A DNA stretch of 64,000 nucleotides from Martelella lutilitoris (GTDB lineage: Bacteria; Pseudomonadota; Alphaproteobacteria; Rhizobiales; Rhizobiaceae). The position numbers were made by a program, and so were the translations under genes. Within the stretch, counting starts at the first letter, position 1, and each line of letters begins with the position of its first letter. The notes below the pieces were generated by a model. It was not told the origin of the DNA. It did no database searches and saw only the letters and a list, made by a program, of their open reading frames with translations. Positions 1 to 64,000 of the stretch are shown one piece after another. The DNA is taken from NCBI RefSeq assembly GCF_005924265.1, contig NZ_VCLB01000004.1:310001-374000 (forward strand), read 5' to 3'.

Positions 1-72
1 TTTTCCCTGTCGCCGGCGATGAAAAACCGCTAGAGGCTAGTTCAGAAATAACGAGGAAACGGCATAAAACGC

Positions 73-1236
73 ATGTCTACGCGACGCATCGCCATTTTCG
101 GCGCGACCGGGTCGATCGGGCTCAACACGCTCGACGTGATCGAACAGCTCGGCGGGCGCGACAGTTTCGAACTGACCGCGGTCACCGGCAACGCCAATGT
201 CGAGGCGCTGGCGAAAAAGGCGATCGACCACGGCGCGCGAATGGCCGTGACCGCCGACGAGACGCGCTACAAGGCGCTGAAGGAAGCCTTGTCCGGCTCG
301 GGCATCACGCCTGCCGCCGGGACAAGCGGGCTTTCCGAAGCCGCGCGGATGGACAATGACATGGTGATGGCCGCAATCGTCGGCACGGCGGGGCTCAAGC
401 CGACGCTGGAGGCCGCCAAGGCCGGCGCCGACATTGCCCTTGCCAACAAGGAATGCCTCGTTTCCGCCGGTCCCCTGTTCATGGAGGCGATTGCCGCCGG
501 CGGCGGCACAATGGTTCCCGTCGACAGCGAGCATTCCGCCGTCTTTCAGGTGTTCGAGGAAAACCAGCGCCGGGCGCTGGAACGCGTCATCATCACCGCA
601 TCCGGCGGCCCGTTCCGCACCAGGAGCCTTGAGGAAATGCGCCATGTCGATGCCGCCACGGCGCGCGCCCACCCCAACTGGTCGATGGGCCTGAAGATCT
701 CGATCGACAGCGCCTCGATGTTCAACAAGGCGCTGGAAATGATCGAGGCCATGCACCTCTTCGCGCTGAAGCCGGAACAGGTGGAGGTGATCGTCCATCC
801 GCAGTCGATCATCCATTCCATGGTGGGCTACGCCGATGGCTCGGTTCTGGCCCAGCTCGGTGCGCCGGACATGCGCACGGCGATCGGCTATGCGCTTTCT
901 TATCCGAACCGTCCGGCGCTTTCGGTCGAACGGCTCGATTTCGCCAGGCTTGCACGGCTCGATTTCGAGGCGCCGGACGAGATCCGGTTCCCCGCCCTGC
1001 GCCTGGCGCGGGTCGCCATGGCGCGCGGCGGGCTTCAGGGCGCGGTCTTGAACGGCGCCAAGGAAGTGGCGCTGGAAGCCTTTATCGAAGGGCGCTGCGG
1101 CTTTCTCGAAATGGCGGAAATCACGGAAGCCGTGATGGACAGCCTCTCGCACCTGCCCGCCGCCGTCGATATTGACGATATCTATGCCGCCGATGCGGAA
1201 GCGCGCCTAAGGGCCGCAGGCCTTGTCAGGGCGTAA
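73..1236 (+). CDS. dxr: 1-deoxy-D-xylulose 5-phosphate reductoisomerase
   Basis: This 387-residue protein is a full-length DXP reductoisomerase, which makes 2-C-methyl-D-erythritol 4-phosphate with NADPH in the MEP isoprenoid pathway. The NADPH-binding GATGSIG motif is at residues 10-16. The metal/substrate region PVDSEHSAVFQ lies near 148-158, and SIDSASMFNKALEMIEA near residue 211; ASGGPFR is also present. Length matches the family (about 390-400). The ribosome binding site is weak: GAGG lies about 16 bases before the ATG. The gene is convergent with the next gene, with 3 bp between stop codons. The bases before position 73 may hold the end of an upstream gene, but too little is visible to say. 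Confidence 0.97.
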   Translation: MSTRRIAIFGATGSIGLNTLDVIEQLGGRDSFELTAVTGNANVEALAKKAIDHGARMAVTADETRYKALKEALSGSGITPAAGTSGLSEAARMDNDMVMAAIVGTAGLKPTLEAAKAGADIALANKECLVSAGPLFMEAIAAGGGTMVPVDSEHSAVFQVFEENQRRALERVIITASGGPFRTRSLEEMRHVDAATARAHPNWSMGLKISIDSASMFNKALEMIEAMHLFALKPEQVEVIVHPQSIIHSMVGYADGSVLAQLGAPDMRTAIGYALSYPNRPALSVERLDFARLARLDFEAPDEIRFPALRLARVAMARGGLQGAVLNGAKEVALEAFIEGRCGFLEMAEITEAVMDSLSHLPAAVDIDDIYAADAEARLRAAGLVRA

Positions 1237-1239
1237 CCC

Positions 1240-1932
1240 CTACCATTCGATGCGGCTGCCGTCATAGGCCAGGAATATACCGGTCTCGCCTTCGGCGATG
1301 CCGTTCAGTGCGGAGAGCATGTTTCCGGCGGCCTCTTCGGCCGCGACCCGACGATTGCTGCCGGCATAGGGCTCGGAAAGCGGCGTCGCCACCGTGCCAG
1401 GGTGAAGCGCGACAAGCGAAAGCAGGGGACTTCTGCGCCGCGCCTCGATCGCCGCGGTGCGCAGGATCTGGTTCAGCGCCGCCTTGGACGAACGGTAGGA
1501 CATCCACCCGCCGATGTGGTTGTCACCGATCGAACCGACGCGCGCTGAAAGGCTGGCGAAGATGGCCCTCCGGTCACGTGCCATCAGCGGCAGAAAGTGC
1601 TTGAGCAGAAGCGCCGGACCGATGGCGTTGACGGAAAACTGCCGTGCCATGGCATCGGGATCAAGCGCGCGGATCGTCTTCTCCGGGCCGACGCCATCAA
1701 TATGCAACGCGCCGGTCGCGCAGAGGATAAGATCGAACGAATGACCCGCAAACCGCTCCGCCGCCTGGGCCACGCAGGCCTCGTCGAAGATCTCGATCCC
1801 ATCCTCGCGCCGCGATAGCGTTTCGAGGGCGCCGCAGCGCGGATCAGCCCCGATCGCGGCGCAAAAGGCGCTGCCGATACCGCCGGAAGCGCCGATGACG
1901 AGCGCGCGATAGCCCTCGGCAAGACTGGTCAT
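1240..1932 (-). CDS. SDR family oxidoreductase (C-factor/CsgA-like)
   Basis: A 230-residue short-chain dehydrogenase/reductase. The N-terminal dinucleotide motif GASGGIG is at about residues 14-20, and the catalytic Tyr-x3-Lys appears as YRSSK. The short length and N-terminus resemble the C-factor-like SDR subgroup, in which substrates are mostly unknown. It lies 63 bp downstream of a serine hydrolase gene on the same strand, so co-transcription is possible. The substrate cannot be inferred. Confidence 0.88.
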   Translation of the reverse strand: MTSLAEGYRALVIGASGGIGSAFCAAIGADPRCGALETLSRREDGIEIFDEACVAQAAERFAGHSFDLILCATGALHIDGVGPEKTIRALDPDAMARQFSVNAIGPALLLKHFLPLMARDRRAIFASLSARVGSIGDNHIGGWMSYRSSKAALNQILRTAAIEARRRSPLLSLVALHPGTVATPLSEPYAGSNRRVAAEEAAGNMLSALNGIAEGETGIFLAYDGSRIEW

Positions 1933-1995
1933 GTCGGTTCCTGGTATCTGTCTCTCCCTTTCAGGAAGGAACTACGCCCGAATGCCGCTTGCGGA

Positions 1996-3114
1996 TCAGC
2001 TGCCGAAGACCGCCCGCCAGACATCGACGGGGAATGCGCCTTCGCATCCTTCCGGTGCCGTATTGGTCATGGCGACGGCGACCGTGCCGGTTTCGGGATC
2101 TAAACACCAGCGATTGCCATAGATCCCGCCCCACGAGACTGCGCCATTCGGCAGGGGCGACTTGTCGAGCGCGGCATCTTCGGTAACGGCCCCGATAAAG
2201 CCGAATTTCACGCCCGGACGCACATTGAGATCGCCGATCTGGTTGCGGATCGCGGCGGCTGCCGTTTCCGGCTTCAGCACGCCGTCGCCGTTCTTGCGGA
2301 CCATTTCGAGGAGCCGGATCACATCACCGGCGGTTCCCGCCATGCCGCCGCCGCCGCCCTGGAAGGCGCGGGCGTTGAAGATACGCTCGGGCGAGAATGT
2401 GTAGAGCCGGTCGGGGCCGAAGGTTACGCGTTCCGGCTCGCCCATGGGCAGGGGAACAGGATCGGCATTGAAATAGGAAACTGCGATGCGCGCGCGATCC
2501 GTCACATGGAAGGTGGTGTCGCGAATGCCAAGCGGCGAGAGGATATAGCGGTCAAGCGCCTCTTCCACGGAACATCCCTCCACTTCGGCAAGCACGGCGC
2601 CGAGAATGTCGATCGCGATCGAATATTCCCAGGCCGTTCCGGGCTTGTAGGCCAGCGGAACGGTGTTGTGGCGAGAGAAATTGTCCTCAAGCGTCAGTTC
2701 GGTGTTCTCGATGCCGACCGTGATGGAATCATGGACAGAAAGAATGCCCGCGCCGGGACGATAGGTGAGCCCGGCCGTATGCGTCAGAAGTTGACGAATG
2801 GTGATCTCGGCCTGCCGTCCGTCCGGTCCCGGCGGATGAAACCAGGGCAGAAGGTCGCTGACATGATCGTCAAGCGACAGTTTCCCGGCATCGATCATCG
2901 CCAGCGCGGCGGCGGCGACAAAGGGTTTGGTGACGGAGGCGTAGCGGAAGATCGTGTCGGGTGACACCGGCTTGCCAGCCTCGCGATCGGCAAAACCTGC
3001 GGCGCGCTCATAGACAGGCTCGCCGTTCCGCCACACCATGACCACGGTTCCGACGATGCGCGCGTCGTTGATCGCGCGGTCGATGGCCGCGTCAACGCGT
3101 TGCGAAAGTTCCAT
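1996..3114 (-). CDS. Serine hydrolase, beta-lactamase/class C family
   Basis: A 372-residue protein of the beta-lactamase-related serine hydrolase family (esterases and D-aminopeptidase-like enzymes as well as class C beta-lactamases). The nucleophile motif SVTK (SxxK) is near residues 60-63. A WEYS segment sits where the family's YxN Tyr is expected, and a glycine-rich GGGGGMAGTAGD stretch follows. No signal peptide is evident, so a cytoplasmic esterase-like role is more likely than antibiotic hydrolysis. It is encoded 86 bp downstream of hemA on the same strand. Confidence 0.85.
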   Translation of the reverse strand: MELSQRVDAAIDRAINDARIVGTVVMVWRNGEPVYERAAGFADREAGKPVSPDTIFRYASVTKPFVAAAALAMIDAGKLSLDDHVSDLLPWFHPPGPDGRQAEITIRQLLTHTAGLTYRPGAGILSVHDSITVGIENTELTLEDNFSRHNTVPLAYKPGTAWEYSIAIDILGAVLAEVEGCSVEEALDRYILSPLGIRDTTFHVTDRARIAVSYFNADPVPLPMGEPERVTFGPDRLYTFSPERIFNARAFQGGGGGMAGTAGDVIRLLEMVRKNGDGVLKPETAAAAIRNQIGDLNVRPGVKFGFIGAVTEDAALDKSPLPNGAVSWGGIYGNRWCLDPETGTVAVAMTNTAPEGCEGAFPVDVWRAVFGS

Positions 3115-3200
3115 GAGAAGCCCTCCGGAGCAGAAACAGCATTGCCTGTTTGATCCGGAAAGCCGAGGCTCGAGTCAAGTGAATTCCCGATAACGGATCA

Positions 3201-4415
3201 TTACGCGACGGCGCGCGCCAGCGCGCATTGCGACCAGAGCGAATGCAGCGCCGCCACCAGATGGTCCATATCCTCATCGGTATGGAGCGGCGTCGGGGTG
3301 AAGCGCAGGCGCTCGGTCTTGCGCGGCACGGTCGGATAATTGATCGGCTGCACATAGATGCCGAAATCATCGAGCAGGATGTCGGAAATCCATTTGCACT
3401 TCGAGGCATCGCCCACCATCACCGGCACAATATGGCTGTTGTTTTCCATATGCGGAATGCCCTGGGCATCAAGCTTGCGGCGAAGCGTAGCGACGCGCTC
3501 GCGGTGACGCTCGCGCTCGATCTGGCTCACTTTCAGATGCCGGATGGAGGCCACGGCGCCCGCGGCGAGCGACGGCGGCAACGCGGTGGTGAAGATGAAG
3601 CCGGAGGCGAAGGAACGGACGAAATCGACGACGGCCTGCGAGCCGGCGATATAACCGCCCATGACGCCATAGGCCTTGCCGAGCGTGCCTTCAATGATCG
3701 TCAGACGGTCCATCAGGCCCTCGCGCTCGGCAACGCCGCCGCCGCGCGGACCGTACATGCCGACGGCATGGACCTCGTCCAGATAAGTCATTGCGCCGTA
3801 TTTGTCGGCGAGATCGCAGATCTCCCTGATGGGCGCGATGTCGCCGTCCATCGAATAGACCGATTCGAAGGCGATCAGCTTCGGCGCATCGGGATCGGCC
3901 GCCTTGAGCTTCGCTTCGAGATCGTTGAGGTCGTTGTGCTTGAAGATGACGCGGGCGCTCTTGCCGTGGCGGATACCCTCGATCATCGAGGCATGGTTCA
4001 GCGCATCTGAAAAGATGATCAGGCCGGGGATCTTCTGGCCGAGCGTGCCGAGCGTCGCCCAGTTGGAGACATATCCGGAGGTGAAGATCAGCGCCGCTTC
4101 CTTGCCGTGCAGGTCGGCGAGTTCTTCCTCAAGCTTGACGTGATAGTAATTGGTGCCGGAAATATTGCGGGTGCCGCCGGCCCCTGCCCCGCAAGCCTCG
4201 ATCGCCTCCTGCATGGCGGCGATCACGGTGGGACACTGCCCCATGCCGAGATAGTCGTTCGAACACCAGACCGTGACAGGCGAAGCCGTTCCGTCCTTGA
4301 AACGCGATGCCCGGGGGAATTCGCCGCGATGCCGTTTCAGTTCGGCGAAGACGCGGTAACGGCCCTCTTCATGCAGTCCCGCCAATTCGCTTTTGAAAAA
4401 TGCTTCGAAATCCAT
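3201..4415 (-). CDS. hemA: 5-aminolevulinate synthase
   Basis: A 404-residue PLP enzyme that condenses glycine and succinyl-CoA to 5-aminolevulinate, the alphaproteobacterial (C4) route into tetrapyrroles. Family landmarks are [10 protein letters not shown] near the N-terminus, [23 protein letters not shown], and EGTLGKAYG carrying the PLP Lys near residue 247. Full length for the family. The upstream region (4416-4600) has an FNR/FixK-like box and a long imperfect palindrome on the hemA promoter side, which suggests oxygen-responsive control. Confidence 0.97.
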
Positions 4416-4460
4416 CGTTCAGGTGCTCCACCGCCAGGCCGTTTTGTTTTCCGCAAGGAT

Positions 4461-4484
4461 TTGACGAAGTTTGCGCAACGTCAA
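4461..4484. promoter_or_regulatory. 24-bp imperfect palindrome upstream of hemA
   Basis: TTGACG (4461-4466) and CGTCAA (4479-4484) are perfect inverted arms around a core containing the palindrome TTGCGCAA. It lies 46-69 bp before the hemA start. It may be an operator, or the arm may supply a -35 element. No regulator can be assigned. Confidence 0.4.
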
Positions 4485-4578
4485 GCCGCAAAAACCCAGA
4501 TTTAAGAGGGGTGCGGCAATAGGCCCTTCGTTTGAATTATTCCAAACTGCTTCTACACGCAACCGCTGGAGACGATTC

Positions 4579-4592
4579 TTGATCAAGGTCAA
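4579..4592. promoter_or_regulatory. FNR/FixK-type box upstream of hemA
   Basis: TTGATCAAGGTCAA matches the anaerobox TTGAT-N4-ATCAA at all but one position. It lies about 164 bp upstream of the hemA start. FNR/FixK-type control of hemA is established in several alphaproteobacteria, so the placement is consistent. Distance to the transcription start is unknown. Confidence 0.6.
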
Positions 4593-4850
4593 GTGATCCG
4601 CTTAAAAAGCAAATCCTGAAATTGCCTTGCGGGAGCGGGAACAAATCCCTGACCGGACACATTATTTTCCTGCCCCGGGCATATCCGGCCTTCGCCGGCA
4701 GGCGCTTTTTTGCTTCCCGCGTAAGCGCTATTCGGATATGTATTTTCAGAAGCGGCCGGCTGAACGGCCGTGGTCAAGGAGAGCGGCGGCAGGCACGGGA
4801 CCCCGGGGGAGCGTCCGGTCGTAGCGCGACCAATCGGTGATGAGGGAATC
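4593..4850. other. Gene-free stretch between hemA and lipoprotein gene
   Basis: With 4416-4592 this makes a 435-bp gap. Apart from the two regulatory sites, it contains a short GC hairpin CCGGC-CTTC-GCCGG (4685-4698) followed by a T6 run (4706-4711). That resembles a weak rightward terminator or the end of a small RNA. Short reading frames here have no ribosome binding site or recognisable product. Confidence 0.35.
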
Positions 4851-5123
4851 ATGAACAAAGTAATTGCAGGACTTCTGATCAGTGTCTTTTCGCTTGCGGC
4901 AACGGCCTGCACGCCCACGCAGGAAGGTGCGGCCATCGGCGCCGGCAGCGGCGCTCTGATCGGCACGGCCATTGACGGCGGCGGCCTCGGCGGCGCCCTT
5001 CTCGGCGGCGCAATCGGCGCCGGCGCCGGCGCGCTTGTCGGCCGCGCTGTCGAAAACCAGCCGGGCAAGTGCTACTACCGCGACCGCTACGGCCGCGAAT
5101 ATGTGGATGACTGCCCGCGGTAA
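4851..5123 (+). CDS. Small glycine-zipper lipoprotein (17 kDa antigen/YMGG-like)
   Basis: A 90-residue protein starting at the ATG at 4851, preceded by GAGGGA. A longer in-frame start at 4770 is possible but lacks the signal peptide at its end. MNKVIAGLLISVFSLAATAC is a lipoprotein signal with Cys at residue 20. Next comes a glycine-zipper region (AAIGAGSGALIGTA, then GGALLGGAIGAGAGALVG), and a polar tail with paired Cys. Proteins of this type are outer-membrane-associated in rhizobia; function is generally unknown. Confidence 0.85.
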   Translation: MNKVIAGLLISVFSLAATACTPTQEGAAIGAGSGALIGTAIDGGGLGGALLGGAIGAGAGALVGRAVENQPGKCYYRDRYGREYVDDCPR

Positions 5124-5136
5124 GACATCATGCGCG

Positions 5137-5165
5137 TGACCGTCTTCGATTTGCGGAGACGGTCA
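5137..5165 (+). terminator. Stem-loop after the lipoprotein gene
   Basis: TGACCGTCT (5137-5145) pairs perfectly with AGACGGTCA (5157-5165) across an 11-base loop, 13 bp after the lipoprotein stop. There is no T-run, so it may be a weak terminator or a 3'-end stabiliser. Confidence 0.5.
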
Positions 5166-5364
5166 TCGCTTCCCGAAAAGCCGCGCCTGCAGGCTGCGGC
5201 AATGCGGCTTCTTCCGCTATCCGGCCGACAATTGCGCTTCCGAAAGGTTCGGTTAACGCTGTTGCCGGCTTTTGGATTTTGACGGGATGCGCGGACTGCT
5301 CCCGTGCTAATATGCTGAAGTATAAATTCATTCAGCGGATCAGCGGCATCGTATAGAGTACACC

Positions 5365-7293
5365 ATGGTCACCCGTTCCAACCGGCGAAATTCCGGCACC
5401 CGCGCCTCGTTCAAGGCCGGGCTTCTGCTGTCTGCGGCATTGCTCGCGACGGCGTTGTCGGGTGCCGGCGAGGCGCGCGCTTTTTCCCTTTTCGGCGTGC
5501 ATCTGTGGGGCGAGCGCGAGGAAGAGGTCGAGAACGTTCAGGATCCGGTGCGCTATCATGTGACTTTCACGGTCACGGGCGGCGATGACGGGCTGGAGCG
5601 ATTCCTGCGCAACCGGTCGCAACTCGTCACCGACGAGAGCCAGCCGGTCGACGGTGATCTTGGCCTGCTCGTCAAGGCGCGCGACGACCTGCAGATCCTC
5701 GTCGGTTCGCTCTTCGAACGAGCCTATTACGGCGGACTGGTGACTATCAGCATCGAGGGCCAGAACATCGAGGACATTGTCGGCCTTCCGAATTTCGATC
5801 GCGTGAACCCTGTGCCCGTCACGGTCAATATCGAGGCCGGGCCGCGCTTCACCTTCGCAAACATCGATATCAAGGGCGCACCGGTGGATTTCGATCCTTC
5901 ACGGCTCGGTCTCGTCACCGGTACGCCGGCCTATTCGACGACCATTCTCTCGGCGGCCCAGGACATCGTCGCGAAACTCAAGGATGACGGTCACCCCTTT
6001 GCCAGGATCACCAAGCGGGAGGTCATCGCCAACCACGAGAACGCGACCATCAACGTGATGATCGACGCAGAGGCCGGACCGCAGGCCGACCTCGGGCCGA
6101 TCGCGATCAAGGGCGCGGATGCGGTCGATCCGGATTTCATCCGCACCTATTCGCGACTGAAGGCCGGGCAAGCCTATTCGCCGCAGGAGCTCACCGATGC
6201 CGCCAACCGGCTGCGCACGCTGAAGACCTTCGATTCCGTCGTGATCAACACCGCCGATTCGCTTGACGAAAACGGCCAGTTGCCGACTACGATCACGGTC
6301 AAGGACGGCAAATTCCGCTATTTCGGCTTCGGCGCGACCGTCTCCTCCATCGACGGTCTTGGCCTCGAAGGCTATTGGGGCCACCGCAACCTGTTCGGCC
6401 ATGCGGAAGGACTGAAGCTGGAAGCCGGCGTTTCGCGCATCGGCGTCAGCGACGGCCTGGATTCGCTCGACTATGCCGGCGGCATTACCTTCACCAGGCC
6501 CGGCCTGTTCCTCCCCTCCGGCATGTTCACCGCAAGCCTGGCCGCGGGCACGGAAAACCCCGATCCCTATAACGCAAAGACGGTTGCCGGTGCCGTCACC
6601 TACAGCTTCGAACAGAACGATTACAACACGATCACGCTCGGCTCCACCACCGAATACTCCCATATCGAGGATGCCTTCGGCACCGAAGACTACCTCACCT
6701 TCTCGCTGCCTGTCGGCTTTGATCGCGATACCCGCAATGATGCGCTCAATCCGACGGAGGGGATTTATCTGGTCACCACCGCCGAGCCGGCCTACGACTT
6801 CCTCAACGGCACGATTTACTCATCCTTCGACGCCGTCGGATCGACGTATTTTTCGGCCGGAGAGGATGACCGCTTCACGCTCGCCGCACGTCTCGGCGCG
6901 GGCACGATCGTCGGCGGCGACAGCCTGGAAGACATCCCGGCCAACCAGCGCTTTTATGCCGGCGGCGGCGGCAGCGTGCGCGGCTATGCCTACAAGTCGA
7001 TCTCGCCGCGCAATGCCAATGGCGATGAGACCGGCGGACGTTCCTATGTCGAGGCGACACTGGAGGCGCGCATCGGCGTTACCGAGAACATTCAGGTCGT
7101 GCCCTTCATCGATGCCGCCGATGTGTCCGCCGACAATTTCCCCGATTTCAGCGATATCCGCGCCGGCGCCGGCATCGGCGTGCGCTACCTGACCGGCTTC
7201 GGTCCCATTCGCCTCGACGTCGCGCTTCCGCTCGACCGCTATCCCGGCGGCGACAGGTTCGGCATCTATGCGGGGATCGGCCAGAGCTTCTGA
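5365..7293 (+). CDS. tamA: Autotransporter assembly factor TamA (Omp85 family)
   Basis: A 642-residue Omp85-superfamily outer-membrane protein. An N-terminal signal peptide (about residues 1-38) is followed by POTRA-like repeats (about 55-310) and a 16-strand-type beta-barrel ending in Phe. The barrel carries the family's VRGY motif (residues ~538-541, within GGGGSVRGYAYKS). Its partner tamB lies 128 bp downstream, the standard arrangement. TamA-TamB link the inner and outer membranes and help insert outer-membrane proteins or move phospholipids. No clear ribosome binding site precedes the ATG. Confidence 0.94.
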   Translation: MVTRSNRRNSGTRASFKAGLLLSAALLATALSGAGEARAFSLFGVHLWGEREEEVENVQDPVRYHVTFTVTGGDDGLERFLRNRSQLVTDESQPVDGDLGLLVKARDDLQILVGSLFERAYYGGLVTISIEGQNIEDIVGLPNFDRVNPVPVTVNIEAGPRFTFANIDIKGAPVDFDPSRLGLVTGTPAYSTTILSAAQDIVAKLKDDGHPFARITKREVIANHENATINVMIDAEAGPQADLGPIAIKGADAVDPDFIRTYSRLKAGQAYSPQELTDAANRLRTLKTFDSVVINTADSLDENGQLPTTITVKDGKFRYFGFGATVSSIDGLGLEGYWGHRNLFGHAEGLKLEAGVSRIGVSDGLDSLDYAGGITFTRPGLFLPSGMFTASLAAGTENPDPYNAKTVAGAVTYSFEQNDYNTITLGSTTEYSHIEDAFGTEDYLTFSLPVGFDRDTRNDALNPTEGIYLVTTAEPAYDFLNGTIYSSFDAVGSTYFSAGEDDRFTLAARLGAGTIVGGDSLEDIPANQRFYAGGGGSVRGYAYKSISPRNANGDETGGRSYVEATLEARIGVTENIQVVPFIDAADVSADNFPDFSDIRAGAGIGVRYLTGFGPIRLDVALPLDRYPGGDRFGIYAGIGQSF

Positions 7294-7421
7294 TCCGTCG
7301 TTTCGGATGCCGCAGGCAGGTGTGCGGGTCGGCAACGCTATTCAGCGCTGTATTCGCCCCCTTCCATCGCGTATAGACTGCCCCAGATTATGAATGGGCA
7401 TAGCAAGGATTCCGCCAGACG

Positions 7422-10400
7422 ATGAGACTATTGACGGCAACGCTTCGAATTCTGACAAAGCTGGTCGCGGGCCTCATCGCCGGTGTGATCCTGATCGCGC
7501 TCGCCGCCGTCATCCTGGTGGGTTTTACCGGTTTCGGCGCGAATTTTGCCGTTCAACAGGTGACCAAGCGGATCGCCTCGCCTGATTTCGCCGTGCATGT
7601 GGGAAGGGTCAGCGCGCCGCTCACCGGCCACTTCACCGTCGAATCCGTCTCGGTTTCGGATATTAACGGGCCCTATGCGACGGTGGAGGATGTCGCGCTC
7701 GACTGGTCGCCGCTCGCCCTTTTCAACGGTCGTTTCAAGGCGGCGAGCCTCTCCGCGCAGTCAGTGACGCTTGAGCGTCTGCCGGTCGCCTCGGACGCCG
7801 CGCCCAAGGAGAAGAGTGAAGGCGGCGGCTTCTCGCTGCCGATCGGCGTCGAGATCGACCGCTTCGACTTTCCCCAGATCGATATCGCCGCTCCCGTACT
7901 CGGCGAGGACTACCCGCTTTCCGCCGCAGGCAGCGTCACCGCGCTTTCCGACGCGATCGCCGCGTCTCTGGACGCGAAACACCGGGCCCGGCCGGAAACC
8001 TATGTCAAGGCCGACCTCGAATATGCGCCTGCCGACAACCGGCTCGATCTCGAGGCGGAAGTAAACGAGCCCCAGGGCGGCATCGTCGCCACGCTGATGC
8101 AATTGCCCGGCGCGCCGGCGCTCAATATCGGCGTTGACGGCGACGGTCCGCTTTCCGACTGGCAGGGCAAGGTGACGGCCGAGCTCTCCGGCTCCGCACT
8201 CGGCGAAATCGATATCCGCCACCAGCTTGACGAGGCCGGCGAACGAACGGTGACGGTCACCGGCAGCGGCCAGTTCGCGCCGCTTGCGCCCGAGGCTTTC
8301 GCCAGCCTGGTCGAAGGGACAACCCAGCTCGACATCGCGGTCACCCTTTCGCCCTCAGGCCGGATCGCCATCTCGAAAGGCGATGTCACCACCGGCAGCT
8401 TCGCGCTTGCCGCCTCCGGCGCCTATGATCCGGAAGGCAATAACGACCTGAAGGCGACGCTGAACGGCACGGACGGAGCGGTGCCCTTCTCCTGGCCGCT
8501 CGGCGAAGACACGCTCGACCTTGCGATCGAAAACGCCACGCTGGCATTGACGGGCGCGGCCGACAACGCCGACCTCCAGACTTCCGTGACGCTCGACCGG
8601 TTGTCGATGCCACAGGTGAGCGCCGACGGCATTGCCCTTGTCGCCAGCGGAACGGACCTCGACCTCAAAGGCAGGGACGGTGCGCTCGAGACCGCGCTGA
8701 CGGTCGAGGACATCTCGTTTGACAACGAGAACCTGAACCAGCTGGTCAAAGCGCCTATTTCGCTGTCCGCGCCCATCGCGCTCTCCGGTTCAACGCTCAA
8801 GGTCGCCGCCGCCGAGCTTGAAAGCGGCAGTATCGGCGGCACGATGTCGATTTCCTACGATCTGGACAGCCAGAAGGCTTCGGGCGATGCGCGCCTGTTC
8901 GTTCTCGCCGATGCCCTGCCTGCGCCGGCGTCGGACATGATCAGCGGCATGACCCGGATCGAAACCGTTTTTTCGGCAAATCTTGCGACCGCCGACTATA
9001 CGTTTTCAGACCTCAAGATCGAAAACAGCCTCGTCAGCGCGACTGGCAACGTCGCCCTTTCCGGCGATACGATCGACGCCACGCTGAAGGCGGCTCTCTC
9101 CGAACTTGGCACGCTTGCCCCGCAGGTGGGCGGCGCGGCGGAGATTACCGCTTCGGTCAACGGCCCACTTTCCGCGCCGGATATCGAAGCGACGGCGAGC
9201 GCCGATAATCTGGTCCTTTCCGGCGAGACGCTGAAGGATTTCTCGCTTTCGCTGAAAGGCAAGGCCGATCCGGCCGCGCCTTCCGGTACGGTCTCGGCAA
9301 AGGGAACCTATGCCGATGCGCCGCTTTCGCTTGCGGCCAACGTCGCCTCATCGAACGGTCAGATCGAGATTTCGGGGATCGACGGCGCGGTCGGCGGCAA
9401 CACGCTTTCCGGCGACCTGACGCTGAATGACAGCTTCCTGCCGGCCGGCGGCATCAATTTCGATTTTCCCGACCTGAAGCTTCTTGCCGGGCTCGCCGGC
9501 CAGGAGGCTTCCGGCGACATTTCCGGCCGGATCGCGCTCGACAATGCAGATAACAAGCTGGGCCTGTCGGTGAATGCCTCCGGCGACCGGCTTTCCGCCG
9601 CGACCGTCACGGCGCGCAACATCGAGGCCGACATGACCGTCTCCGACCTTGCCGAACTGAAGGCGAACGGCAAGATCACCGTCGGATCGGTCTCGGCCAG
9701 CGGCCAGAATGTCAGCGACATTTCCCTTTCGGCCCGCAATGAGGGCGTGACGACAAGCTTCGACCTTTCCGCCCGCTATGACGGCCAGCCGGTGAACGCG
9801 TCGGCAAAGGTGACGCGCGCGGAGACGATGGAAATCGAGATCACCAGGCTCGAGGGCTCGCCCATGTCGCTCGCGCTCAGTCTTGCCCAGCCGGCAAGGA
9901 TCATGATCGCCGACGGCACGGCCAATATCGAAAACCTCGGCATCGGCATCGGCGGCGGCACGGTCAGCGCCCGCGGCAGCGTCGGCGAGCGTCTCAATCT
10001 CAATGTCGATATTTCCGGCATCAACGCCGCGATCGCCAATAATTTCGTTCCGAGCCTCGGCGCGCAGGGCACGATCTCGGGCACGGTGACGGCAAGCGGC
10101 TCTCTTGCAAGCCCTTCCGCCAATTACGACCTGACGTGGAGCAACGCCAATGTGGCGCAGAACGCGGCGATCGGCGGACAATCCTTCAACATCACCACCA
10201 CCGGGCGCTACGAGGGCAATCGCGTCACCACCGACACGAGGCTGACCAATGCGCAGGGCCTTTCGGCCCGGGCGACCGGTTCAGTCGGTCTTTCCGGCAA
10301 TATGCCGCTCGATATCGCCGTCAACGGACGGCTGCCGCTCGCGCTCGTCTCGGTCGTCGCCGCCAATGCGGGCTATGCGGTCTCGGGCAATGCCGACGTC

Positions 10401-11591
10401 AACATGACCGTCGGCGGCAGCGTGCAGGCGCCGTCCTACTCCGGCGGCATTGACGTCAATATCGACAGCGTGACCGATCTGAGGCGCAATCTGGCGATCA
10501 ACAATATCCGCGGCCGCGTCTCGGCCTCCGGCGACAGGCTCGTCGTCGAAGACATCACCGGGCGTCTCGCCGCGGGCGGCACGGTCACGATCAGCGGCAG
10601 CATCGCGCTTTCCGGCGATTTCCAGGCCTCGCTGAGGCTTTCGGCGGACAATGCGGTCATCAATGACGGACGCCTCCTGACGACGACGGCGAACGGCGCG
10701 CTGAGCCTCGAGGGACCGCTTCTCGGCCAGCCAACGCTCTCCGGCCGGCTCGATCTCGGCCGGACGGCCATCGTTATCCCAGACCGGTTGCCGGCCTCCA
10801 TCGCCGACATCAACATCGTGCACGAAAATGCCTCGGCCGCCGTTTTGAGGCAGGCCAGCGCGCTTTCCCCGCAGCAGGCGACCGATGCCCGCTCGTCCTT
10901 CAACCTCGACATCACCATCGCGGCCCCCAACGCGATCTTCGTAAGGGGGCGCGGCATCGACGCCGAGCTTGGCGGCACGATCCGCGTTTCCGGCACCACG
11001 GCCGACCCGGTCATCACCGGCGGCTTCGACCTCATCCGGGGTCGTCTGTCGATCCTCAACCGGCGTTTCGATTTCAACCGAGGCCGGATCACCTTCGGCG
11101 GCGCGCTGGTGCCGCTCATCGACCTGCAGGCGCAGACCAATGCCGGTTCGACCGCGATCACCATTTCTCTGTCCGGCGTCGCGAACGATCCGCAGGTCAG
11201 CCTTAGTTCCACGCCTGCCCTGCCCGATGACGAGATACTGGCCCAGCTTCTGTTCAACCAGTCCTCGTCGAACCTCTCGGCCCTGCAGATCGCCCAGCTT
11301 GCCGATGCGGTGATCCAGTTGACCGGCGGCACCAACCAGTCGCTGTTCGGCTCGATCCGTGACGTTCTCGGCATCGACAATCTCGACGTGACGACCGACT
11401 CGACAGGCAATACCGCCGTCAGCATCGGCAAGTATTTGAACAGCAACACCTATGTCGAAGTCGAGCAAAGCCGCGATACCGGCACGCGGGCGAGCGTCAA
11501 CATCGATATTGGCCGCAATTTCATCGTCAAGGGATCGGCGGGTTCTCAAGGCGAAGCCAGCGGCGGCATCTTCTACGAGAAGGAATACTAG
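7422..11591 (+). CDS. tamB: Translocation and assembly module protein TamB
   Basis: A 1389-residue AsmA/TamB-type protein. One N-terminal membrane anchor (about residues 12-40) is followed by a very long periplasmic stretch of alternating polar/nonpolar beta-strands (a beta-taco groove). The conserved C-terminal DUF490 domain contains RGRLSILNRRFDFNRGRITFGG and ends in GGIFYEKEY. Length and order fit the TamA-TamB pair. TamB spans the periplasm, binding TamA with its C-terminus. Confidence 0.95.
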   Translation: MRLLTATLRILTKLVAGLIAGVILIALAAVILVGFTGFGANFAVQQVTKRIASPDFAVHVGRVSAPLTGHFTVESVSVSDINGPYATVEDVALDWSPLALFNGRFKAASLSAQSVTLERLPVASDAAPKEKSEGGGFSLPIGVEIDRFDFPQIDIAAPVLGEDYPLSAAGSVTALSDAIAASLDAKHRARPETYVKADLEYAPADNRLDLEAEVNEPQGGIVATLMQLPGAPALNIGVDGDGPLSDWQGKVTAELSGSALGEIDIRHQLDEAGERTVTVTGSGQFAPLAPEAFASLVEGTTQLDIAVTLSPSGRIAISKGDVTTGSFALAASGAYDPEGNNDLKATLNGTDGAVPFSWPLGEDTLDLAIENATLALTGAADNADLQTSVTLDRLSMPQVSADGIALVASGTDLDLKGRDGALETALTVEDISFDNENLNQLVKAPISLSAPIALSGSTLKVAAAELESGSIGGTMSISYDLDSQKASGDARLFVLADALPAPASDMISGMTRIETVFSANLATADYTFSDLKIENSLVSATGNVALSGDTIDATLKAALSELGTLAPQVGGAAEITASVNGPLSAPDIEATASADNLVLSGETLKDFSLSLKGKADPAAPSGTVSAKGTYADAPLSLAANVASSNGQIEISGIDGAVGGNTLSGDLTLNDSFLPAGGINFDFPDLKLLAGLAGQEASGDISGRIALDNADNKLGLSVNASGDRLSAATVTARNIEADMTVSDLAELKANGKITVGSVSASGQNVSDISLSARNEGVTTSFDLSARYDGQPVNASAKVTRAETMEIEITRLEGSPMSLALSLAQPARIMIADGTANIENLGIGIGGGTVSARGSVGERLNLNVDISGINAAIANNFVPSLGAQGTISGTVTASGSLASPSANYDLTWSNANVAQNAAIGGQSFNITTTGRYEGNRVTTDTRLTNAQGLSARATGSVGLSGNMPLDIAVNGRLPLALVSVVAANAGYAVSGNADVNMTVGGSVQAPSYSGGIDVNIDSVTDLRRNLAINNIRGRVSASGDRLVVEDITGRLAAGGTVTISGSIALSGDFQASLRLSADNAVINDGRLLTTTANGALSLEGPLLGQPTLSGRLDLGRTAIVIPDRLPASIADINIVHENASAAVLRQASALSPQQATDARSSFNLDITIAAPNAIFVRGRGIDAELGGTIRVSGTTADPVITGGFDLIRGRLSILNRRFDFNRGRITFGGALVPLIDLQAQTNAGSTAITISLSGVANDPQVSLSSTPALPDDEILAQLLFNQSSSNLSALQIAQLADAVIQLTGGTNQSLFGSIRDVLGIDNLDVTTDSTGNTAVSIGKYLNSNTYVEVEQSRDTGTRASVNIDIGRNFIVKGSAGSQGEASGGIFYEKEY

Positions 11592-11683
11592 ACCGCCTGC
11601 CGTCCCGGCAGTTGAAATGATGGCGATATCATGGCAATCGAAAGATGTGGCGGGCGCAGCGTGATTTTCCCTGTGCCGATACG

Positions 11684-11790
11684 CTAGCGCATCGACCCGA
11701 AAATCGGAATCGATTTTCGGAAAGCACGATGCGTAGATTCAATAGTTTAGAGCGTCCTTTGTTGGTCCGAATGGACGCACGGCGCTCTAA
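11684..11790 (-). repeat. RIME-like double-palindrome repeat, copy 1
   Basis: A 107-bp intergenic element, about 92% identical by eye (8 differences) to the reverse complement of 24876-24982. One half is a palindrome bounded by GCATCG/CGATGC with AAAATCG arms. The other is bounded by TTAGAGCG/CGCTCTAA with an inner GCGTCC-GAAT-GGACGC hairpin. It ends 12 bp before the chaA start and so lies in the chaA leader. Size and two-palindrome design match the rhizobial RIME class. Confidence 0.85.
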
Positions 11791-11802
11791 GGAGATGAGC
11801 GC

Positions 11803-12948
11803 TTGCCGACGCCAGAAGCTGCTTCGAAGAAAGCACCCTACCCTCCGCTGGGGAGCGTGCTCCGCCGTGAACGCACACTCGGGCTCACGCTTCTGACCTG
11901 TCTTCTCGTCCTCATCTTCGAGGACCGGATCTTCGCCAATCTCGGCAATCCCTTTCATCTCGTGCCGGTCATGGCCTGGCTGTTCTTCGTCATCCTCGCA
12001 ACCGCGATCGGCGTCGTCCGCCATGCCGAAGCGCTTTCTGAGCGGCTCGGCGAACCCTTCGGCACGCTGGTGCTGACGCTTTCCATCACCGGCATTGAAG
12101 TGATGAGCATCACCGCCGTGATGTTGCATGGCGAGAACAACCCCGCCCTTGTGCGCGACACGCTGTTTTCCGTGGTCATGATCATCATGGGCGGCATGGT
12201 CGGCATCTCGCTTCTGCTCGGCGCGCTGCGCCACTGGGAGCTGACCTTCAACCTGCAGGGCGCCAATGCCTATCTGAGCGTGATCATTCCGCTTGCGGCC
12301 TTCAGCCTGATCCTGCCCGACCTGACGCTTTCGACCGCCGGGCCGACGCTGACAGGCCTGCAGAAGGTCATGGTCGGCGGCACGGCCGCTGGACTCTACA
12401 TCATTTTCCTGCTGATCCAGACCGGACGGCATCGCGGTTACTTCTCGCAGCCGGTGGAAGAAGAGGGCGCGGAGGAAACGCACGCGGCATCCGACGCGCC
12501 GACGACGCTCCATGTCCTGCTCCTGTTCTGCTACATCATTCCGGTGGTCTTCCTTGTCGAACAGTTCGCGCGGCCCGTCGATTATGTGATCGAGACACTC
12601 GGGGCGCCGACGACGATCGGCGGCATTCTTATGGCGATCCTGGTAACGACGCCGGAGGGGATCGGCGGCGTGCGCGCGGCCATGAACCGGCGGCTTCAGT
12701 CCTCGGTCAACATTTTCCTTGGCTCGGTGCTTGCAACCATCGGCCTGACTGTTCCGATCATGCTGGCCATCTCAAGCCTGCTCGGTCTCGATCTCGAACT
12801 CGGCCTCGAGCCGGCCAATATGCTGCTTCTGATCGTCATCCTCGCCGTCAGCATCGTCACGTTTTCCAGCGGCCGCACGCATGTTCTTCAAGGGGCAGTG
12901 CATTTTCTGATTTTCATTGCATTTCTCATTCTAAGCTACAGCGGGTAG
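11803..12948 (+). CDS. chaA: Calcium/proton (Na+/K+:H+) antiporter ChaA
   Basis: A 381-residue integral membrane CAX-family antiporter with about eleven hydrophobic segments. The two CAX signature regions are visible: GEPFGTLVLTLSITGIEVM near residues 81-99 and VTTPEGIGG near 281. The acidic, His-containing linker (EEEGAEETHAASDAP) separates the two halves. The start is TTG at 11803, chosen because AAGGAG at 11789-11794 is spaced 8 bases before it; the nearby ATG is out of frame. The RBS overlaps the end of an upstream repeat element. Confidence 0.9.
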   Translation: MPTPEAASKKAPYPPLGSVLRRERTLGLTLLTCLLVLIFEDRIFANLGNPFHLVPVMAWLFFVILATAIGVVRHAEALSERLGEPFGTLVLTLSITGIEVMSITAVMLHGENNPALVRDTLFSVVMIIMGGMVGISLLLGALRHWELTFNLQGANAYLSVIIPLAAFSLILPDLTLSTAGPTLTGLQKVMVGGTAAGLYIIFLLIQTGRHRGYFSQPVEEEGAEETHAASDAPTTLHVLLLFCYIIPVVFLVEQFARPVDYVIETLGAPTTIGGILMAILVTTPEGIGGVRAAMNRRLQSSVNIFLGSVLATIGLTVPIMLAISSLLGLDLELGLEPANMLLLIVILAVSIVTFSSGRTHVLQGAVHFLIFIAFLILSYSG

Positions 12949-12979
12949 ACGTCGGCAGAGGGAAAGGAACAGGCGCGAT

Positions 12980-14110
12980 ATGGCGAACACGGAAAGAGCA
13001 CGGTTCTACGCGGCGGGCTTCGGCATTCTGGTCGGCTTCCTGCTTGCGCTGGCGGCGCCCTTCACCGGGCAACCCGGCGCATGGGCGCAGGAGGCGGATG
13101 CGCCGCGCGAGGTGCGCGTTGGCTACCGCGTCACGCCGCCTTTCGTCACGCGCGACGATGAAGGCCGCTTCACGGGCATGGCCGCCGAACTGTGGAAGGA
13201 GATCGCCGACGGGCTCAATATCGAGGCGACCTATGTCGAATATGCCACGGTCGCCGAGCTTCTCGCCGCCGTGCGGGCAAAAGAGCTCGATGTCGCCGTC
13301 GGCGCCATTTCCATCACCGAGGACCGGGCCGAAGTGGTCGATTTCACCCAGCCCTGGTTCGACTCCGGCCTCAGGGTCATGGTCGACGACCGTTCCTCTT
13401 CCTCGCTTATCAATGTCTGGAACGGGCTCGCCGAAGCCGGCTACCTGCGTTATTACGCCTGGCTTCTGGTATTCATCATTCTCGGCACGATCGGGCTCAC
13501 CTTCTTCGACCGCCATTTCGACAAGAATTTTCCCCGCCGCTGGCGCGACGGCGTGGCGGAAAGTTTCTATGCGGTCATGCTGGTGGTCACGAAAGGATCG
13601 CTTCCCAGCCGCACAAAGCTGTTCGGCTGGATCGGCCGTCTGTTCGCCGCCTTCTGGCTCGTCATCGGCATCGCCGTCGTCGCCTATGTCACATCCTCCG
13701 TCACCAGCGTGATGACCAATATCGCGATCACCGGCAGCGTCACCGGTCCCGACGACCTGCCGGGCCGCACGGTCGGCGTCTTCCGCGGCTCCACCGCGGA
13801 GACCCTGGCCCGCAGGCAGGGTTATGATTTCGTCACCTATGGCGGGATCGAAGAGGCGGTCGACGCCTTGCGCAGCGCCGAAGTCGACGCGCTGGTCGCC
13901 GATGCGCCGGTGCTGGAATACTACAGGGCGCAGAATCCGGGGCTCGGTCTCGATGTCGTCGGGCGGCTGTTTGCGCCGGACAAGTTCGGATTCGCCCTGC
14001 CCTATGGCCAGGACACGCTGATCTATCCGGTCACCGTGCGTCTTCTCGCCCTGCAGGAAAGCGGTTATGTGCAGGAACTGAGCCAGCGATATTTCGGCGA
14101 CGAGCGATAA
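12980..14110 (+). CDS. Glutamate-receptor-like channel with SBP domain
   Basis: A 376-residue protein with the architecture of prokaryotic ionotropic glutamate receptors: signal peptide (about 1-35), first lobe of a family-3 binding protein (REVRVGYRVTPPFV to PWFDSGLRVMV), a transmembrane insert, then the second lobe (GRTVGVFRGSTAETLA). The insert has TM1 (about 155-174), a pore-loop region (about 190-210) and TM2 (about 217-238, including TSSVTSVMTN). The K+ channel signature TVGYGD expected in GluR0-type proteins is absent; VVTKGSLPS occupies that place. Start chosen at the ATG after AAAGGAACAGG. Convergent with the next gene. Confidence 0.8.
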   Translation: MANTERARFYAAGFGILVGFLLALAAPFTGQPGAWAQEADAPREVRVGYRVTPPFVTRDDEGRFTGMAAELWKEIADGLNIEATYVEYATVAELLAAVRAKELDVAVGAISITEDRAEVVDFTQPWFDSGLRVMVDDRSSSSLINVWNGLAEAGYLRYYAWLLVFIILGTIGLTFFDRHFDKNFPRRWRDGVAESFYAVMLVVTKGSLPSRTKLFGWIGRLFAAFWLVIGIAVVAYVTSSVTSVMTNIAITGSVTGPDDLPGRTVGVFRGSTAETLARRQGYDFVTYGGIEEAVDALRSAEVDALVADAPVLEYYRAQNPGLGLDVVGRLFAPDKFGFALPYGQDTLIYPVTVRLLALQESGYVQELSQRYFGDER

Positions 14111-14116
14111 GACGTC

Positions 14117-15226
14117 TCATTCTGCGTGGCGCGCGAGAATCGCTTCCAGCCTCGGCGCGCGGTAACCCGGAACCGCGTGGTTGGCGAAGCTCAGAAAGCC
14201 GCCGATGCGAAGCTCGACCTTTTGCGCGTGGTTACGGGCAATATCGGCAAGCCTGTGGTCGAGATAGGGGTTGGCAAACCGGTCAAGCGTTTCGTCGATA
14301 TAGCGATCCGCCTCGCTGCTACGCCCCTCGGCAGCAAAGGCCGGCAGCACCTCGTCCATATAAAGGTTGAAGAGGTCCTTGCGGATCGTCTTGTCATCCA
14401 TCAATTCGCGCACGAAGGCCTGCCCGCCCTCCGAACGCCTCCAGTTTTCGACAAGATAGGTGTGACCGAGATTGAGGATGAAAAGCTTCATCGTCTCGAC
14501 GTCGCCGAGATCGCCGACAACCTTCAGCGCCGGATGGGCACAGGGAAGCGTCAACCCGACACAGGCTTCGATCGCCCACAATGCATAAGGTTCGGTCACC
14601 GCGCCTGCGGGCTCCAGCGGTTCCGACACGATCCGGTCGACAAGCGAGTTCACCCACAGAACCTTGGTCTCAAGCCAGCGCGCGTAATCGGCCGAGAGCC
14701 GTTCGGCGACCGGCAGGACATGCGCCTTGAGCGCCGCGCCGTTTTCGTGCAGCAGCTCGCAGGGCATGATCTGCAGAGGTCGGGCATTTTCCGCAAAGCG
14801 CGAAAACAGGAGATGGGCAAGCTTCGCCGGAAAGGACATGGCCTGGCTGAACGTCGGTCCACCGTCGGCCGGGCGTGGCAGAAACCCATGCTCGGTGGTG
14901 TTGGAGAGAATGATCTCCGCCTCGTCACGCAACACGCGCTCGACCTCCGGACGATCGAGATCCGTCGACAGGGCCTTGCTGACGCTGGTGACGGTGCGCA
15001 CATCATCGATCCGCGTGCCCTGCAGGAGGCCACGGACCCGCACGTCAAAACCGGCCTTCACGGCAAGGGCTTTCAGCCTTTTCGCCCGACCGGGATCCCC
15101 CGACGTCTGCACCACCGTGATGGGGCCGAGCGCCCTTCCGTCCTTTAGCGCCTCTGAAATGAAGAGGTCCGCATGGGCCTGGAGAAATCGGCTGGTGCCG
15201 AACTGCACGATCGGAGTCGCCAGCAT
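14117..15226 (-). CDS. Mannitol dehydrogenase family oxidoreductase
   Basis: A 369-residue polyol/uronate NAD-dependent dehydrogenase of the mannitol dehydrogenase family. The N-terminus IVQFGTSRFLQAHADLF is the family's dinucleotide-binding start, and the C-terminal domain has the family NLGHTYLVENW segment. Similarity of layout to tagaturonate/mannonate reductases (UxaB/UxuB) suggests a hexuronate or polyol substrate, but the exact one cannot be read. It lies 141 bp downstream of the TRAP large permease on the same strand. Confidence 0.82.
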   Translation of the reverse strand: MLATPIVQFGTSRFLQAHADLFISEALKDGRALGPITVVQTSGDPGRAKRLKALAVKAGFDVRVRGLLQGTRIDDVRTVTSVSKALSTDLDRPEVERVLRDEAEIILSNTTEHGFLPRPADGGPTFSQAMSFPAKLAHLLFSRFAENARPLQIMPCELLHENGAALKAHVLPVAERLSADYARWLETKVLWVNSLVDRIVSEPLEPAGAVTEPYALWAIEACVGLTLPCAHPALKVVGDLGDVETMKLFILNLGHTYLVENWRRSEGGQAFVRELMDDKTIRKDLFNLYMDEVLPAFAAEGRSSEADRYIDETLDRFANPYLDHRLADIARNHAQKVELRIGGFLSFANHAVPGYRAPRLEAILARHAE

Positions 15227-15367
15227 GGGAGAGCGCCTTTACTGTGCATCTCACAATAGAGAGCAGACATAATCTCCGTTAAATTCACCTTTGTCAAAAA
15301 GAGGCGGCAGGTTCTCCTTCGGGATGCGTCGTCTGGCACTGCCGACGATTGCGGCAGCGCCTCGGGA

Positions 15368-16681
15368 TCAAAGGCGCGCAAGCCAGGTGGCAATTGCCGG
15401 GAAGGCGACGATCAGCGCCAGCGAGACCAGCATGGCGCCGACGAAGGGCAAGGCACCCCTGAAGATGTCCGAAACCTTCAGCGACCAGTCATTGATCGCC
15501 GATTTGATGATATAGACCGAAAGGCCGAATGGCGGCGTCAGCAGCCCGACCTCGACCGCCACCACGGTCAGCACGCCGAACCAGATCAGGTCGAACCCTG
15601 CGGCCTCCGCGACCGGCAGCGCGATCGGCAACAGGATCAGCATGATCGAGATGGAATCGATCAGGCAACCGAGCGCGATGATCAGCAACAGGTAGAGCAG
15701 CAGGAAGCCGTATGGGCCGAGAGGTCCGGACAGCATCGTCTCCGCCAGAAACCGCGGCACGCCCGAAAGCGCCAGCATGCGGCTGAAAAAGGTTGCCGCA
15801 AGGATCAGGAACAACACGGAAACGGTGATCTGTCCGGTCTCCACCAGGAGGTTCCAGAAGGATCGCGGCGTCAGCGAGCGGCGGAGAAGCGCGATCAAGA
15901 GGGCGCCGAGCGCACCGGCCGCCCCGGCCTCCGTCGGGTTGAGGAAACCGCCATAGAGCCCGCCAAGCACGAGCAGCATGAGGAAGATGATCGGCACCGC
16001 CTTGCGGGCAAGCGCCAGCCAGCCGATCTCCGCGTCGTGGGTTTCCGGCTTTTCCGGCGTGAAGACGAAATCCGGCTTCAGCCATGCCAGCAGGAAGATG
16101 GTGATCGAGAAGGCAACCGCCAGAAGAAGCCCCGGACCGACGCCGGCAAGAAACATCCGCCCGACCGATTCTTCGGCCAGAACCGCATAGACGATCATCA
16201 GCAGCGAGGGCGGGATAAGCATGCCGAGCACGGAGGAGCCGGCAACGACGCCGGTGGCGAATTTGGCCGTATAGCCGTGGCGCGTCATCTCCGGCACCGC
16301 GACCCGGCTGAAAACGGTGGCGGAGGCGATGGAAACGCCGGTGATCGCGGCAAATACGGCGTTGGCGAAGACCGTGGCGATGCCAAGCCCGGCGGTAATC
16401 CGGCCCATCAGCCGCTGGAACACGTCGAACGTATCCTTGCCGACTTTCGAGATCGTCACCAGGAGACCCATCAGCACGAAGAGCGGGACGATGGCGTAGA
16501 GATATTCCCTCAGCGAGTTGTTGGCAACGGCGCCGAGCATGCGCATCGAGACCGTTTCGCCGCGAATGGCGGCAACGCCGATGAAGGACACGAACAGCAT
16601 GCTGACGCCGATCGGCATGCCGACATAGATCAGAACAAGCAGGCCGGCGATCGCCAGGCCTCCGATTTCGAGCGGACTCAT
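15368..16681 (-). CDS. TRAP transporter large permease (DctM)
   Basis: A 437-residue, very hydrophobic DctM-family subunit with 12 or more transmembrane helices. The start is the ATG at 16681 (MSPLEIGGLAIAG), overlapping the DctQ stop by 4 bp (ATGA), so the two are translationally coupled. An upstream in-frame extension inside DctQ is basic and has no membrane character. It is the third gene of a DctP-DctQ-DctM set and imports a carboxylate using an ion gradient. Confidence 0.94.
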   Translation of the reverse strand: MSPLEIGGLAIAGLLVLIYVGMPIGVSMLFVSFIGVAAIRGETVSMRMLGAVANNSLREYLYAIVPLFVLMGLLVTISKVGKDTFDVFQRLMGRITAGLGIATVFANAVFAAITGVSIASATVFSRVAVPEMTRHGYTAKFATGVVAGSSVLGMLIPPSLLMIVYAVLAEESVGRMFLAGVGPGLLLAVAFSITIFLLAWLKPDFVFTPEKPETHDAEIGWLALARKAVPIIFLMLLVLGGLYGGFLNPTEAGAAGALGALLIALLRRSLTPRSFWNLLVETGQITVSVLFLILAATFFSRMLALSGVPRFLAETMLSGPLGPYGFLLLYLLLIIALGCLIDSISIMLILLPIALPVAEAAGFDLIWFGVLTVVAVEVGLLTPPFGLSVYIIKSAINDWSLKVSDIFRGALPFVGAMLVSLALIVAFPAIATWLARL

Positions 16682-17241
16682 GGATGATCTCCGGCGTTTC
16701 GGCAGGCGACAAGATCGCTCACCGCGCGGACGAGAAATTCGAGCGCGGCGACGCTGACGCCGAGGACGATGAAGGCGCGGAACGGCCACACCGGCAGGGT
16801 GGCAATGCCGGTCACCCCGATATATTCGCCGGACGCCCAGTCCTTCTGCAGAATCAGGAAACTCGACCAGGCGATCAGGCCGATCATCGCCGCACCGGTG
16901 AGATTGAAGACTGCCGAAAGGAGGCTGCCGGCCACCGGCCGCTTCAGCCTGAAGGCGGGAAAGAAGATCTCGGTCCGGGCGAGCCTGTCGGCGCGGATGG
17001 TGGTGGCAAGCTGCAACGAGACGATCATCACCAGCAGCAGCGCGCCGAGTTCGGAAACCAGCGGCAGCGACGAGCCCAGCAGGTTGCGCATGAAGATGTC
17101 GGCGGAGATGACCAGCATCAGCACCAGAATGAGCACGGTTCCAAGCGCCGCCAGACCATCGACAAGTATGTGCCAGGTCCGCCCGAGGACTTTCGGCGGG
17201 CGCCCGTCAGGATGACGGGCGCTTTCGGTGGTGGATGACAT
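16678..17241 (-). CDS. TRAP transporter small permease (DctQ)
   Basis: A 187-residue four-helix DctQ-family subunit that joins the large permease. The N-terminus MSSTTESARHPDGRPPK is cytoplasmic and polar, followed by four hydrophobic segments. It lies 9 bp after dctP and overlaps dctM by 4 bp. Confidence 0.92.
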   Translation of the reverse strand: MSSTTESARHPDGRPPKVLGRTWHILVDGLAALGTVLILVLMLVISADIFMRNLLGSSLPLVSELGALLLVMIVSLQLATTIRADRLARTEIFFPAFRLKRPVAGSLLSAVFNLTGAAMIGLIAWSSFLILQKDWASGEYIGVTGIATLPVWPFRAFIVLGVSVAALEFLVRAVSDLVACRNAGDHP

Positions 17242-17250
17242 CGGGCCGCC

Positions 17251-18324
17251 CTACTGGTCCCAGTCGCGCATCGGCGTCTCGCCGCGCTCGCGCAGACCGT
17301 CCATATAGGCGTTTAGGAATTCGCGCGCCGGAAGGCCCTGGGCTTCCAGGTTATCGGCCCATTCGCCGGCAAGGTCCGGCAGCATGGCAACCCAGGCCTC
17401 ACGTTCCTCCTCAGGCATTTCGACGAGGGTCACCGGCGGGTTCTGCTCGGCGCCGAGTTCCACCATCGCCTGAAGGGCAGCCTCATGGCCTTCCAGAAGC
17501 TGCGCGCCGTGGGCGGCGGTGTAATACTTGCCGGCCTCGATCATCGCGTCCTGAACTTCGGTCGGCAGCGTCTCCCAGACATCGCGGTTGATGGCGATCG
17601 CGCCGGAGAAGGACACGGCCGCATCGAAGCGGTTGAGATAGGGCGCGACCTCATAGAGCTTCGCCGGCTTCGCGCCGAGCGCAAGGGTCAGCACGCCGTC
17701 GGAAACGCCGGTCTGGATATCGGTGTAGAAGGTGGTCAGCGCGCCGTCCACGGCATTGGCGCCGGTTCCGCGCAGCCAGGTGCCGAGCACGCCGGGGGCT
17801 GAGATCTTCATGCCGTCGATATCGGCGATGCCCTCGATCGGCTCCTTGGTGTAGATGTCGTACATGTCGGTCCCGGTCAGTCCGAGAACCTTGAGGTTAT
17901 ATTGCTCCCACTCCTCGCGGAAGGCCTCGTTGTTTTCCATCAGGTCTTCCATCACCTCCAGCTGAAGCTGAGGATTGGCGGTGGAGAACGGCGCATAGCT
18001 CGTCGCCTGGCTGAGCGGCAGTTTCGCCGGTTCCAGCAGGGAGAAGACCCAGCCGATATCGGTGATACCTTCCTCGACGGAAGACAGCGTGGCATTCGCC
18101 TTGTAGAGCTGGCCGCCGAAGGCCTCGTTCCAATTGATCTTGTAATCGCCGGTCTCGGCGAGGATCTCGTCGGTCTTCGCCATAAAGTGGGTCTGGATCA
18201 TGCCGACCCACGGGATCACCGTCGGATGGCTGGAGGCCACCGTCAGGTTGATGGTTTCCTGCGCGAACAGCGCCGAGGGCATCGCCACCATGGCGACGGT
18301 CGTCAGTCTCAGAAAATTACGCAT
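17251..18324 (-). CDS. TRAP transporter substrate-binding protein (DctP)
   Basis: A 357-residue periplasmic TRAP binding protein with signal peptide MRNFLRLTTVAMVAMPSALFA. The DctP-fold landmarks GMKISAPGVLGTWLRGTGAN and TFYTDIQTGVSDGVL are visible. The usual substrate-carboxylate Arg probably lies in the former segment. Context with CoA-transferase, lyase and ring-cleavage genes suggests an aromatic or heterocyclic carboxylate as ligand; this is inference. Confidence 0.93.
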   Translation of the reverse strand: MRNFLRLTTVAMVAMPSALFAQETINLTVASSHPTVIPWVGMIQTHFMAKTDEILAETGDYKINWNEAFGGQLYKANATLSSVEEGITDIGWVFSLLEPAKLPLSQATSYAPFSTANPQLQLEVMEDLMENNEAFREEWEQYNLKVLGLTGTDMYDIYTKEPIEGIADIDGMKISAPGVLGTWLRGTGANAVDGALTTFYTDIQTGVSDGVLTLALGAKPAKLYEVAPYLNRFDAAVSFSGAIAINRDVWETLPTEVQDAMIEAGKYYTAAHGAQLLEGHEAALQAMVELGAEQNPPVTLVEMPEEEREAWVAMLPDLAGEWADNLEAQGLPAREFLNAYMDGLRERGETPMRDWDQ

Positions 18325-18348
18325 GTTTTCTCCTCCCGAAAGATGCGT

Positions 18349-18753
18349 TCAGTCGATCACGAATGTCTGTGTGGAATAGTCGAGCCGGACCGAAACCCGG
18401 CCCTCATTGATCATCCAGGGGCGCACCCTGAAACGCCGCGCTCCGGCCTTGTGCATGGGGTCGTTGCGCGCGATCTCGGTTGCCGCTTCCGCGCTTTCGG
18501 CGCGGATGATCACCATGCCCTCGCCCGCCCAGCGCTCGCCGTCATCGGAAAAGAGCGGGCCCGCGGCATAGAGCACCCCGTCGCGTTCCAGCCCGACCTG
18601 GTAGGCGAGATGGGCCTCCATGTTCTCAAACACCGGGCCCATGCCGTTGGTCGCCTCGGTAAAGATGGCGAAGAGCTTCTTCTGCAGCATGGCCTTACTG
18701 GCTTCCATCACGGCTGCCGCCGGAACGGTCTCTGTCTCTTGCATGGCGGTCAC
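18349..18753 (-). CDS. YciI-like protein
   Basis: A 134-residue protein whose central part (about residues 45-120, HLAYQVGLERDGVLYAAGPL through DPMHKAGARRFRVRPW) matches the YciI ferredoxin-like fold with its His and GPL...DP features. YciI-like proteins include a dehydrochlorinase in hydroxyquinol degradation (TftG), so a small ring-modifying or isomerase role is possible here. It sits 32 bp after the CoA-transferase gene and 24 bp before dctP. The ATG at 18744 is an alternative start. Confidence 0.75.
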   Translation of the reverse strand: MTAMQETETVPAAAVMEASKAMLQKKLFAIFTEATNGMGPVFENMEAHLAYQVGLERDGVLYAAGPLFSDDGERWAGEGMVIIRAESAEAATEIARNDPMHKAGARRFRVRPWMINEGRVSVRLDYSTQTFVID

Positions 18754-18785
18754 CTTCTCCTTGTGGCCGTTGCGAAATGCGCCGA

Positions 18786-19931
18786 TCAGCCGGCCTTGCG
18801 GCGGGCGATCTCGGCGCGGATCTCCGCGCCGTGCTGATCAAGCAGCGGCGGTGCGCCGATCTCGGTTTCGACGGCCTCGTCAAAGCTGTAGGGTGGGCGC
18901 ACGGTCTTGGTCTTTCCCTTTTCGGGATGATCCATCTCGACGGCGATCTTCAGGTGCTGCGCCTGCGGATCATCGAGCGCTTCGTCGCTGTCGTAAGCCG
19001 GCGCATGGGGCACGCCGGCCTCAAGCAGCTTCTCACACCAGCTATCACGCGTTTCGGTCTTGAAGACGGGCGTCAGGATGTCGATGAGATCGTCCTGGTG
19101 CTGGATGCGCTCCAGCCGTTCGGCAAAGCGCGGATCATCGGCAAGCCCTTCCTGTCCGGTCGCCTGAAGCAGCCCTTCCCAGAACTTGGCGGGCGAGGAC
19201 ATGTGGATCGCCACCCATTTTCCGTCGGAACACTCGAATGTGTAGCTCTGCGAAACGGTCGGGCGCGAGAGCGGCCCCATGACTTCGCCGACGGCGAAGT
19301 AATGGGTGAAGCTGTCGAGGTTGAAATGGGTCATCGCCTCCAGCATCGAGATATCGATGCGGCGGCCCTTGCCGGTGCTCGTGCGCTCCAGAAGCGCGGC
19401 GAGAATGGCCATGGCGGCGTATTGCCCGGTGAGCGCATCGGCAATCGCCGGCCCGATGACCCGCGGATTGGTCGGCGGCGTCACCAGCCGCAGGAAGCCG
19501 CTGGCCGCCTGGGCCACAGTATCGAATGCCGGGCGGTCGCGCGCCGGACCCGACTGGCCGAAACCGGAGATCGCGCAATAGATCAGATCCGGCTTCACCT
19601 TGCGCAGATCCGCCTCGCCCACGCCGAGCCGCTCGGCAACGCCGGGTCGGAAGTTCTGGATGAACACATCGGCGGTGGAGACGAGATCAAGCAGGAAGGC
19701 CAGTTCGGCCGGGTCCTTGGTGTCGATCGCGATCGAGCGCTTGTTGCGGTTATAGGTCTGGTAGTGCGGCGAATAGAGGCCGCCCTTGAAGGCGCGGAAG
19801 GGATCGCCCGCGCCCGGCCTCTCGACCTTGATCACATCGGCGCCGAGATCGCCGAGATGCATGGCGGCAGCCGGCCCGGTGATATAGGTCCCGAGCTCGA
19901 TAACCCTTATGTCCTTGAGGATCTTGACCAT
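18786..19931 (-). CDS. Class III CoA-transferase (CaiB/BaiF family)
   Basis: A 381-residue CaiB/BaiF CoA-transferase moving CoA between carboxylic acids. The N-terminal GTYITGPAAAMHLGDLGADVIKVERPGAGDPFR is typical. The Asp in PAFDTVAQAASGF is the expected catalytic residue that forms the glutamyl/aspartyl-CoA intermediate. It begins 11 bp after the citryl-CoA-lyase-like gene, implying that the acid activated here is the substrate cleaved there. Confidence 0.93.
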   Translation of the reverse strand: MVKILKDIRVIELGTYITGPAAAMHLGDLGADVIKVERPGAGDPFRAFKGGLYSPHYQTYNRNKRSIAIDTKDPAELAFLLDLVSTADVFIQNFRPGVAERLGVGEADLRKVKPDLIYCAISGFGQSGPARDRPAFDTVAQAASGFLRLVTPPTNPRVIGPAIADALTGQYAAMAILAALLERTSTGKGRRIDISMLEAMTHFNLDSFTHYFAVGEVMGPLSRPTVSQSYTFECSDGKWVAIHMSSPAKFWEGLLQATGQEGLADDPRFAERLERIQHQDDLIDILTPVFKTETRDSWCEKLLEAGVPHAPAYDSDEALDDPQAQHLKIAVEMDHPEKGKTKTVRPPYSFDEAVETEIGAPPLLDQHGAEIRAEIARRKAG

Positions 19932-19942
19932 GCGGTTTCTCC

Positions 19943-20749
19943 CTATTCCGCGTTCTTGTTCTTGGGCTTCTCGCCGTCATATTCGATCGCGAGATCGGCC
20001 TTGTGCGACATGATGAAACCGATGGAACGCCGGCTCTCCTCCAGAAGATGCGCGGAAAGACCGGCTGTGCGGGCGAGAATGGGCACGGCCTTCAACGCGT
20101 CGACCGGCCAGCCGGCATCAAGGATCGTTGCCGGGATGGCGCCGGACACATTGATCGGCAGCGGACGGTTGACGATCTTGGGCGCGACATCCGCAAGCAC
20201 ACGAAGCGCTTCGATATGGCGGCCGGTAATCCCCTCCTCGTCGGCGATTGCGAGCAGCCTGTTGGCGCGCGGATCGCCGCCGGAATGCTGGGGATGGCCG
20301 AGGCCCGGCACCTTCCGGCGATCGGCCTTGAGCTGGGTCACGGCCTCCGTTGCCGCTTTTTCGATATCGCCGCCCATCTTGTCTGCAGCCTCGACAACGC
20401 AGACGAGAAAGCGGCCGGCCTGTTCCGAAGACCCGGCAACCACGCTGCCCATGCCGAGAATGCCGGCCGCCATCGCGCCCTGCCAGGCATCGGGTCCCGC
20501 GGCAAGCGTCATGCGCGCGGCCTGAACACTTGGAACCAGACCATGCTCGGCAATGGCGACAAGGCAGGAATCCATCATGCGGCGCTGGGCGGCATTCGGC
20601 TTTTCACCGGTGACGAGAAGCCAGAAATAGTCGCTGAAATCGATCTTGCCGATCAGGTCGTTGCACAGGTCATGACCGCGCACTGTGATGCTTTCGGCAT
20701 CGGATTCAGCAATTGCGGTGAAGGCGCCGTCTTGTTTTCCAATTCGCAC
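19943..20749 (-). CDS. Citryl-CoA lyase-like protein (citrate synthase family)
   Basis: A 268-residue protein of the citrate synthase superfamily, shorter than citrate synthase and resembling stand-alone citryl-CoA lyase-type proteins. It carries SITVRGHDLCNDLIG and GLGHPQHSGGDPRANRL, the expected active-site His region. The start is proposed at GTG 20749 because GGGAG lies 6 bases upstream and homologous N-termini begin at about IGKQD. A longer ATG start at 20836 would run through the probable operator. Expected reaction: cleavage of a tertiary-hydroxy acyl-CoA into acetyl-CoA or a related ester and an oxoacid. Confidence 0.83.
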   Translation of the reverse strand: MRIGKQDGAFTAIAESDAESITVRGHDLCNDLIGKIDFSDYFWLLVTGEKPNAAQRRMMDSCLVAIAEHGLVPSVQAARMTLAAGPDAWQGAMAAGILGMGSVVAGSSEQAGRFLVCVVEAADKMGGDIEKAATEAVTQLKADRRKVPGLGHPQHSGGDPRANRLLAIADEEGITGRHIEALRVLADVAPKIVNRPLPINVSGAIPATILDAGWPVDALKAVPILARTAGLSAHLLEESRRSIGFIMSHKADLAIEYDGEKPKNKNAE

Positions 20750-20761
20750 AACAAACTCCCT

Positions 20762-20776
20762 TTTCGGTATGCGAAA
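20762..20776. promoter_or_regulatory. Candidate IclR operator
   Basis: TTTCG-GTATG-CGAAA is a perfect 5-5-5 inverted repeat just upstream of the lyase ribosome binding site, in the gap between the divergent lyase and IclR genes. A further CGAAA half-site is at 20791-20795. It is a natural target for the adjacent IclR protein. Confidence 0.5.
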
Positions 20777-20973
20777 TAATTTCCTCTTGCCGAAATCGTA
20801 GAGAGCAATTAGTCTAGCGTCAAGTTGAAAGCGCAATGCCCGGTCAGGAGGATCGGCAAGCCGCCTTCATCGGGAGGAAGATCAGGTCCCGTACGGAGGG
20901 AATGAGCCTTGTTTTCATTACGCGGCTCACTCACTCTGGCGCCTTAGGGATCTTGTTCTTGAGGAAAACTGAC

Positions 20974-21795
20974 GTGGCTGAAATTCTGAAGATCGTCGAA
21001 GAGAGCGACAGGCCTGCCGAATTCGTGGAGGCGCTTGCCAAGGGGCTTGCGATCCTCGAATGCTTCGACGCCGCCCATTCCGAGATGACGCTGAGCGAGG
21101 TGGCGCGCCGCGTCGGCCTTTCGCCGGCAGCTGCCCGCCGCAGCCTGATCACGCTGCAGACGCTCGGCTATGTCGGCCAGACCAACAAGCATTTTCACCT
21201 GCGTCCCAAGGTGATGACGCTGAGTTCGGCCTTTTATTTCTCCGCCCATATCGACGAAGTGCTGCAGCCCAATCTGAGGGCGCTGGTCGAACAGTTCGGC
21301 GACGCGTCTTCTGTGGGCACGCTGGACGGCGACCATGTGATCTATGTCGCCCATGTCTCTGTGCAGCGGGCCCGCCGCGCCGCCGCCGTCATCGGCGCGC
21401 GCTATCCGGCAGGCGCCACCTCGCTCGGCCGCGTGCTTCTCGCCGGGCAGTCCGACGAGGCGCTGGAACATTACCTTCAGACGGCGAAACTCGAGGCGCT
21501 CACCTCCAAGACCGTGACCGATCCGGAGGTTCTGCGCCAAAAGATCATGGCCGTACGGGCCGATGGCTTCGCCACGACCGTCGACCAGCTCGACTACGGC
21601 ATCACCGCGCTTGCGGTTCCGATCAGGAATTTCGAAGGCCGCACGATCGCGGCGCTCAACACCTCGGGCTACACCGGCATGGTGACGCCCGAAAGCATGA
21701 TCGCGGAACGACTACCCGCGCTCAGGGAAGCGGCATCGCATATCGCGCATGCCATGAGCCGGTATCCGGTTCTGCAATCGACAATGGGAACCTGA
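20974..21795 (+). CDS. IclR family regulator (PcaR/PobR-like)
   Basis: A 273-residue IclR-family regulator. A winged helix-turn-helix (about residues 20-80, MTLSEVARRVGLSPAAARRSLITLQTLGYV) precedes the IclR effector domain with YPAGATSLGRVLLAG. The helix-turn-helix and AARR signature resemble the aromatic-acid subgroup (PcaR, PcaU, PobR), often activators. The start is GTG 20974, preceded by GAGG at 20961-20964; in-frame codons reach back to 20836 but lack support. It lies between two divergent catabolic gene sets and probably controls both. Confidence 0.9.
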   Translation: MAEILKIVEESDRPAEFVEALAKGLAILECFDAAHSEMTLSEVARRVGLSPAAARRSLITLQTLGYVGQTNKHFHLRPKVMTLSSAFYFSAHIDEVLQPNLRALVEQFGDASSVGTLDGDHVIYVAHVSVQRARRAAAVIGARYPAGATSLGRVLLAGQSDEALEHYLQTAKLEALTSKTVTDPEVLRQKIMAVRADGFATTVDQLDYGITALAVPIRNFEGRTIAALNTSGYTGMVTPESMIAERLPALREAASHIAHAMSRYPVLQSTMGT

Positions 21796-21838
21796 CCGAA
21801 GGACAGGATTTCCGCGCAGGTTCAAGGGAGGAGAAACC

Positions 21839-23311
21839 ATGTGCAGGCTTTGTGACATTTCCAGGCGCCATCTGCCCTACCCGAACTTCGGGCCCACGGG
21901 CGGCGGCATGGGAGCAGCGGCCCACACCACGCCGGTTGCCGAAGGTGTTCCGGAAGCATGCGGCCGTGAAGGCCAGCGCACGCTGATCAAGAACGGCATT
22001 ATCCTCTCCATGGACGACAGCGTCGGCGACTTCAAAAAAGGCGATATCCTGATCGAGGGAACGCGCATCATCGAAATTGCGGAAACCATTTCTGCGGACG
22101 ACGCCATCGTCATTGATGCGTCCGGCAAGATCGTCATGCCCGGCTTCATCGACACGCATCATCATCAGTTCGAGACCGCGCTGCGCGGTCAGCTCGCAAA
22201 CGCCATCCTCATCAATGACGGCCTGCCGGCGAACGCTCAGAACTATTACGAGAGCGTGCTGCAGTCCTTCTCCCTCGTCTACCGGCCGGAAGACGTCTAC
22301 ATCAACGAGCTTTTCGGCGCGCTGTCGCAGCTCGATGCCGGGGTGACGACGGTGATGGATGTCAGCCAGATCCATCACTCTCCGGCCCATTCGGATGCGG
22401 TGATCTCGGCGCTGAAGGATTCGGGCCGGCGCTCCGTCTTCGGCTATTTCGAGGGCTGGGGCGACGACGCGCAATATCCGGGCGACGCGGCGCGGCTGCG
22501 CGAACAGTATTTCTCATCGAACGACCAGCTCATGACCATGATCATGGGTGGCGAGATTTACCTGCCCTTCCATGAACAATCCTGGAAGGCCGGGCGCGAC
22601 CTGGATCTCCCGATCGCGCTGCATGTGGTCGGCACGTTCGGCATGCAGCCGACCTTCGACGGGCTTGGCGCGGGCGGCGCGTTCGGCGAAGACAATATCT
22701 TCATCCACATGACCGGCATGTCGGACGACGGCTGGAAATATGCCCGCGACGCCGGCGCCCATATCTCGCTGTCCGTTCCGATCGAGATGCAGATGCGCCA
22801 CGGCACGCCGCCGATCCAGAAGGCGCTCGACTATGGCATGAGCATTTCGCTCTCCACCGACGTCGAATGCACGATGACAGCGGACTTCTTCACCCAGATG
22901 CGCGCCATGGTGACCCTGCAGCGCATGTTCGCCAACGAGAAGGCGCTTGCCGGCGAGGAATACCCGGCGCTTCTGACGGCGCGACAGGCGATCCGCGCGG
23001 CAACGTTTGGCGGCGCGGAGGGCCTGAAGCTCGACCGCCGCACCGGCTCGCTGACGCCGGGCAAGGATGCCGACATCATCCTGCTCGACGCCGAGGCGCT
23101 CAATGTCGCGCCGCTCAACAACGTGCCCGGAACGGTCGTCACCCTGATGGAGCGCTCGAATGTCGACAGCGTGCTGGTGGCCGGCAAGGTGCGCAAATGG
23201 CAGGGCAAGCTCGTCGGCGCCGACATCGCCCATCTGCGCGGCGAACTGGAAAAAAGCCGCGACTACATTTTCGAAAAGGCTGGCATCGCCCGTTCGCTGT
23301 TCGGCGACTGA
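21839..23311 (+). CDS. Amidohydrolase/deaminase (SsnA/TrzN-like)
   Basis: A 490-residue metal-dependent amidohydrolase. Ligand regions are all present: DTHHHQFET (HxH), HVVG, HMTG and STDVE (Asp). The beta-sandwich halves sit at both ends (RTLIKNGIILSMDD and LTPGKDADIILLD). This class includes chlorohydrolases and deaminases of N-heterocycles and guanine derivatives. The start has a strong GGGAGGAG site, so the extra N-terminal 40 residues, beginning MCRLCD and rich in Gly and Pro, are probably real and unusual. Located between an IclR gene and an extradiol dioxygenase. Confidence 0.85.
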   Translation: MCRLCDISRRHLPYPNFGPTGGGMGAAAHTTPVAEGVPEACGREGQRTLIKNGIILSMDDSVGDFKKGDILIEGTRIIEIAETISADDAIVIDASGKIVMPGFIDTHHHQFETALRGQLANAILINDGLPANAQNYYESVLQSFSLVYRPEDVYINELFGALSQLDAGVTTVMDVSQIHHSPAHSDAVISALKDSGRRSVFGYFEGWGDDAQYPGDAARLREQYFSSNDQLMTMIMGGEIYLPFHEQSWKAGRDLDLPIALHVVGTFGMQPTFDGLGAGGAFGEDNIFIHMTGMSDDGWKYARDAGAHISLSVPIEMQMRHGTPPIQKALDYGMSISLSTDVECTMTADFFTQMRAMVTLQRMFANEKALAGEEYPALLTARQAIRAATFGGAEGLKLDRRTGSLTPGKDADIILLDAEALNVAPLNNVPGTVVTLMERSNVDSVLVAGKVRKWQGKLVGADIAHLRGELEKSRDYIFEKAGIARSLFGD

Positions 23312-23401
23312 GGCCCGGCCGGAAACGAGGAAATGGCGCCCGCGATGACCCTTTATTGAGGGCGCGCGGGCGCGAGAGGACATCCGCAAGAGGAGAGAGC
23401 A

Positions 23402-24262
23402 TTGGCAAAACTCGTTGCAACACTGGCGTCGACCCACCATCCCTTCTATCTGAAGGCCACGACAGCGCCGCCCGAACAACAAATGCCCGAGGCGCCGACA
23501 TGGAAGCGCAAGATCGAGGCTTACCGGGAAACGCTGGCAAAGGCGGAGCCGGACGTGCTGGTGATGGTCGGCTCCGACCACTTCCACCAGATCTTCCTCG
23601 ACAACTGCCCGCAATTCCTGATCGGCAAGGCGGAGCGCTATGACGCGACCTTCTACAATGAGGAACGCGAATTCGGCATTCCGAAATATGTGCTGGAAGG
23701 CGACGAGGCGATGTCGCGCTTCATGCACCAGCACCTGATGAACCAGAATTTCGATTTCGCCTTTTCAAACGAGCTGAAAATCGACCATTCCATCATCTGC
23801 CCGATCATCACCGTGCGGCCTGAGAACGACCTGCCGGTCGTGCCGATCTACACAAACATCTTCGCGCCGCCGCTGCACACCCCGAAGCGGTTCTATGAAG
23901 TCGGGCGCGCGATCCGCAAGGCGATCGACGACTACCCGTCCGACAAGCGCGTTGCCGCCATCGGCACCGGGCATCTGTCGCTCGAGCTCGGCGGCCCGCG
24001 CCAGTTCATGGAAACGGGGCCGGATCCGGTTTTCGACCGGCAGGCGATCGAATGGCTGAAGAGCGGCGATATCGACGCGATCCTCGAAAACGTCACCCAT
24101 GAGAGCATGGCCCGGAGCGGCAATGCCACCCATGGCTTCCTGAACTTCATCCTGATGCTTGGCGTGGCCGGTCCGGAAGGGGCGGACTATGTCGACAATC
24201 TCGACCTGTTCCACACCATGGAAGCCTATTTCACCTGGTATCCGAAGGAGGAAGCGGCATGA
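23402..24262 (+). CDS. Extradiol dioxygenase catalytic subunit (LigB-like)
   Basis: A 286-residue member of the LigB (type II) extradiol ring-cleavage family, like protocatechuate 4,5-dioxygenase beta. Fe(II) ligand candidates are His in STHHPF (near residue 12) and GSDHFH (near 60), plus the conserved NELKIDHSIICP block (near 125), and GTGHLSLELGG (near 194). The start is TTG at 23402 with GAGGAGAG directly upstream. It overlaps the alpha-subunit gene by 4 bp. Confidence 0.9.
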   Translation: MAKLVATLASTHHPFYLKATTAPPEQQMPEAPTWKRKIEAYRETLAKAEPDVLVMVGSDHFHQIFLDNCPQFLIGKAERYDATFYNEEREFGIPKYVLEGDEAMSRFMHQHLMNQNFDFAFSNELKIDHSIICPIITVRPENDLPVVPIYTNIFAPPLHTPKRFYEVGRAIRKAIDDYPSDKRVAAIGTGHLSLELGGPRQFMETGPDPVFDRQAIEWLKSGDIDAILENVTHESMARSGNATHGFLNFILMLGVAGPEGADYVDNLDLFHTMEAYFTWYPKEEAA

Positions 24263-24630
24263 GCAAATATTACGTCAATAAGTTTCTCTACACGGTCGAC
24301 CGCGACCCGGAACTCTTGCAGCGCTATATCGACGAACCGCGCACCTTCGTCGCCACCTGGGAACAGTCGATCGGCCCGAAGCTTCTGGGCAATGAGGTCG
24401 AGGCCTCCACCGTCCACGCCCTGACCCATGAGGAGCGAGAGGCGCTGATCAACCATGATTATGTGGCGCTGTTCGAGATGGGCGCGCATTTCTTCCTCAA
24501 CCTGACGATCTTCATCGGCATCTATGACGAGCCCTATATGAGCAGGACCGGCCCGCTGTCGTTCCAGCGCGAAATGGCCGCTAGATTGCAGCACTGGCGC
24601 GACAAGGACTATCCGTCGGTCGAGACCTGA
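24259..24630 (+). CDS. Extradiol dioxygenase small subunit (LigA-like)
   Basis: A 123-residue all-helical LigA-like small subunit, the partner that caps the LigB active site. The ATGA overlap with the LigB-like gene implies coupled, stoichiometric synthesis. The gene order (large then small) is reversed relative to the classical sphingomonad ligAB. A terminator follows at 24666. Confidence 0.87.
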   Translation: MSKYYVNKFLYTVDRDPELLQRYIDEPRTFVATWEQSIGPKLLGNEVEASTVHALTHEEREALINHDYVALFEMGAHFFLNLTIFIGIYDEPYMSRTGPLSFQREMAARLQHWRDKDYPSVET

Positions 24631-24665
24631 AACGCCTCTTCCATCCTCCTGCATGACTTGCCGAG

Positions 24666-24692
24666 CGCATCCGCGATGCGTCCGGCCTTTTT
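24666..24692 (+). terminator. Terminator after the dioxygenase genes
   Basis: CGCATC-CGC-GATGCG stem-loop (24666-24680) followed after seven bases by T5 (24688-24692). Positioned 36 bp after the LigA-like stop, it ends the rightward operon. Confidence 0.6.
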
Positions 24693-24702
24693 GTTTGACA
24701 GG

Positions 24703-24806
24703 CTAGATCATCGGGCGATTAGCTGGCATCGTCCGATGATCTCGTTTCTCTTTTTGATGCATCGGGTTATCGAAAAACCGGATTCCACTTTTTCGCCCGA
24801 TGCGCT
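24703..24806 (+). repeat. RIME-like repeat, variant arm (subfamily A)
   Basis: A 104-bp element made of two palindromes: GATCATCGG/CCGATGATC, then GCATCGGG/CCCGATGC with AAAA/TTTT inner arms. The second palindrome aligns closely with the core of the neighbouring 24876 element, but the first arm is unrelated. It occupies most of the 369-bp gap (24631-24999) together with the next copy. Confidence 0.75.
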
Positions 24807-24875
24807 ATGCATTTCGAAGCGCCCGGCGTTGCCGTCACGCGTCAAACGTGGTCTGTGGGGCAAGGGAATGAGGCA

Positions 24876-24982
24876 TTAGAGCGCCATGCGTCCATTCGGA
24901 CGCACAAAGGACGCTCTAACCTATTGAATCTGCGCATCGTGCTTTCCGAAAACCGATTCCGATTTTTGGGCCGATGCGCTAG
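24876..24982 (+). repeat. RIME-like double-palindrome repeat, copy 2
   Basis: A 107-bp copy of the element at 11684-11790, in the opposite orientation. It starts at TTAGAGCG and ends at GCGCTAG, 17 bp before the GH105 start. The GH105 RBS (GGGAGG) lies just after it. Confidence 0.85.
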
Positions 24983-24999
24983 AAATCCGGGAGGACAGA

Positions 25000-26118
25000 A
25001 TGGATCCGCTTCTTGCGCGCAAGCCACACTTCATCGAGCGCGACGCGGTCTGCGCGCTGATCGAAAGGCTCGCCGACAATCTCGTCAACATCAAGGACGA
25101 GACAGGCGAATTCCTGCTGCGGCTGGAGGACGGCCGGGTGATCGACACCAAGGGCTGGGCCGGCTGGGAATGGACCCACGGCATTGGCCTTTACGGCCTG
25201 TTGAAATACCGGGAGATGACCGGCAGCGCGCTGGCGCTCGACATCATCACCCGCTGGTTCTCCGAACGCCTGGCCGAGGGCACGCCGACGCGCAACGTCA
25301 ATACGGTGGCGCCCTTCCTGACGCTCGCGCATCTTTATGAAGAGACGAAAAACCCGGTCTGGCGTCCCTATCTGGAAAGCTGGGCCGAATGGGTGATGCA
25401 TGAGATGCCGCGCACCGATGACGGCGGCATTCAGCATATCGTCTACAATTCGGTCAACCACCAGCAGATGTGGGACGACACGCTGATGATGACCGTGCTG
25501 CCGCTCGCCAAGATCGGCCTGGTGCTTGACCGGCCCGACTATATCGAGGAGGCGAAATACCAGTTCCTGATACACACCCAGTACCTTGCCGACCGCAAGA
25601 CCGGGCTCTGGTATCACGGCTGGACCTTTGACGGGAACCACAGCTTCGCCAATGCGCTCTGGGCGCGCGGCAACAGCTGGGTGACCATCGCCATTCCCGA
25701 ATTCATCGACATGCTGAAACTGCCCGAGAGCGACCCTGTCGCCCGGCACCTGACGGCGACCTTGCGTCGCCAGGCGCGCATGCTGAAGCAGACACAGGCC
25801 GCTTCCGGCCTCTGGCACACGCTGATCGACGACCCCGACAGCTACGAGGAGGCCTCGGCCGCCGCAGGCTTTGCCTATGGTCTTCTGAAGGCGACCCGCA
25901 TGCGCCTGATCGGCCCGGAATACCTCGAAACGGCGGAGCGCGCGGTCAAGGGCCTCGTCGACAATATCAGCGATGACGGCGAATTGCTGAACGTCTCCTT
26001 CGGCACCGCGATCGGCGCCGATCTCGACCATTATCGCGAGATCAAGCTCACCTCCATGCCCTACGGCCAGGCGATGGCGATGTTCTGCCTCAGCGAATAT
26101 CTCTGGCAGTATCTTTAG
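25000..26118 (+). CDS. Unsaturated rhamnogalacturonyl hydrolase (GH105/GH88-like)
   Basis: A 372-residue (alpha/alpha)6-barrel glycoside hydrolase of the GH105 type (YteR/RhiN-like). WEWTHGIGLYGLLKY near residue 55, QQMWDDTLMM near 158 with the catalytic Asp, and WARGNSW near 222 are family landmarks. It removes unsaturated galacturonic acid from rhamnose-linked disaccharides made by rhamnogalacturonan lyases. No signal peptide: it acts in the cytoplasm on imported material, fitting the ABC transporter and GH78 downstream. Start has GGGAGG, spaced by ACAGA. Confidence 0.9.
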   Translation: MDPLLARKPHFIERDAVCALIERLADNLVNIKDETGEFLLRLEDGRVIDTKGWAGWEWTHGIGLYGLLKYREMTGSALALDIITRWFSERLAEGTPTRNVNTVAPFLTLAHLYEETKNPVWRPYLESWAEWVMHEMPRTDDGGIQHIVYNSVNHQQMWDDTLMMTVLPLAKIGLVLDRPDYIEEAKYQFLIHTQYLADRKTGLWYHGWTFDGNHSFANALWARGNSWVTIAIPEFIDMLKLPESDPVARHLTATLRRQARMLKQTQAASGLWHTLIDDPDSYEEASAAAGFAYGLLKATRMRLIGPEYLETAERAVKGLVDNISDDGELLNVSFGTAIGADLDHYREIKLTSMPYGQAMAMFCLSEYLWQYL

Positions 26119-26132
26119 TTGGAGATTCGCGC

Positions 26133-26161
26133 CCCTCTCCCGGGCGTCAGATCGGAGAGGG
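26133..26161. terminator. Hairpin between convergent genes
   Basis: CCCTCTCC (26133-26140) pairs with GGAGAGGG (26154-26161) over a 13-base loop. It sits between the GH105 stop and the IclR stop, usable from both sides, but without a clear T-run. Confidence 0.45.
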
Positions 26162-26165
26162 AGCC

Positions 26166-26960
26166 TCAGGCGCTTTCGGCGACGTAGCCGAGCGCCTGCG
26201 AAACGTCATGGGTCGCCGATTTCAAGAGCGCGACATAGTCGTCCTTGCGGGCCTCGTCGAAGCGAAAAAGCGGGAAGGCGATGCTGATTGCCGCAATCGA
26301 CTTGCCGACATGGTTGAGCACCGGGGCGGCGATGCAGCGCACGCCGGCCTCGCTTTCCTCGATCTCCTCAGAATAACCGCAGGCGCGGATCATGCGGAGC
26401 TGTTCGCGCAGAACCGCCTTGTCAGTGACCGTGTTGGGGGCGGTCACCTCCATCTGCATTGCGGCCAGACGCTCCGCAATCTCCTCGTCGTCGCGGAAGG
26501 CAAGAAGCGCCTTGCCGAGCGAGGTCGAATGCAGCGGATTGCGTTTGCCGAGCGTGGAATTCATCGACAGGCTGTAGGTCGAATCATACTGATGGATATA
26601 GACGACGCGCTGCTCGCGCCCGTCGAGAATGCCGAGATTGATCGATTCGCCCGTCGCACGCGACAGTCGGCCCATCGCCTTGTCGGCGACGCGCAGTATG
26701 TCGGCCTGGCTCTTCATCGTCTGCGCGGCGAGGCTGAACAGGCGCGGCGTCAGCTCGTAGCGCTCGCTCTCTTCATCCTGCGCCACATAGCCGAGTTCCA
26801 CCATCGTATGCAGCAGGCGGTGCGTCGTGCTTTTCGAGGTCATGGCGCAATGGGCAATCTCCGCCAGGGCAGCGCTGCGGTTTTCCGCCAGTGTCTCCAG
26901 AACCGCGAATACCTTTAGGACGGCGGCCACATTTTCCGTTTTCGGCCTGTTGTCTTTCAC
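26166..26960 (-). CDS. IclR family regulator (KdgR-like)
   Basis: A 264-residue IclR regulator starting at GTG 26960, which has GGAGG 7 bases upstream; an upstream in-frame ATG at 27032 lacks such a site. The helix-turn-helix (SAALAEIAHCAMTSKSTTHRLLHTMVELGYV) is followed by the effector domain with NPLHSTSLGKALLAF. The N-terminal NVAAVLKVFAVLETLAE and placement among pectin genes fit KdgR-type repressors. Its likely ligand is a breakdown product of the rhamnogalacturonan oligosaccharide (inference). Confidence 0.88.
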   Translation of the reverse strand: MKDNRPKTENVAAVLKVFAVLETLAENRSAALAEIAHCAMTSKSTTHRLLHTMVELGYVAQDEESERYELTPRLFSLAAQTMKSQADILRVADKAMGRLSRATGESINLGILDGREQRVVYIHQYDSTYSLSMNSTLGKRNPLHSTSLGKALLAFRDDEEIAERLAAMQMEVTAPNTVTDKAVLREQLRMIRACGYSEEIEESEAGVRCIAAPVLNHVGKSIAAISIAFPLFRFDEARKDDYVALLKSATHDVSQALGYVAESA

Positions 26961-27111
26961 TGCAAGTCCTCCACCACCTGTCGCATCCGTCCAATGCCGC
27001 TCGTCGCAATGACGGGCAATGCCTTTTGTCAATTCGGGGACGCAGAGCTTTTAGTGTCTACCTGTCCCCCTGCCTAGCCTCAGAGACCGTGCAGCGACAA
27101 AATACCTCAAC

Positions 27112-27199
27112 CTGCGGAAGAAGGCTCGCCTCCGAAGTCTCGCATGCGCCGGGCAGCGAGCCGGTGACCATCTTCCGCAGCCGGGTCGGGCCAGCCCGG
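27112..27199. repeat. Large nested inverted repeat plus hairpin
   Basis: Outer arms CTGCGGAAGA (27112-27121) and TCTTCCGCAG (27171-27180) pair perfectly, as do inner arms GGCTCGC (27123-27129) and GCGAGCC (27156-27162). Next to them CCGGG/CCCGG (27181-27199) forms a second hairpin. This fills most of the 250-bp gap between the ABC ATPase stop and the IclR start, both leftward. Confidence 0.6.
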
Positions 27200-27210
27200 C
27201 ATGTCGGCTA

Positions 27211-28302
27211 TCAGACGAAGAGCGCCTCCTCAGTGTTGATGCGCTGGCCGTCCGCATCGAAGAGATGCTGATCGCCCGGATCGAAACCGACGCGGACCGT
27301 CTCTCCGACGCGATGCCTTTCCATCTGATGGGTCTGGAAAATAAGCGTCTTGCCGGATGGAAGATCGACGTGAACGATGGTTTCGCTACCGAGATATTCG
27401 ATGATGCGCACCCGCCCCTCTGTCTGGATCGCGCCGCTCTCCGGCTTGATCGCCTCAGGCCGCACGCAGACCGTGACGCGGCCATGGTCTTCGGAAAGCC
27501 CCGGCGGCAGCGGATGGGTTCCGAAATCATCGAGATCAAGCCTGCGTTCGGAGCCGGAGCCGGTAACCGTCGCCTCGATCATGTTGATCTTCGGCGAACC
27601 GATAAAGCCGGCGACGAAAAGGTTTGCGGGTCTCGTGTAGAGTTCTTCCGGTGTCCCGACCTGTTCGATCTTGCCGGCGCGCAGCACCACGATCCGGGTC
27701 GCAAGCGTCATCGCCTCCACCTGGTCATGGGTCACATAGATCATCGTCGTCTTCAGCCGCTCGTAAAGGCTTGCCAGTTCGACGCGCATCTGCACACGAA
27801 GCTCGGCATCGAGGTTCGACAGCGGCTCGTCGAAGAGGAAGAGCTGCGGTTCGCGCACGATCGAGCGACCGATCGCGACACGCTGTTTCTGTCCGCCGGA
27901 GAGCTGGCGCGGTTTTCTGGCCATAAGCGGCTCGATCTGCAGGATGCGCGCCGCCTCGTCGACGCGGCGATCGATCTCGGCGCGGTCCATCTTCAGGTTC
28001 TGCAGACCGAAGGCGAGGTTCTTCCTGACACTCATATGCGGATAGAGCGCATAGGACTGGAACACCATGGAAAGCTCGCGCTTGGAGGCGGGAAGGTCAT
28101 TCACCACCTTGCCGTTGATGGCAATTGTGCCATCGGTAATCTCCTCAAGACCCGCGATCATGCGCAGGAGCGTCGACTTCCCGCAGCCCGAGGGGCCCAC
28201 GAGGACGAGGAATTCGCCGTCATGGATTTCCAGGTTGAGGTCGTGCATCACCGACAGCGTGCCGTAGGACTTGCCGACTTTTCTGAGTTTGAGTTCAGCC
28301 AT
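27211..28302 (-). CDS. Sugar ABC transporter ATP-binding protein (UgpC/MalK type)
   Basis: A 363-residue ATPase of the MalK/UgpC group. Walker A GPSGCGKST is near residues 37-45, the signature LSGGQKQRVA near 133, Walker B LFLFDEPLSNLD near 155, then the C-terminal TOBE/OB regulatory domain (about 240-363). Last gene of the ABC operon; energises import of the oligosaccharide bound by the two binding proteins. Confidence 0.95.
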   Translation of the reverse strand: MAELKLRKVGKSYGTLSVMHDLNLEIHDGEFLVLVGPSGCGKSTLLRMIAGLEEITDGTIAINGKVVNDLPASKRELSMVFQSYALYPHMSVRKNLAFGLQNLKMDRAEIDRRVDEAARILQIEPLMARKPRQLSGGQKQRVAIGRSIVREPQLFLFDEPLSNLDAELRVQMRVELASLYERLKTTMIYVTHDQVEAMTLATRIVVLRAGKIEQVGTPEELYTRPANLFVAGFIGSPKINMIEATVTGSGSERRLDLDDFGTHPLPPGLSEDHGRVTVCVRPEAIKPESGAIQTEGRVRIIEYLGSETIVHVDLPSGKTLIFQTHQMERHRVGETVRVGFDPGDQHLFDADGQRINTEEALFV

Positions 28303-28318
28303 TTTGTTCAGCTCCCAC

Positions 28319-29251
28319 TTACTTCATGCCCGATGTCGCGATGCCGCGAACGATGAGTTTCTGGAAGGCGATGAAGAAGATCACCACCGGCACCAGCGAC
28401 AGCACCGACATGGCGAACATCTGCCCGAAGGCGGACTTGCCCTCCTGGTCGATGAACAGCCTGAGCGCCAGCGGCACGGTGTAGTTCTTGATGTCATTCA
28501 GATAGATCAGCGGCGCCAGGAAGTCCTCCCAGACCCAGATCATCGAGAAGATGGCCGATGTTGCCAGCGCCGGCAGCGACAGCGGCAGGATCACGGCCCA
28601 GTAAATCTTGAAGGCCGAACAGCCATCGATCTGCGCCGCCTCGTCAAGCTCGCGCGGGATCTGCCGGAAAAACTGCACCATCAGGAAAATGAAGAAGCCG
28701 TCGGACGCCAGGAAGCGCGGCACGATCAACGGCAGGTAGGTATCGACCCAGCCGAGCTTCAGAAACATCACATATTGGGGGATCAGAACGACGTGATAGG
28801 GGATCATCAGCGTCATCATCATCAGCCCGAAGAACAGCCGTTTTCCGGTGAATTCCAGCCGCGCGAAGGCATAGGCCGCGAAAGAGCAGGAAAACAGGTT
28901 GCCGAGCACCGACAGCACCGTGACGATGGTCGAGTTACGGTAGAAGACCGTAAAAGACACGGGCAGCGCCTCCCAGCCGCCGGTATAGTTGCTCCAGTTG
29001 AAGGTCGACGGCCAGAGGCCGAGACTTCCGAAGATCTCGTTTTCCGGCTTCAGCGAGGAGGCCAGCAACCAGAGCAGCGGATAAAGCATGATGAAGGAAA
29101 AGACGATCAGGAAGATGTGCTTGAACAGCCGCGCCCGCCGCGCCCGCTTGTTTTTCGCCAGCCGGTATTCATGCGCGACGCGAGCCGCCTCGTCGCGCTC
29201 GGCCTCCAGTTCCGTCTCGGCCAGCGCGGCCTCAGTCGCGTTCATTTTCAT
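28319..29251 (-). CDS. Sugar ABC transporter permease (MalG type)
   Basis: A 310-residue permease with six transmembrane helices after a cytoplasmic N-terminus (KNKRARRARLFKH), and the EAA loop ELDEAAQIDGCSAFKIYWAVILPLS. The start is placed at ATG 29251 (MKMNATEAAL), overlapping the MalF-type gene by 20 bp; the upstream in-frame ATG at 29284 lies deeper inside that gene. Pairs with the MalF-type subunit. Confidence 0.93.
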   Translation of the reverse strand: MKMNATEAALAETELEAERDEAARVAHEYRLAKNKRARRARLFKHIFLIVFSFIMLYPLLWLLASSLKPENEIFGSLGLWPSTFNWSNYTGGWEALPVSFTVFYRNSTIVTVLSVLGNLFSCSFAAYAFARLEFTGKRLFFGLMMMTLMIPYHVVLIPQYVMFLKLGWVDTYLPLIVPRFLASDGFFIFLMVQFFRQIPRELDEAAQIDGCSAFKIYWAVILPLSLPALATSAIFSMIWVWEDFLAPLIYLNDIKNYTVPLALRLFIDQEGKSAFGQMFAMSVLSLVPVVIFFIAFQKLIVRGIATSGMK

Positions 29252-30125
29252 AATGCACCCAATATTTCGAGGTCGCGAAGGCAAGCGCGGTGAACAGGCC
29301 GATGATCACCAGCAGCACCCAGGCAAGCGCCGAGGCATAGCCCATGCGGAAGAACTTGAAGGCCTCGTTGAAGAGATAGACGGTGTAGACCAGAAGGCTG
29401 TCCGCCGGCCCGCCCGTGCCGTTCGAGATGATGAAGGCGGGCGAGAAGATCTTGAACGCCTCGATGATCTGCAGCACCAGATTGAAGAACACCACCGGCG
29501 CCAGCATCGGCAGGGTGATGGCGTAGAACTTGCGGAAGCGTGACGTCCCGTCGATATCCGCCGCCTCGTAGAGATCCTTCGGAATGCCGCGCAGCCCTGC
29601 CAGGAAGATCAGCATCGGCGCGCCGAACTGCCAGATCGCCAGCACGATCAGCGTATAGATCGAGGTTGAGGGATTGGTGATCCAGCCGATGCCCTGAATG
29701 CCGAAGACGGCCAGCACCTGGTTGACCACGCCGTCGATCGAGAACAGCTGCCGCCAGAGGATCGCGATTGCGATAGACGCGCCGAGCAGAGACGGCAGGT
29801 AGAAGATCGCGCGATAAAGCCCGATCGTCCTGAGCCCCTTGTCGAGCAACATGGCAACGCCGAGCGCCATGATCAGCCGGAGCGGAACGGCAAAGACGAC
29901 ATAATGGAAGGTGACTTCCAGTGTCTTCCAGAACCGCCGGTCGCGGGTAAACATGTAGATGTAATTGTCGAGCCCGGTCCAGCGCGGGTCGCCGACCATG
30001 TCATAGCGCGTGAATGACAGATAGAGCGAGACCAGGATCGGACCGATGGCGAGCAGGAAGAACCCGATCAGCCAGGGCGTCAGGAACATGTAGCCGGAAG
30101 CGTTGCGCGCTTTCGTATTCTTCAT
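29232..30125 (-). CDS. Sugar ABC transporter permease (MalF type)
   Basis: A 297-residue permease with six transmembrane helices and the EAA loop DLYEAADIDGTSRFRKFYAITLPM. The N-terminal ASGYMFLTPWLIGFFLLAIGPILVSL segment is typical of the carbohydrate family-1 permeases. A strong hairpin lies in the gap between this gene and the binding-protein gene upstream. Confidence 0.94.
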   Translation of the reverse strand: MKNTKARNASGYMFLTPWLIGFFLLAIGPILVSLYLSFTRYDMVGDPRWTGLDNYIYMFTRDRRFWKTLEVTFHYVVFAVPLRLIMALGVAMLLDKGLRTIGLYRAIFYLPSLLGASIAIAILWRQLFSIDGVVNQVLAVFGIQGIGWITNPSTSIYTLIVLAIWQFGAPMLIFLAGLRGIPKDLYEAADIDGTSRFRKFYAITLPMLAPVVFFNLVLQIIEAFKIFSPAFIISNGTGGPADSLLVYTVYLFNEAFKFFRMGYASALAWVLLVIIGLFTALAFATSKYWVHYENERD

Positions 30126-30151
30126 CGAACCACTCTTTCAGACGTGAAGAG

Positions 30152-30179
30152 CCGGTCCCCGACGCAAAGCGGGGACCGG
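30152..30179. other. Intercistronic hairpin in the ABC operon
   Basis: CCGGTCCCCG (30152-30161) and CGGGGACCGG (30170-30179) form a perfect 10-bp stem with an 8-base loop between the binding-protein and permease genes. There is no T-run on the leftward strand. Such structures commonly stabilise the binding-protein mRNA over the downstream permease mRNA. Confidence 0.75.
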
Positions 30180-30186
30180 TCCTTGA

Positions 30187-31470
30187 TCAGCGGGCGCGAT
30201 CGACGATCGCCTGGGCATCGTCAACGAACACTTCGGCCGCCTGCTGCGGTGCGATGTCGCCGAGCACCACATTGGTGGCCGCGCGGATGAAGGCATCGCG
30301 CACTTCGCCGGCCCCCTTCGGCTCGGGCGGCGGAAGCGGGCCGACCTTGTCCTGGATGGCATTGAAGTAATCCACGGAAACCTTCTCGGCCGGCGTGAAA
30401 TCGGGCGCCAGCGCCGCTCGCACGTCCGGGTTGGCGGGGATGCCGCGCTCCAGGCCGAGGATCTTGGTTTCCTCCGGATTGTTGATCCAGTCGTTCATGT
30501 ACATGATCGCGGCTTCGGGATCCTCGCTGTCGCGCGTCAGGCTCATGAACATCGACGGCTTGATGAACTGGCCGGGATCACCGCCTTCCTTGTGCGGCAC
30601 CATGGCGGCGCCGACCGGGTCCTGCATCAGCGCCTGAACACCGACGATCTGGTTCGACCAGAAATTGGAGATCGCCGTATCGCCGGCGACGATGCCGACA
30701 TCGGACATCGGCAGATTGGCATCGAGCGACTTATCTGCGGAACGAAGGACGCCGGCGTCCCTCAGATCGCGCCAGAACTGCCAGTAATCGGCGATGATAT
30801 CCGGCGTGACGGTGACGTCGCCCTCGGGTCCGAAGAAACTGCTGCCGTTCTGACGGATCCAGACTTCGCAGACCTCGAGAACCACCGAGCAGTCGTCGGA
30901 GCCCTTGACCTTGCCGCCGGTCGCCTCGGTGATCGTCTTGCAGACATCGGCGAACTGATCCCAGGTCCAGTTGATCACGTCGGTATCGGCGACGCCGGCT
31001 TCCTCGAAGATCGTCTCGTTGTAGACGAAAACCTGGCTGTTGGAGCCGATGTTGAGGGCGTAAAGCTTGCCGTCGACCATGCCGCCCTGCAGCGGGCCCT
31101 TGTCGAAATTCGAGAGATCGAGACCGTTGCCGATGAAGGGGTCAAGCTCCTGCAGCGCGCCGCGACGCACATATTCGAACAGGAAACGGTAATCCATCTG
31201 CACCAGGTCGGCCATGTTGCGGCCGGCGGTCTGGGTGGCCATCTTGGTCCAGTAATCGCCCCAGCCGATGGTCTCGCCCGACACGGAAATGCCAGGATGG
31301 TTCTTTTCAAAGACCTCGATCACCTCAAAGGTGCGTCTGTCGCGCTCGGGATTGCCCCACCAGAAATGGCGAATGCTCCGGTCCTGGGCAAACGCCGGCA
31401 TGGACGGCAGACCGGCGGCCAGCGCCAGTCCGCCCGTGGTGGTCAGAAATTTTCTACGTGAAACGGCCAT
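30187..31470 (-). CDS. ABC transporter substrate-binding protein 1 (Tat-type)
   Basis: A 427-residue family-1 extracellular sugar-binding protein. The N-terminus MAVSRRKFLTTTGGLALAAG has the SRRxFL twin-arginine motif, and the signal ends at AFAQ. The mature part begins SIRHFWWGNPERDRRTFEVIE. It is paralogous to the gene immediately upstream (same length, same RHFWWGNPERDRRTF start). Likely binds a rhamnogalacturonan-derived oligosaccharide. Confidence 0.92.
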   Translation of the reverse strand: MAVSRRKFLTTTGGLALAAGLPSMPAFAQDRSIRHFWWGNPERDRRTFEVIEVFEKNHPGISVSGETIGWGDYWTKMATQTAGRNMADLVQMDYRFLFEYVRRGALQELDPFIGNGLDLSNFDKGPLQGGMVDGKLYALNIGSNSQVFVYNETIFEEAGVADTDVINWTWDQFADVCKTITEATGGKVKGSDDCSVVLEVCEVWIRQNGSSFFGPEGDVTVTPDIIADYWQFWRDLRDAGVLRSADKSLDANLPMSDVGIVAGDTAISNFWSNQIVGVQALMQDPVGAAMVPHKEGGDPGQFIKPSMFMSLTRDSEDPEAAIMYMNDWINNPEETKILGLERGIPANPDVRAALAPDFTPAEKVSVDYFNAIQDKVGPLPPPEPKGAGEVRDAFIRAATNVVLGDIAPQQAAEVFVDDAQAIVDRAR

Positions 31471-31559
31471 AAACTCCTCCTTTTCATGGCAACGATGACC
31501 CGGCGAGAAAGGCGTCGGAACGCTGCGGGGTCAGACAGGATTTTCGGGTAAACGCGCGC

Positions 31560-32843
31560 TCACATACGCGCGCGTTCAAGTATAGCCGTCGCATCCTCCA
31601 CAAAGCGCGCGGCTCCGTCTTCGGGCGAAACATAGCCCAGGACGACATCTGTGCCCGTCCGCATGAAGCTGTCCCTGACCTCTCCGACCCCCTTCGGCGC
31701 AGGGTTGGGAACGGGACCGACCTTGCCCTGAATGCCGGCGTAGTAGTCGACGACCTTGGCTTCGGTATCGGAGAGCACCGGCATCAGTGCATCGCGCCCC
31801 ATGGCGCTCGGCGGAATGCCGCGATCGATACCCAGCACCTGGATGGCATCCGGGCTCGACACCCAGTCATTGATATAGGCCAGCACCGCATCGATATTCT
31901 CGGCATCGCGGGAAATCGAGAGATACATCGACGGCAGGATATATTGCCCATATGCCATTCCGGCGCGACGCGGCACCATTGCCAGACCGACGGGGTCCTG
32001 CATCAGGCTCTGAACGGCCACGGCCTGATTGGCGTAACGGAAGGTGGTCGCCGTGGTGCCGCTGACGATGCCGAGATCGCTCATCGGCTTGTCGACACGC
32101 ACCGTCGCATCCGGGCCTTCGATAATGCCCGCCTTGCGCATATCGGTCCAGAACCGCCAATAGGACCCGACGTCCTCGGCCGTCACCTGAAGCTCGCCGT
32201 CCTTCGAATAGAGATCATGGCCATTTTCGCGGCCCCAGACCTCGAAATTCTCGATATAAAGCGACAAATCCTCGCTGCCGGTGACGGCTCCTCCGGTCGC
32301 ATCCGTAATCTTCTGGCAGGCATCGGCGAATGTATCCGTCGTCCAGCCGAACCTGTCGAACGCGACCCCCGCCTCGTCAAAAACACGCTGGTTATAGGGA
32401 ATAACCTGGCTCGTCGCGCCGATATTGATGCCATAAAGCATCCCGTCGACCATGCCGCTATCGAGCGCGCCTTCGTCATAGAAGCTCACATCGAAGCCAT
32501 TTCCGAGGTAGTCATCAAGCGGGACGAGCGCGCCGCGCTGAACATATTCGTGCAGGTAGATATAAGGCATCTGCACAATGTCAGCCATGTTCCGGCCGGC
32601 CGTCTGCGTCGCCATCTTGGCCCAGTAATCCCCCCAGCCGATGGTTTCGCCGGACACCGCAATATCGGGGTGGGCCTGCTGAAACCAGTCGATATAGGCG
32701 AAGGTGCGCCTGTCGCGCTCCGGATTGCCCCACCAGAAGTGGCGAATGTTCTTTTGCTGCGCCCAGGCCGGAGCAGCCGGCAAGCTGGCGCCAAGCGCCA
32801 AGCCACCCGAAACCGTCAAGAAAGTCCTGCGAGAAACAATCAT
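31560..32843 (-). CDS. ABC transporter substrate-binding protein 2 (Tat-type paralogue)
   Basis: A 427-residue paralogue of the next gene, with its own SRRTFL twin-arginine signal ending AWAQ. It shares long identical or similar blocks (FWWGNPERDRRTF, VSGETIGWGDYW, KMATQTAGRNMAD, KVGPVPNPAPKGVGEVRDSF). It is first in the operon, after a 286-bp gap holding a possible operator. Two binding proteins serving one pair of permeases suggests a widened or split ligand range. Confidence 0.92.
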   Translation of the reverse strand: MIVSRRTFLTVSGGLALGASLPAAPAWAQQKNIRHFWWGNPERDRRTFAYIDWFQQAHPDIAVSGETIGWGDYWAKMATQTAGRNMADIVQMPYIYLHEYVQRGALVPLDDYLGNGFDVSFYDEGALDSGMVDGMLYGINIGATSQVIPYNQRVFDEAGVAFDRFGWTTDTFADACQKITDATGGAVTGSEDLSLYIENFEVWGRENGHDLYSKDGELQVTAEDVGSYWRFWTDMRKAGIIEGPDATVRVDKPMSDLGIVSGTTATTFRYANQAVAVQSLMQDPVGLAMVPRRAGMAYGQYILPSMYLSISRDAENIDAVLAYINDWVSSPDAIQVLGIDRGIPPSAMGRDALMPVLSDTEAKVVDYYAGIQGKVGPVPNPAPKGVGEVRDSFMRTGTDVVLGYVSPEDGAARFVEDATAILERARM

Positions 32844-32976
32844 AACCCCTCCCTTTTGGAACGCACGGCAAACGCCGTCCCGTCGTTCAGACGACCCGCA
32901 TCGTTCCTCCCGGCGGGCCTAGTCCGACGTCATCCGCTCCAGCTTGGCCGCAAATTCAAACATGCGAACCATTTTT

Positions 32977-33000
32977 TTTGAAACGTCATTCCGTTTTAAA
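32977..33000. promoter_or_regulatory. KdgR-like inverted repeat upstream of the ABC operon
   Basis: TTTGAAACG (32977-32985) and CGTTTTAAA (32992-33000) are inverted with one mismatch across six bases. AT-rich in a GC-rich setting, 134 bp before the first binding-protein gene. The TGAAAC/GTTTTA spacing resembles KdgR boxes, suiting the IclR at 26166. The rest of the 286-bp gap shows nothing recognisable. Confidence 0.45.
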
Positions 33001-33129
33001 TTTACACCACAGGAATTGACCGAATGCAAGTCGAAAACTCGCCCGCCCGGGGTTTGCGCGCATGTCACAAATTGCCGGCCCCTGCGTTTGCCGCCGTCGC
33101 GCCGACAGAAGCGGCGCTCGGAAAAAAGA

Positions 33130-35784
33130 TCAACCGGGAAGGATGAAACGGAAGCGGTGCGCGCCGCAAGCGAGGCGAAGATGACGCCCCGCAAACGGCG
33201 CATCGTCGACGACCACGGCGCCAAGTCCCTCGGGCAGCTCGACATCCGCCGTGACGGAGGGCGGCAGGACCAGTTCCCATGCGCCGCTCTCTCCGTCGAT
33301 CCGCCAGCGGCTTTCCACCGTGCCCGTGCGCGCCTCGTAGGCTGCCGTCACGTGACCGATGCGGCGATCGAAAACCGGACGCGCCATGACGTGGGCGTAG
33401 CCCGGTCCCGCCTCGCTCCAGTCGATGCCGGCAAGGCGCGACCAGATCCACTCGCCGACCGCGCCATAGGCGTAATGGTTGAAGGAGTTCATGTTCGGGC
33501 TCTGGAAGCCGCCTTCCGGCGTCCAGCCGTCCCAGCGCTCCCAGATCGTCGTCGCGCCGTGACGAATCGAAAAACCCCAGGAGGGGTAAGTTTCCTGCAG
33601 CAAGAGATCGACCGCGCGCGCCGGCCCGATATGATCGGCAACCACCGGGCAGACATGGCGCACGCCGAGAAAGCCGGTCTGCAGATGCCAGTCCGCCGCC
33701 TCGAAAAGCGCCCTGAGACGAGAGGCCGCCGCCCCGCGCAAGGCCTCGGGCAAAATGGCGAAATCGAGCGCCAGGAGATAGGCGGTCTGCGTATCGGAAA
33801 TGAGCCTGCCATCGCGCCAATAGGCATCGACAAAGGCCTTTCGAAGCCTTTCGCCGAGCTTCTGCCATCGCCACCTGTCCCGCCCTGTCGCGCCTGCAAT
33901 CTTCTCCATCAGGTCGGCGAGATGCACCCAGTAGGCGCTCGCCACCAGGAAGGGATCGGTCTTCGGGCCGACGTTCAGCCAATCGCCGTAATTGTTGTTG
34001 TTGCGGTTGATGCGCAGGCCGTCCGGATTGGCGGCCTCGATATAGTCCATCCATGCTACGAAACGATCATAATTTCCGACAAGGAGATCCCGGTCGCCAT
34101 AGCGCATGAAATGATGCCAGGCCATGATGATTGGCGCATCGCCCCAGCCGGGCGCGCCGGGCTGGGGGGTCAGCCGATAGGGATTGAGCGGCTTGGTCGG
34201 CGCGACATCGGGAAAGGCCCCTTCCGGCGACTGTCCGTCAGCAAGATCCACCATCCATTTGTTGAGGAAGGCCTCGACATCCATGTTGTAACCGGCCGTG
34301 CGCCAGAAAACCTGTGCATCCGCCGACCAGCCATAGCGCTCGTCGCGCTGCGGGCAATCGGTGGGAACGGACAGGAAATTGCCGCGCTGACCCCAGACGA
34401 TGTTCGACAGAAGCCGATTGACCAGCGCGTTGCCGGTCTCGATCTTTCCGCGGACCGGCGTATCCGTCTGGATAGCGATCGCGGTGAGCTGAGGTTCGCT
34501 CTCCGCCGCGCCCTCGATGGCAAGCCCCGCATACTGAAAGCCCCGGAAGGTGAAGCGCGGCTTGAATACCTCCTCGCCCGCCCCCCTGGCGATGTAGATA
34601 TCCTCGTTCACCGCGTAGCGCATATTGTCGAGATAGAGCCCGCCGTCATCGCGAAGACGCTCGGCAAAGCGCAAGCGGAAGACGGTGCCCGCCGGAGCCC
34701 TGACTTTAAGTTCGGCGTAACCGGCAAGGTTCTGAGAGAAGTCGTAGATCCGGAGGCCGTCCTTCTCATGCAGCAAACGCCCTTCGAACCGTGCGACCTC
34801 ACGGGTGGGCTGCACACGCTGGGCGTCGAGCGCCGGCGGGCCGGGTTCGGGAATGAAGGCCTCGACCGGCTGCCAGGACGCGGCATCGAAGCCCGCCTCG
34901 TGCCAGCCGTCGATCTCGAGGCGCGCATCATAGGCTTCGCCGGCCAGGAAATCGCTGTAGAGGATCGGCCCCTGCGTTGTCTGCCAGCTGCCATCGCTGA
35001 CGATCTTCTCGACACGCCCGTCGGCATATTCGAGATGAATCTGGCACTTGAAGGCAGGACGGCCGCCATAGTGATTGCCGGCGCGGCGCTGGTTGTGGCC
35101 GATGCGGCCGGAATACCAGCCCTCGCCGAGGATCGCGCCGATCACATTTTCGCCGGCTGCGAACAGGCCCGTGACATCGAAGGTCTGATATTCGACGCGG
35201 GTGTGGTAATCCGTCCAGCCCGGCGCCATCACATGGTCGCCGATGCGAGCGCCGTTGATGCAAAACTCGTAAAGGCCGAGCGCGGTGACATAGGCAAAGG
35301 CGCGCACCGGCTTCTCGACGAGCGCCATTTCGCGGCGCAGATAGTCGGCAGGCCGCGCCTGAAAACGGTTGTCATAGCGGTTGCCCTGCGGGACGTCGCG
35401 GCCGGCCGGCAGAACGAAATAGCGGGCGATCCACTGAGCCTGCCAGTCCTCCGGGCGAAGCCCTGTGAAAAACCGGACCGGCGGCGCGAAACCCGAGCCC
35501 TGCCCGTCTTCATCCCAAAGCGCGACCGACCACCAGATGGCGCGGTCGGAGGCGGGCGGCACGCTGTCCCAGGTCACACCCCGCCAACTGACCTCGCGCC
35601 TGCCGCTGTCGAAAAGGTCGCCTCTGCCCTCTGCTACGTTTTCCGGATCGGTCCCGGCGACAACCCGGAAAGCGCTCTGCGCCTTCGCATCCCCGCTCAC
35701 GCCCCAGGAAAAACGCGGCACTTCACCATTCAGCCCGCTCGCCTCGTCAAGGGCCGCAACGCGCAGGTTCAAGGGCTTCAGCAT
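33130..35784 (-). CDS. Alpha-L-rhamnosidase (GH78)
   Basis: An 884-residue GH78 rhamnosidase. It has an N-terminal beta domain, a carbohydrate-binding Bac_rhamnosid_N region (RAFAYVTALGLYEFCINGARIGDH near residue 160-185), and the (alpha/alpha)6 catalytic domain, with VPTDCPQRDERYGWSADAQ near residue 475 carrying the family acid residues. The C-terminal region ends with GAHRFRFILPG. No signal peptide, so it works in the cytoplasm. Start ATG has GGGGAG 7 bases before it. Releases L-rhamnose from the oligosaccharides cut by GH105. Confidence 0.95.
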   Translation of the reverse strand: MLKPLNLRVAALDEASGLNGEVPRFSWGVSGDAKAQSAFRVVAGTDPENVAEGRGDLFDSGRREVSWRGVTWDSVPPASDRAIWWSVALWDEDGQGSGFAPPVRFFTGLRPEDWQAQWIARYFVLPAGRDVPQGNRYDNRFQARPADYLRREMALVEKPVRAFAYVTALGLYEFCINGARIGDHVMAPGWTDYHTRVEYQTFDVTGLFAAGENVIGAILGEGWYSGRIGHNQRRAGNHYGGRPAFKCQIHLEYADGRVEKIVSDGSWQTTQGPILYSDFLAGEAYDARLEIDGWHEAGFDAASWQPVEAFIPEPGPPALDAQRVQPTREVARFEGRLLHEKDGLRIYDFSQNLAGYAELKVRAPAGTVFRLRFAERLRDDGGLYLDNMRYAVNEDIYIARGAGEEVFKPRFTFRGFQYAGLAIEGAAESEPQLTAIAIQTDTPVRGKIETGNALVNRLLSNIVWGQRGNFLSVPTDCPQRDERYGWSADAQVFWRTAGYNMDVEAFLNKWMVDLADGQSPEGAFPDVAPTKPLNPYRLTPQPGAPGWGDAPIIMAWHHFMRYGDRDLLVGNYDRFVAWMDYIEAANPDGLRINRNNNNYGDWLNVGPKTDPFLVASAYWVHLADLMEKIAGATGRDRWRWQKLGERLRKAFVDAYWRDGRLISDTQTAYLLALDFAILPEALRGAAASRLRALFEAADWHLQTGFLGVRHVCPVVADHIGPARAVDLLLQETYPSWGFSIRHGATTIWERWDGWTPEGGFQSPNMNSFNHYAYGAVGEWIWSRLAGIDWSEAGPGYAHVMARPVFDRRIGHVTAAYEARTGTVESRWRIDGESGAWELVLPPSVTADVELPEGLGAVVVDDAPFAGRHLRLACGAHRFRFILPG

Positions 35785-35814
35785 CGCTCCGCTCCCCGGA
35801 TTTTGTAAATGAAT

Positions 35815-36486
35815 TCAAAGCTGCAGGGCACGATTTCGGGCATTGCGCACATGCTTGTCCATCGCGTCGATGGCGGCGATCCGGTCGCGCTCCTGAATGG
35901 CATCGATCACCGCCAGATGGTCGGCAAAGGCTTCCGGCAGCACGGTTTCGTTGAGCCGGATCCGGTCAAGCTTGATCAGGCGCATGCGGATGGCATTTAT
36001 GTTGTAGGCATTGCGCAACAGCTCGTTGTCGGTGGCGGAGATCAACAGGTTGTGGAAGCCGGTATCGATCTCCTGTCCGCGCGCCAGAAGTTCAGCCGTC
36101 GGCGCCTTTTTCACCGCCTCGACGATATCCGTATGCAGTTTGCGCTGGCTCTCGAGCACGGCGTCGGACATTTCCCTGACCGCATGGATCACCGCCTCGC
36201 GCTCGAGCGCCGCGCGCATCTGGAACGTGTTTCGAATCATCGACAGATCGATCGCCGGGATCAAGATGCCGCGCTGCGGCAGCACGCTGACGAGCCCCTC
36301 GGCCTGAAGCCGTGGCAAAAGCTCGCGCAGCGCGCCGATGGAGAGGTTCAGCATGTCCACCAGCGCGCGCTGGGAGACCATCTGGCCGGGCCTTAACTGC
36401 CCGTTCATCAGCGCATCCTGAAAAAGGTCGTAGGCCGCGTCTTTGACGCCCGCATGGCTCGCCTCGGCCGTCCCTTGTTTCACCAC
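35815..36486 (-). CDS. GntR family regulator (FCD domain)
   Basis: A 223-residue GntR/FadR-subfamily regulator: N-terminal winged helix (GQMVSQRALVDMLNLSIGALRELLPRLQAEGLV) and a C-terminal FCD ligand domain with His/Asp metal-site residues (EIDTGFHNLL, FADHLAVIDA). It sits between the DapA-family and GH78 genes on the same strand, 44 and 30 bp away, so it is probably autoregulated through the site at 37469. Confidence 0.9.
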   Translation of the reverse strand: MVKQGTAEASHAGVKDAAYDLFQDALMNGQLRPGQMVSQRALVDMLNLSIGALRELLPRLQAEGLVSVLPQRGILIPAIDLSMIRNTFQMRAALEREAVIHAVREMSDAVLESQRKLHTDIVEAVKKAPTAELLARGQEIDTGFHNLLISATDNELLRNAYNINAIRMRLIKLDRIRLNETVLPEAFADHLAVIDAIQERDRIAAIDAMDKHVRNARNRALQL

Positions 36487-36530
36487 GCCTGCACCTCCCT
36501 CTTCCGCATCACCCGGCCCTTCAATCGGCC

Positions 36531-37427
36531 TCAGCCGGCGACCGGCTCATCCTTCACCGCTTCGCGAACCGTCCCCATGACGGAGGATCCGGCCGGAGAA
36601 AGCGGCGGCACCGTGCGCATGAATGCATCATCGCCGCGCATCTCCGCAACCAGTGACTTCAGAACCGGCGTTCCGCCATGTGCATCCACAGCCTCGATCC
36701 GGGCCTTTGCCCGGGCGCGCAGCGCGTCCGTGACCGGCCCCTGATAGAGCTGGACTGTATCAGCGGGATAGGGATTTGTCATACCACCGATCATACCAGC
36801 GCCGCCGGCCGCCACCATTTCCGGGAGGATTCGGTCATCGCCGGTGAAGATCGACAATTGCGGAAAGGCCTCGATCAACTTCAGCCCATCGGCGAGGTTG
36901 CCGGTGGAATCCTTGATGCCGATGATGCGCTCACCGAACCGTTCCAGCATCACCTCCACCAGCGGCACATCGAATTTGACGCCGGAAAAGTGCGGGAAGT
37001 TATAGAGCACGATCTCGATATCCGGCGATCCGGCCCGCTTGATCATCGCCTCATAGAAGTCGGCAACCGCTTCGTTCGAGGACGGCGTGTAATAATAGGG
37101 CGGGATCACCAGCGCCGCGCGCGCGCCGACCTCGGCGATCACAGCAAGCATTTCGCCCGCCTCGTCGACGGCGGAGGCGACGACGCCCGGGATATGGCGC
37201 TTCAAGTCCATGCCGGCATCGGCGAGCGCACGCAGGGCTTTGGCCTTCTGGCGTGTCGAAAACGAAGCCCCCTCGCCCGTCGTGCCGAATTCGGAGACGA
37301 AGGAACAGCCTCCGGCAAGCACGAATTCCATATGCGACTTGAGGCGTTGCACGTCGATTTCGAAATCAGGCGTCACCGGCGTGATGCACGCTCCCACGAC
37401 GCCCCTTAGATCACTGTCCGCCAGCAT
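36531..37427 (-). CDS. DapA/NAL-family aldolase
   Basis: A 298-residue TIM-barrel class I aldolase of the DHDPS/N-acetylneuraminate lyase family. FGTTGEGASF is the substrate carboxylate loop, YNFPHFSG has the catalytic Tyr, and GIKDSTGN holds the Schiff-base Lys near residue 167. With a GntR regulator and uronate/rhamnose genes beside it, a 2-keto-3-deoxy acid aldolase or dehydratase role fits better than lysine biosynthesis, but the substrate is not proven. Confidence 0.87.
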   Translation of the reverse strand: MLADSDLRGVVGACITPVTPDFEIDVQRLKSHMEFVLAGGCSFVSEFGTTGEGASFSTRQKAKALRALADAGMDLKRHIPGVVASAVDEAGEMLAVIAEVGARAALVIPPYYYTPSSNEAVADFYEAMIKRAGSPDIEIVLYNFPHFSGVKFDVPLVEVMLERFGERIIGIKDSTGNLADGLKLIEAFPQLSIFTGDDRILPEMVAAGGAGMIGGMTNPYPADTVQLYQGPVTDALRARAKARIEAVDAHGGTPVLKSLVAEMRGDDAFMRTVPPLSPAGSSVMGTVREAVKDEPVAG

Positions 37428-37468
37428 GATGTTCCTTTCCGGATATTGATCGGATGTTTTATCCTATA

Positions 37469-37483
37469 ACTGATACAATCAGT
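37469..37483. promoter_or_regulatory. Candidate GntR operator
   Basis: ACTGAT-ACA-ATCAGT is a perfect inverted repeat in the gap between the divergent DapA-family and TRAP genes. A further ATCAGT half-site follows at 37490-37495, 12 bp on (about one helical turn). Natural target for the GntR at 35815. Confidence 0.5.
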
Positions 37484-37583
37484 ATTTACATCAGTGATCG
37501 AAACCCGTAAAGTCCATTTTGCCCGCCGGGACATTTTGGTACATGAGGGGCCCGGCAGACCTGACGTTTAGGGAGGAATGATT

Positions 37584-38573
37584 TTGAAGAAGTCACTTAT
37601 CGCCAAGGCTCTCCTGTGCTCCGTGTTCATTGCGACGCCCGCTCTGGCCCAGGATCCGATCGAACTGAAGATGACCGTGCCGAGCGTGCCGACCGACCTG
37701 CACACCAAGGCGCTGCATGTCTTCAAGGACGAAATCGAGAAGGAAATGCCCGGCGCGTTCGACGTGCAGATCTATGATTCGGGCTCGCTGTTCGGCCAGG
37801 GGGCGGACCTCGACGCGCTTCAGCGCGGCAATGCCGAAATGACCTATGTTTCCTATCAGCTGATCGCCGACGCGCTGCCGCAATATGGCCTCTTGACCGC
37901 CGGCTACCTGTTCCAGAGCCCGCAACATTACCGCGCCTTCCTGGCAAGCGATATCGGGACGGAGTTCAAGCAGACCGTTTCCGACGAGATGGACATCCAG
38001 CTGCTCGACGCCTGCTATCTGGGCACCCGCCAGTTGAACCTGCGCAACGAAATGGACATCCAGACCCCGGATGATCTTGCCGGCGTGAAGCTGCGCATGC
38101 CAAGTTCCGATGCATGGCTGTTCCTCGGCAAGGCGCTTGGCGCCAACCCGACGCCGCTGCCCTTCGGCGAAGTCTATCTCGGTCTCCAGACCGGTACGAT
38201 CGACGCCCAGGACAACCCGCTGCCGACCGTCGAGGCCGCCAAGTTCTACGAGGTCACCGACCAGATCACGCTGACCTCGCATCTCGTCGACGCCATCAAC
38301 TTCTCCGTCTCCAACATCTTCTGGGATGAGCTGGACGACGCGCAGAAGGAAGCCGTCACCAAGGCCGCCAAGGCGGCATGCGACTGGAACAATGCCGAGC
38401 GCGTGAAGGTCGAGCAGGACCTCGTCGCCTTCTTCGAGGGCGAGGGCCTGGTGGTCACCACGCCGGATGTCAACGCCTTCCGCACCCATGTCCAGGAGGC
38501 CTACATGAACTCGCCGCGCGCAGCCGACTGGCCCCAGGGCTGGATCGAAAAAATCAACCAGCTGGCCGAGTGA
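37584..38573 (+). CDS. TRAP transporter substrate-binding protein (DctP), second system
   Basis: A 329-residue DctP protein with signal LKKSLIAKALLCSVFIATPALA. I place the start at TTG 37584, since GGGAGG at 37571-37576 is 7 bases away; the in-frame ATG at 37578 is only one base from it. MPSSDAWLFLGKALGANPTPLPFGEVYLGLQTGTIDAQDNPLPT is the standard DctP core (shown in part), with the ligand Arg in LRMPSSD. Divergent from the DapA-family gene; possibly a uronate or oxoacid transporter. Confidence 0.92.
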   Translation: MKKSLIAKALLCSVFIATPALAQDPIELKMTVPSVPTDLHTKALHVFKDEIEKEMPGAFDVQIYDSGSLFGQGADLDALQRGNAEMTYVSYQLIADALPQYGLLTAGYLFQSPQHYRAFLASDIGTEFKQTVSDEMDIQLLDACYLGTRQLNLRNEMDIQTPDDLAGVKLRMPSSDAWLFLGKALGANPTPLPFGEVYLGLQTGTIDAQDNPLPTVEAAKFYEVTDQITLTSHLVDAINFSVSNIFWDELDDAQKEAVTKAAKAACDWNNAERVKVEQDLVAFFEGEGLVVTTPDVNAFRTHVQEAYMNSPRAADWPQGWIEKINQLAE

Positions 38574-38579
38574 TCCGCC

Positions 38580-39086
38580 ATGCCGGCCCGAGACAATGCC
38601 AATGCCCTGCGCAAGTGGGGCATTTTTCTAAAGGCGGTCGCGGACACGATCGGCGCCCTGTTCTTTCTGTCGGCCTTTGTCGGCTTCATCATCCAGATCT
38701 TCTACCGCTACGTGATGAACCGGCCGCTTCTGTGGACCGAGGAATTCACCATGATCGCCTTCGTCTGGGCGGTCTTCTGGGCGGCGGCCTTTTGCGTTCC
38801 GATCCGCGAGCACGTCTCCTTCGACGTTGTCTATGACATTGTTCCCGAGCGCACGCGGCGGATTTTCACCATGTTTTCGATGGTGATGCTGATTGCCGCA
38901 TTTGCCCTCCTGATACCCTATACCTGGGACTATCTGGACTTTCTGACACGCAAGAAGAGCTCGGTTCTGCGCATCCCGATGAACTATGTTTACGGCTGCT
39001 ACCTGCTCTTTCTGTTCGGCTTTACCGTCCAGGCATTCTGGCGGCTCGCGCGACTTTTCGGAGCCAAGTGGACCGAAGAGATCTGA
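38580..39086 (+). CDS. TRAP transporter small permease (DctQ), second system
   Basis: A 168-residue DctQ-type protein with four membrane helices, six bases after dctP. LLWTEEFTMIAFVWAVFWAAAFCV is the family's typical second-helix region, and FDVVYDIVPERTRR the following cytoplasmic loop. Confidence 0.92.
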   Translation: MPARDNANALRKWGIFLKAVADTIGALFFLSAFVGFIIQIFYRYVMNRPLLWTEEFTMIAFVWAVFWAAAFCVPIREHVSFDVVYDIVPERTRRIFTMFSMVMLIAAFALLIPYTWDYLDFLTRKKSSVLRIPMNYVYGCYLLFLFGFTVQAFWRLARLFGAKWTEEI

Positions 39087-39101
39087 CGGGGGACTTTTGA
39101 C

Positions 39102-40406
39102 ATGGCATTTCTTTCCGAGCATGCGCTGATCGTCATGCTGGTCATCATGGTGACGATCACGATTACCGGTCTGCCCTTCGGCATCTCGATGATCGTCGCC
39201 AGCATCTTCTATCTGTTCCTGGCCGGTCGCGATGTCGGCCTTGCCGCCGAGAACGTGCTGAACGGCGTGTTCGGCAATTTCGTCGCCCTCGCCGTGCCGC
39301 TCTTCATCTTCGCCGCCAATGTGATGAACGAGGGCAAGATCTCCGACAGGCTGCTGGACTTCGCCCTCGCCGTCGTCGGCCGACTTCCAGGCGGCCTGGC
39401 GCAGGTCAACATCTTCACCAGCCTGATCTTTTCCGGCATGAGCGGATCGGCGATCTCGGACGCCGCCGGCGTCGGCAAGATCATCACCGAGATGATGATG
39501 AAGGAGGGCCGCTACCCGCGTGGTTTTGCCGGCGCGCTGACGGCCGCCTCCGCCGTCGTCGGCCCGATCTTCCCGCCGTCGATCCCGATGGTCTTCTACG
39601 CGCTGATCTCGTCAACCTCCGTCGGCGTGCTTTTCCTCGGCGGCGTCGTGCCGGCAATCCTGATGTGCACCGTCATGGCGGTCGCCGTCGGCATCATGGC
39701 CAAGGTCCGCGGCTTCCCGATCGAAGAGGCTGTGCCGTTCCGCGCCTTGCCGCTGATCATCATCCGCGCTTTCCCGGCATTGTTGATGCCAATCATCCTC
39801 TTGGGCGGTATCTATTCGGGCATCTTCACACCAACCGAGGCTGCTGCCGTTTCGGCGCTTTATGCTCTGCTGCTCGCCGTCTTCGCCTACAGAGTGCTTG
39901 GCCTGCGCTCCTTCTGGAACGTGGTCGTCTCCAGCATGAAGACCACGGCCGTGGTCACCATGGTGCTCTGCGGCGCCTTCATCTTCAACTACGTAATTAC
40001 CGTCGAGCGCGTCCCCCAGGCCGTTTTCCACCTGTTCGAAAGCTTTCAGCTGGAGACTTGGCAGTTCCTGATCCTGCTCAACATCCTCTATCTCCTGCTC
40101 GGCTGCATCCTCGACGTTTCGACGATCATGCTGGTGGTGACCCCGCTCTTCATCCCGACGGCGGCAGCGCTCGGCATCGATCTCAATCATCTGGGCATCG
40201 TTTTGGTCTTCAACATGATGATCGGGCTGATCACCCCGCCCTATGGCATCCTTCTGTTCATCATCAAGGCGCTGAACGGGATACCATTGTCGGAGATGAT
40301 CCGGGAGACCTGGTTCTTTATGGCGATCCTGATCACCATGCTGCTCGCGCTCACCTTCATCCCGAGCCTCAGCCTTTGGCTGCCGCGCGCGGCGGGCATG
40401 CTCTGA
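39102..40406 (+). CDS. TRAP transporter large permease (DctM), second system
   Basis: A 434-residue DctM-type permease with more than ten membrane segments. It contains SGMSGSAISDAAGVGKI and FPPSIPMVFYAL, and the C-terminal NHLGIVLVFNMMIGLITPPYG motif. Completes the TRAP set begun at 37584. Confidence 0.94.
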   Translation: MAFLSEHALIVMLVIMVTITITGLPFGISMIVASIFYLFLAGRDVGLAAENVLNGVFGNFVALAVPLFIFAANVMNEGKISDRLLDFALAVVGRLPGGLAQVNIFTSLIFSGMSGSAISDAAGVGKIITEMMMKEGRYPRGFAGALTAASAVVGPIFPPSIPMVFYALISSTSVGVLFLGGVVPAILMCTVMAVAVGIMAKVRGFPIEEAVPFRALPLIIIRAFPALLMPIILLGGIYSGIFTPTEAAAVSALYALLLAVFAYRVLGLRSFWNVVVSSMKTTAVVTMVLCGAFIFNYVITVERVPQAVFHLFESFQLETWQFLILLNILYLLLGCILDVSTIMLVVTPLFIPTAAALGIDLNHLGIVLVFNMMIGLITPPYGILLFIIKALNGIPLSEMIRETWFFMAILITMLLALTFIPSLSLWLPRAAGML

Positions 40407-40511
40407 GCGCGAGAGATCGACAGAAAAGGCAAAAGGCCGGCTCGATGGTCAGACCGGGCCCAGACTACAGACAAAGCCCGTTGCAGCTGCACGAAGCCTG
40501 CTCCCCATTCT

Positions 40512-40630
40512 CCGTCACCCCGGCCCTGAGCCGGGGTCCAGGGCCACAAAAATGCCTTTTGCCACAGCGTTTTAGGCGCGATGGTCTGCGCAATTTAGCC
40601 ATGGATGCCGGCTCAAGGCCGGCATGACGG
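40512..40630. repeat. Pair of alphaproteobacterial intergenic palindromes
   Basis: First palindrome CCCCGGC-CCTGA-GCCGGGG (40518-40536). Second ATGCCGGC-TCAAG-GCCGGCAT (40605-40625). Outer CCGTCA (40512-40517) and TGACGG (40625-40630) also pair, so the whole can fold as one long structure. Similar short GC-rich palindromes are scattered between genes in many alphaproteobacteria. It explains most of the 309-bp gap 40407-40715, downstream of two convergent genes. Confidence 0.7.
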
Positions 40631-40715
40631 ATGAGGGTGGAGCATATTTTTCAACAAACAGAGGCCGGCTGAATGATGAACCGACCTTTCTCATCCTCCA
40701 GAGCGAACGAAAGCC

Positions 40716-41144
40716 TTACCGCTCGACGAGCTCGATCAGGATACCGTCGGGATCGCGGCAGAAAGCGACCTTGCCGAGGATGTCGCGGTTATAGGCCTGG
40801 CGCGGGGCCTCGACCATTTCCACGCCGGCAGCCTCAAGCTTCCCGTAAAGCGCCTCGACATCGTCAAAGCAGAAGGTCAGATGACGAAGGCCCGCACGCC
40901 CCGCCGCAACGTCTTCGGCCATCAGCGCGCCGGTTGCCGGCCCCATGATCTCCAGCATTCCGTTGCCAGCGTCGAGAAAGCAGAGCTGATGGCCTGCCCG
41001 TGCCCGATCAATCGGCTCGCCATCGGAGCGCTCGTCGCCAGAGCGGCGGACGACCAGCTTGAGGCCAAGCAGATCAACATAGAAATTCAGACTTTTATCG
41101 ATGTTGCTGACGGTCATGCCGACATGCTCGAAACCCTTCAACAT
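40716..41144 (-). CDS. VOC family (glyoxalase/dioxygenase-like) protein
   Basis: A 142-residue VOC-fold metalloprotein made of two beta-alpha-beta-beta-beta modules. Metal ligands are visible: His7 (FEHVGMTV), Glu in GMLEIMG, His in LRHLTF and Glu in LIELVER. The Arg/Asp-rich loop RRSGDERSDGEPIDRAR is unusual in length. Last gene of a leftward operon with two oxidoreductases and a regulator; its reaction is unknown. Confidence 0.85.
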   Translation of the reverse strand: MLKGFEHVGMTVSNIDKSLNFYVDLLGLKLVVRRSGDERSDGEPIDRARAGHQLCFLDAGNGMLEIMGPATGALMAEDVAAGRAGLRHLTFCFDDVEALYGKLEAAGVEMVEAPRQAYNRDILGKVAFCRDPDGILIELVER

Positions 41145-41160
41145 GGATCTTCAAAACTCC

Positions 41161-41943
41161 TCATTCTTCCGCTTCGCCGGATGAGAAGCGGCCAAGCTCA
41201 TCGGCCCGCAGGAGTTCATCCGTGACATTGTTGATATGGCGTTCCATCGCATGGCGCGCGGCCTCGCCATTGCGCATCTTCAAGGCCGCGACGATGGCGT
41301 AGTGGTCGCCGATCCACAAGGCGCGCACCTTCGGCGCATGGATATGGCGATGCACGCGCTGCCACATGCGCGACGTGTCCCGCTGGTCCCAGAGCGCCTG
41401 GATCATCGACAGGATAATGGCATTTCCGGTCATGTTGGCGATCGTCAGATGGAACTCGCGATCGCCCTTTTCGTTCAGGAACACCTCGTCGGTCTCGAGC
41501 TGCATGCGCTCGATGCACTCCTCGAGCTCCATGATGTCGTAGCGCGTGGCGCGCTCGGCGGCGAGCGCGGCAGCGCTCGCTTCCAGAGCCAGACGGGCCT
41601 CGAGCAACTCGAACGGCCCCGGCCCGACATCGGTGTTGAGCGCATCGAAAGAGAGCGCGTTGACATGAGCCGGCAGGACGATGATGCCGGCGCGGCCGCG
41701 CACCTCGACAATGCCGCGCATTTCAAGCGCGATGACGGCCTCGCGCACCACGGTGCGGGAAACCTCCAGCTGCTCGGCAAGCTCGCGTTCGGATGGCAGG
41801 CGCCAGTCCGGCCGATCCTGATTCTCCTCGATCATTCGCGCGATCCGGCGCGCGACGACCTGATAGAGCCGTTTGGCCGCCAGCAGGCGCACCTTGCGGC
41901 CGCCGCCTGCCCCTTCGTCTTCGCCCTTCCGCTTTTCCGCCAT
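41161..41943 (-). CDS. GntR family regulator (FadR/FCD type)
   Basis: A 260-residue FCD-type GntR regulator. A basic N-terminus (GGGRKVRLLAAKRLYQ) precedes the winged helix DWRLPSERELAEQLEVSRTVVREAVIALEMRGIVEVRGRAG; the C-terminal FCD domain has NDxF-like and His metal residues. It is embedded in the operon 8 bp from the dehydrogenase gene and could bind the palindrome at 44142-44175. Confidence 0.9.
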   Translation of the reverse strand: MAEKRKGEDEGAGGGRKVRLLAAKRLYQVVARRIARMIEENQDRPDWRLPSERELAEQLEVSRTVVREAVIALEMRGIVEVRGRAGIIVLPAHVNALSFDALNTDVGPGPFELLEARLALEASAAALAAERATRYDIMELEECIERMQLETDEVFLNEKGDREFHLTIANMTGNAIILSMIQALWDQRDTSRMWQRVHRHIHAPKVRALWIGDHYAIVAALKMRNGEAARHAMERHINNVTDELLRADELGRFSSGEAEE

Positions 41944-41950
41944 GGCCCTG

Positions 41951-43024
41951 CTATCCCAGCTCAGGCAGCCACGACCTGTAAAGCGGATGATCCGCGGCGA
42001 TTGGCATCGGCGTCGGCATGCCGGTCCGGTCGGAATGATAGGCGGCCGTCACAAGCTCCAGCGAGTTGCGCGCATCCTGCAGCGTGACCGGCGGCGCGCC
42101 GCCTTCCAAAAGCGCGTGATGGAAGAGTTCGAACTGACGCGTATAGCCGTCCTCCGTCTTCTCCATCTCGGCAAGCGCGGCATCCACCACCTTCTGCTGC
42201 GCCTCGTCCTTGGCGATGAAGCGCCAGGGATCGCGGCCCATCGTATAAGGCTCGAGGATGCTCTCGACTGTGACATTCTCGAAGCAGAAACGCAGCCGTG
42301 AAATCTCCTCGTGCGAGTTGAGCGTCATCGACAGAGCGGCAAGCGAGCCGTTCTTCATCCTGACGGCGAGCGCCATCGTGTCCTCGGTCTCGATCGGATT
42401 GTTGAGCGTCGCGCCATAGGCGAACACCGCGTCGCAGGGACCGTGGATATAATTGAGCATGTCATGGGCATGGATCGCGTGGCCCAGAAGGCCGCCGCCA
42501 AGCTCGGTCTTCCACTTGCCGCGCCAGTCGACGGCAAAATAGTCCGGCGAACGCCACCAATGGGTCTCGATCGTGGTCAGGAAGGCGCGACCGGTGATCC
42601 CGAGCTCGGTCAGGCGCTTCAGCTTCTGCAGCCCCATGCCGTAGCGATACTGAAAGATCGGCATGATCGTCTTGCCGGTTGCCCTGACGATCTCCGCCAT
42701 GGCATCCACATCGGCGACCGAGCCGAACAGGGGCTTTTCGCAGATGACATGCTTGCCGGCCTCAAGCGCCCGCCGAGAAAGGTCGAAATGGCTGTGCGGC
42801 GGGGTGCAGATGTCGATGATGTCGATATCGTCGCGCGCAAACAGCGTCTCGACATCCTGGACATATTCCGGAATGCCGTATTCATCGCAGAGCCGGCGGC
42901 CGCGCTCCTCGTCCAGCGAGCATAGCACCGGCACCTCGAACAGGTCCGCATTCCATTTGAAGCCGGTCAGATGACGCGCTGCAATGCCTGCGCCGATCAC
43001 GGCGACGCGAAATTTCCTTGTCAT
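41951..43024 (-). CDS. Gfo/Idh/MocA family oxidoreductase A
   Basis: A 357-residue NAD(P)-dependent sugar oxidoreductase. The N-terminal Rossmann motif VIGAGIAARHLTGF, the EKPLFGSVADVDAM motif (the family's EKP) and a beta-sheet substrate domain with GGGLLGHAIHAHDML are seen. The start is ATG 43024, with AGGAG 8 bases upstream; the GTG at 43033 overlaps that site. It lies 21 bp after a second family member. Confidence 0.9.
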   Translation of the reverse strand: MTRKFRVAVIGAGIAARHLTGFKWNADLFEVPVLCSLDEERGRRLCDEYGIPEYVQDVETLFARDDIDIIDICTPPHSHFDLSRRALEAGKHVICEKPLFGSVADVDAMAEIVRATGKTIMPIFQYRYGMGLQKLKRLTELGITGRAFLTTIETHWWRSPDYFAVDWRGKWKTELGGGLLGHAIHAHDMLNYIHGPCDAVFAYGATLNNPIETEDTMALAVRMKNGSLAALSMTLNSHEEISRLRFCFENVTVESILEPYTMGRDPWRFIAKDEAQQKVVDAALAEMEKTEDGYTRQFELFHHALLEGGAPPVTLQDARNSLELVTAAYHSDRTGMPTPMPIAADHPLYRSWLPELG

Positions 43025-43045
43025 TCGATTCACTCCTGGACCCGC

Positions 43046-44056
43046 TCAGCGCGGCGAAATATCGTCGGCCTTCGCCTGCGCCTCGAGCGACAGGCGGCAG
43101 ACCTCGAACACATGATCATGGGTCATCGCGGTCTCAGTTCGATCCCGCACATCGGCGACGAACTGGTCGAAATACTCAATCGGCTCTTCCGAGCAGTCGA
43201 AATATTCGACGCCTGCCTTATTGGCGAGGAAGAGGTGATCCTTGCCCTCCCGGCCGGCGATGTCGATATATTTGCGCAGTTCGATATAGCCATCAGTCCC
43301 CAGAATGGTCAGCCTTCCGTCACCCCAGGTCGGCAGCCCGTCAGGCGTGAACCAGTCGACGCGAACATAGCCTGAAGCGCGGTCGCTGCGCAGCAGCACC
43401 TCGCCGAAATCCTGAAACGCGGGGAATTCCGCCGTGCCGAAATTGCCGATGCTGGAAGCGAAGACCTCGCCCTTTTGCGATCCGGTAAAGAACAGGAACT
43501 GGTCGATCTGATGGGAAGCGATGTCAACGATAATGCCGCCGAAGCGCTCCGGCTTGAAGAACCAGTCGGGGCGCGTCTCGAACTGCTTGCGGTGCGGGCC
43601 CATGCCGATCGTCTGCACGACCGTGCCGATGGCGCCATCCTTGACCAGCTTGCCGGCCTTGACGGCGGAACGCACGCAATGGCGCTCGGAAAAGCAGATG
43701 GAAAAGATCCGGCCGGTTCTGGCTACCGCTTCCTTCACGGCCTCCAGTTGTTCCGGCGTCGTCACGCCCGGCTTGTCGACCATAACATCCTTGCCGGCCT
43801 CCATGGCGCGGATCGCGAGAGCAGCCCGGTCAGCCGGAACCGCCGCGATACAGATGACGTCGATCTGCGGATCTGCGAAGATCGCATCCCGGTCCATAAC
43901 CGGGGTCTCGGGATAGGTTTCCCGCATCGTCTCGATCAGCGCCGGCACCGTGGTCCGGTCGCAATAGCCGGCAAATTCGGCGCCTGCCGCAATCAGCCCT
44001 TTTATCTGTCCGAAAATATGCCCGTGGTCGTTGCCCACGGCCGCAAACCTTACCAT
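43046..44056 (-). CDS. Gfo/Idh/MocA family oxidoreductase B
   Basis: A 336-residue member of the same family, starting at ATG 44056 (MVRFAAVGNDHGHIFGQIKG), with GGAGG 9 bases before it. The HGH motif replaces the usual glycine-rich loop. VDKPGVTTPEQLEAV matches the EKP position as DKP. The substrate domain carries GIIVDIASHQIDQFLFF with the catalytic Asp/His pair. With the partner enzyme, a two-step inositol/sugar oxidation is plausible (inference). Confidence 0.87.
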   Translation of the reverse strand: MVRFAAVGNDHGHIFGQIKGLIAAGAEFAGYCDRTTVPALIETMRETYPETPVMDRDAIFADPQIDVICIAAVPADRAALAIRAMEAGKDVMVDKPGVTTPEQLEAVKEAVARTGRIFSICFSERHCVRSAVKAGKLVKDGAIGTVVQTIGMGPHRKQFETRPDWFFKPERFGGIIVDIASHQIDQFLFFTGSQKGEVFASSIGNFGTAEFPAFQDFGEVLLRSDRASGYVRVDWFTPDGLPTWGDGRLTILGTDGYIELRKYIDIAGREGKDHLFLANKAGVEYFDCSEEPIEYFDQFVADVRDRTETAMTHDHVFEVCRLSLEAQAKADDISPR

Positions 44057-44136
44057 CCGTTCTATCCTCCTCTCAGCCGGACAGCCACGCGAACCAGACC
44101 GGTTCAACACGCGGCGCGCCCGTACTTTGGACAGAC

Positions 44137-44175
44137 CAGATAAGAATCCCGTCCTTCTGTCAAGACGGGATTCTT
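44137..44175 (-). promoter_or_regulatory. Promoter overlapped by a perfect 12-bp inverted repeat
   Basis: Arms AAGAATCCCGTC (44142-44153) and GACGGGATTCTT (44164-44175) pair perfectly. Read leftward, the loop contains TTGACA (44158-44163), an exact -35 hexamer; a TATCTG -10-like hexamer (44137-44142) follows after 15 bases. It lies 81 bp upstream of the oxidoreductase operon. The rest of the gap (44057-44343) shows nothing else. Confidence 0.6.
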
Positions 44176-44343
44176 CGGAAACATCAAACAGAATGCCTTG
44201 AAATACGGCATTTACAGACCCGGAAGGTCTTCAGCCGCAGAAGCAGAGAAGAAGAAGACGCGAAACTGGTCCAACCAAACCTGTCGCGCCTCCCTCTTTG
44301 CGGCCTATCGGTGAAAAGCAAGGAGGACGGCAACGAGGCAGCA

Positions 44344-45786
44344 TCAGCGCGACGCCGTCTCCGTAGCCTCCGCATCCGTCTCTCCGATATCGATGCCGAA
44401 GCCGTCTATCGGGTATCCGTAGAGCGTGAACTGCGACAGACCCAGCGCCGAACGCAAGCTGGCATTGACCAGATGGCATTGCAGAAGCGCGATGTCGAGG
44501 TCCCGTTCGCTGTCCCTGCGGGCGATCAACGCGTCATAATAGTCCTCCTCAGCATTGAGGAGATCGGTCAGGTTGCGGGTTCCAAGGTCAAAATACTGGC
44601 TTCGATAAAGCGCCCTTGTTTCATCGAGAAGCTGCGTCTGGGTCTTGGAGGAGGCAATCAGCTCGCGCGCATTGGTCATTTCGGTCCCGGCGTCGAGCGC
44701 TTCCAGCGTCGCGTTCCTGTGGACCTTGTCGAGATTGGCCTTGGCGGCTGCCACGGCTTCCTCTGCGGCCTGCCGGCCCGCTTCGATGGCGCCGCCCTGA
44801 AACAGGGTCGGCAGAACATTGAAATTCACCCCGACGCGGAACCCTTCATCATAAAGCGGCTGGCGGCCATAGGCTTCAGCGGCAATGCCGGGCAGGCGCG
44901 CCTTCTGCGCATCCTCGTATTCAAGCGTCGCCAGAGCGACCTTCAGTTTCGCGAGCGCGATTTCCGGCAGGGTTTCGGCAATCGCGGTCGACGGCGTGCA
45001 GGCCCCGAGCGCGCCCAGCAGATCCGTCTTCAGACCCACCGCAGCGGGGCCCGAATATTCGCGAAGCTGGTTGGCCGCCCTGTCGCGCTCCGATTTCATC
45101 TCGAGAAGATCATGGCGCGCCTTTTCGACGCTGTTGGCCGCCGCCAGAACGTCGGACTGGGTGGTCGCGCCCGCCGTCGCGCGCTGTTCGATCAGATCGT
45201 TGAGCTCGCTCAGCCGCTTCACCCGCTCCTCATCGATTTCGACATTGTCGCGGTAGCGGCTGAATTCGGCATAGGCCTCAAGGACATCCATCAGCACCGT
45301 ATCGGCATCGCTCTGAAAGCTCAGCACGGCTTCCTGAGCAGCGATATCGGCCCTTGCAACCTTGCGATCGGTCCTGCCGAAATCGAACAGCATCTGGTTT
45401 GCCGAAAGAAGAAAGGACGGACCGTCGGCATCGCCCACGCCGCCCGTAACGCCGCCGCTCACGGAGGGAAGATAACCGCCCTTGGCCACCTTGATATTGC
45501 CGGTCGCCTCGCGAATGGTCGCCGCGCCCTCCAGCATTTCCGGGCTCTGGTAGAGCGCGATCTTCACCAGCCCGTCGAGGTCTTCACCGGCCGCCGTCAT
45601 ATCCGCAGGCTTCTCCACCTCCGGCCGCTCTTCACGGATGGAGCCGGTCCTGTCTTCAAACGAGACTGACGGTTGTCCGCTTCCAGCTGTCGAACACCCG
45701 GCAAGAGCGGTCGACAGGCCCAGAAGAAGCGCGAGCGACAACCCCCGTGCGGCGATCGCCGCACAGTGCATTTTCCGATTTTTCAC
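44344..45786 (-). CDS. TolC-family outer-membrane efflux protein
   Basis: A 480-residue TolC-like protein in the type I secretion cluster. It has a signal ending LAGCSTAG, a lipobox with Cys at about residue 30, as in NodT/CusC lipoproteins. Two repeated OEP domains with long coiled helices follow, for example QRATAGATTQSDVLAAANSVEKARHDLLEMKSERDRAAN (partly quoted: start and end given). Start is GTG 45786; ATG 45771 is an alternative. It would form the outer-membrane exit duct for the exporter upstream. Confidence 0.88.
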   Translation of the reverse strand: MKNRKMHCAAIAARGLSLALLLGLSTALAGCSTAGSGQPSVSFEDRTGSIREERPEVEKPADMTAAGEDLDGLVKIALYQSPEMLEGAATIREATGNIKVAKGGYLPSVSGGVTGGVGDADGPSFLLSANQMLFDFGRTDRKVARADIAAQEAVLSFQSDADTVLMDVLEAYAEFSRYRDNVEIDEERVKRLSELNDLIEQRATAGATTQSDVLAAANSVEKARHDLLEMKSERDRAANQLREYSGPAAVGLKTDLLGALGACTPSTAIAETLPEIALAKLKVALATLEYEDAQKARLPGIAAEAYGRQPLYDEGFRVGVNFNVLPTLFQGGAIEAGRQAAEEAVAAAKANLDKVHRNATLEALDAGTEMTNARELIASSKTQTQLLDETRALYRSQYFDLGTRNLTDLLNAEEDYYDALIARRDSERDLDIALLQCHLVNASLRSALGLSQFTLYGYPIDGFGIDIGETDAEATETASR

Positions 45787-45940
45787 TGCATTTCCACATC
45801 ATGATGCCTTGGGTCGTCCCCAAGGCATGCGTCTCAAATCTGCCATTCTGCCCCCGAGCGGAACGCAGGCACAGATTGCTGCGGGAAAGCTTCGAATCAT
45901 TACCTAGGGTAACATAGACGAGCGGATTCAACCGCACAAC

Positions 45941-46351
45941 TCAGTTGCGGCTGACCATCAGTTCGCGGCACTGAGGCCTGCGCCAGACGGTCTCGTCGAC
46001 CTGCTGCGCATTGCCGAACAGCACCTTGTACTGGCAGACGAGTTCGCCATCGTCGGCGGTAACGAATTTGAGGTTGTAGTCCCAGGTCGCCTTGTTGCCG
46101 CGGCGCGTCACCTTGATCGGTTCGCCCAGAAGCGAGGCGACCTTGTTCTGGCTGACGCCGATCTCCACCTGGCGGACGAGATCAACAGTTACCGGCTTGC
46201 CGTTCCTGATGAAATAGGCGTCAAGCTCCGTCAGCGACGGCGCAACGCTGTCAAACCGCATCTTCGGGTTATGCACGTTCAGCATTCCGGCGAAGGCGGA
46301 TCCCGTGGTGATGAGGCCAGCCAGAACCGCGATGGAAATCGTCTTCAGCAT
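45941..46351 (-). CDS. Small periplasmic BamE/SmpA-like protein
   Basis: A 136-residue protein starting at ATG 46351, with AAGGAG 6 bases upstream; the longer in-frame start has no such site. It has a Sec signal ending GSAFA and no lipobox. The middle (VEIGVSQNKVASLLGEPIK, WDYNLKF, then CQYKVLF) matches the SmpA/BamE fold. Paired Cys flank the C-terminal strand. It lies 55 bp before HlyD's downstream end and 154 bp before the TolC gene. BamE-like folds occur in several envelope proteins; the role in a type I system is not established. Confidence 0.75.
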   Translation of the reverse strand: MLKTISIAVLAGLITTGSAFAGMLNVHNPKMRFDSVAPSLTELDAYFIRNGKPVTVDLVRQVEIGVSQNKVASLLGEPIKVTRRGNKATWDYNLKFVTADDGELVCQYKVLFGNAQQVDETVWRRPQCRELMVSRN

Positions 46352-46405
46352 TTCAGTCTCCTTGTGTTTTCGACTAATGTTGATGCCTGCCCTCAAGGCA
46401 GCCAG

Positions 46406-47587
46406 TCAGCGCTCGCGAAGGGCTTCCCGACCCCGGTTGAGCGGTTTGATGAGATAGTCCCAGATGGTTTTCTCGCCCGTCCTGATATCGACGGTCGCAA
46501 TCATGCCGGGGGTGATGGGAAAGCGTTTGCCGGAAGCGTTCTCGAGCGCGTCCGAGGCGGTGCGGATATAGACCCGGTAATAGAGGTTCTCCGGATTGAT
46601 CTCGTCGCGGATCGTGTCCGGCGAGATCGTCTCGACGGAGCCCTCAAGCCCGCCATAGACCGAGTAGTCATAGGCCGTGATCTTTACCAGCGCTTCTTGT
46701 CCGGGATGGATGAAGGCGATGTCGCGCGGCGAAATCCGCGCCTCGATCAGCAACTGGTCATTGAGCGGGACGATGGTCATCACCGCGCCGTTCGGCGAGA
46801 CGACGCCGCCGATTGTGGTGACCGCGACATCCTTGATGATCCCGTGGACCGGGGAGACAATCGTCGTGTGATCAATCGTGTCCTCGAGCCCGTTGAGCGT
46901 CGAGAGCAGAGACTGGACCTGAGCCTGCGCCTCGGCCAGCTTCTCGCCGCTTTCGATCACGTATCCGGCGCGCATGTCGTCCATCTTCAACTTGATATCG
47001 CCGCGATCGCGCTTCAGCCGGATCAGTTCGACCTTGCTCGCCGCCCCAGTCTTCACCAGCGGCGTCGTCAGCCTAAGCTGTTCGTCGATCAGCGCCATAT
47101 CCGCTTCCATATCAGCGAGCGATTCCCGGTAGCTGCCCTGGCGGGCGGCAAACAGCGCCTCTTCCGATGCTCTCAGTTCGGGATAGTCGTCGAGCGCCTC
47201 GGGAAAGTTCACGGCCTCGGCGCCGGTAACCTCAGCCTGCAGGCGGGCGGCCTGCGCCAGAGAAGCGCGGTAGCGCGCGGCGGTCTCGTCATATTCGGCC
47301 TGCGCGCGGGTCGGATCGAGCCGCGCCAGCACCTGCCCCTTGTCGACGATATCGCCCGCGCTGACATCGAGCTCCGCAAGAATGCCACCGTCGAAGGACT
47401 GGATCATCTGCTCGTGCGACAGCGGCACGACCGTTCCCGGCCCCGAGGAAACCTCCTCGACCGAAAAGAAATAGGCCCAGGCGAAGAATGCGACGAGGAT
47501 CAGCGTCAGCACAAGCACCACCCGGCTTGCGCCGCTGGCGTTCATTTCATCGCCGGCAACAAGATCATCATAGGCGTTCGAGGTCAT
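46406..47587 (-). CDS. Type I secretion membrane fusion protein (HlyD family)
   Basis: A 393-residue HlyD-type adaptor: short cytoplasmic start, one membrane helix (about residues 20-42), a lipoyl-like split (VSAGDIVDKGQVLARLDPTRAQAEYDE) and long coiled-coil helices (about 85-250), then the second lipoyl half and beta-barrel domain. The VDIRTGEKTIWDYLIKPLN C-terminus is typical. It overlaps the ABC gene by 4 bp. Links the inner-membrane exporter to the TolC-like protein. Confidence 0.93.
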   Translation of the reverse strand: MTSNAYDDLVAGDEMNASGASRVVLVLTLILVAFFAWAYFFSVEEVSSGPGTVVPLSHEQMIQSFDGGILAELDVSAGDIVDKGQVLARLDPTRAQAEYDETAARYRASLAQAARLQAEVTGAEAVNFPEALDDYPELRASEEALFAARQGSYRESLADMEADMALIDEQLRLTTPLVKTGAASKVELIRLKRDRGDIKLKMDDMRAGYVIESGEKLAEAQAQVQSLLSTLNGLEDTIDHTTIVSPVHGIIKDVAVTTIGGVVSPNGAVMTIVPLNDQLLIEARISPRDIAFIHPGQEALVKITAYDYSVYGGLEGSVETISPDTIRDEINPENLYYRVYIRTASDALENASGKRFPITPGMIATVDIRTGEKTIWDYLIKPLNRGREALRER

Positions 47588-49770
47588 TTACCGCCCTCCT
47601 TGCGCCTGTTCGCGGCAGTCGCCTCGCCCTTGCGCAGGCGCGCAAGGATGTCGTCGCGCGCGCCGTCCATGATGATCCGGCCATTGGACACCACGATCAG
47701 CCGGTCGACGAGGGCCAGCACCGACGGCTTGTGCGTCGCGATCACCAGCGTGGTGCTCGCGCCGAGCGCGCCGAGAGCCGAAAGCACTTTCTGCTCGGCC
47801 GTCTCATCCAGCGCCGAGGTCGGCTCGTCGAGCAGAACCACGGAGGGTTCGCGCAGCAGAAGACGCGAAAGAATGATGGCCTGCGCCTGCCCGCCGGACA
47901 GGCCGTGACCGCCTTCCTGTATCTGCCGATCGAGGCCCTCGGGCGTGGCGCGAACAAATTCCCAGGCGCCGGTGCGTTCGAGGGCCTCAATCAGCTCCTC
48001 GTCGCGGGCATTGGGCGCGCCGAGGCATAGGTTTTCGCGAATCGTGCCGTAGAAAAGCCGGGCGTTCTGGCCGGCAAGGCCGATATGGCGGCGCAGATCG
48101 GCAGGATCGACATGGCCGATGTTGACCCCGTCGACCAGCACGGTTCCCGAGCGCGCTTCCATCAGCCCCGAAAGCCCCTGCAGCAGGGTCGACTTGCCGG
48201 CGCCGTTGCGGCCGATAATGCCGACCTTCGAGCCCGCCGCGATCTTCAACGAGTCGACGGTCAGAACCGGCTCCTTCTCGTAGGAGAAGACCGCATTCTT
48301 GAGGTGAAACGCGCCCTCGATGATGGGCTTGTGGATGCGCTTGGCGTTCTCGGGATGATCGACGGGGAGCATCATGATCTTGTCGAGGCTTTCGCCCGCG
48401 ATCCTCGCCTGCTGCCAGCGATTGAGGATCTGCGTCACGCTGGCGAGCGGCGCCAGCATGCGGGTCGAAAGCATGGCGGCGGCAACCAGCGCGCCCGTCG
48501 TCATATCGCCGAACATCACCGCCGGCGCGCCGGCGGCGACCACCGCGATATAGACCATGCCCTGCACCGTCTGCGTCCAGTTGCCAAGCGTGCCGACGAG
48601 ATCGCGCAGCTTCATGCCGTTGTCGGCGTTGACCGCGTTGTAGTGGTTCCAGTGGTTCTGGAACCTCTCCTCGGCCTGCAACAACTTGATGTCGTCCAGC
48701 CCCTGCACCGCCTCGACCAGCATGGCATTGCGCAGCGCGGATTCGCGCATATTGGCCTTGGCGAGCCGGTGCAGCTTCTTCTGCGCCAGGATGCCGGGCG
48801 CAATCAGGAGCACAACGGCCACGGCCGGCACCCAGACCAGACTGCCGGCGACCCACCAGAAAATCGCACAGAACAGCAGAAAGAAGGGAATGTCCGCGAT
48901 CGCCGAAACCGCCGATGAGGTCATCATCTCGCGCACATGCTCGAGCTCGCGCAATTGCGCGATGAAAGTGCCCGTCGCCCGCGGGCGGGCCGTATTCTTG
49001 ACCCGCAAGGCATGTCCGAACACCTTGTCGGAGATGCGCAGATCGGCTCGCTTTCCGATCACATCGGTGATCTTCATGCGCATCTGGCGCATGATGAAGG
49101 CGAAGAGCACCGCCATGAGCGCGCCGCCGCCAAGAACGAAGAGCGTCGGAAAGGACTGGGCCGGGACGACCCGGTCATAGACTTGCATGGAAAAGATGAC
49201 GCTTGCCAGCGCAAGGACATTGGCCGCAAGCGAAGCCAGCATGATCGAGACATAGGGCCTCAGATCGGACAGGACGATCGAACGCAGCCAGTGTTTCCTG
49301 TAAGGCTCGATATAGGCGTCGATCCGCCCGTCCGGCATGCCACCCGCCGGGCGGATGACAGCAACCAGGTCGATGCGGTCCGCAACCTCGCTGACGGCGA
49401 CATCAGAGCCAAGGCCGCCGTCGCCGGAAAAGGTCAGCGCGAACCGGTCCGCATTGCGCCTGACCGCAACCGCGACCTGACCATCCTTGAAAACCAGAAT
49501 GACCGGCAGACGCATCTGCGTGATCTTGCGCACATCGGTATCGACGAACCTCACCGCCAGACCCGCCTGGCGAGCAAGCTTGCCAAGCCGTCTCTTTGCA
49601 TCGCCATCGCCGTCCCAGGCATCGGCAAGCCTGAGTTGCTCCGGCGAACAGTCGATCCGGTAGTGACCGGCGACCGTCAGCAGCGCCTCGATCCACCGGG
49701 CCGAAACGGCTCCGACGTCTTCGGCAGCCGCGCCTTCCGGTGTGCGATCGTTCTTGATGTGCATGTTCAT
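47584..49770 (-). CDS. Type I secretion ABC transporter (permease/ATPase)
   Basis: A 728-residue exporter of the LapB/HlyB type: N-terminal C39-peptidase-like domain (about 20-150) that lacks the catalytic Cys, six-helix membrane domain (about 165-450), then an ATPase with Walker A GRNGAGKST, LSGGQAQAI signature, and VVLLDEPTSALDE. The degenerate C39 domain is a docking module, not a protease, in such systems. Encoded directly after the adhesin gene. Confidence 0.94.
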   Translation of the reverse strand: MNMHIKNDRTPEGAAAEDVGAVSARWIEALLTVAGHYRIDCSPEQLRLADAWDGDGDAKRRLGKLARQAGLAVRFVDTDVRKITQMRLPVILVFKDGQVAVAVRRNADRFALTFSGDGGLGSDVAVSEVADRIDLVAVIRPAGGMPDGRIDAYIEPYRKHWLRSIVLSDLRPYVSIMLASLAANVLALASVIFSMQVYDRVVPAQSFPTLFVLGGGALMAVLFAFIMRQMRMKITDVIGKRADLRISDKVFGHALRVKNTARPRATGTFIAQLRELEHVREMMTSSAVSAIADIPFFLLFCAIFWWVAGSLVWVPAVAVVLLIAPGILAQKKLHRLAKANMRESALRNAMLVEAVQGLDDIKLLQAEERFQNHWNHYNAVNADNGMKLRDLVGTLGNWTQTVQGMVYIAVVAAGAPAVMFGDMTTGALVAAAMLSTRMLAPLASVTQILNRWQQARIAGESLDKIMMLPVDHPENAKRIHKPIIEGAFHLKNAVFSYEKEPVLTVDSLKIAAGSKVGIIGRNGAGKSTLLQGLSGLMEARSGTVLVDGVNIGHVDPADLRRHIGLAGQNARLFYGTIRENLCLGAPNARDEELIEALERTGAWEFVRATPEGLDRQIQEGGHGLSGGQAQAIILSRLLLREPSVVLLDEPTSALDETAEQKVLSALGALGASTTLVIATHKPSVLALVDRLIVVSNGRIIMDGARDDILARLRKGEATAANRRKEGGK

Positions 49771-49798
49771 GGCGGCGGAACTTCATCATTGCTTTGCT

Positions 49799-49838
49799 GC
49801 AGCCGGAGACGGGACCTCGTTCCGGCTGCGTTTTTTTT
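49799..49838 (+). terminator. Intrinsic-terminator-shaped hairpin oriented rightward
   Basis: GCAGCCGGA (49799-49807) pairs with TCCGGCTGC (49821-49829) over a 13-base loop, then GTTTTTTTT (T8, 49831-49838). The T-run is on the rightward strand, although genes on both sides read leftward. For leftward transcripts the hairpin is preceded by A8 and lies between adhesin and exporter genes, so it may attenuate or protect the adhesin mRNA. Confidence 0.65.
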
Positions 49839-49848
49839 CGGAACGGGC

Positions 49849-52800
49849 TCAGCCGACCATCATCGCGTGGTCTTCAAGCTCATTGAGATCGATGCTGGCC
49901 GTGCCCTGATCGCTGAAGCTCTGTGCTTCACTCGCCGAGTTGCTATTCGCGTGCTTTTCCTCGGGCAGGTAAGCCTCGAGGCTTTCGCCGTTGTCCTCAT
50001 AGACAAGGTCGGCCACGTTGATTTCGTCATCGACGGCCGGATGTTCGCCGCTGGCGTCATCGTCCTCGGCCGGGGCTTCATCGATCGACGCAAGGCCCAG
50101 CGTCTCGGCGTGGAAAACGCCTTGACCCGCTGCCTCACCGCTGTCTTCCGCGCTGTCGGTCTCGATTGCCATGCGTGCGGCAGACGCAGTGGCGCCGGCC
50201 TCCTGAACATCGATCTTCAGCAAGGCTTCGCTGGTGTCACCGCTGTCATCGGTGAGCACATAGCGGAAATCTTCCTCGCCCATACCCGTGTCGGGCCCAG
50301 CCGTGTAGGTCCAGTCGCCGGTCTCGAAGTCGAAGACGAGCCTGCCGCCCTGGTCGGTTTCCACGTTGAGGATCGCCCCGTCCTCGACCTGGTTGCCGTT
50401 GTGGTCGATAATACGGCCCTGGTCATAGGTGTAGGTCTCGCCATCGACATCAATCGAGAGGATGCGGCCGCCATCGATACCGAGAAGATCGTCATCCGCC
50501 GTACCGGCGACGCCGTCGGCGCCGTTCAGCACATTGCCGGCAACATCCACTTCCTTCAGGACGTCAAGCAGTTCGTCCACGAGATCGTCGAAGTTGGCCA
50601 CCTGGACGACATGATTGTCGCCGTCGGCCTCATCGACATCCTGCAGCCGGGGCACCGTGACGCCCTGGCCGATGCCGACCGTCTGCACGTCGATTTTGTT
50701 GTCTGCAACGAAATCATTCCATGCTGCCTGGGTGGCGCTCTCCAGCGAATGGTCGACAACCCATTTGCCGTTTTCCCAACGCTGTTGCGTCTGTTCGGTC
50801 GGCTCACCGTCGCTCATGAAGAAGACGCGGTTGTCGTAGCCATCGAGAGGCGTATACGCTTCCATCGTCTTTTGAACGGCGGCCGTGTAGTCGGTGCCCG
50901 CGTTGTAAGGACGGCTGTTGTACCAGGCGTCCACCTGAGCCGCGAAATCGGCATAGTTTGTAAACGATACGGTCGACCGCGCGTCGGACGAGAACGCAAC
51001 AAGCTGGATCTGCACATCGCCGGTCGTGCCCTCGAAGAAGGTCTGGCCCGCAACCTTCACGGCATCCAGCATCGTCCGCGCTTCGTTGTAGTCAACGCTT
51101 CCGCTGAAATCGAGAACGAAGGCGATGTTGAAGTTCTCGTCGCTCATGAAGTCATCGCCGGCAAGCTGCAGGCTGATATCGTCCTCGTGCGCAAGCGGCG
51201 CATTACGCTCAAATGCCTCGGTATCCGCGCCGCCCGAGCCGAGATTTCCGACCTTGTCGGTATAGCTTTCGTCGGCAACGGTGACAGTCAGGTCGCCCCC
51301 GGCCTTTTGAGGCGTTACCCTCGCGGTCCAGGTATGATCGTCAACCTGCTGCAGGTTCGACAGCGTGCCGTTGTTGACGCTGATATCGGACGCGTCAAAC
51401 CCGTCGACATCTTCGGAGAAAGTGAAGGTGACGTCACCGCCGAGGCCATTATCGTCGATGTCGATATCGACCACGACGGACGGGCCGTCGACGTCGAAGT
51501 CTTCGGCATCCGAGCCTTCCGTGCCCACATTGCCGGCCGCATCCGTATAGGAGCCGTCAGTGACGGTGGCCGTCACTTCACCATTGCCGGTCGGGGTGAT
51601 GGTTGCGGTCCAGACCTGATTGCCGTCGGCATCTTCCGACCATGCGCCGTCCGTGCCGAGATCGGCATTGTCGAGAACAAGATCGGCGGCCGGGTCGAAG
51701 CTTGCGCGATCGGTATCCGGCGAGAAGGTCAGAACCAGCGTGCCGTCCTGGCCGTTGTCGGTGATCTCGACGCCGACATCAGGCGCGGTGCGGTCGAAGG
51801 CCGCGCTGTCGGAACCCTGCGTGCCGGGATTGCCGGCAAGGTCGGTGTAGGAACCATTGCCGACGGCAACCGTGACATCGCCGGTCGCTTCCGGGGTGAC
51901 GGTGGCGGTCCAGGTGTTGGCGTCAACCTGCGTCAGGTTCGACAGCGTGCCGTTGCCAACGCTAACATCGCTGCCATCGAAGCCGGCGACTTCCTCGGAG
52001 AAGGTGAAGGTCACGGAACCGGTCTGGCCGTCATTGACGATATCGACCACGACGGACGGGCCGTCGACGTCGAAGTTTTCGGCATCCGAGCCTTCCGAGC
52101 CCGCATTGCCGGCCGCATCCGTATAGGAGCCGTCAGTGACGGTGGCCGTCACTTCGCCATTGCCGGTCGGGGTGATGGTCGCGGTCCAGACCTGATTGCC
52201 GTTGGCATCTTCCGACCATGTGCCGTCCGCGCCGAGATCGGCATTTTCCAGCGCGAGATCGGCGGCCGGATCAAAGCTTGCGCGATCGGTATCCGGCGAG
52301 AAGGTCAGAACCAGCGTGCCGTCCTGGCCGTTATCGGTGATCTCGACGCCGACGTCAGGCGCGGTGCGGTCGAAGGCCTCGCTGTCGGAGCCGGGCGTGC
52401 CCGGATTGCCGGCAAGGTCGGTATAGGAACCATTGCCGACGGATACCGTAACATCGCCGGTCGCTTCCGGGGTGACGGTGGCGGTCCAGGTGTTGGGGCC
52501 GGTCTGCGTCAGGTTCGACAGCGTGCCATTTTCAACCGCGATATCGGCGGCTTCGAAGCCGGCGACTTCCTCGGAGAAGGTGAAGGTCACGGAACCGGTC
52601 TGGCCGTCATTGACGATATCGACCACGACGGACGGGCCGTCGACGTCGAAGTCTTCGGCATCCGAGCCTTCCGAGCCCGCATTGCCGGCCGTATCCGTAT
52701 AGGAGCCGTCGGTGACGGTGGCCGTCACTTCGCCATTGCCGGTCGGGGTGATCGTGGCCGTCCAGACCTGGTTGCCGGCAGCATCTTCCGACCATGCGCC

Positions 52801-54813
52801 GTCCGTGCCGAGATCGGCATTTTCCAGCGCGAGATCGGCGGCCGGATCAAAGCTTGCGCGATCGGTATCCGGCGAGAAGGTCAGAACCAGCGTGCCGTCC
52901 TGGCCGTTGTCGGTGATGACGACGCCGACGTCAGGCGCGGTGCGGTCGAAGGCCGCGCTGTCGGAACCCTGCGTGCCGAGGTTGCCGGCAAGGTCGGTAT
53001 AGGAACCATTGCCGACGGATACCGTGACATCGCCGGTCGCTTCCGGGGTGACGGTGGCGGTCCAGGTGTTGGCGTCAACCTGCGTCAGGTTCGACAGCGT
53101 GCCGTTGCCAACGCTAACATCGCTACCATCGAAGCCGGCGACTTCCTCGGAGAAGGTGAAGGTCACGGAACCGGTCTGGCCGTCATTGACGATATCGACC
53201 ACGACGGACGGGCCGTCGACGTCGAAGTTTTCGGCATCCGAGCCTTCCGAGCCCGCATTGCCGGCCGCATCCGTATAGGAGCCGTCAGTGACGGTGGCCG
53301 TCACTTCGCCATTGCCGGTCGGGGTGATGGTCGCGGTCCAGACCTGATTGCCGGCGGCATCTTCCGACCATGTGCCGTCCGCGCCGAGATCGGCATTTTC
53401 CAGCGCGAGATCGGCGGCCGGATCAAAGCTTGCGCGATCGGTATCCGGCGAGAAGGTCAAAACCAGCCTGCCGTCCTGGCCGTTATCGGTGATCTCGACG
53501 CCGACGTCAGGCGCGGTGCGGTCGAAGGCCGCGCTGTCGGAACCCTGCGTGCCGGGGTTGCCGGCAAGGTCGGTATAGGAACCATTGCCGACGGCAACCG
53601 TGACATCGCCGGTCGCTTCCGGGGTGACGGTGGCGGTCCAGGTGTTGGCGTCAACCTGCGTCAGGTTCGACAGCGTGCCATTTTCAACCGCGATATCGGC
53701 GGCTTCGAAGCCGGCGACTTCCTCGGAGAAGGTGAAGGTCACGGAACCGGTCTGGCCGTCATTGACGATATCGACCACGACGGACGGGCCGTCGACGTCG
53801 AAGGTCTCGGTGTCGGTGCCTTCCGAACCTTCATTGCCGGCGGTGTCGGTGTAGGAACCGTCGGTGACGGTGGCGGTCACTTCGCCATTGCCGGTCGGCG
53901 TGATCGTTGCCGTCCAGACCTGGTTGCCGTCGGCATCTTCCGACCACGTGCCGTCCGTGCCGAGATCGGCATTGTCCAGCTCAAGATCGTCGGCCGGGTT
54001 GAAGCTGTCGCGATCGGTATCCGGCGAGAAGGTCAGAACCAGCGTGCCGTCCTGGCCGTTATCGGTGATGACGACGCCAACGTCAGGCGCGGTGAGGTCG
54101 AAGGTTGCCGATTCCGTGTCGGAAATCGGGTTGCCGTCACCGTCGACAACAGGATTGCCGTTCTCGTCTGTGACGGTCCCAACGACATCGACATCGCCCT
54201 CGCTGATCCCGTCGCGCGGGATATCGTGCGACCAGCTGCCGTCGTCATTGACCGGGATCGGCTCGGACACGACGGTTTCACCGTTCTCATCCGGATAGGA
54301 GATGACGACGTAGTCGCCGGAACTGTGGCCACTGACAGTGACAAGGCCAGAGGCGGGGTTGTCGGCGACCGTTTCAACGTCGAGGACCGGGAATTCGGCA
54401 ACGGAGGCCGCCGCCTCTTCACCCGCGCCGCCCGAGAAGGCAAGACCGCCGGCAGAGGCAGCCCCCAGCCCGCCCAGAGCGCCAAAGGGGAAGGGAGAGA
54501 CGCTGTTCGCGCCGATCTCGGCGAAGGCGAAATCGCTCCACGGACCGGAATACTGGCCCCACCAGGCGATGCCGTCATCGTCAACGAGAACCAGTTCGTT
54601 GCGCTCGTCGTCGAAGTCGACGAAGAAGTCGCCGATGACAATCGTCTCGCCGGCAACCGTAACGATGACGAGGTCATCGCCGTTCTGCGTGAACGAAGCG
54701 ACACTTTCCGGAGCGATCGGAAGTTTTACAACAGACGCCTCGTCAAGCTGAAGGTTAAGAACGGACTGACGATGCTGAGAGCCATCACTCTTGTCGACAA
54801 TGATTGCGTCCAT
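49849..54813 (-). CDS. Large repetitive type I secreted surface protein (BapA/LapA-like)
   Basis: A 1654-residue acidic protein. Residues about 1-160 resemble the BapA prefix (MDAIIVDKSDGSQ, FTQNGDDLVIVTVAGETIVI, Gly/Ala-rich LGGLGAASAGGLAF). After an Ig-like unit, residues 241-1200 are five 192-residue units, each of two bacterial Ig-like domains (TAPDVGV..., GPSVVVDI...). A vWA domain (about 1228-1420, MIDAS DFSGS near 1235) and a VCBS/cadherin-like domain with the C-terminal secretion signal (LDLNE-like, ends DHAMMVG) follow. No GGxGxD nonapeptide RTX run was seen. Cargo for the adjacent exporter; likely adhesion or biofilm matrix. Confidence 0.9.
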   Translation of the reverse strand: MDAIIVDKSDGSQHRQSVLNLQLDEASVVKLPIAPESVASFTQNGDDLVIVTVAGETIVIGDFFVDFDDERNELVLVDDDGIAWWGQYSGPWSDFAFAEIGANSVSPFPFGALGGLGAASAGGLAFSGGAGEEAAASVAEFPVLDVETVADNPASGLVTVSGHSSGDYVVISYPDENGETVVSEPIPVNDDGSWSHDIPRDGISEGDVDVVGTVTDENGNPVVDGDGNPISDTESATFDLTAPDVGVVITDNGQDGTLVLTFSPDTDRDSFNPADDLELDNADLGTDGTWSEDADGNQVWTATITPTGNGEVTATVTDGSYTDTAGNEGSEGTDTETFDVDGPSVVVDIVNDGQTGSVTFTFSEEVAGFEAADIAVENGTLSNLTQVDANTWTATVTPEATGDVTVAVGNGSYTDLAGNPGTQGSDSAAFDRTAPDVGVEITDNGQDGRLVLTFSPDTDRASFDPAADLALENADLGADGTWSEDAAGNQVWTATITPTGNGEVTATVTDGSYTDAAGNAGSEGSDAENFDVDGPSVVVDIVNDGQTGSVTFTFSEEVAGFDGSDVSVGNGTLSNLTQVDANTWTATVTPEATGDVTVSVGNGSYTDLAGNLGTQGSDSAAFDRTAPDVGVVITDNGQDGTLVLTFSPDTDRASFDPAADLALENADLGTDGAWSEDAAGNQVWTATITPTGNGEVTATVTDGSYTDTAGNAGSEGSDAEDFDVDGPSVVVDIVNDGQTGSVTFTFSEEVAGFEAADIAVENGTLSNLTQTGPNTWTATVTPEATGDVTVSVGNGSYTDLAGNPGTPGSDSEAFDRTAPDVGVEITDNGQDGTLVLTFSPDTDRASFDPAADLALENADLGADGTWSEDANGNQVWTATITPTGNGEVTATVTDGSYTDAAGNAGSEGSDAENFDVDGPSVVVDIVNDGQTGSVTFTFSEEVAGFDGSDVSVGNGTLSNLTQVDANTWTATVTPEATGDVTVAVGNGSYTDLAGNPGTQGSDSAAFDRTAPDVGVEITDNGQDGTLVLTFSPDTDRASFDPAADLVLDNADLGTDGAWSEDADGNQVWTATITPTGNGEVTATVTDGSYTDAAGNVGTEGSDAEDFDVDGPSVVVDIDIDDNGLGGDVTFTFSEDVDGFDASDISVNNGTLSNLQQVDDHTWTARVTPQKAGGDLTVTVADESYTDKVGNLGSGGADTEAFERNAPLAHEDDISLQLAGDDFMSDENFNIAFVLDFSGSVDYNEARTMLDAVKVAGQTFFEGTTGDVQIQLVAFSSDARSTVSFTNYADFAAQVDAWYNSRPYNAGTDYTAAVQKTMEAYTPLDGYDNRVFFMSDGEPTEQTQQRWENGKWVVDHSLESATQAAWNDFVADNKIDVQTVGIGQGVTVPRLQDVDEADGDNHVVQVANFDDLVDELLDVLKEVDVAGNVLNGADGVAGTADDDLLGIDGGRILSIDVDGETYTYDQGRIIDHNGNQVEDGAILNVETDQGGRLVFDFETGDWTYTAGPDTGMGEEDFRYVLTDDSGDTSEALLKIDVQEAGATASAARMAIETDSAEDSGEAAGQGVFHAETLGLASIDEAPAEDDDASGEHPAVDDEINVADLVYEDNGESLEAYLPEEKHANSNSASEAQSFSDQGTASIDLNELEDHAMMVG
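51214..54093 (-). repeat. Five tandem 576-bp repeats inside the adhesin gene
   Basis: The Thr codon of each TAPD start ends at 54093, 53517, 52941, 52365 and 51789: exactly 576 bp (192 residues) apart, five times. The last unit, closest to the vWA domain, is the most divergent (DIDIDDNGLGGDVTF in place of DIVNDGQTGSVTF). Confidence 0.95.
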
Positions 54814-55415
54814 AAGGCTGCTCCTTGAATTAGGCCAAATGATAGCGCTATCACACCTGTTGGGTGCAATTACGCTGAGGTTTTAGGCGCGTGGTTATTT
54901 TTATGGAGACCCGGTGTGGCGTCTTATGACCTGCCACTTTGGCGGGGTGACTAATTCAAACTCGCGCTTCAGGCAAGTGGCCTATGCCTCTTTTTATGAA
55001 CGCCAGATGAATTATTTATGAAATTGCAAGCCAGTGATTTTTAACGAAGAAAACGCAAATTTTTGCGCGAATATCGCCAGATAGCCCGCAATACGGGCGT
55101 TTTCAGACACCATAAGTCAACCGATTGATTGAGAGAGCACGCCCGAAAATCAGGCGTTGCGCCTGGGCACAGCTTCACCTGCGACAAAACGCCTCACATG
55201 CGAGATGCGTAATTTTTAAACACTCTCTTAGGTTGCGTATTTTTCATGCTTTTGTGGCAAGGATGTCAGCAAAAACGCACATAGAGACTCTTCCGCACGC
55301 TTGGCGAACTAGAAAAGGACAGTTAAAACGTGCCTTTCCGCTTACTTTCCGGATCGGTCGCCGTCTTCTCGCCTTTGTCGGCAAGTCGACCGGGCGACCC
55401 CCGATTCGCGAGCGG
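54814..55415. other. 602-bp AT-richer gap upstream of the adhesin
   Basis: No gene with a ribosome binding site was found. It contains the LacI-type operator at 54840, a CGCAAA-TT-TTTGCG palindrome (55054-55067), a GCCCG-CAATA-CGGGC hairpin followed by GTTTT (55084-55103) and a CAGGCG-TTG-CGCCTG hairpin (55151-55165). Base composition is lower in GC than the neighbours, as expected for a regulatory region of a surface-protein gene. Confidence 0.5.
54840..54853. promoter_or_regulatory. Perfect LacI-family operator upstream of the adhesin
   Basis: TGATAGCGCTATCA is a 14-bp perfect palindrome with the central CG dyad typical of LacI/GalR-family operators. It lies 27 bp before the adhesin start, where binding would block leftward initiation. 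No LacI-family gene is in this window. Confidence 0.6.
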
Positions 55416-56186
55416 TCACTCCGCACCCGCCGCGGCCTGATAAGGCGTACTGCTTTGCGCAAGCTTCCGGGCGCGGGCAATCCGCACAGAGGGGGCCGGA
55501 TGCGCGGCGGTAAAGGTCTCACCCCTCAGCCCTGCCCGCTCATGGGCCTGCATGGTCGCCAGGAAACGGGCGAGTGCCGCCGGATCATATCCGGCCTTCG
55601 CCAGCAGGCGTATCGCCAGGGCGTCGGCCTGAAGCTCCTGCTGCTGAGAAAAGGCTGAGACGCGCGCACTGCTTTTCGCAAGAAGCGCGCGAACAGCGTC
55701 GCTGTTGCCGATTGCCTCGCGGATATCCGCGCTGGAAACCGCGGCATCAACTCCGAACTGCACCCGCGCCTCTGCGTCGCCCGAGAGGATATGCGCCATT
55801 TCATGGGCGACCACGGCGGCGATTTCGCTGTCATCGCCGGTCAGCGTCAAGAGTTTGCGCGTCAGGTAGATATAGCCTCCTGGAGCGAAATAGGCATTGG
55901 CAACGGCGGAGTTGAGAACAAGCACGGTGACATGCATGCCGCCGGAGGCTTTCGACAGCCGGTCGCCGATCATGGCCAATTGCTGTGACCTGGCCGCATT
56001 CGTGTAAAGGCCGCCGGATTCGGCAACCAGTCGATTGCGGACGGCCGCCGCATTGCCCGACGCGATCTCTGCCGAAGGCGATCCGCTCATACCCGGCTGG
56101 CAACTGACGAGGCCAAGCGAAAGGAACAGTCCGGCCAGGCACGGGGCCGAGACATTTTCCCAAATGTGGCGCCGAAAAAGCATCAT
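55416..56186 (-). CDS. M48 family metalloprotease lipoprotein
   Basis: A 256-residue Zn-metalloprotease: lipoprotein signal with lipobox LVSC (Cys near residue 29), zinc motif HEMAH (about 129-133) and downstream Glu ligand in QQELQADALA. Compact, without the TPR extension of BepA. Membrane-anchored periplasmic quality-control proteases of this type act on outer-membrane proteins. The ATG overlaps the upstream IclR stop by 4 bp, so its expression may be tied to that regulator. Confidence 0.87.
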   Translation of the reverse strand: MMLFRRHIWENVSAPCLAGLFLSLGLVSCQPGMSGSPSAEIASGNAAAVRNRLVAESGGLYTNAARSQQLAMIGDRLSKASGGMHVTVLVLNSAVANAYFAPGGYIYLTRKLLTLTGDDSEIAAVVAHEMAHILSGDAEARVQFGVDAAVSSADIREAIGNSDAVRALLAKSSARVSAFSQQQELQADALAIRLLAKAGYDPAALARFLATMQAHERAGLRGETFTAAHPAPSVRIARARKLAQSSTPYQAAAGAE

Positions 56187-56965
56187 GCGAGCGTGCTGCG
56201 GTTCAGGCGGGTGAGATCGCGGGTTATCTCCTCCGATGCCGTCTTCAGCACGGCGGAATAGCGTTCGTTCGCCTCTCGCTGCGAGGCAAAGGCCGAGCGG
56301 AAATAGGTCAGGCCGAGGCTCGCCACCACACGGCCGCTATCATTGAAAACCGGCACCGCGATCGTGTCGGAATTGCGTGGCTCGACATGGGCCGCGCGCG
56401 TCGCATAGCCGCGCTTCCTCGTCATCGCCACCAGCCGGTTGATCTTGTCGGGATGCCGCGCCAACTCGTTTTCCGGATCGTCCGACATCCGCAGCATGCG
56501 TAGAATAAGCTCCAGCTCCTCATCAGGCGTGAAGGCGAGATAGGCGAGGCCCAGTCCGCGCGTGATCAGCGGCAAGCGCATGTTGACGGTCTTGTGAAAA
56601 GGGGAGACCGAGCTGTCGGGCACGGTGCTCATGCGCACCACCACGGCATCCCGATCAAGAAGCGCGATGGAAACGGGCCACTGGTGCTTGCGCGTGACGG
56701 CGACGGCCCAGGGCCGCCCAGCCTCCACCACCATCGGCTCCTTGTGATAACCGGAACTCAGCGAGGCGACGAGCGCGCTCAACTGGTAGCCGCCGACGCG
56801 CGGATCGTTCTCGACATAGCCGGCCTGTTCAAGCGTGCGCAGGATGCGGACCAGGGTCGGCTTGGGAAGCCCGGTGCGCTCATGCAGATGGGCAATGGAG
56901 GTGTATGGCTGCAGGTTCATTTCCTGCAACACACGCAGCCCCCGTTCGATCGATCGGATGCTCAC
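56183..56965 (-). CDS. IclR family regulator (third)
   Basis: A 260-residue IclR protein: helix-turn-helix YTSIAHLHERTGLPKPTLVRILRTLEQAGYV (about 22-52) and effector domain (about 90-250) with RLPLITRGLGLAYLAF. Divergent from the catabolic cluster starting at 57079, whose gap has inverted and direct repeats, so it probably controls that cluster. Overlaps the M48 gene by 4 bp. Confidence 0.9.
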   Translation of the reverse strand: MSIRSIERGLRVLQEMNLQPYTSIAHLHERTGLPKPTLVRILRTLEQAGYVENDPRVGGYQLSALVASLSSGYHKEPMVVEAGRPWAVAVTRKHQWPVSIALLDRDAVVVRMSTVPDSSVSPFHKTVNMRLPLITRGLGLAYLAFTPDEELELILRMLRMSDDPENELARHPDKINRLVAMTRKRGYATRAAHVEPRNSDTIAVPVFNDSGRVVASLGLTYFRSAFASQREANERYSAVLKTASEEITRDLTRLNRSTLA

Positions 56966-56983
56966 AATTCCTCCTTCCCAAGA

Positions 56984-57002
56984 CCGGCATTTCGCCTGCC
57001 GG
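56984..57002. promoter_or_regulatory. Candidate IclR operator region
   Basis: CCGGCA (56984-56989) and TGCCGG (56997-57002) form a perfect 6-7-6 inverted repeat. Two direct GCAAGTTG copies (57017-57024, 57030-57037), 13 bp apart, follow in the same divergent gap. Either could be the target of the IclR at 56965. Confidence 0.4.
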
Positions 57003-57078
57003 AACAGATCGGGTTTGCAAGTTGAGAGCGCAAGTTGTCAAGCCCTATACCCGTCTTGTTCGAAGGAAGGAGACTTGC

Positions 57079-58017
57079 ATGGCAACGGCGAACAATCGCG
57101 AGGAGGTGCGCGCCCTGATATCAACCATCGATGACGCGGTCGTCGACGGGCTGATGAAGGGGGCGGTCGATCTTCACGTTCATTCCGGACCGTCGACGAT
57201 GGCCCGTCAGCTCGATCATTTCCAGGCGGTGGAACAGGCCGCGGCCGCCGGCATGCGCGGGATCATGTTCAAGGATCATCACTATTCCGTCGCGCCCTTT
57301 CTGCCGATCATGGAGCGCGTGCTCGGCCATCTGAATGTGGCAATGTTTGGCGGGCTGGTGTTGAACAACACGACCGGCGGCCTCAACCCCTTCGTCGTCG
57401 ATGCCCAGCTTAACCAGGGCGCAAAGCTGGTCTGGATGCCGACGGCGCAATCGGCCAATCACATCCGCAGCTCCCATCGCAAGACAAGGCTTGCCTCCAA
57501 TGTTCGGCTGAAGGCGTCTCCCGGCATCACAGTCGTCGACGCCTATGGCGAAATCCTCGACCCGGTGAAGGAGATCCTTGATTCGATCGCCGCCTTCGAT
57601 GCCATCCTGTCCTCCGGCCACCTGCATGTGTGGGAAATCTGGAAACTGTTCACAGAGGCGCGCAAGCGCGGCGTCAAGCGCCTTCTCGTCAATCACCCCA
57701 TGTACGGGCTGCACTTCACCTATGAGGACATCGCCGAAATGGCCGCGTTCGGCGCGGTGATCGAACAATCGGCATGCCTCTATGTGGATTCGCGCTTCAA
57801 CGTGTTCTCCCCGCAGGAGCTGAAGGAACATGTCCTTGCCGCCGGCGTCGAACATTCCTCCATCGGCTCGGACCTGGGGCAGGTCGACAACCCCTCGCCC
57901 GTGGAAGGGCTGCGCCAGGCGATCAAGCTTCTGCTTGCACTCGGCTTCACCGAGGACGAGGTGCGCCTGATGGTGCGTGACAACCCGGCGAAACTGGTCG
58001 GCCTCGACCCTGCCTGA
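57079..58017 (+). CDS. DUF6282-like metal-dependent hydrolase
   Basis: A 312-residue amidohydrolase/PHP-like TIM-barrel protein, starting at ATG 57079 after AAGGAAGGAG. Metal residue candidates: DLHVHSGPS (HxH near residue 31), KDHHYS (near 65), SSGHLHVWE (near 180) and NHPMYGLHF; GSDLGQ near 272 holds a possible Asp. It resembles the DUF6282 family of uncharacterised hydrolases. First gene of the rightward cluster, so it may act on the initial substrate, for example ring or lactone hydrolysis; unproven. Confidence 0.8.
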   Translation: MATANNREEVRALISTIDDAVVDGLMKGAVDLHVHSGPSTMARQLDHFQAVEQAAAAGMRGIMFKDHHYSVAPFLPIMERVLGHLNVAMFGGLVLNNTTGGLNPFVVDAQLNQGAKLVWMPTAQSANHIRSSHRKTRLASNVRLKASPGITVVDAYGEILDPVKEILDSIAAFDAILSSGHLHVWEIWKLFTEARKRGVKRLLVNHPMYGLHFTYEDIAEMAAFGAVIEQSACLYVDSRFNVFSPQELKEHVLAAGVEHSSIGSDLGQVDNPSPVEGLRQAIKLLLALGFTEDEVRLMVRDNPAKLVGLDPA

Positions 58018-58134
58018 GGACAGCATTGTCTGACCGATGATTCGATTGATCACGCCACCCTTTCGTGTCGCGGACGGGTGCCGGAAGACGACCGATCAAA
58101 ACCAAGAAATCTCGCGCACGCCAAGGAGACCGCC

Positions 58135-59121
58135 ATGAAACTTGCAACCATCAACCATCAGGGAAAGCCTGTTCTTGCCATCAGAAAGGGCGATGCGACC
58201 GTTCTTCTGGAAGAGCTTTACGAAAGCGCCGGGCTTGGGTCCGCGCCTGCGGACATGAACGGCTTCATCAAAGGCGGCGCGGCGGAAATCGCCCGGGCGC
58301 GTGAAGCGCTCAAGAAGGGAGAAGCGACCCCGCTTGACGAGGCTTCGCTCGATTGGCTGCCGCCGCAGCCCCGGCCCTCCAAGATCCTCGGCGTCGCCTT
58401 CAACAATATGGGCATCCGCAAGTCCGCCCATCGCGATCCGGGCGTGCCGAACTTTTTCCTGAAGGCGCCCTCCTGCCTGACCGGCCACAACAAGCCGATC
58501 ATCATGGAAGACTATTACGGCGAGACCATCCCCGAACTGGAACTTGCCGCCGTCATCGGCAAACGCTGCAGCAGGATATCGGTCGAGGAGGCGAAGGACG
58601 CGATCTTCGGCTTCACCATCATCAATGACGTCACCTCCCACGGCATGAAGTTCGGCATGGATTCGATCGCGACGACGCGCGAGCCCGATCTTCTCAGGCC
58701 CCATCATCTTGCCTGGCGCAACCGGCATGGCGAGGACGACCGCGATGTCTATTTCGTCTACCACACCCGCTCCAAGGCCTCCGATACATTCGGGCCGATG
58801 GGCCCCTTCATCACCACGACCGACGAAGTTGAAAACCCGGACGCGCTTGAGGTGAAGGGCTGGCTCAACGGAGAGCCCTTCGCCGTCGACAGCACGGCAA
58901 GCTACCGCTTCAAGGTCGCCGAGGTCATCGCGGAAGCCAGCCGCTTCTTCACCCTGGAACCCGGCGATGTCTTCTGCTTCGGCACATCGGCGAAGGGCGT
59001 CGGCAATTTTCCGAATGGCCACCGCTCGGTAAACATGCACAAACTGTCCGGTACAATCGATATCGAGATCGAAGGGCTCGGCAGATTGTCCAACCCGGTT
59101 GTCCATAACTGGGAAGACTGA
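58135..59121 (+). CDS. Fumarylacetoacetate hydrolase (FAH) family protein
   Basis: A 328-residue FAH-fold enzyme beginning at ATG 58135 (AAGGAG site). It carries DPGVPNFFLKAPSCL, the metal-binding ELELAAVIG (Glu-x-Glu) near residue 135, and FTIINDVTSHGMKFGMD. FAH-fold enzymes cleave C-C bonds in beta-diketo acids or hydrate/decarboxylate ring-cleavage products. Lies 117 bp after the hydrolase gene. Confidence 0.9.
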   Translation: MKLATINHQGKPVLAIRKGDATVLLEELYESAGLGSAPADMNGFIKGGAAEIARAREALKKGEATPLDEASLDWLPPQPRPSKILGVAFNNMGIRKSAHRDPGVPNFFLKAPSCLTGHNKPIIMEDYYGETIPELELAAVIGKRCSRISVEEAKDAIFGFTIINDVTSHGMKFGMDSIATTREPDLLRPHHLAWRNRHGEDDRDVYFVYHTRSKASDTFGPMGPFITTTDEVENPDALEVKGWLNGEPFAVDSTASYRFKVAEVIAEASRFFTLEPGDVFCFGTSAKGVGNFPNGHRSVNMHKLSGTIDIEIEGLGRLSNPVVHNWED

Positions 59122-59183
59122 CGAGCGGAGGAGACCGGGCATTGAGCGGCGGCTCAACGGCCATAAGGGGGGAAGCGGACACA

Positions 59184-60206
59184 ATGCGTGTAGTGGAATT
59201 CAACGGCGCGGGCGGACCGGACGTGCTCGACATCGTCGAACGCCCCATCCCCGCGCCCGGAGCGGGCGAAGTTCGGATCCGGGTTTACGCGGCAGGCGTG
59301 AACCGGCCGGATATCCAGCAAAGGCGAGGGCTCTATCCTCCGCCCCCGGACGCCTCCCCGATCCCCGGCCTTGATGTCTCGGGCATTGTCGACGCGGTTG
59401 GCCCGGCCGTGACAGGGCTCTGTGCCGGCGATGCCGTCTGCGCGCTGACCAATGGGGGCGGTTACGCCGAATATTGCGTCGTGCCTGCGCTCCAATGCAT
59501 GCCGGTTCCGCGCGGGCTGAGCTTTGTCGAAGCCGCATCGCTGCCGGAAGTCTATTTTACCGCCTGGAACAACATCATCTGGCTTGGACGGCTTGGCGAA
59601 GGCGAGAGCCTGCTTGTGCAGGGCGGCACCAGCGGGGTTGGCATGGCCGCAATCCAGATCGCCCGCAAGCTGCGCAACGCCGAGGTTTTCGCGACAGCCG
59701 GGACAGACGAGAAGTTGTCCGTTTGTCTTCAGACGGGCGCGCACCATGCCGTCAGCTACAAGGGTGCCTGGGACGACGAACTGAGGGCGCTCACCGACGG
59801 GTTCGACGTGATCCTCGATGCGCAGGCCGGACCTTACACGCAACGGCAACTCGACCTTCTGAGACCGGACGGGCGGCTTGTCTTCATCGCCAGTCATCTC
59901 GGCGAGACGGCCGAGGTCAATGTCCGCCAGATCGTCCGGCGCAGACTGACGCTGACCGGCTCGACCCTTCGCCCGCGCCCGCCCGCCTACAAGGGCCGGA
60001 TCGCCGCCGAGCTCGTTCGCGATGTCTGGCCGCTTCTGGAAACGGGTGAAATGACAACCCGCATCCATCAGGTCTTCGCCTTTGGCGACGTCAGGTCCGC
60101 CCATCGGTTGATGGATGAAAACAGGCAGATTGGCAAAGTGGTTCTGGCCGTCAATGCCGAATGCGCTGAAACCATCGGGCGTGCCCGCAACAAGGAAAAA
60201 CACTGA
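59184..60206 (+). CDS. NAD(P)H quinone oxidoreductase-like (PIG3 family)
   Basis: A 340-residue zinc-free medium-chain dehydrogenase. AGVNRPDIQQRRGLYPPPPDASPIPGLDVSG (in part) is the PIG3/TP53I3 signature. QGGTSGVGMAAIQIA is the NADPH-binding motif. Start is at ATG 59184 by family N-terminus; an in-frame TTG at 59142 has a strong GGAGGAG site and remains possible. Ends by overlapping the MaoC start by one base (TGATG). Confidence 0.88.
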   Translation: MRVVEFNGAGGPDVLDIVERPIPAPGAGEVRIRVYAAGVNRPDIQQRRGLYPPPPDASPIPGLDVSGIVDAVGPAVTGLCAGDAVCALTNGGGYAEYCVVPALQCMPVPRGLSFVEAASLPEVYFTAWNNIIWLGRLGEGESLLVQGGTSGVGMAAIQIARKLRNAEVFATAGTDEKLSVCLQTGAHHAVSYKGAWDDELRALTDGFDVILDAQAGPYTQRQLDLLRPDGRLVFIASHLGETAEVNVRQIVRRRLTLTGSTLRPRPPAYKGRIAAELVRDVWPLLETGEMTTRIHQVFAFGDVRSAHRLMDENRQIGKVVLAVNAECAETIGRARNKEKH

Positions 60207-60679
60207 TGCTGATCGTTGACCACGCCCGTGATCTCGCTGCCCACGAAGGCCAATTGCTCGGCCGCTCGGCCTGGATGACCGTGACGCAGGAAGCGATCGA
60301 CGATTATGCCCGGCTGACGGGCGATGATCACTGGATCCATGTGGATGTGGAGCGCGCCGCGCGCGAGATGCCCGGCGGCAAGACCATTGCCCACGGCCTT
60401 TTCATCATATCGCTACAGCCGGCGCTCCAGCGCGAGATCTATCAGATCAGGGCGCGCGGCCGTGGCTTGAACTACGGCTACGACCGGATGCGCTTCATCG
60501 CGCCCGTTCCGGTGGAAAGCCGTATCCGGCTCGCCCTGACGCTTGTCGCCGCCGAGCCGCATGCGCTGGGAACGCGGATCGTCAACGACGCCGTGATCGA
60601 GCTGGAGGGCTCCCAAAAGCCCGCCATCGCCACCCGCCATATCGTGCTCATCGAAAACGAGCCGGGAGATAACCGATGA
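60206..60679 (+). CDS. MaoC-like (R)-enoyl-CoA hydratase
   Basis: A 157-residue hot-dog-fold enzyme: DDHWIHVDVERAAREMPGGKTIAHGLFIISL carries the hydratase-2 motif Asp-x4-His pair (near residues 42-47). Overlaps QOR by one and the ligase gene by four bases. Adds water to an enoyl-CoA made by the ligase in the same operon. Confidence 0.9.
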   Translation: MLIVDHARDLAAHEGQLLGRSAWMTVTQEAIDDYARLTGDDHWIHVDVERAAREMPGGKTIAHGLFIISLQPALQREIYQIRARGRGLNYGYDRMRFIAPVPVESRIRLALTLVAAEPHALGTRIVNDAVIELEGSQKPAIATRHIVLIENEPGDNR

Positions 60680-62220
60680 ACGAGGCCTCTCGGCCGGCCG
60701 CGAACCAGGAAGGCGGACTCGTTGCCGCTATCCTGCGCCACGGGCTTGAGCATCCGGACGCGCCGGCGCTGACCTGCAATGGCGAGACGATGAGCCGGGC
60801 AGAACTCCGCAGCGCCGTGCTGGCCGCGGCGGGCGCGATCGCGCAACATTGTGACGGCGCGGTCGGGCGGATCGCGGTTCTTGGAACGGCCGGCCTGGGG
60901 CTTACGGCAGCCTATCTTGGCATCATCGCGGCCGGCGGTTGCGCCGTGCCCCTGCCCGCCTCGGCACACCGCGAGGCGCTTGCCGGCATGCTGAAAGACT
61001 GCGACCCCGCGTTGATTTTCGTGCAGGACGGCTATGGGGACCTGCTGCCGGCCGATCTGGCCGCGCGCATCGTCCAGCTTGAGGCGCCCCCGGCAGGCGG
61101 CGTGCCGCAGAATTTTCTTGCCGGAACAGAGCCGTTCAGCGCTCCGGTGGTTCCTTTGCCCGAAGCGCCGTTCAACATCATCTACTCCTCCGGCACCACT
61201 GGCCGGGCCAAGGGCATCGTTCACGCTCACGCCATGCGGTACCGGCAGGCGGCGCGGACGCTTTTCGGGCTTGGCCCCGAAAGCACGATGCTTCTGGCGA
61301 CGCCGCTTTATTCCAACACCACGCTGATGCCCTTGCTTTCGGCGCTGTTCCACGCAAGCCATGTCGTGCTGATGCCAAAATTCGATGCTGAAGCCTATCT
61401 GGCGCTTGCGGAGCAATATCGCGCTACCCACACCATGCTGGTGCCGGTCCAGTATCAGCGCATTCTGGCGGCGGAAGGTTTCGGCAGGCGCGACCTGTCG
61501 TCCTTCAAGGTCAAGCAATGCACCGGCGCGCCGCTTCCGGCCGCTGCTAAACGCGCCATCATCGAACAATGGCCGGGCGACTTCTTCGAGGTCTACGGCC
61601 TGACGGAAGGTGGTTGCACCTGTATTCTTGATGCCGCGCGCCACCCCGAAAAGGCGCATACCGTGGGCAAGCCGGCAGCGGGCAACATCATCCGCATCAT
61701 CGACGACGACGGCAAGGACGTTGCGCCCGGCGAGCGCGGCGAGGTTGTCGGCCGCTCGGCGATGATGATGTCGGGCTATTTTCGCAATGAGGAGGCAAAC
61801 CGCGCCTTCTACTGGCGCGATACCGAGGGCCGGCTTTTTCACCGCACCGGCGATATCGGCATGTTCGACGAGGACGGATTTCTCGTCCTGCTGGACCGCA
61901 AGAAGGACATGATCATCTCGGGCGGATTCAATATCTACGCCTCTGACCTGGAGGAAAAACTGCTCGCCCATCCCGATGTCATCGAGGCCGCCGTGATTGC
62001 GGTCCCGAGTGAGAAATGGGGCGAGACGCCGTTTGGCTTCGTGGCCGTAAAGCCGGACGCGAGGATCGAACCGGAGGCGCTGCGCGACTGGGTCAATGCC
62101 CGGCTGGGGCGCATGCAGAAAATCTCGGCGGTCGAGTTCCGCGAAACGCTTCCGCGCAACAGCGGCGGCAAGGTGCTGAAGCAGGAACTGCGCCAACCCT
62201 TCTGGGAGAAGACGGCATGA
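60676..62220 (+). CDS. AMP-binding acyl-CoA ligase
   Basis: A 514-residue adenylate-forming CoA ligase. P-loop YSSGTTGRAKGIVHAH near residues 172-187, FEVYGLTEGG near 306-315, hinge DRKKDMIISGGFNIYAS near 409-425 and catalytic Lys NSGGKVLKQEL near 495. Shape and size match acid-CoA ligases for benzoate or dicarboxylates; substrate unknown. Activates the pathway acid to CoA. Confidence 0.94.
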   Translation: MNEASRPAANQEGGLVAAILRHGLEHPDAPALTCNGETMSRAELRSAVLAAAGAIAQHCDGAVGRIAVLGTAGLGLTAAYLGIIAAGGCAVPLPASAHREALAGMLKDCDPALIFVQDGYGDLLPADLAARIVQLEAPPAGGVPQNFLAGTEPFSAPVVPLPEAPFNIIYSSGTTGRAKGIVHAHAMRYRQAARTLFGLGPESTMLLATPLYSNTTLMPLLSALFHASHVVLMPKFDAEAYLALAEQYRATHTMLVPVQYQRILAAEGFGRRDLSSFKVKQCTGAPLPAAAKRAIIEQWPGDFFEVYGLTEGGCTCILDAARHPEKAHTVGKPAAGNIIRIIDDDGKDVAPGERGEVVGRSAMMMSGYFRNEEANRAFYWRDTEGRLFHRTGDIGMFDEDGFLVLLDRKKDMIISGGFNIYASDLEEKLLAHPDVIEAAVIAVPSEKWGETPFGFVAVKPDARIEPEALRDWVNARLGRMQKISAVEFRETLPRNSGGKVLKQELRQPFWEKTA

Positions 62221-62972
62221 GCGAACAGGCCCCTCCCTTAAGCGGACGCATCGCCGTGGTCACGGGTGCGACAAGCGGCATCGGCCGCGCCTCGGCGATC
62301 CGGCTCGCCGACCTCGGCGCCACCATCGTCGCCGGCTATCACCGCCGAAGCGCGGCTGCCGAAGACCTTGTCGCATCGCTTCCCGGCGGAAATCACATAG
62401 CCTTACGGATCGCGCTTGAGGCAAGCGACAGCATCGCCGAGGCCGCACGGGCGGTCGAAGAGAGATTCGGCCGGGTGGACATTCTGGTCAATAATGGCGG
62501 CGCGACGGAAGCCGTGCCGGCCAATGATCTCGACGGCCTGACTGACGACATCTTCGACAGGATCACGCAGGTCAACCTGCGCGGCCCCTTTGCCATGATC
62601 CGCGCCTTTCGCCCGCTTCTCGCGCGCGGGCGGGATGCCGTTGTGGTCAACATCTCCTCGATCGCCGCGCGCACCGGCGTTGGCTCCAATCTTGCCTATT
62701 GCGCGGCGAAGGCCGGGCTCGATGCATTGACGATCGGGCTTGCGAAAGCGCTTGCGCCGGATATCAGGGTGTTTTCCATATCACCCGCCGGCGTTGATAC
62801 CGATTTCGTGCCGGGACGTCCGCGCGCGCGGCTGGAGGCGGCGGCCACGCAGACTCCGCTTGCCAAGATCACCAGCGCCGACGATGTGGCGCGCGCCGTC
62901 ATTGCCTGCGTCACGCTCATGACCAGCTCGACGGGCATCGTCATCCCGGTTGACGAAGGGCGGCACCTTTAG
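62217..62972 (+). CDS. SDR family (3-oxoacyl reductase type)
   Basis: A 251-residue SDR starting at ATG 62217, overlapping the ligase by four bases. GATSGIG at residues 17-23, NNGG at 87-90, catalytic NISS...YCAAK, and PAGVDTDF. Likely oxidises the hydroxyacyl-CoA made by the MaoC gene in the same operon. Confidence 0.93.
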   Translation: MSEQAPPLSGRIAVVTGATSGIGRASAIRLADLGATIVAGYHRRSAAAEDLVASLPGGNHIALRIALEASDSIAEAARAVEERFGRVDILVNNGGATEAVPANDLDGLTDDIFDRITQVNLRGPFAMIRAFRPLLARGRDAVVVNISSIAARTGVGSNLAYCAAKAGLDALTIGLAKALAPDIRVFSISPAGVDTDFVPGRPRARLEAAATQTPLAKITSADDVARAVIACVTLMTSSTGIVIPVDEGRHL

Positions 62973-62993
62973 GGCCCTGCCCCGAAGCGTCCC

Positions 62994-63446
62994 CTATTCT
63001 GCCCGGGGCCTGCAGGGCACCTGTCCGAGCGCGATCATCATCATCACTGCCTCGCCGTCCTGGTTGGTCATCGTCACCTCGGTCTTGATGATGCCGAATT
63101 CCGGTCGCCGCTGGTGCGGCTCCGTCGCAATCACCTTGCGCGTCGTGATCAGCCTGTCGCCCGGACGCACCGGCCGACGCCAGCGCAATTGCTCGATGCC
63201 GAGGCCGACCATCGGCGTTTCGCCATAGCCGCCCGCTTCCACGAAGAGCCGCATGGAAAGCGCCGCGACCTGCCATCCGCTGGCGATGAGGCCGCCGAAG
63301 CGCCCTTCCGCAGCCTTTTCGGGATCGACATGCATGGGCTGCGGATCATACTCGCGGGCATAGCGGATGATCTCATCCTCAGACAAGGTGATAGTTCTGC
63401 TTGTCCATGTCTCGCCAATGGCAAAGTCTTCGAAATAGCGCCGCAT
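62994..63446 (-). CDS. MaoC-like dehydratase, second
   Basis: A 150-residue MaoC-type hydratase on the opposite strand, convergent with the SDR gene (21-bp gap). It has EYDPQPMHVDPEKAAEGRFGGLIASGW, the Asp/His hydratase-2 motif. The orientation implies a separate promoter, perhaps in the gap 63447-63615, shared with the ALDH gene. Confidence 0.91.
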   Translation of the reverse strand: MRRYFEDFAIGETWTSRTITLSEDEIIRYAREYDPQPMHVDPEKAAEGRFGGLIASGWQVAALSMRLFVEAGGYGETPMVGLGIEQLRWRRPVRPGDRLITTRKVIATEPHQRRPEFGIIKTEVTMTNQDGEAVMMMIALGQVPCRPRAE

Positions 63447-63615
63447 CGTTTCTCCGGTCTCCGGTCGTGTTTCCCGGTGGTTTTAGCGCCAGGTCGTCCT
63501 TTCGGCAAAATGGCGGGGCACGCGTTCCGCAATGCGAAACGAACGACCGGGTGGATTGCGGCGCGCCGGCTGCCGGATAGAGTTGCAACGCTTCGCGGAG
63601 GAGAAAGGCGGCAGG

Positions 63616-64000
63616 ATGGACGCTCTGGAGTTCTACATCGACGGGACATGGCGACGACCGGTGACCCCCAGCACGATACCGATCATCAACCCCGCCATCG
63701 AGCGGGAAATCGGCAGTGTCAATCTGGGCAGCGCCGATGATGTCGACGCGGCGGTCAGGGCAGCGCGGCGCGCCTTTGCGCCGTGGTCGCAGACCGACCG
63801 CGCGGAACGGCTTGCAATTCTCGGCCGCATCGTCGAGGGATTCCGGGCGCGCCTGCCCGAGCTTGCCCGGCTGATGACCATGGAAATGGGCGTGCCGATA
63901 ACCTTCTCGATCGAACGTCAGGCCACGGTCGCGCTCTTCCACTTCGAGGAGGTTATCCGGGTCCTGCGCGACTACCCGTTCGACCGCCGGGAAGAGACCG
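63616..64000 (+). CDS. Aldehyde dehydrogenase (N-terminal part, runs off window)
   Basis: A frame open from ATG 63616 (with GGAGAAAGG upstream) to the window end, 128 residues visible. MDALEFYIDGTWRRPV, INPAIEREIGSVNLGSADDVDAAVRAARRAF and ELARLMTMEMGVPI match the N-terminus of NAD(P)-dependent aldehyde dehydrogenases. The catalytic Cys lies outside the window. Divergent from the MaoC gene at 63446. Confidence 0.9.
   Translation, partial: MDALEFYIDGTWRRPVTPSTIPIINPAIEREIGSVNLGSADDVDAAVRAARRAFAPWSQTDRAERLAILGRIVEGFRARLPELARLMTMEMGVPITFSIERQATVALFHFEEVIRVLRDYPFDRREET

Follow-up and report, generated by a model that had tools for sequence, protein, structure and literature searches.

The locus described here, which lies in a 64-kb window of Martelella lutilitoris DNA (the whole stretch of 64,000 nucleotides that was analysed), probably imports and opens an aromatic compound and finishes its breakdown by an unusual route. 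The gene set is one system, co-conserved across two phyla: a class III (CaiB-type) CoA-transferase (CaiB), a citryl-CoA-lyase-like enzyme (CCL), a LigB-fold protein (LigB*) and a LigA-like small partner are encoded together in 65 of 80 loci of LigB* relatives, in Alphaproteobacteria and Actinobacteria. As a whole, the proposal is a single IclR-controlled system in which a hydroxyquinol-type ring would be opened, its fission product hydrated and activated with CoA, and the acyl-CoA cleaved by CCL to acetyl-CoA and an oxoacid; a probability of roughly 40% is assigned to this reading.

Gene content and co-conservation

All ten genes named in a first-pass annotation are present in the window (Table 1), and the layout that it described, an IclR gene between a leftward and a rightward set, was confirmed. 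Gene ends were taken from the list of open reading frames and starts from the annotated homologue in Martelella mediterranea; DctQ and DctM are named from that homologue, and the Pfam scan covered the other eight proteins. The M. mediterranea homologue of the YciI-like gene is shorter by 6 bases. The 107-nt inverted repeats flanking the locus were considered as its boundary and rejected, as this repeat is genome-wide.

Table 1. Features of the locus and their positions in the 64-kb window
Feature	Positions	Strand	Basis
DctM, TRAP transporter large permease	15368-16681	-	start and name from M. mediterranea homologue
DctQ, TRAP transporter small permease	16678-17241	-	named from M. mediterranea homologue
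DctP, TRAP substrate-binding protein	17251-18324	-	PF03480
YciI-like protein	18349-18753	-	PF03795 (YCII)
CaiB, class III (CaiB-type) CoA-transferase	18786-19931	-	PF02515 (CoA_transf_3)
CCL, citryl-CoA-lyase-like enzyme, subfamily PRK06224.1-5	19943-20746	-	Pfam Citrate_synt; NF004868
Operator-like palindrome TTTCG-GTATG-CGAAA, presumed IclR site	20762-20776	no strand	pattern conservation
Second conserved element next to the palindrome	20779-20796		
IclR regulator, PcaR/PobR type	20974-21795	+	PF01614, PF09339
Amidohydrolase, PRK08204 subfamily	21917-23311	+	Amidohydro_1; NF006056
LigB*, LigB-fold protein, presumed ring-opening enzyme	23402-24262	+	PF02900
His191 codon of LigB*	23972-23974	+	place counted from gene start
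Gly245 codon of LigB*	24134-24136	+	place counted from gene start
LigA-like small partner subunit	24259-24630	+	present in 80/80 loci; model weakly resembles DesB

From 475 relatives in GTDB genome contigs, 80 loci were retained and their flanks scanned for up to 10 kb per side. The LigA-like gene is present in all 80, CCL in 66, CaiB in 65 (always accompanied by CCL) and an IclR gene in 62. An amidohydrolase gene occurs in 53 loci, at 60% identity or more in 41 and at 29-36% in 12. CaiB with CCL is found in all 11 actinobacterial contig loci and also in records of Rhodococcus and Nonomuraea. By these counts, both halves of the locus are co-conserved, and the reservation of the first-pass annotation that they might not be falls away. 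No CCL was found within the scanned flanks of 14 of the 80 loci, and in just four of these is a flank shorter than 10 kb. In place of CCL, eight or more of the 14 carry genes of P450, alpha/beta-hydrolase or FAH type, so that the fission product may be processed in more than one way. FMN-reductase-type genes are present in 36 of 88 LigB* loci. In some relatives, the locus has a further gene for a hydroxylase, an esterase, a P450 or a MetE-like protein, an indication that several precursors may lead to one hydroxyquinol-type ring. A protein labelled 'uroporphyrinogen decarboxylase' in locus L014 was considered as a corrinoid demethylase and rejected, since it resembles the C-terminal half of MetE.

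Regarding regulation, the IclR protein scores 252 bits against TIGR02431, below the NCBIfam cut-off of 285. The gap between the IclR and CCL genes contains the palindrome TTTCG-N5-CGAAA, the sole such site in the window. This pattern is present in all 34 divergent IclR/CCL gaps (shuffled mean, 0.03 loci) and is presumed, from its conservation, to be a candidate IclR site. It is also located ahead of DctP (L014), ahead of LigB* (L059, L063 and L015) and ahead of CCL (L078). Just 12 of the 43 differently arranged loci scanned contain the pattern, in some cases far from relevant genes, and none of the actinobacterial or Burkholderia loci scanned does.

The citryl-CoA-lyase-like enzyme

CCL matches the NCBIfam citryl-CoA lyase model NF004868 with 312 bits (cut-off, 193), against at most 59 bits for citrate-synthase models. 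Its closest solved chain is the citryl-CoA lyase 6hxp (E 3.6e-28), with which it has GxGH, DPR and AHxxEE (His and two Glu) in common in the alignment; we take these to be the His and acidic positions that are conserved in the lyase domain. On these scores and this nearest chain, CCL was rejected as a citrate or methylcitrate synthase, which disposes of the first-pass concern that the lyase-like protein might be such an enzyme of central metabolism. It is also very improbable that CCL is a citryl- or citramalyl-CoA lyase of central metabolism with incidental neighbors; the nearest solved chain is a citryl-CoA lyase, and copies such as that in L167 have no tested partner gene adjoining, but 66 of the 80 loci have CCL in the vicinity of LigB*, and there is a shared operator-like site. 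In L164, CCL and CaiB are found beside a protocatechuate 4,5 cluster; as this locus holds LigK as well, CCL was rejected as a replacement of the LigK aldolase.

A LigB-fold protein with an altered metal site

Extradiol dioxygenases have a textbook two-His-one-carboxylate iron site. LigB* matches the family model PF02900 with 110 bits, and its predicted model superposes on DesB and LigAB with a Foldseek TM of 0.84. Judging from the alignment, the two-His-one-Glu triad of type III (LigB) extradiol dioxygenases is absent. The position of the Glu ligand (DesB Glu239) is Gly245 in LigB* and Gly in 89 of 89 aligned rows, and that of the canonical base, which we take to be LigB His195, is Leu194 (Leu in 88 rows, Asn in one). 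His12, His60 and His129 are invariant and retained from LigAB and DesB (GalA), whereas His191 is a new histidine, likewise invariant in the 89 rows. That both residues are lost and His191 is gained appears from these alignments to be new in a LigB-fold clade. A three-His metal site may be supposed, in which His12 and His60 are kept and His191, at a strand end, is likely the third ligand. The first-pass view of LigB* as a plain LigAB-type extradiol dioxygenase finds no support, as both residues are replaced.

The LigA-like protein (123 aa) may correspond to the LigA cap or domain of LigAB and DesB. In contrast to these, its gene is located downstream of LigB*, and it has no Pfam or NCBIfam family match at E 0.001; DesB accounts for each of the five top-ranked PDB folds matched by its model, with weak E-values of 0.19-1.9. 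The genome of the window carries a canonical LigB-family gene elsewhere (L002).

LigB* might be no dioxygenase at all, acting as a metal hydrolase, a lyase or a structural subunit while another enzyme opens the ring, or with no ring involved. Related 2-aminophenol dioxygenases include subunits without metal, and the replacements at the Glu and base positions would suit such a protein. However, the invariance of His12, His60, His129 and His191 implies that a metal site is probably retained, and a known ring-opening family takes the place of LigB* in L163 (see below); this alternative is considered unlikely.

PydA, the 3-hydroxy-4-pyridone dioxygenase of Rhizobium, is a LigB-family (Pfam02900) enzyme according to two reports (PMC7356986, PMC3637104). 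Its primer motifs are given as DDHFENH and EWICGM (PMC3637104), whereas LigB* reads SDHFHQ and THGFLN, a comparison made at the level of motifs. Set against these two reports, both motifs and gene sets differ, and the mimosine/3-hydroxy-4-pyridone (PydA) and 4-hydroxypyridine (KpiC) pathways were rejected.

Intradiol enzymes in related loci

In one genome (G689, locus L163), the same operon is found with CCL, CaiB, YciI, TRAP, IclR and amidohydrolase genes at 57-77% identity and the palindrome pattern immediately ahead of CCL, and an intradiol enzyme stands in for LigB* and the LigA-like partner. This genome has no LigB relative at E 1e-5, and it is the only one in which the swap is clean and the rest of the operon matches. 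DctP has homologues in two loci with an intradiol dioxygenase, at 71% identity (L163) and 51% (L201). Two intradiol enzymes were compared with solved structures: that of L163 scores 196-218 bits against hydroxyquinol dioxygenases and at most 135 against catechol dioxygenases, and that of L184 scores 228-298 and at most 111 bits, respectively. By these scores, both are assigned to the hydroxyquinol 1,2-dioxygenase type, which points to a 1,2,4-trihydroxylated ring and away from the aminohydroxybenzoate, pyridine-acid or gallate substrates proposed initially. An orcinol-type substrate was set aside as a chemical guess for which a literature search gave nothing.

Intradiol genes were detected in none of 88 LigB* loci (tblastn, E 1e-12) and in just six of the 28 examined CCL loci that have no LigB* (L163, L165, L182, L184, L201 and L202). 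L184 presents a row of intradiol, CCL, MhpA-type hydroxylase, CaiB, LeuC and LeuD genes, and L182 contains CCL, intradiol, CaiB, HMG-CoA-lyase-like and LeuC genes. L165 carries, besides its intradiol gene, an iron-dependent alcohol dehydrogenase (Fe-ADH) gene resembling maleylacetate reductase, so its intradiol enzyme may serve the ordinary hydroxyquinol pathway. A glyoxalase/dioxygenase-superfamily protein is encoded near CCL in L203, L204, L205, L207 and L208.

This variety could be explained if CaiB and CCL preceded ring opening, shortening a side chain that bears a tertiary beta-hydroxy group before whichever ring enzyme is present opens the aromatic. CCL near LigB*, near intradiol genes in six loci, near glyoxalase/dioxygenase genes in five and beside the protocatechuate 4,5 cluster of L164 would fit such an order, as would the 14 loci with LigB* and LigA-like genes and no CCL. 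On the other hand, LeuCD and the hydroxylase in L184 would be expected for a fission product more than for a side chain, and the replacement in L163 retains the same transporter and regulator, which makes a side-chain function rather unlikely.

Ordinary extradiol and intradiol cuts of hydroxyquinol break different bonds; hence, either LigB* is unusual or its ring differs. LigB* could represent a new dioxygenase class with a LigB fold and a three-His site, cutting a triol ring at the bond used by intradiol hydroxyquinol dioxygenases. Its product would then enter a CoA-dependent lower pathway, as yet undescribed, with a final cleavage of the citryl-CoA-lyase type; this full combination is unlikely.

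The amidohydrolase

The amidohydrolase scores 415 bits against NF006056 (cut-off, 391), and its five metal ligands are kept in all 54 aligned rows. Ring deaminases of the TrzN/SsnA type have a Glu three residues past the strand-5 His. This position is Gly239 here, with Gly in 51 of the 54 rows and Gln in three, which counts against the hydrolytic deamination or dechlorination of the first-pass annotation despite the kept metal ligands. The route proposed there, in which an N-heterocyclic or amino-aromatic acid is deaminated and then cleaved by an ordinary extradiol enzyme, is quite improbable. Among solved structures, 8-oxoguanine deaminase and atrazine chlorohydrolase do belong to its nearest relatives; however, no amidohydrolase was found within the scanned flanks (up to 10 kb) of 27 of the 80 loci, that of 12 others is distant (29-36%), and LigB* departs from the canonical extradiol enzymes. 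In favor of the route, an amidohydrolase-family protein of Arthrobacter is reported to open 3,4-dihydroxypyridine (PMC7356986).

Proposed pathway

In the preferred hydroxyquinol-type pathway, the TRAP transporter would import an aromatic acid or phenol, and different precursors would feed one 1,2,4-trihydroxy ring, perhaps methyl-substituted, to be opened by LigB* with its LigA-like cap. The fission product would be hydrated, in relatives by a LeuCD-type hydratase. Of 88 LigB* loci, only three (L016, L083 and L091) have LeuD nearby, and LeuC was not found in any; the genome of the window has two Aconitase_C matches, neither of them on its contig, so that a dedicated LeuD is not apparent in that genome. 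The CaiB-type enzyme would load CoA onto the resulting hydroxy acid, and CCL would split the acyl-CoA to acetyl-CoA and a 2-oxoacid. If the ring bears a methyl group, citramalate could be the final acid and would yield acetyl-CoA and pyruvate. The amidohydrolase and the YciI-like protein may have roles in the pathway as well. The outline given by the first-pass annotation is supported: under one IclR regulator, it combines a transporter and an enzyme of ring-opening type with activation by CoA and cleavage of a C-C bond by CCL.

Several known systems are similar in part. The related operon in which LigB* gives way to an enzyme of hydroxyquinol-dioxygenase type recalls the hydroxyquinol pathway, but LigB* loci have CaiB and CCL instead of an intradiol gene, and a CaiB-CCL route would replace the usual maleylacetate-reductase route. 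An Fe-ADH gene was found near CCL in one of six genomes checked (G860), and the Fe-ADH matches of the window's genome are off its contig. The protocatechuate 4,5 pathway (LigABCIJKU) also employs a LigB-fold enzyme with a LigA-like partner. LigK with OMA tautomerase was detected in one of 88 other LigB* loci (L047; tblastn, E 1e-12), and for the window itself no open reading frame for either was seen by eye in the list for 12-28.5 kb, in agreement with the earlier suggestion of a lower pathway other than LigI/J/K. Citryl-CoA lyase (6hxp) and citramalyl-CoA routes share the CCL subfamily and a CoA-transferase, which here stand beside ring-opening-type genes. Literature searches mostly outside subscription journals (listings, together with PMC7356986, PMC3637104 and PMC2864759) gave no account of either this gene set or a LigB enzyme without the Glu ligand.

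The LigB* clade, in which a carboxylate is lost and a histidine gained elsewhere in the fold, together with its intradiol stand-in, offers natural proteins with which the determinants of intradiol versus extradiol cleavage can be tested. Through the CaiB-CCL module, genera from marine and rhizosphere habitats and from the Actinobacteria would have a lower pathway for aromatic rings in common, and many genes annotated as 'citryl-CoA lyase' would gain a function.

Gene content and recurrence of the locus

All ten genes that the first-pass annotation had placed at this IclR-controlled locus were found, with gene starts set by the annotated plasmid copy of Martelella mediterranea, whose LigB is 97.6% identical to that of the window. 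The window belongs to a 4.45-Mb genome, on the contig designated C13. A 107-nt sequence flanks the locus as inverted copies that are 93% alike, and since it has 46 matches genome-wide, 41 of them of at least 90 nt, it is a dispersed repeat.

Features of the window (positions in the window)
Feature	Start	End	Remarks
Gene locus	15368	24630	DctM, DctQ, DctP, YciI-like, CaiB, CCL (-); IclR, amidohydrolase, LigB*, LigA-like (+)
107-nt repeat, first copy	11684	11790	inverted relative to second copy
107-nt repeat, second copy	24876	24982	
Operator-like site	20762	20776	TTTCG-GTATG-CGAAA, CCL/IclR gap, 15 bases upstream of CCL start
Region beside the locus	25000	27032	by eye, ORF resembling unsaturated-glucuronyl hydrolase and second ORF resembling IclR-type regulator

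When GTDB genome contigs were scanned with a LigB profile, 475 relatives came up; the 80 best were retained, and neighboring genes were counted in fetched DNA of up to 10 kb per side of each locus. A LigA-like gene is present in 80/80 loci, the citryl-CoA-lyase-like enzyme (CCL) in 66, the class III CoA-transferase (CaiB) in 65, IclR in 62, and the amidohydrolase in 53 (41 at least 60% identical to that of the window, 12 at 29–36%). The recurrent set is CaiB-CCL-LigB-LigA, with CaiB and CCL jointly in 65 of the 80 loci. Gene order varies among groups (the transporter is TRAP or branched-chain ABC, and the position of IclR shifts), yet the set is found in Alphaproteobacteria, in records of Rhodococcus and Nonomuraea, and in 11/11 contig loci from Actinobacteria, which include Arthrobacter and Microbacteriaceae. 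In the 66th CCL locus (L020, Marinicella sp. W31), CaiB is fragmented across different frames. L020 is otherwise near-identical to the locus of the window (LigB 96%); DctM and DctQ also match only as fragments in separate frames, and the reading frame of the amidohydrolase continues into LigB, disruptions that represent either broken genes or assembly errors.

CCL was not found in the fetched DNA of 14 of the 80 loci, for four of which the sequence on one side is shorter than 10 kb; at least 8 of the 14 bear P450, alpha/beta-hydrolase or FAH-type genes. Rhizobial LigB*-LigA loci with no CCL or CaiB in the fetched DNA are L013, L015, L025, L052-L058, L064, and L084; P450, GMC oxidoreductase, M20 peptidase or FAH-type genes are neighbors in several of them, and L015 has a VirA-like sensor and cytochrome c peroxidase.

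Probable metal site of LigB*

In the alignment with DesB, the iron ligand Glu239 is matched, with no gap, to Gly245 of LigB*, the LigB-fold protein of the window. Across 89 rows (the window, 80 contig loci, and 8 plasmid loci, among them the distant relative L019), His at 12, 60, 129, and 191 and Gly at 245 are invariant, and position 194, the site of the canonical base His, holds Leu (88 rows) or Asn (one row). A wider alignment of 56 rows, with some places repeated, contains Glu245 in 41 rows, none with His191, and Gly245 in 8, all with His191; the remaining 7 are unreadable at 245 or have another residue there. Ser191/Leu194/Glu245 occurs in two distinct sequences (three rows, as L011 and L109 are the same place). 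These relatives, L011 (genome G174) and L105 (Ochrobactrum quorumnocens), retain the Glu ligand together with Ser191 and Leu194, and are possible evolutionary intermediates. In a tree of 42 rows, from which repeats and the most divergent rows were excluded, the residue-swapped proteins cluster together (99/96), with the intermediates as their neighbors (93/87); deep placement is unsure, since long branches join in places. Because the swapped proteins group together, the Glu-to-Gly/His191 swap probably arose once rather than several independent times. The predicted fold of LigB* (pTM 0.88) matches DesB and LigAB (TM 0.84), and a three-His metal site is plausible in this model, since His191, like His12, comes immediately after the end of a strand.

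Operator-like site

The pattern TTTCG-N(4-6)-CGAAA is present in 34/34 divergent gaps (the window and 33 loci; shuffled mean 0.03 loci); these loci are kin, though the rest of the gap is poorly conserved. No further such site was found within the 64-kb window. Among 43 scanned loci of other arrangement, the pattern was found in 12 and not in 31. It lies before DctP (L014), LigB (L059, L063, L015) or CCL (L078, L163), and elsewhere, partly distant from relevant genes, in L018, L066, L071, L164, L208, and L210. The site is evidence for coordinated control in some members of the family, and we infer that IclR binds the palindrome.

An intradiol dioxygenase in place of LigB*

The operon of genome G689 (locus L163) resembles that of the window (CCL 76%, CaiB 77%, YciI 65%, DctP 71%, DctQ 57%, DctM 74%, IclR 69%, and amidohydrolase 71% identity); an intradiol dioxygenase gene adjoins IclR, the sole operator-like site of the stretch lies directly before CCL, and no LigB relative was found in the genome (E 1e-5). 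From three CCL hit sets, 28 CCL loci without LigB* were examined: 11 of 17 places outside the genome of the window, 11 of 12 in the second set (the twelfth, L210, has LigB*), and 6 plasmid records picked from a listing of 104. An intradiol gene is present in six of them (L163, L165, L182, L184, L201, and L202) and was found in none of the 88 LigB* loci; L201 also has the TRAP system in common (DctP 51%). Comparison with solved structures, covering L163 and L184, gave 196–218 and 228–298 bits against hydroxyquinol dioxygenases, and at most 135 and 111 against catechol dioxygenases, respectively; both proteins are far closer to the former.

Other CCL neighborhoods include an RLHHTA-motif protein (L164, L203, L204, L205, L207, and L208), which in L203 belongs to the glyoxalase/dioxygenase superfamily, the nearest PDB entry being named only 'Glyoxalase'. 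CCL and CaiB occur together with it in L203, L204, L205, L207, and L208. L203 also bears genes for MetE-like proteins, GMC oxidoreductase, P450, and a metallo-beta-lactamase fold (Pfam), and L204 has the same complement by likeness of ORFs. Cupriavidus metallidurans CH34 (NC_007974.2) has CCL relatives at three places (52% identity), which are probably catabolic. The genome paper (PMC2864759), by contrast, states that this strain has no citryl-CoA synthetase and lyase acting together.

Proposed pathway

The first-pass annotation had proposed hydrolytic deamination by the amidohydrolase, and the active site of this enzyme speaks against it. In 54 rows (the window, L163, and 52 of 53 contig loci, L020 being omitted as its frame runs on into LigB), the ligands His81, His83, His236, His264, and Asp315 are invariant, and position 239, where a ring deaminase would have its Glu, has Gly in 51 rows and Gln in the other 3. 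Hydrolysis of a lactone, an ester or a C-C bond is a more likely role for this enzyme than deamination.

On a Burkholderia glumae plasmid (L184), genes for intradiol dioxygenase, CCL, MhpA-type hydroxylase, CaiB, LeuC, and LeuD run in one direction; Cupriavidus pBB2 (L182) carries CCL, AMP ligase, and intradiol dioxygenase and, past IclR and LysR genes, CaiB, an HMG-CoA-lyase-like gene, and LeuC. In the simplest chain, a hydroxylase would act before ring opening, the ring-opened product would be hydrated to a tertiary hydroxy acid, CoA would be transferred onto this acid, and the lyase would split the CoA ester into acetyl-CoA and an oxoacid. A methyl-substituted hydroxyquinol would lead to citramalate via steps of known type. 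LeuD lies near LigB* in 3 of 88 loci examined, all three actinobacterial. Because neither of the two Aconitase_C matches in the genome of the window is on the window's contig, hydration there would depend on a housekeeping enzyme or an unknown one. Genes of the Fe-ADH family, to which maleylacetate reductase belongs, were not found on this contig and lie near CCL in one of six genomes checked (G860).

No account of the CaiB-CCL-LigB*-LigA gene set was found in full-text literature, a scope covering few subscription journals. We rate LigB* as a divergent LigB-superfamily enzyme with a putative CoA-dependent lower pathway.
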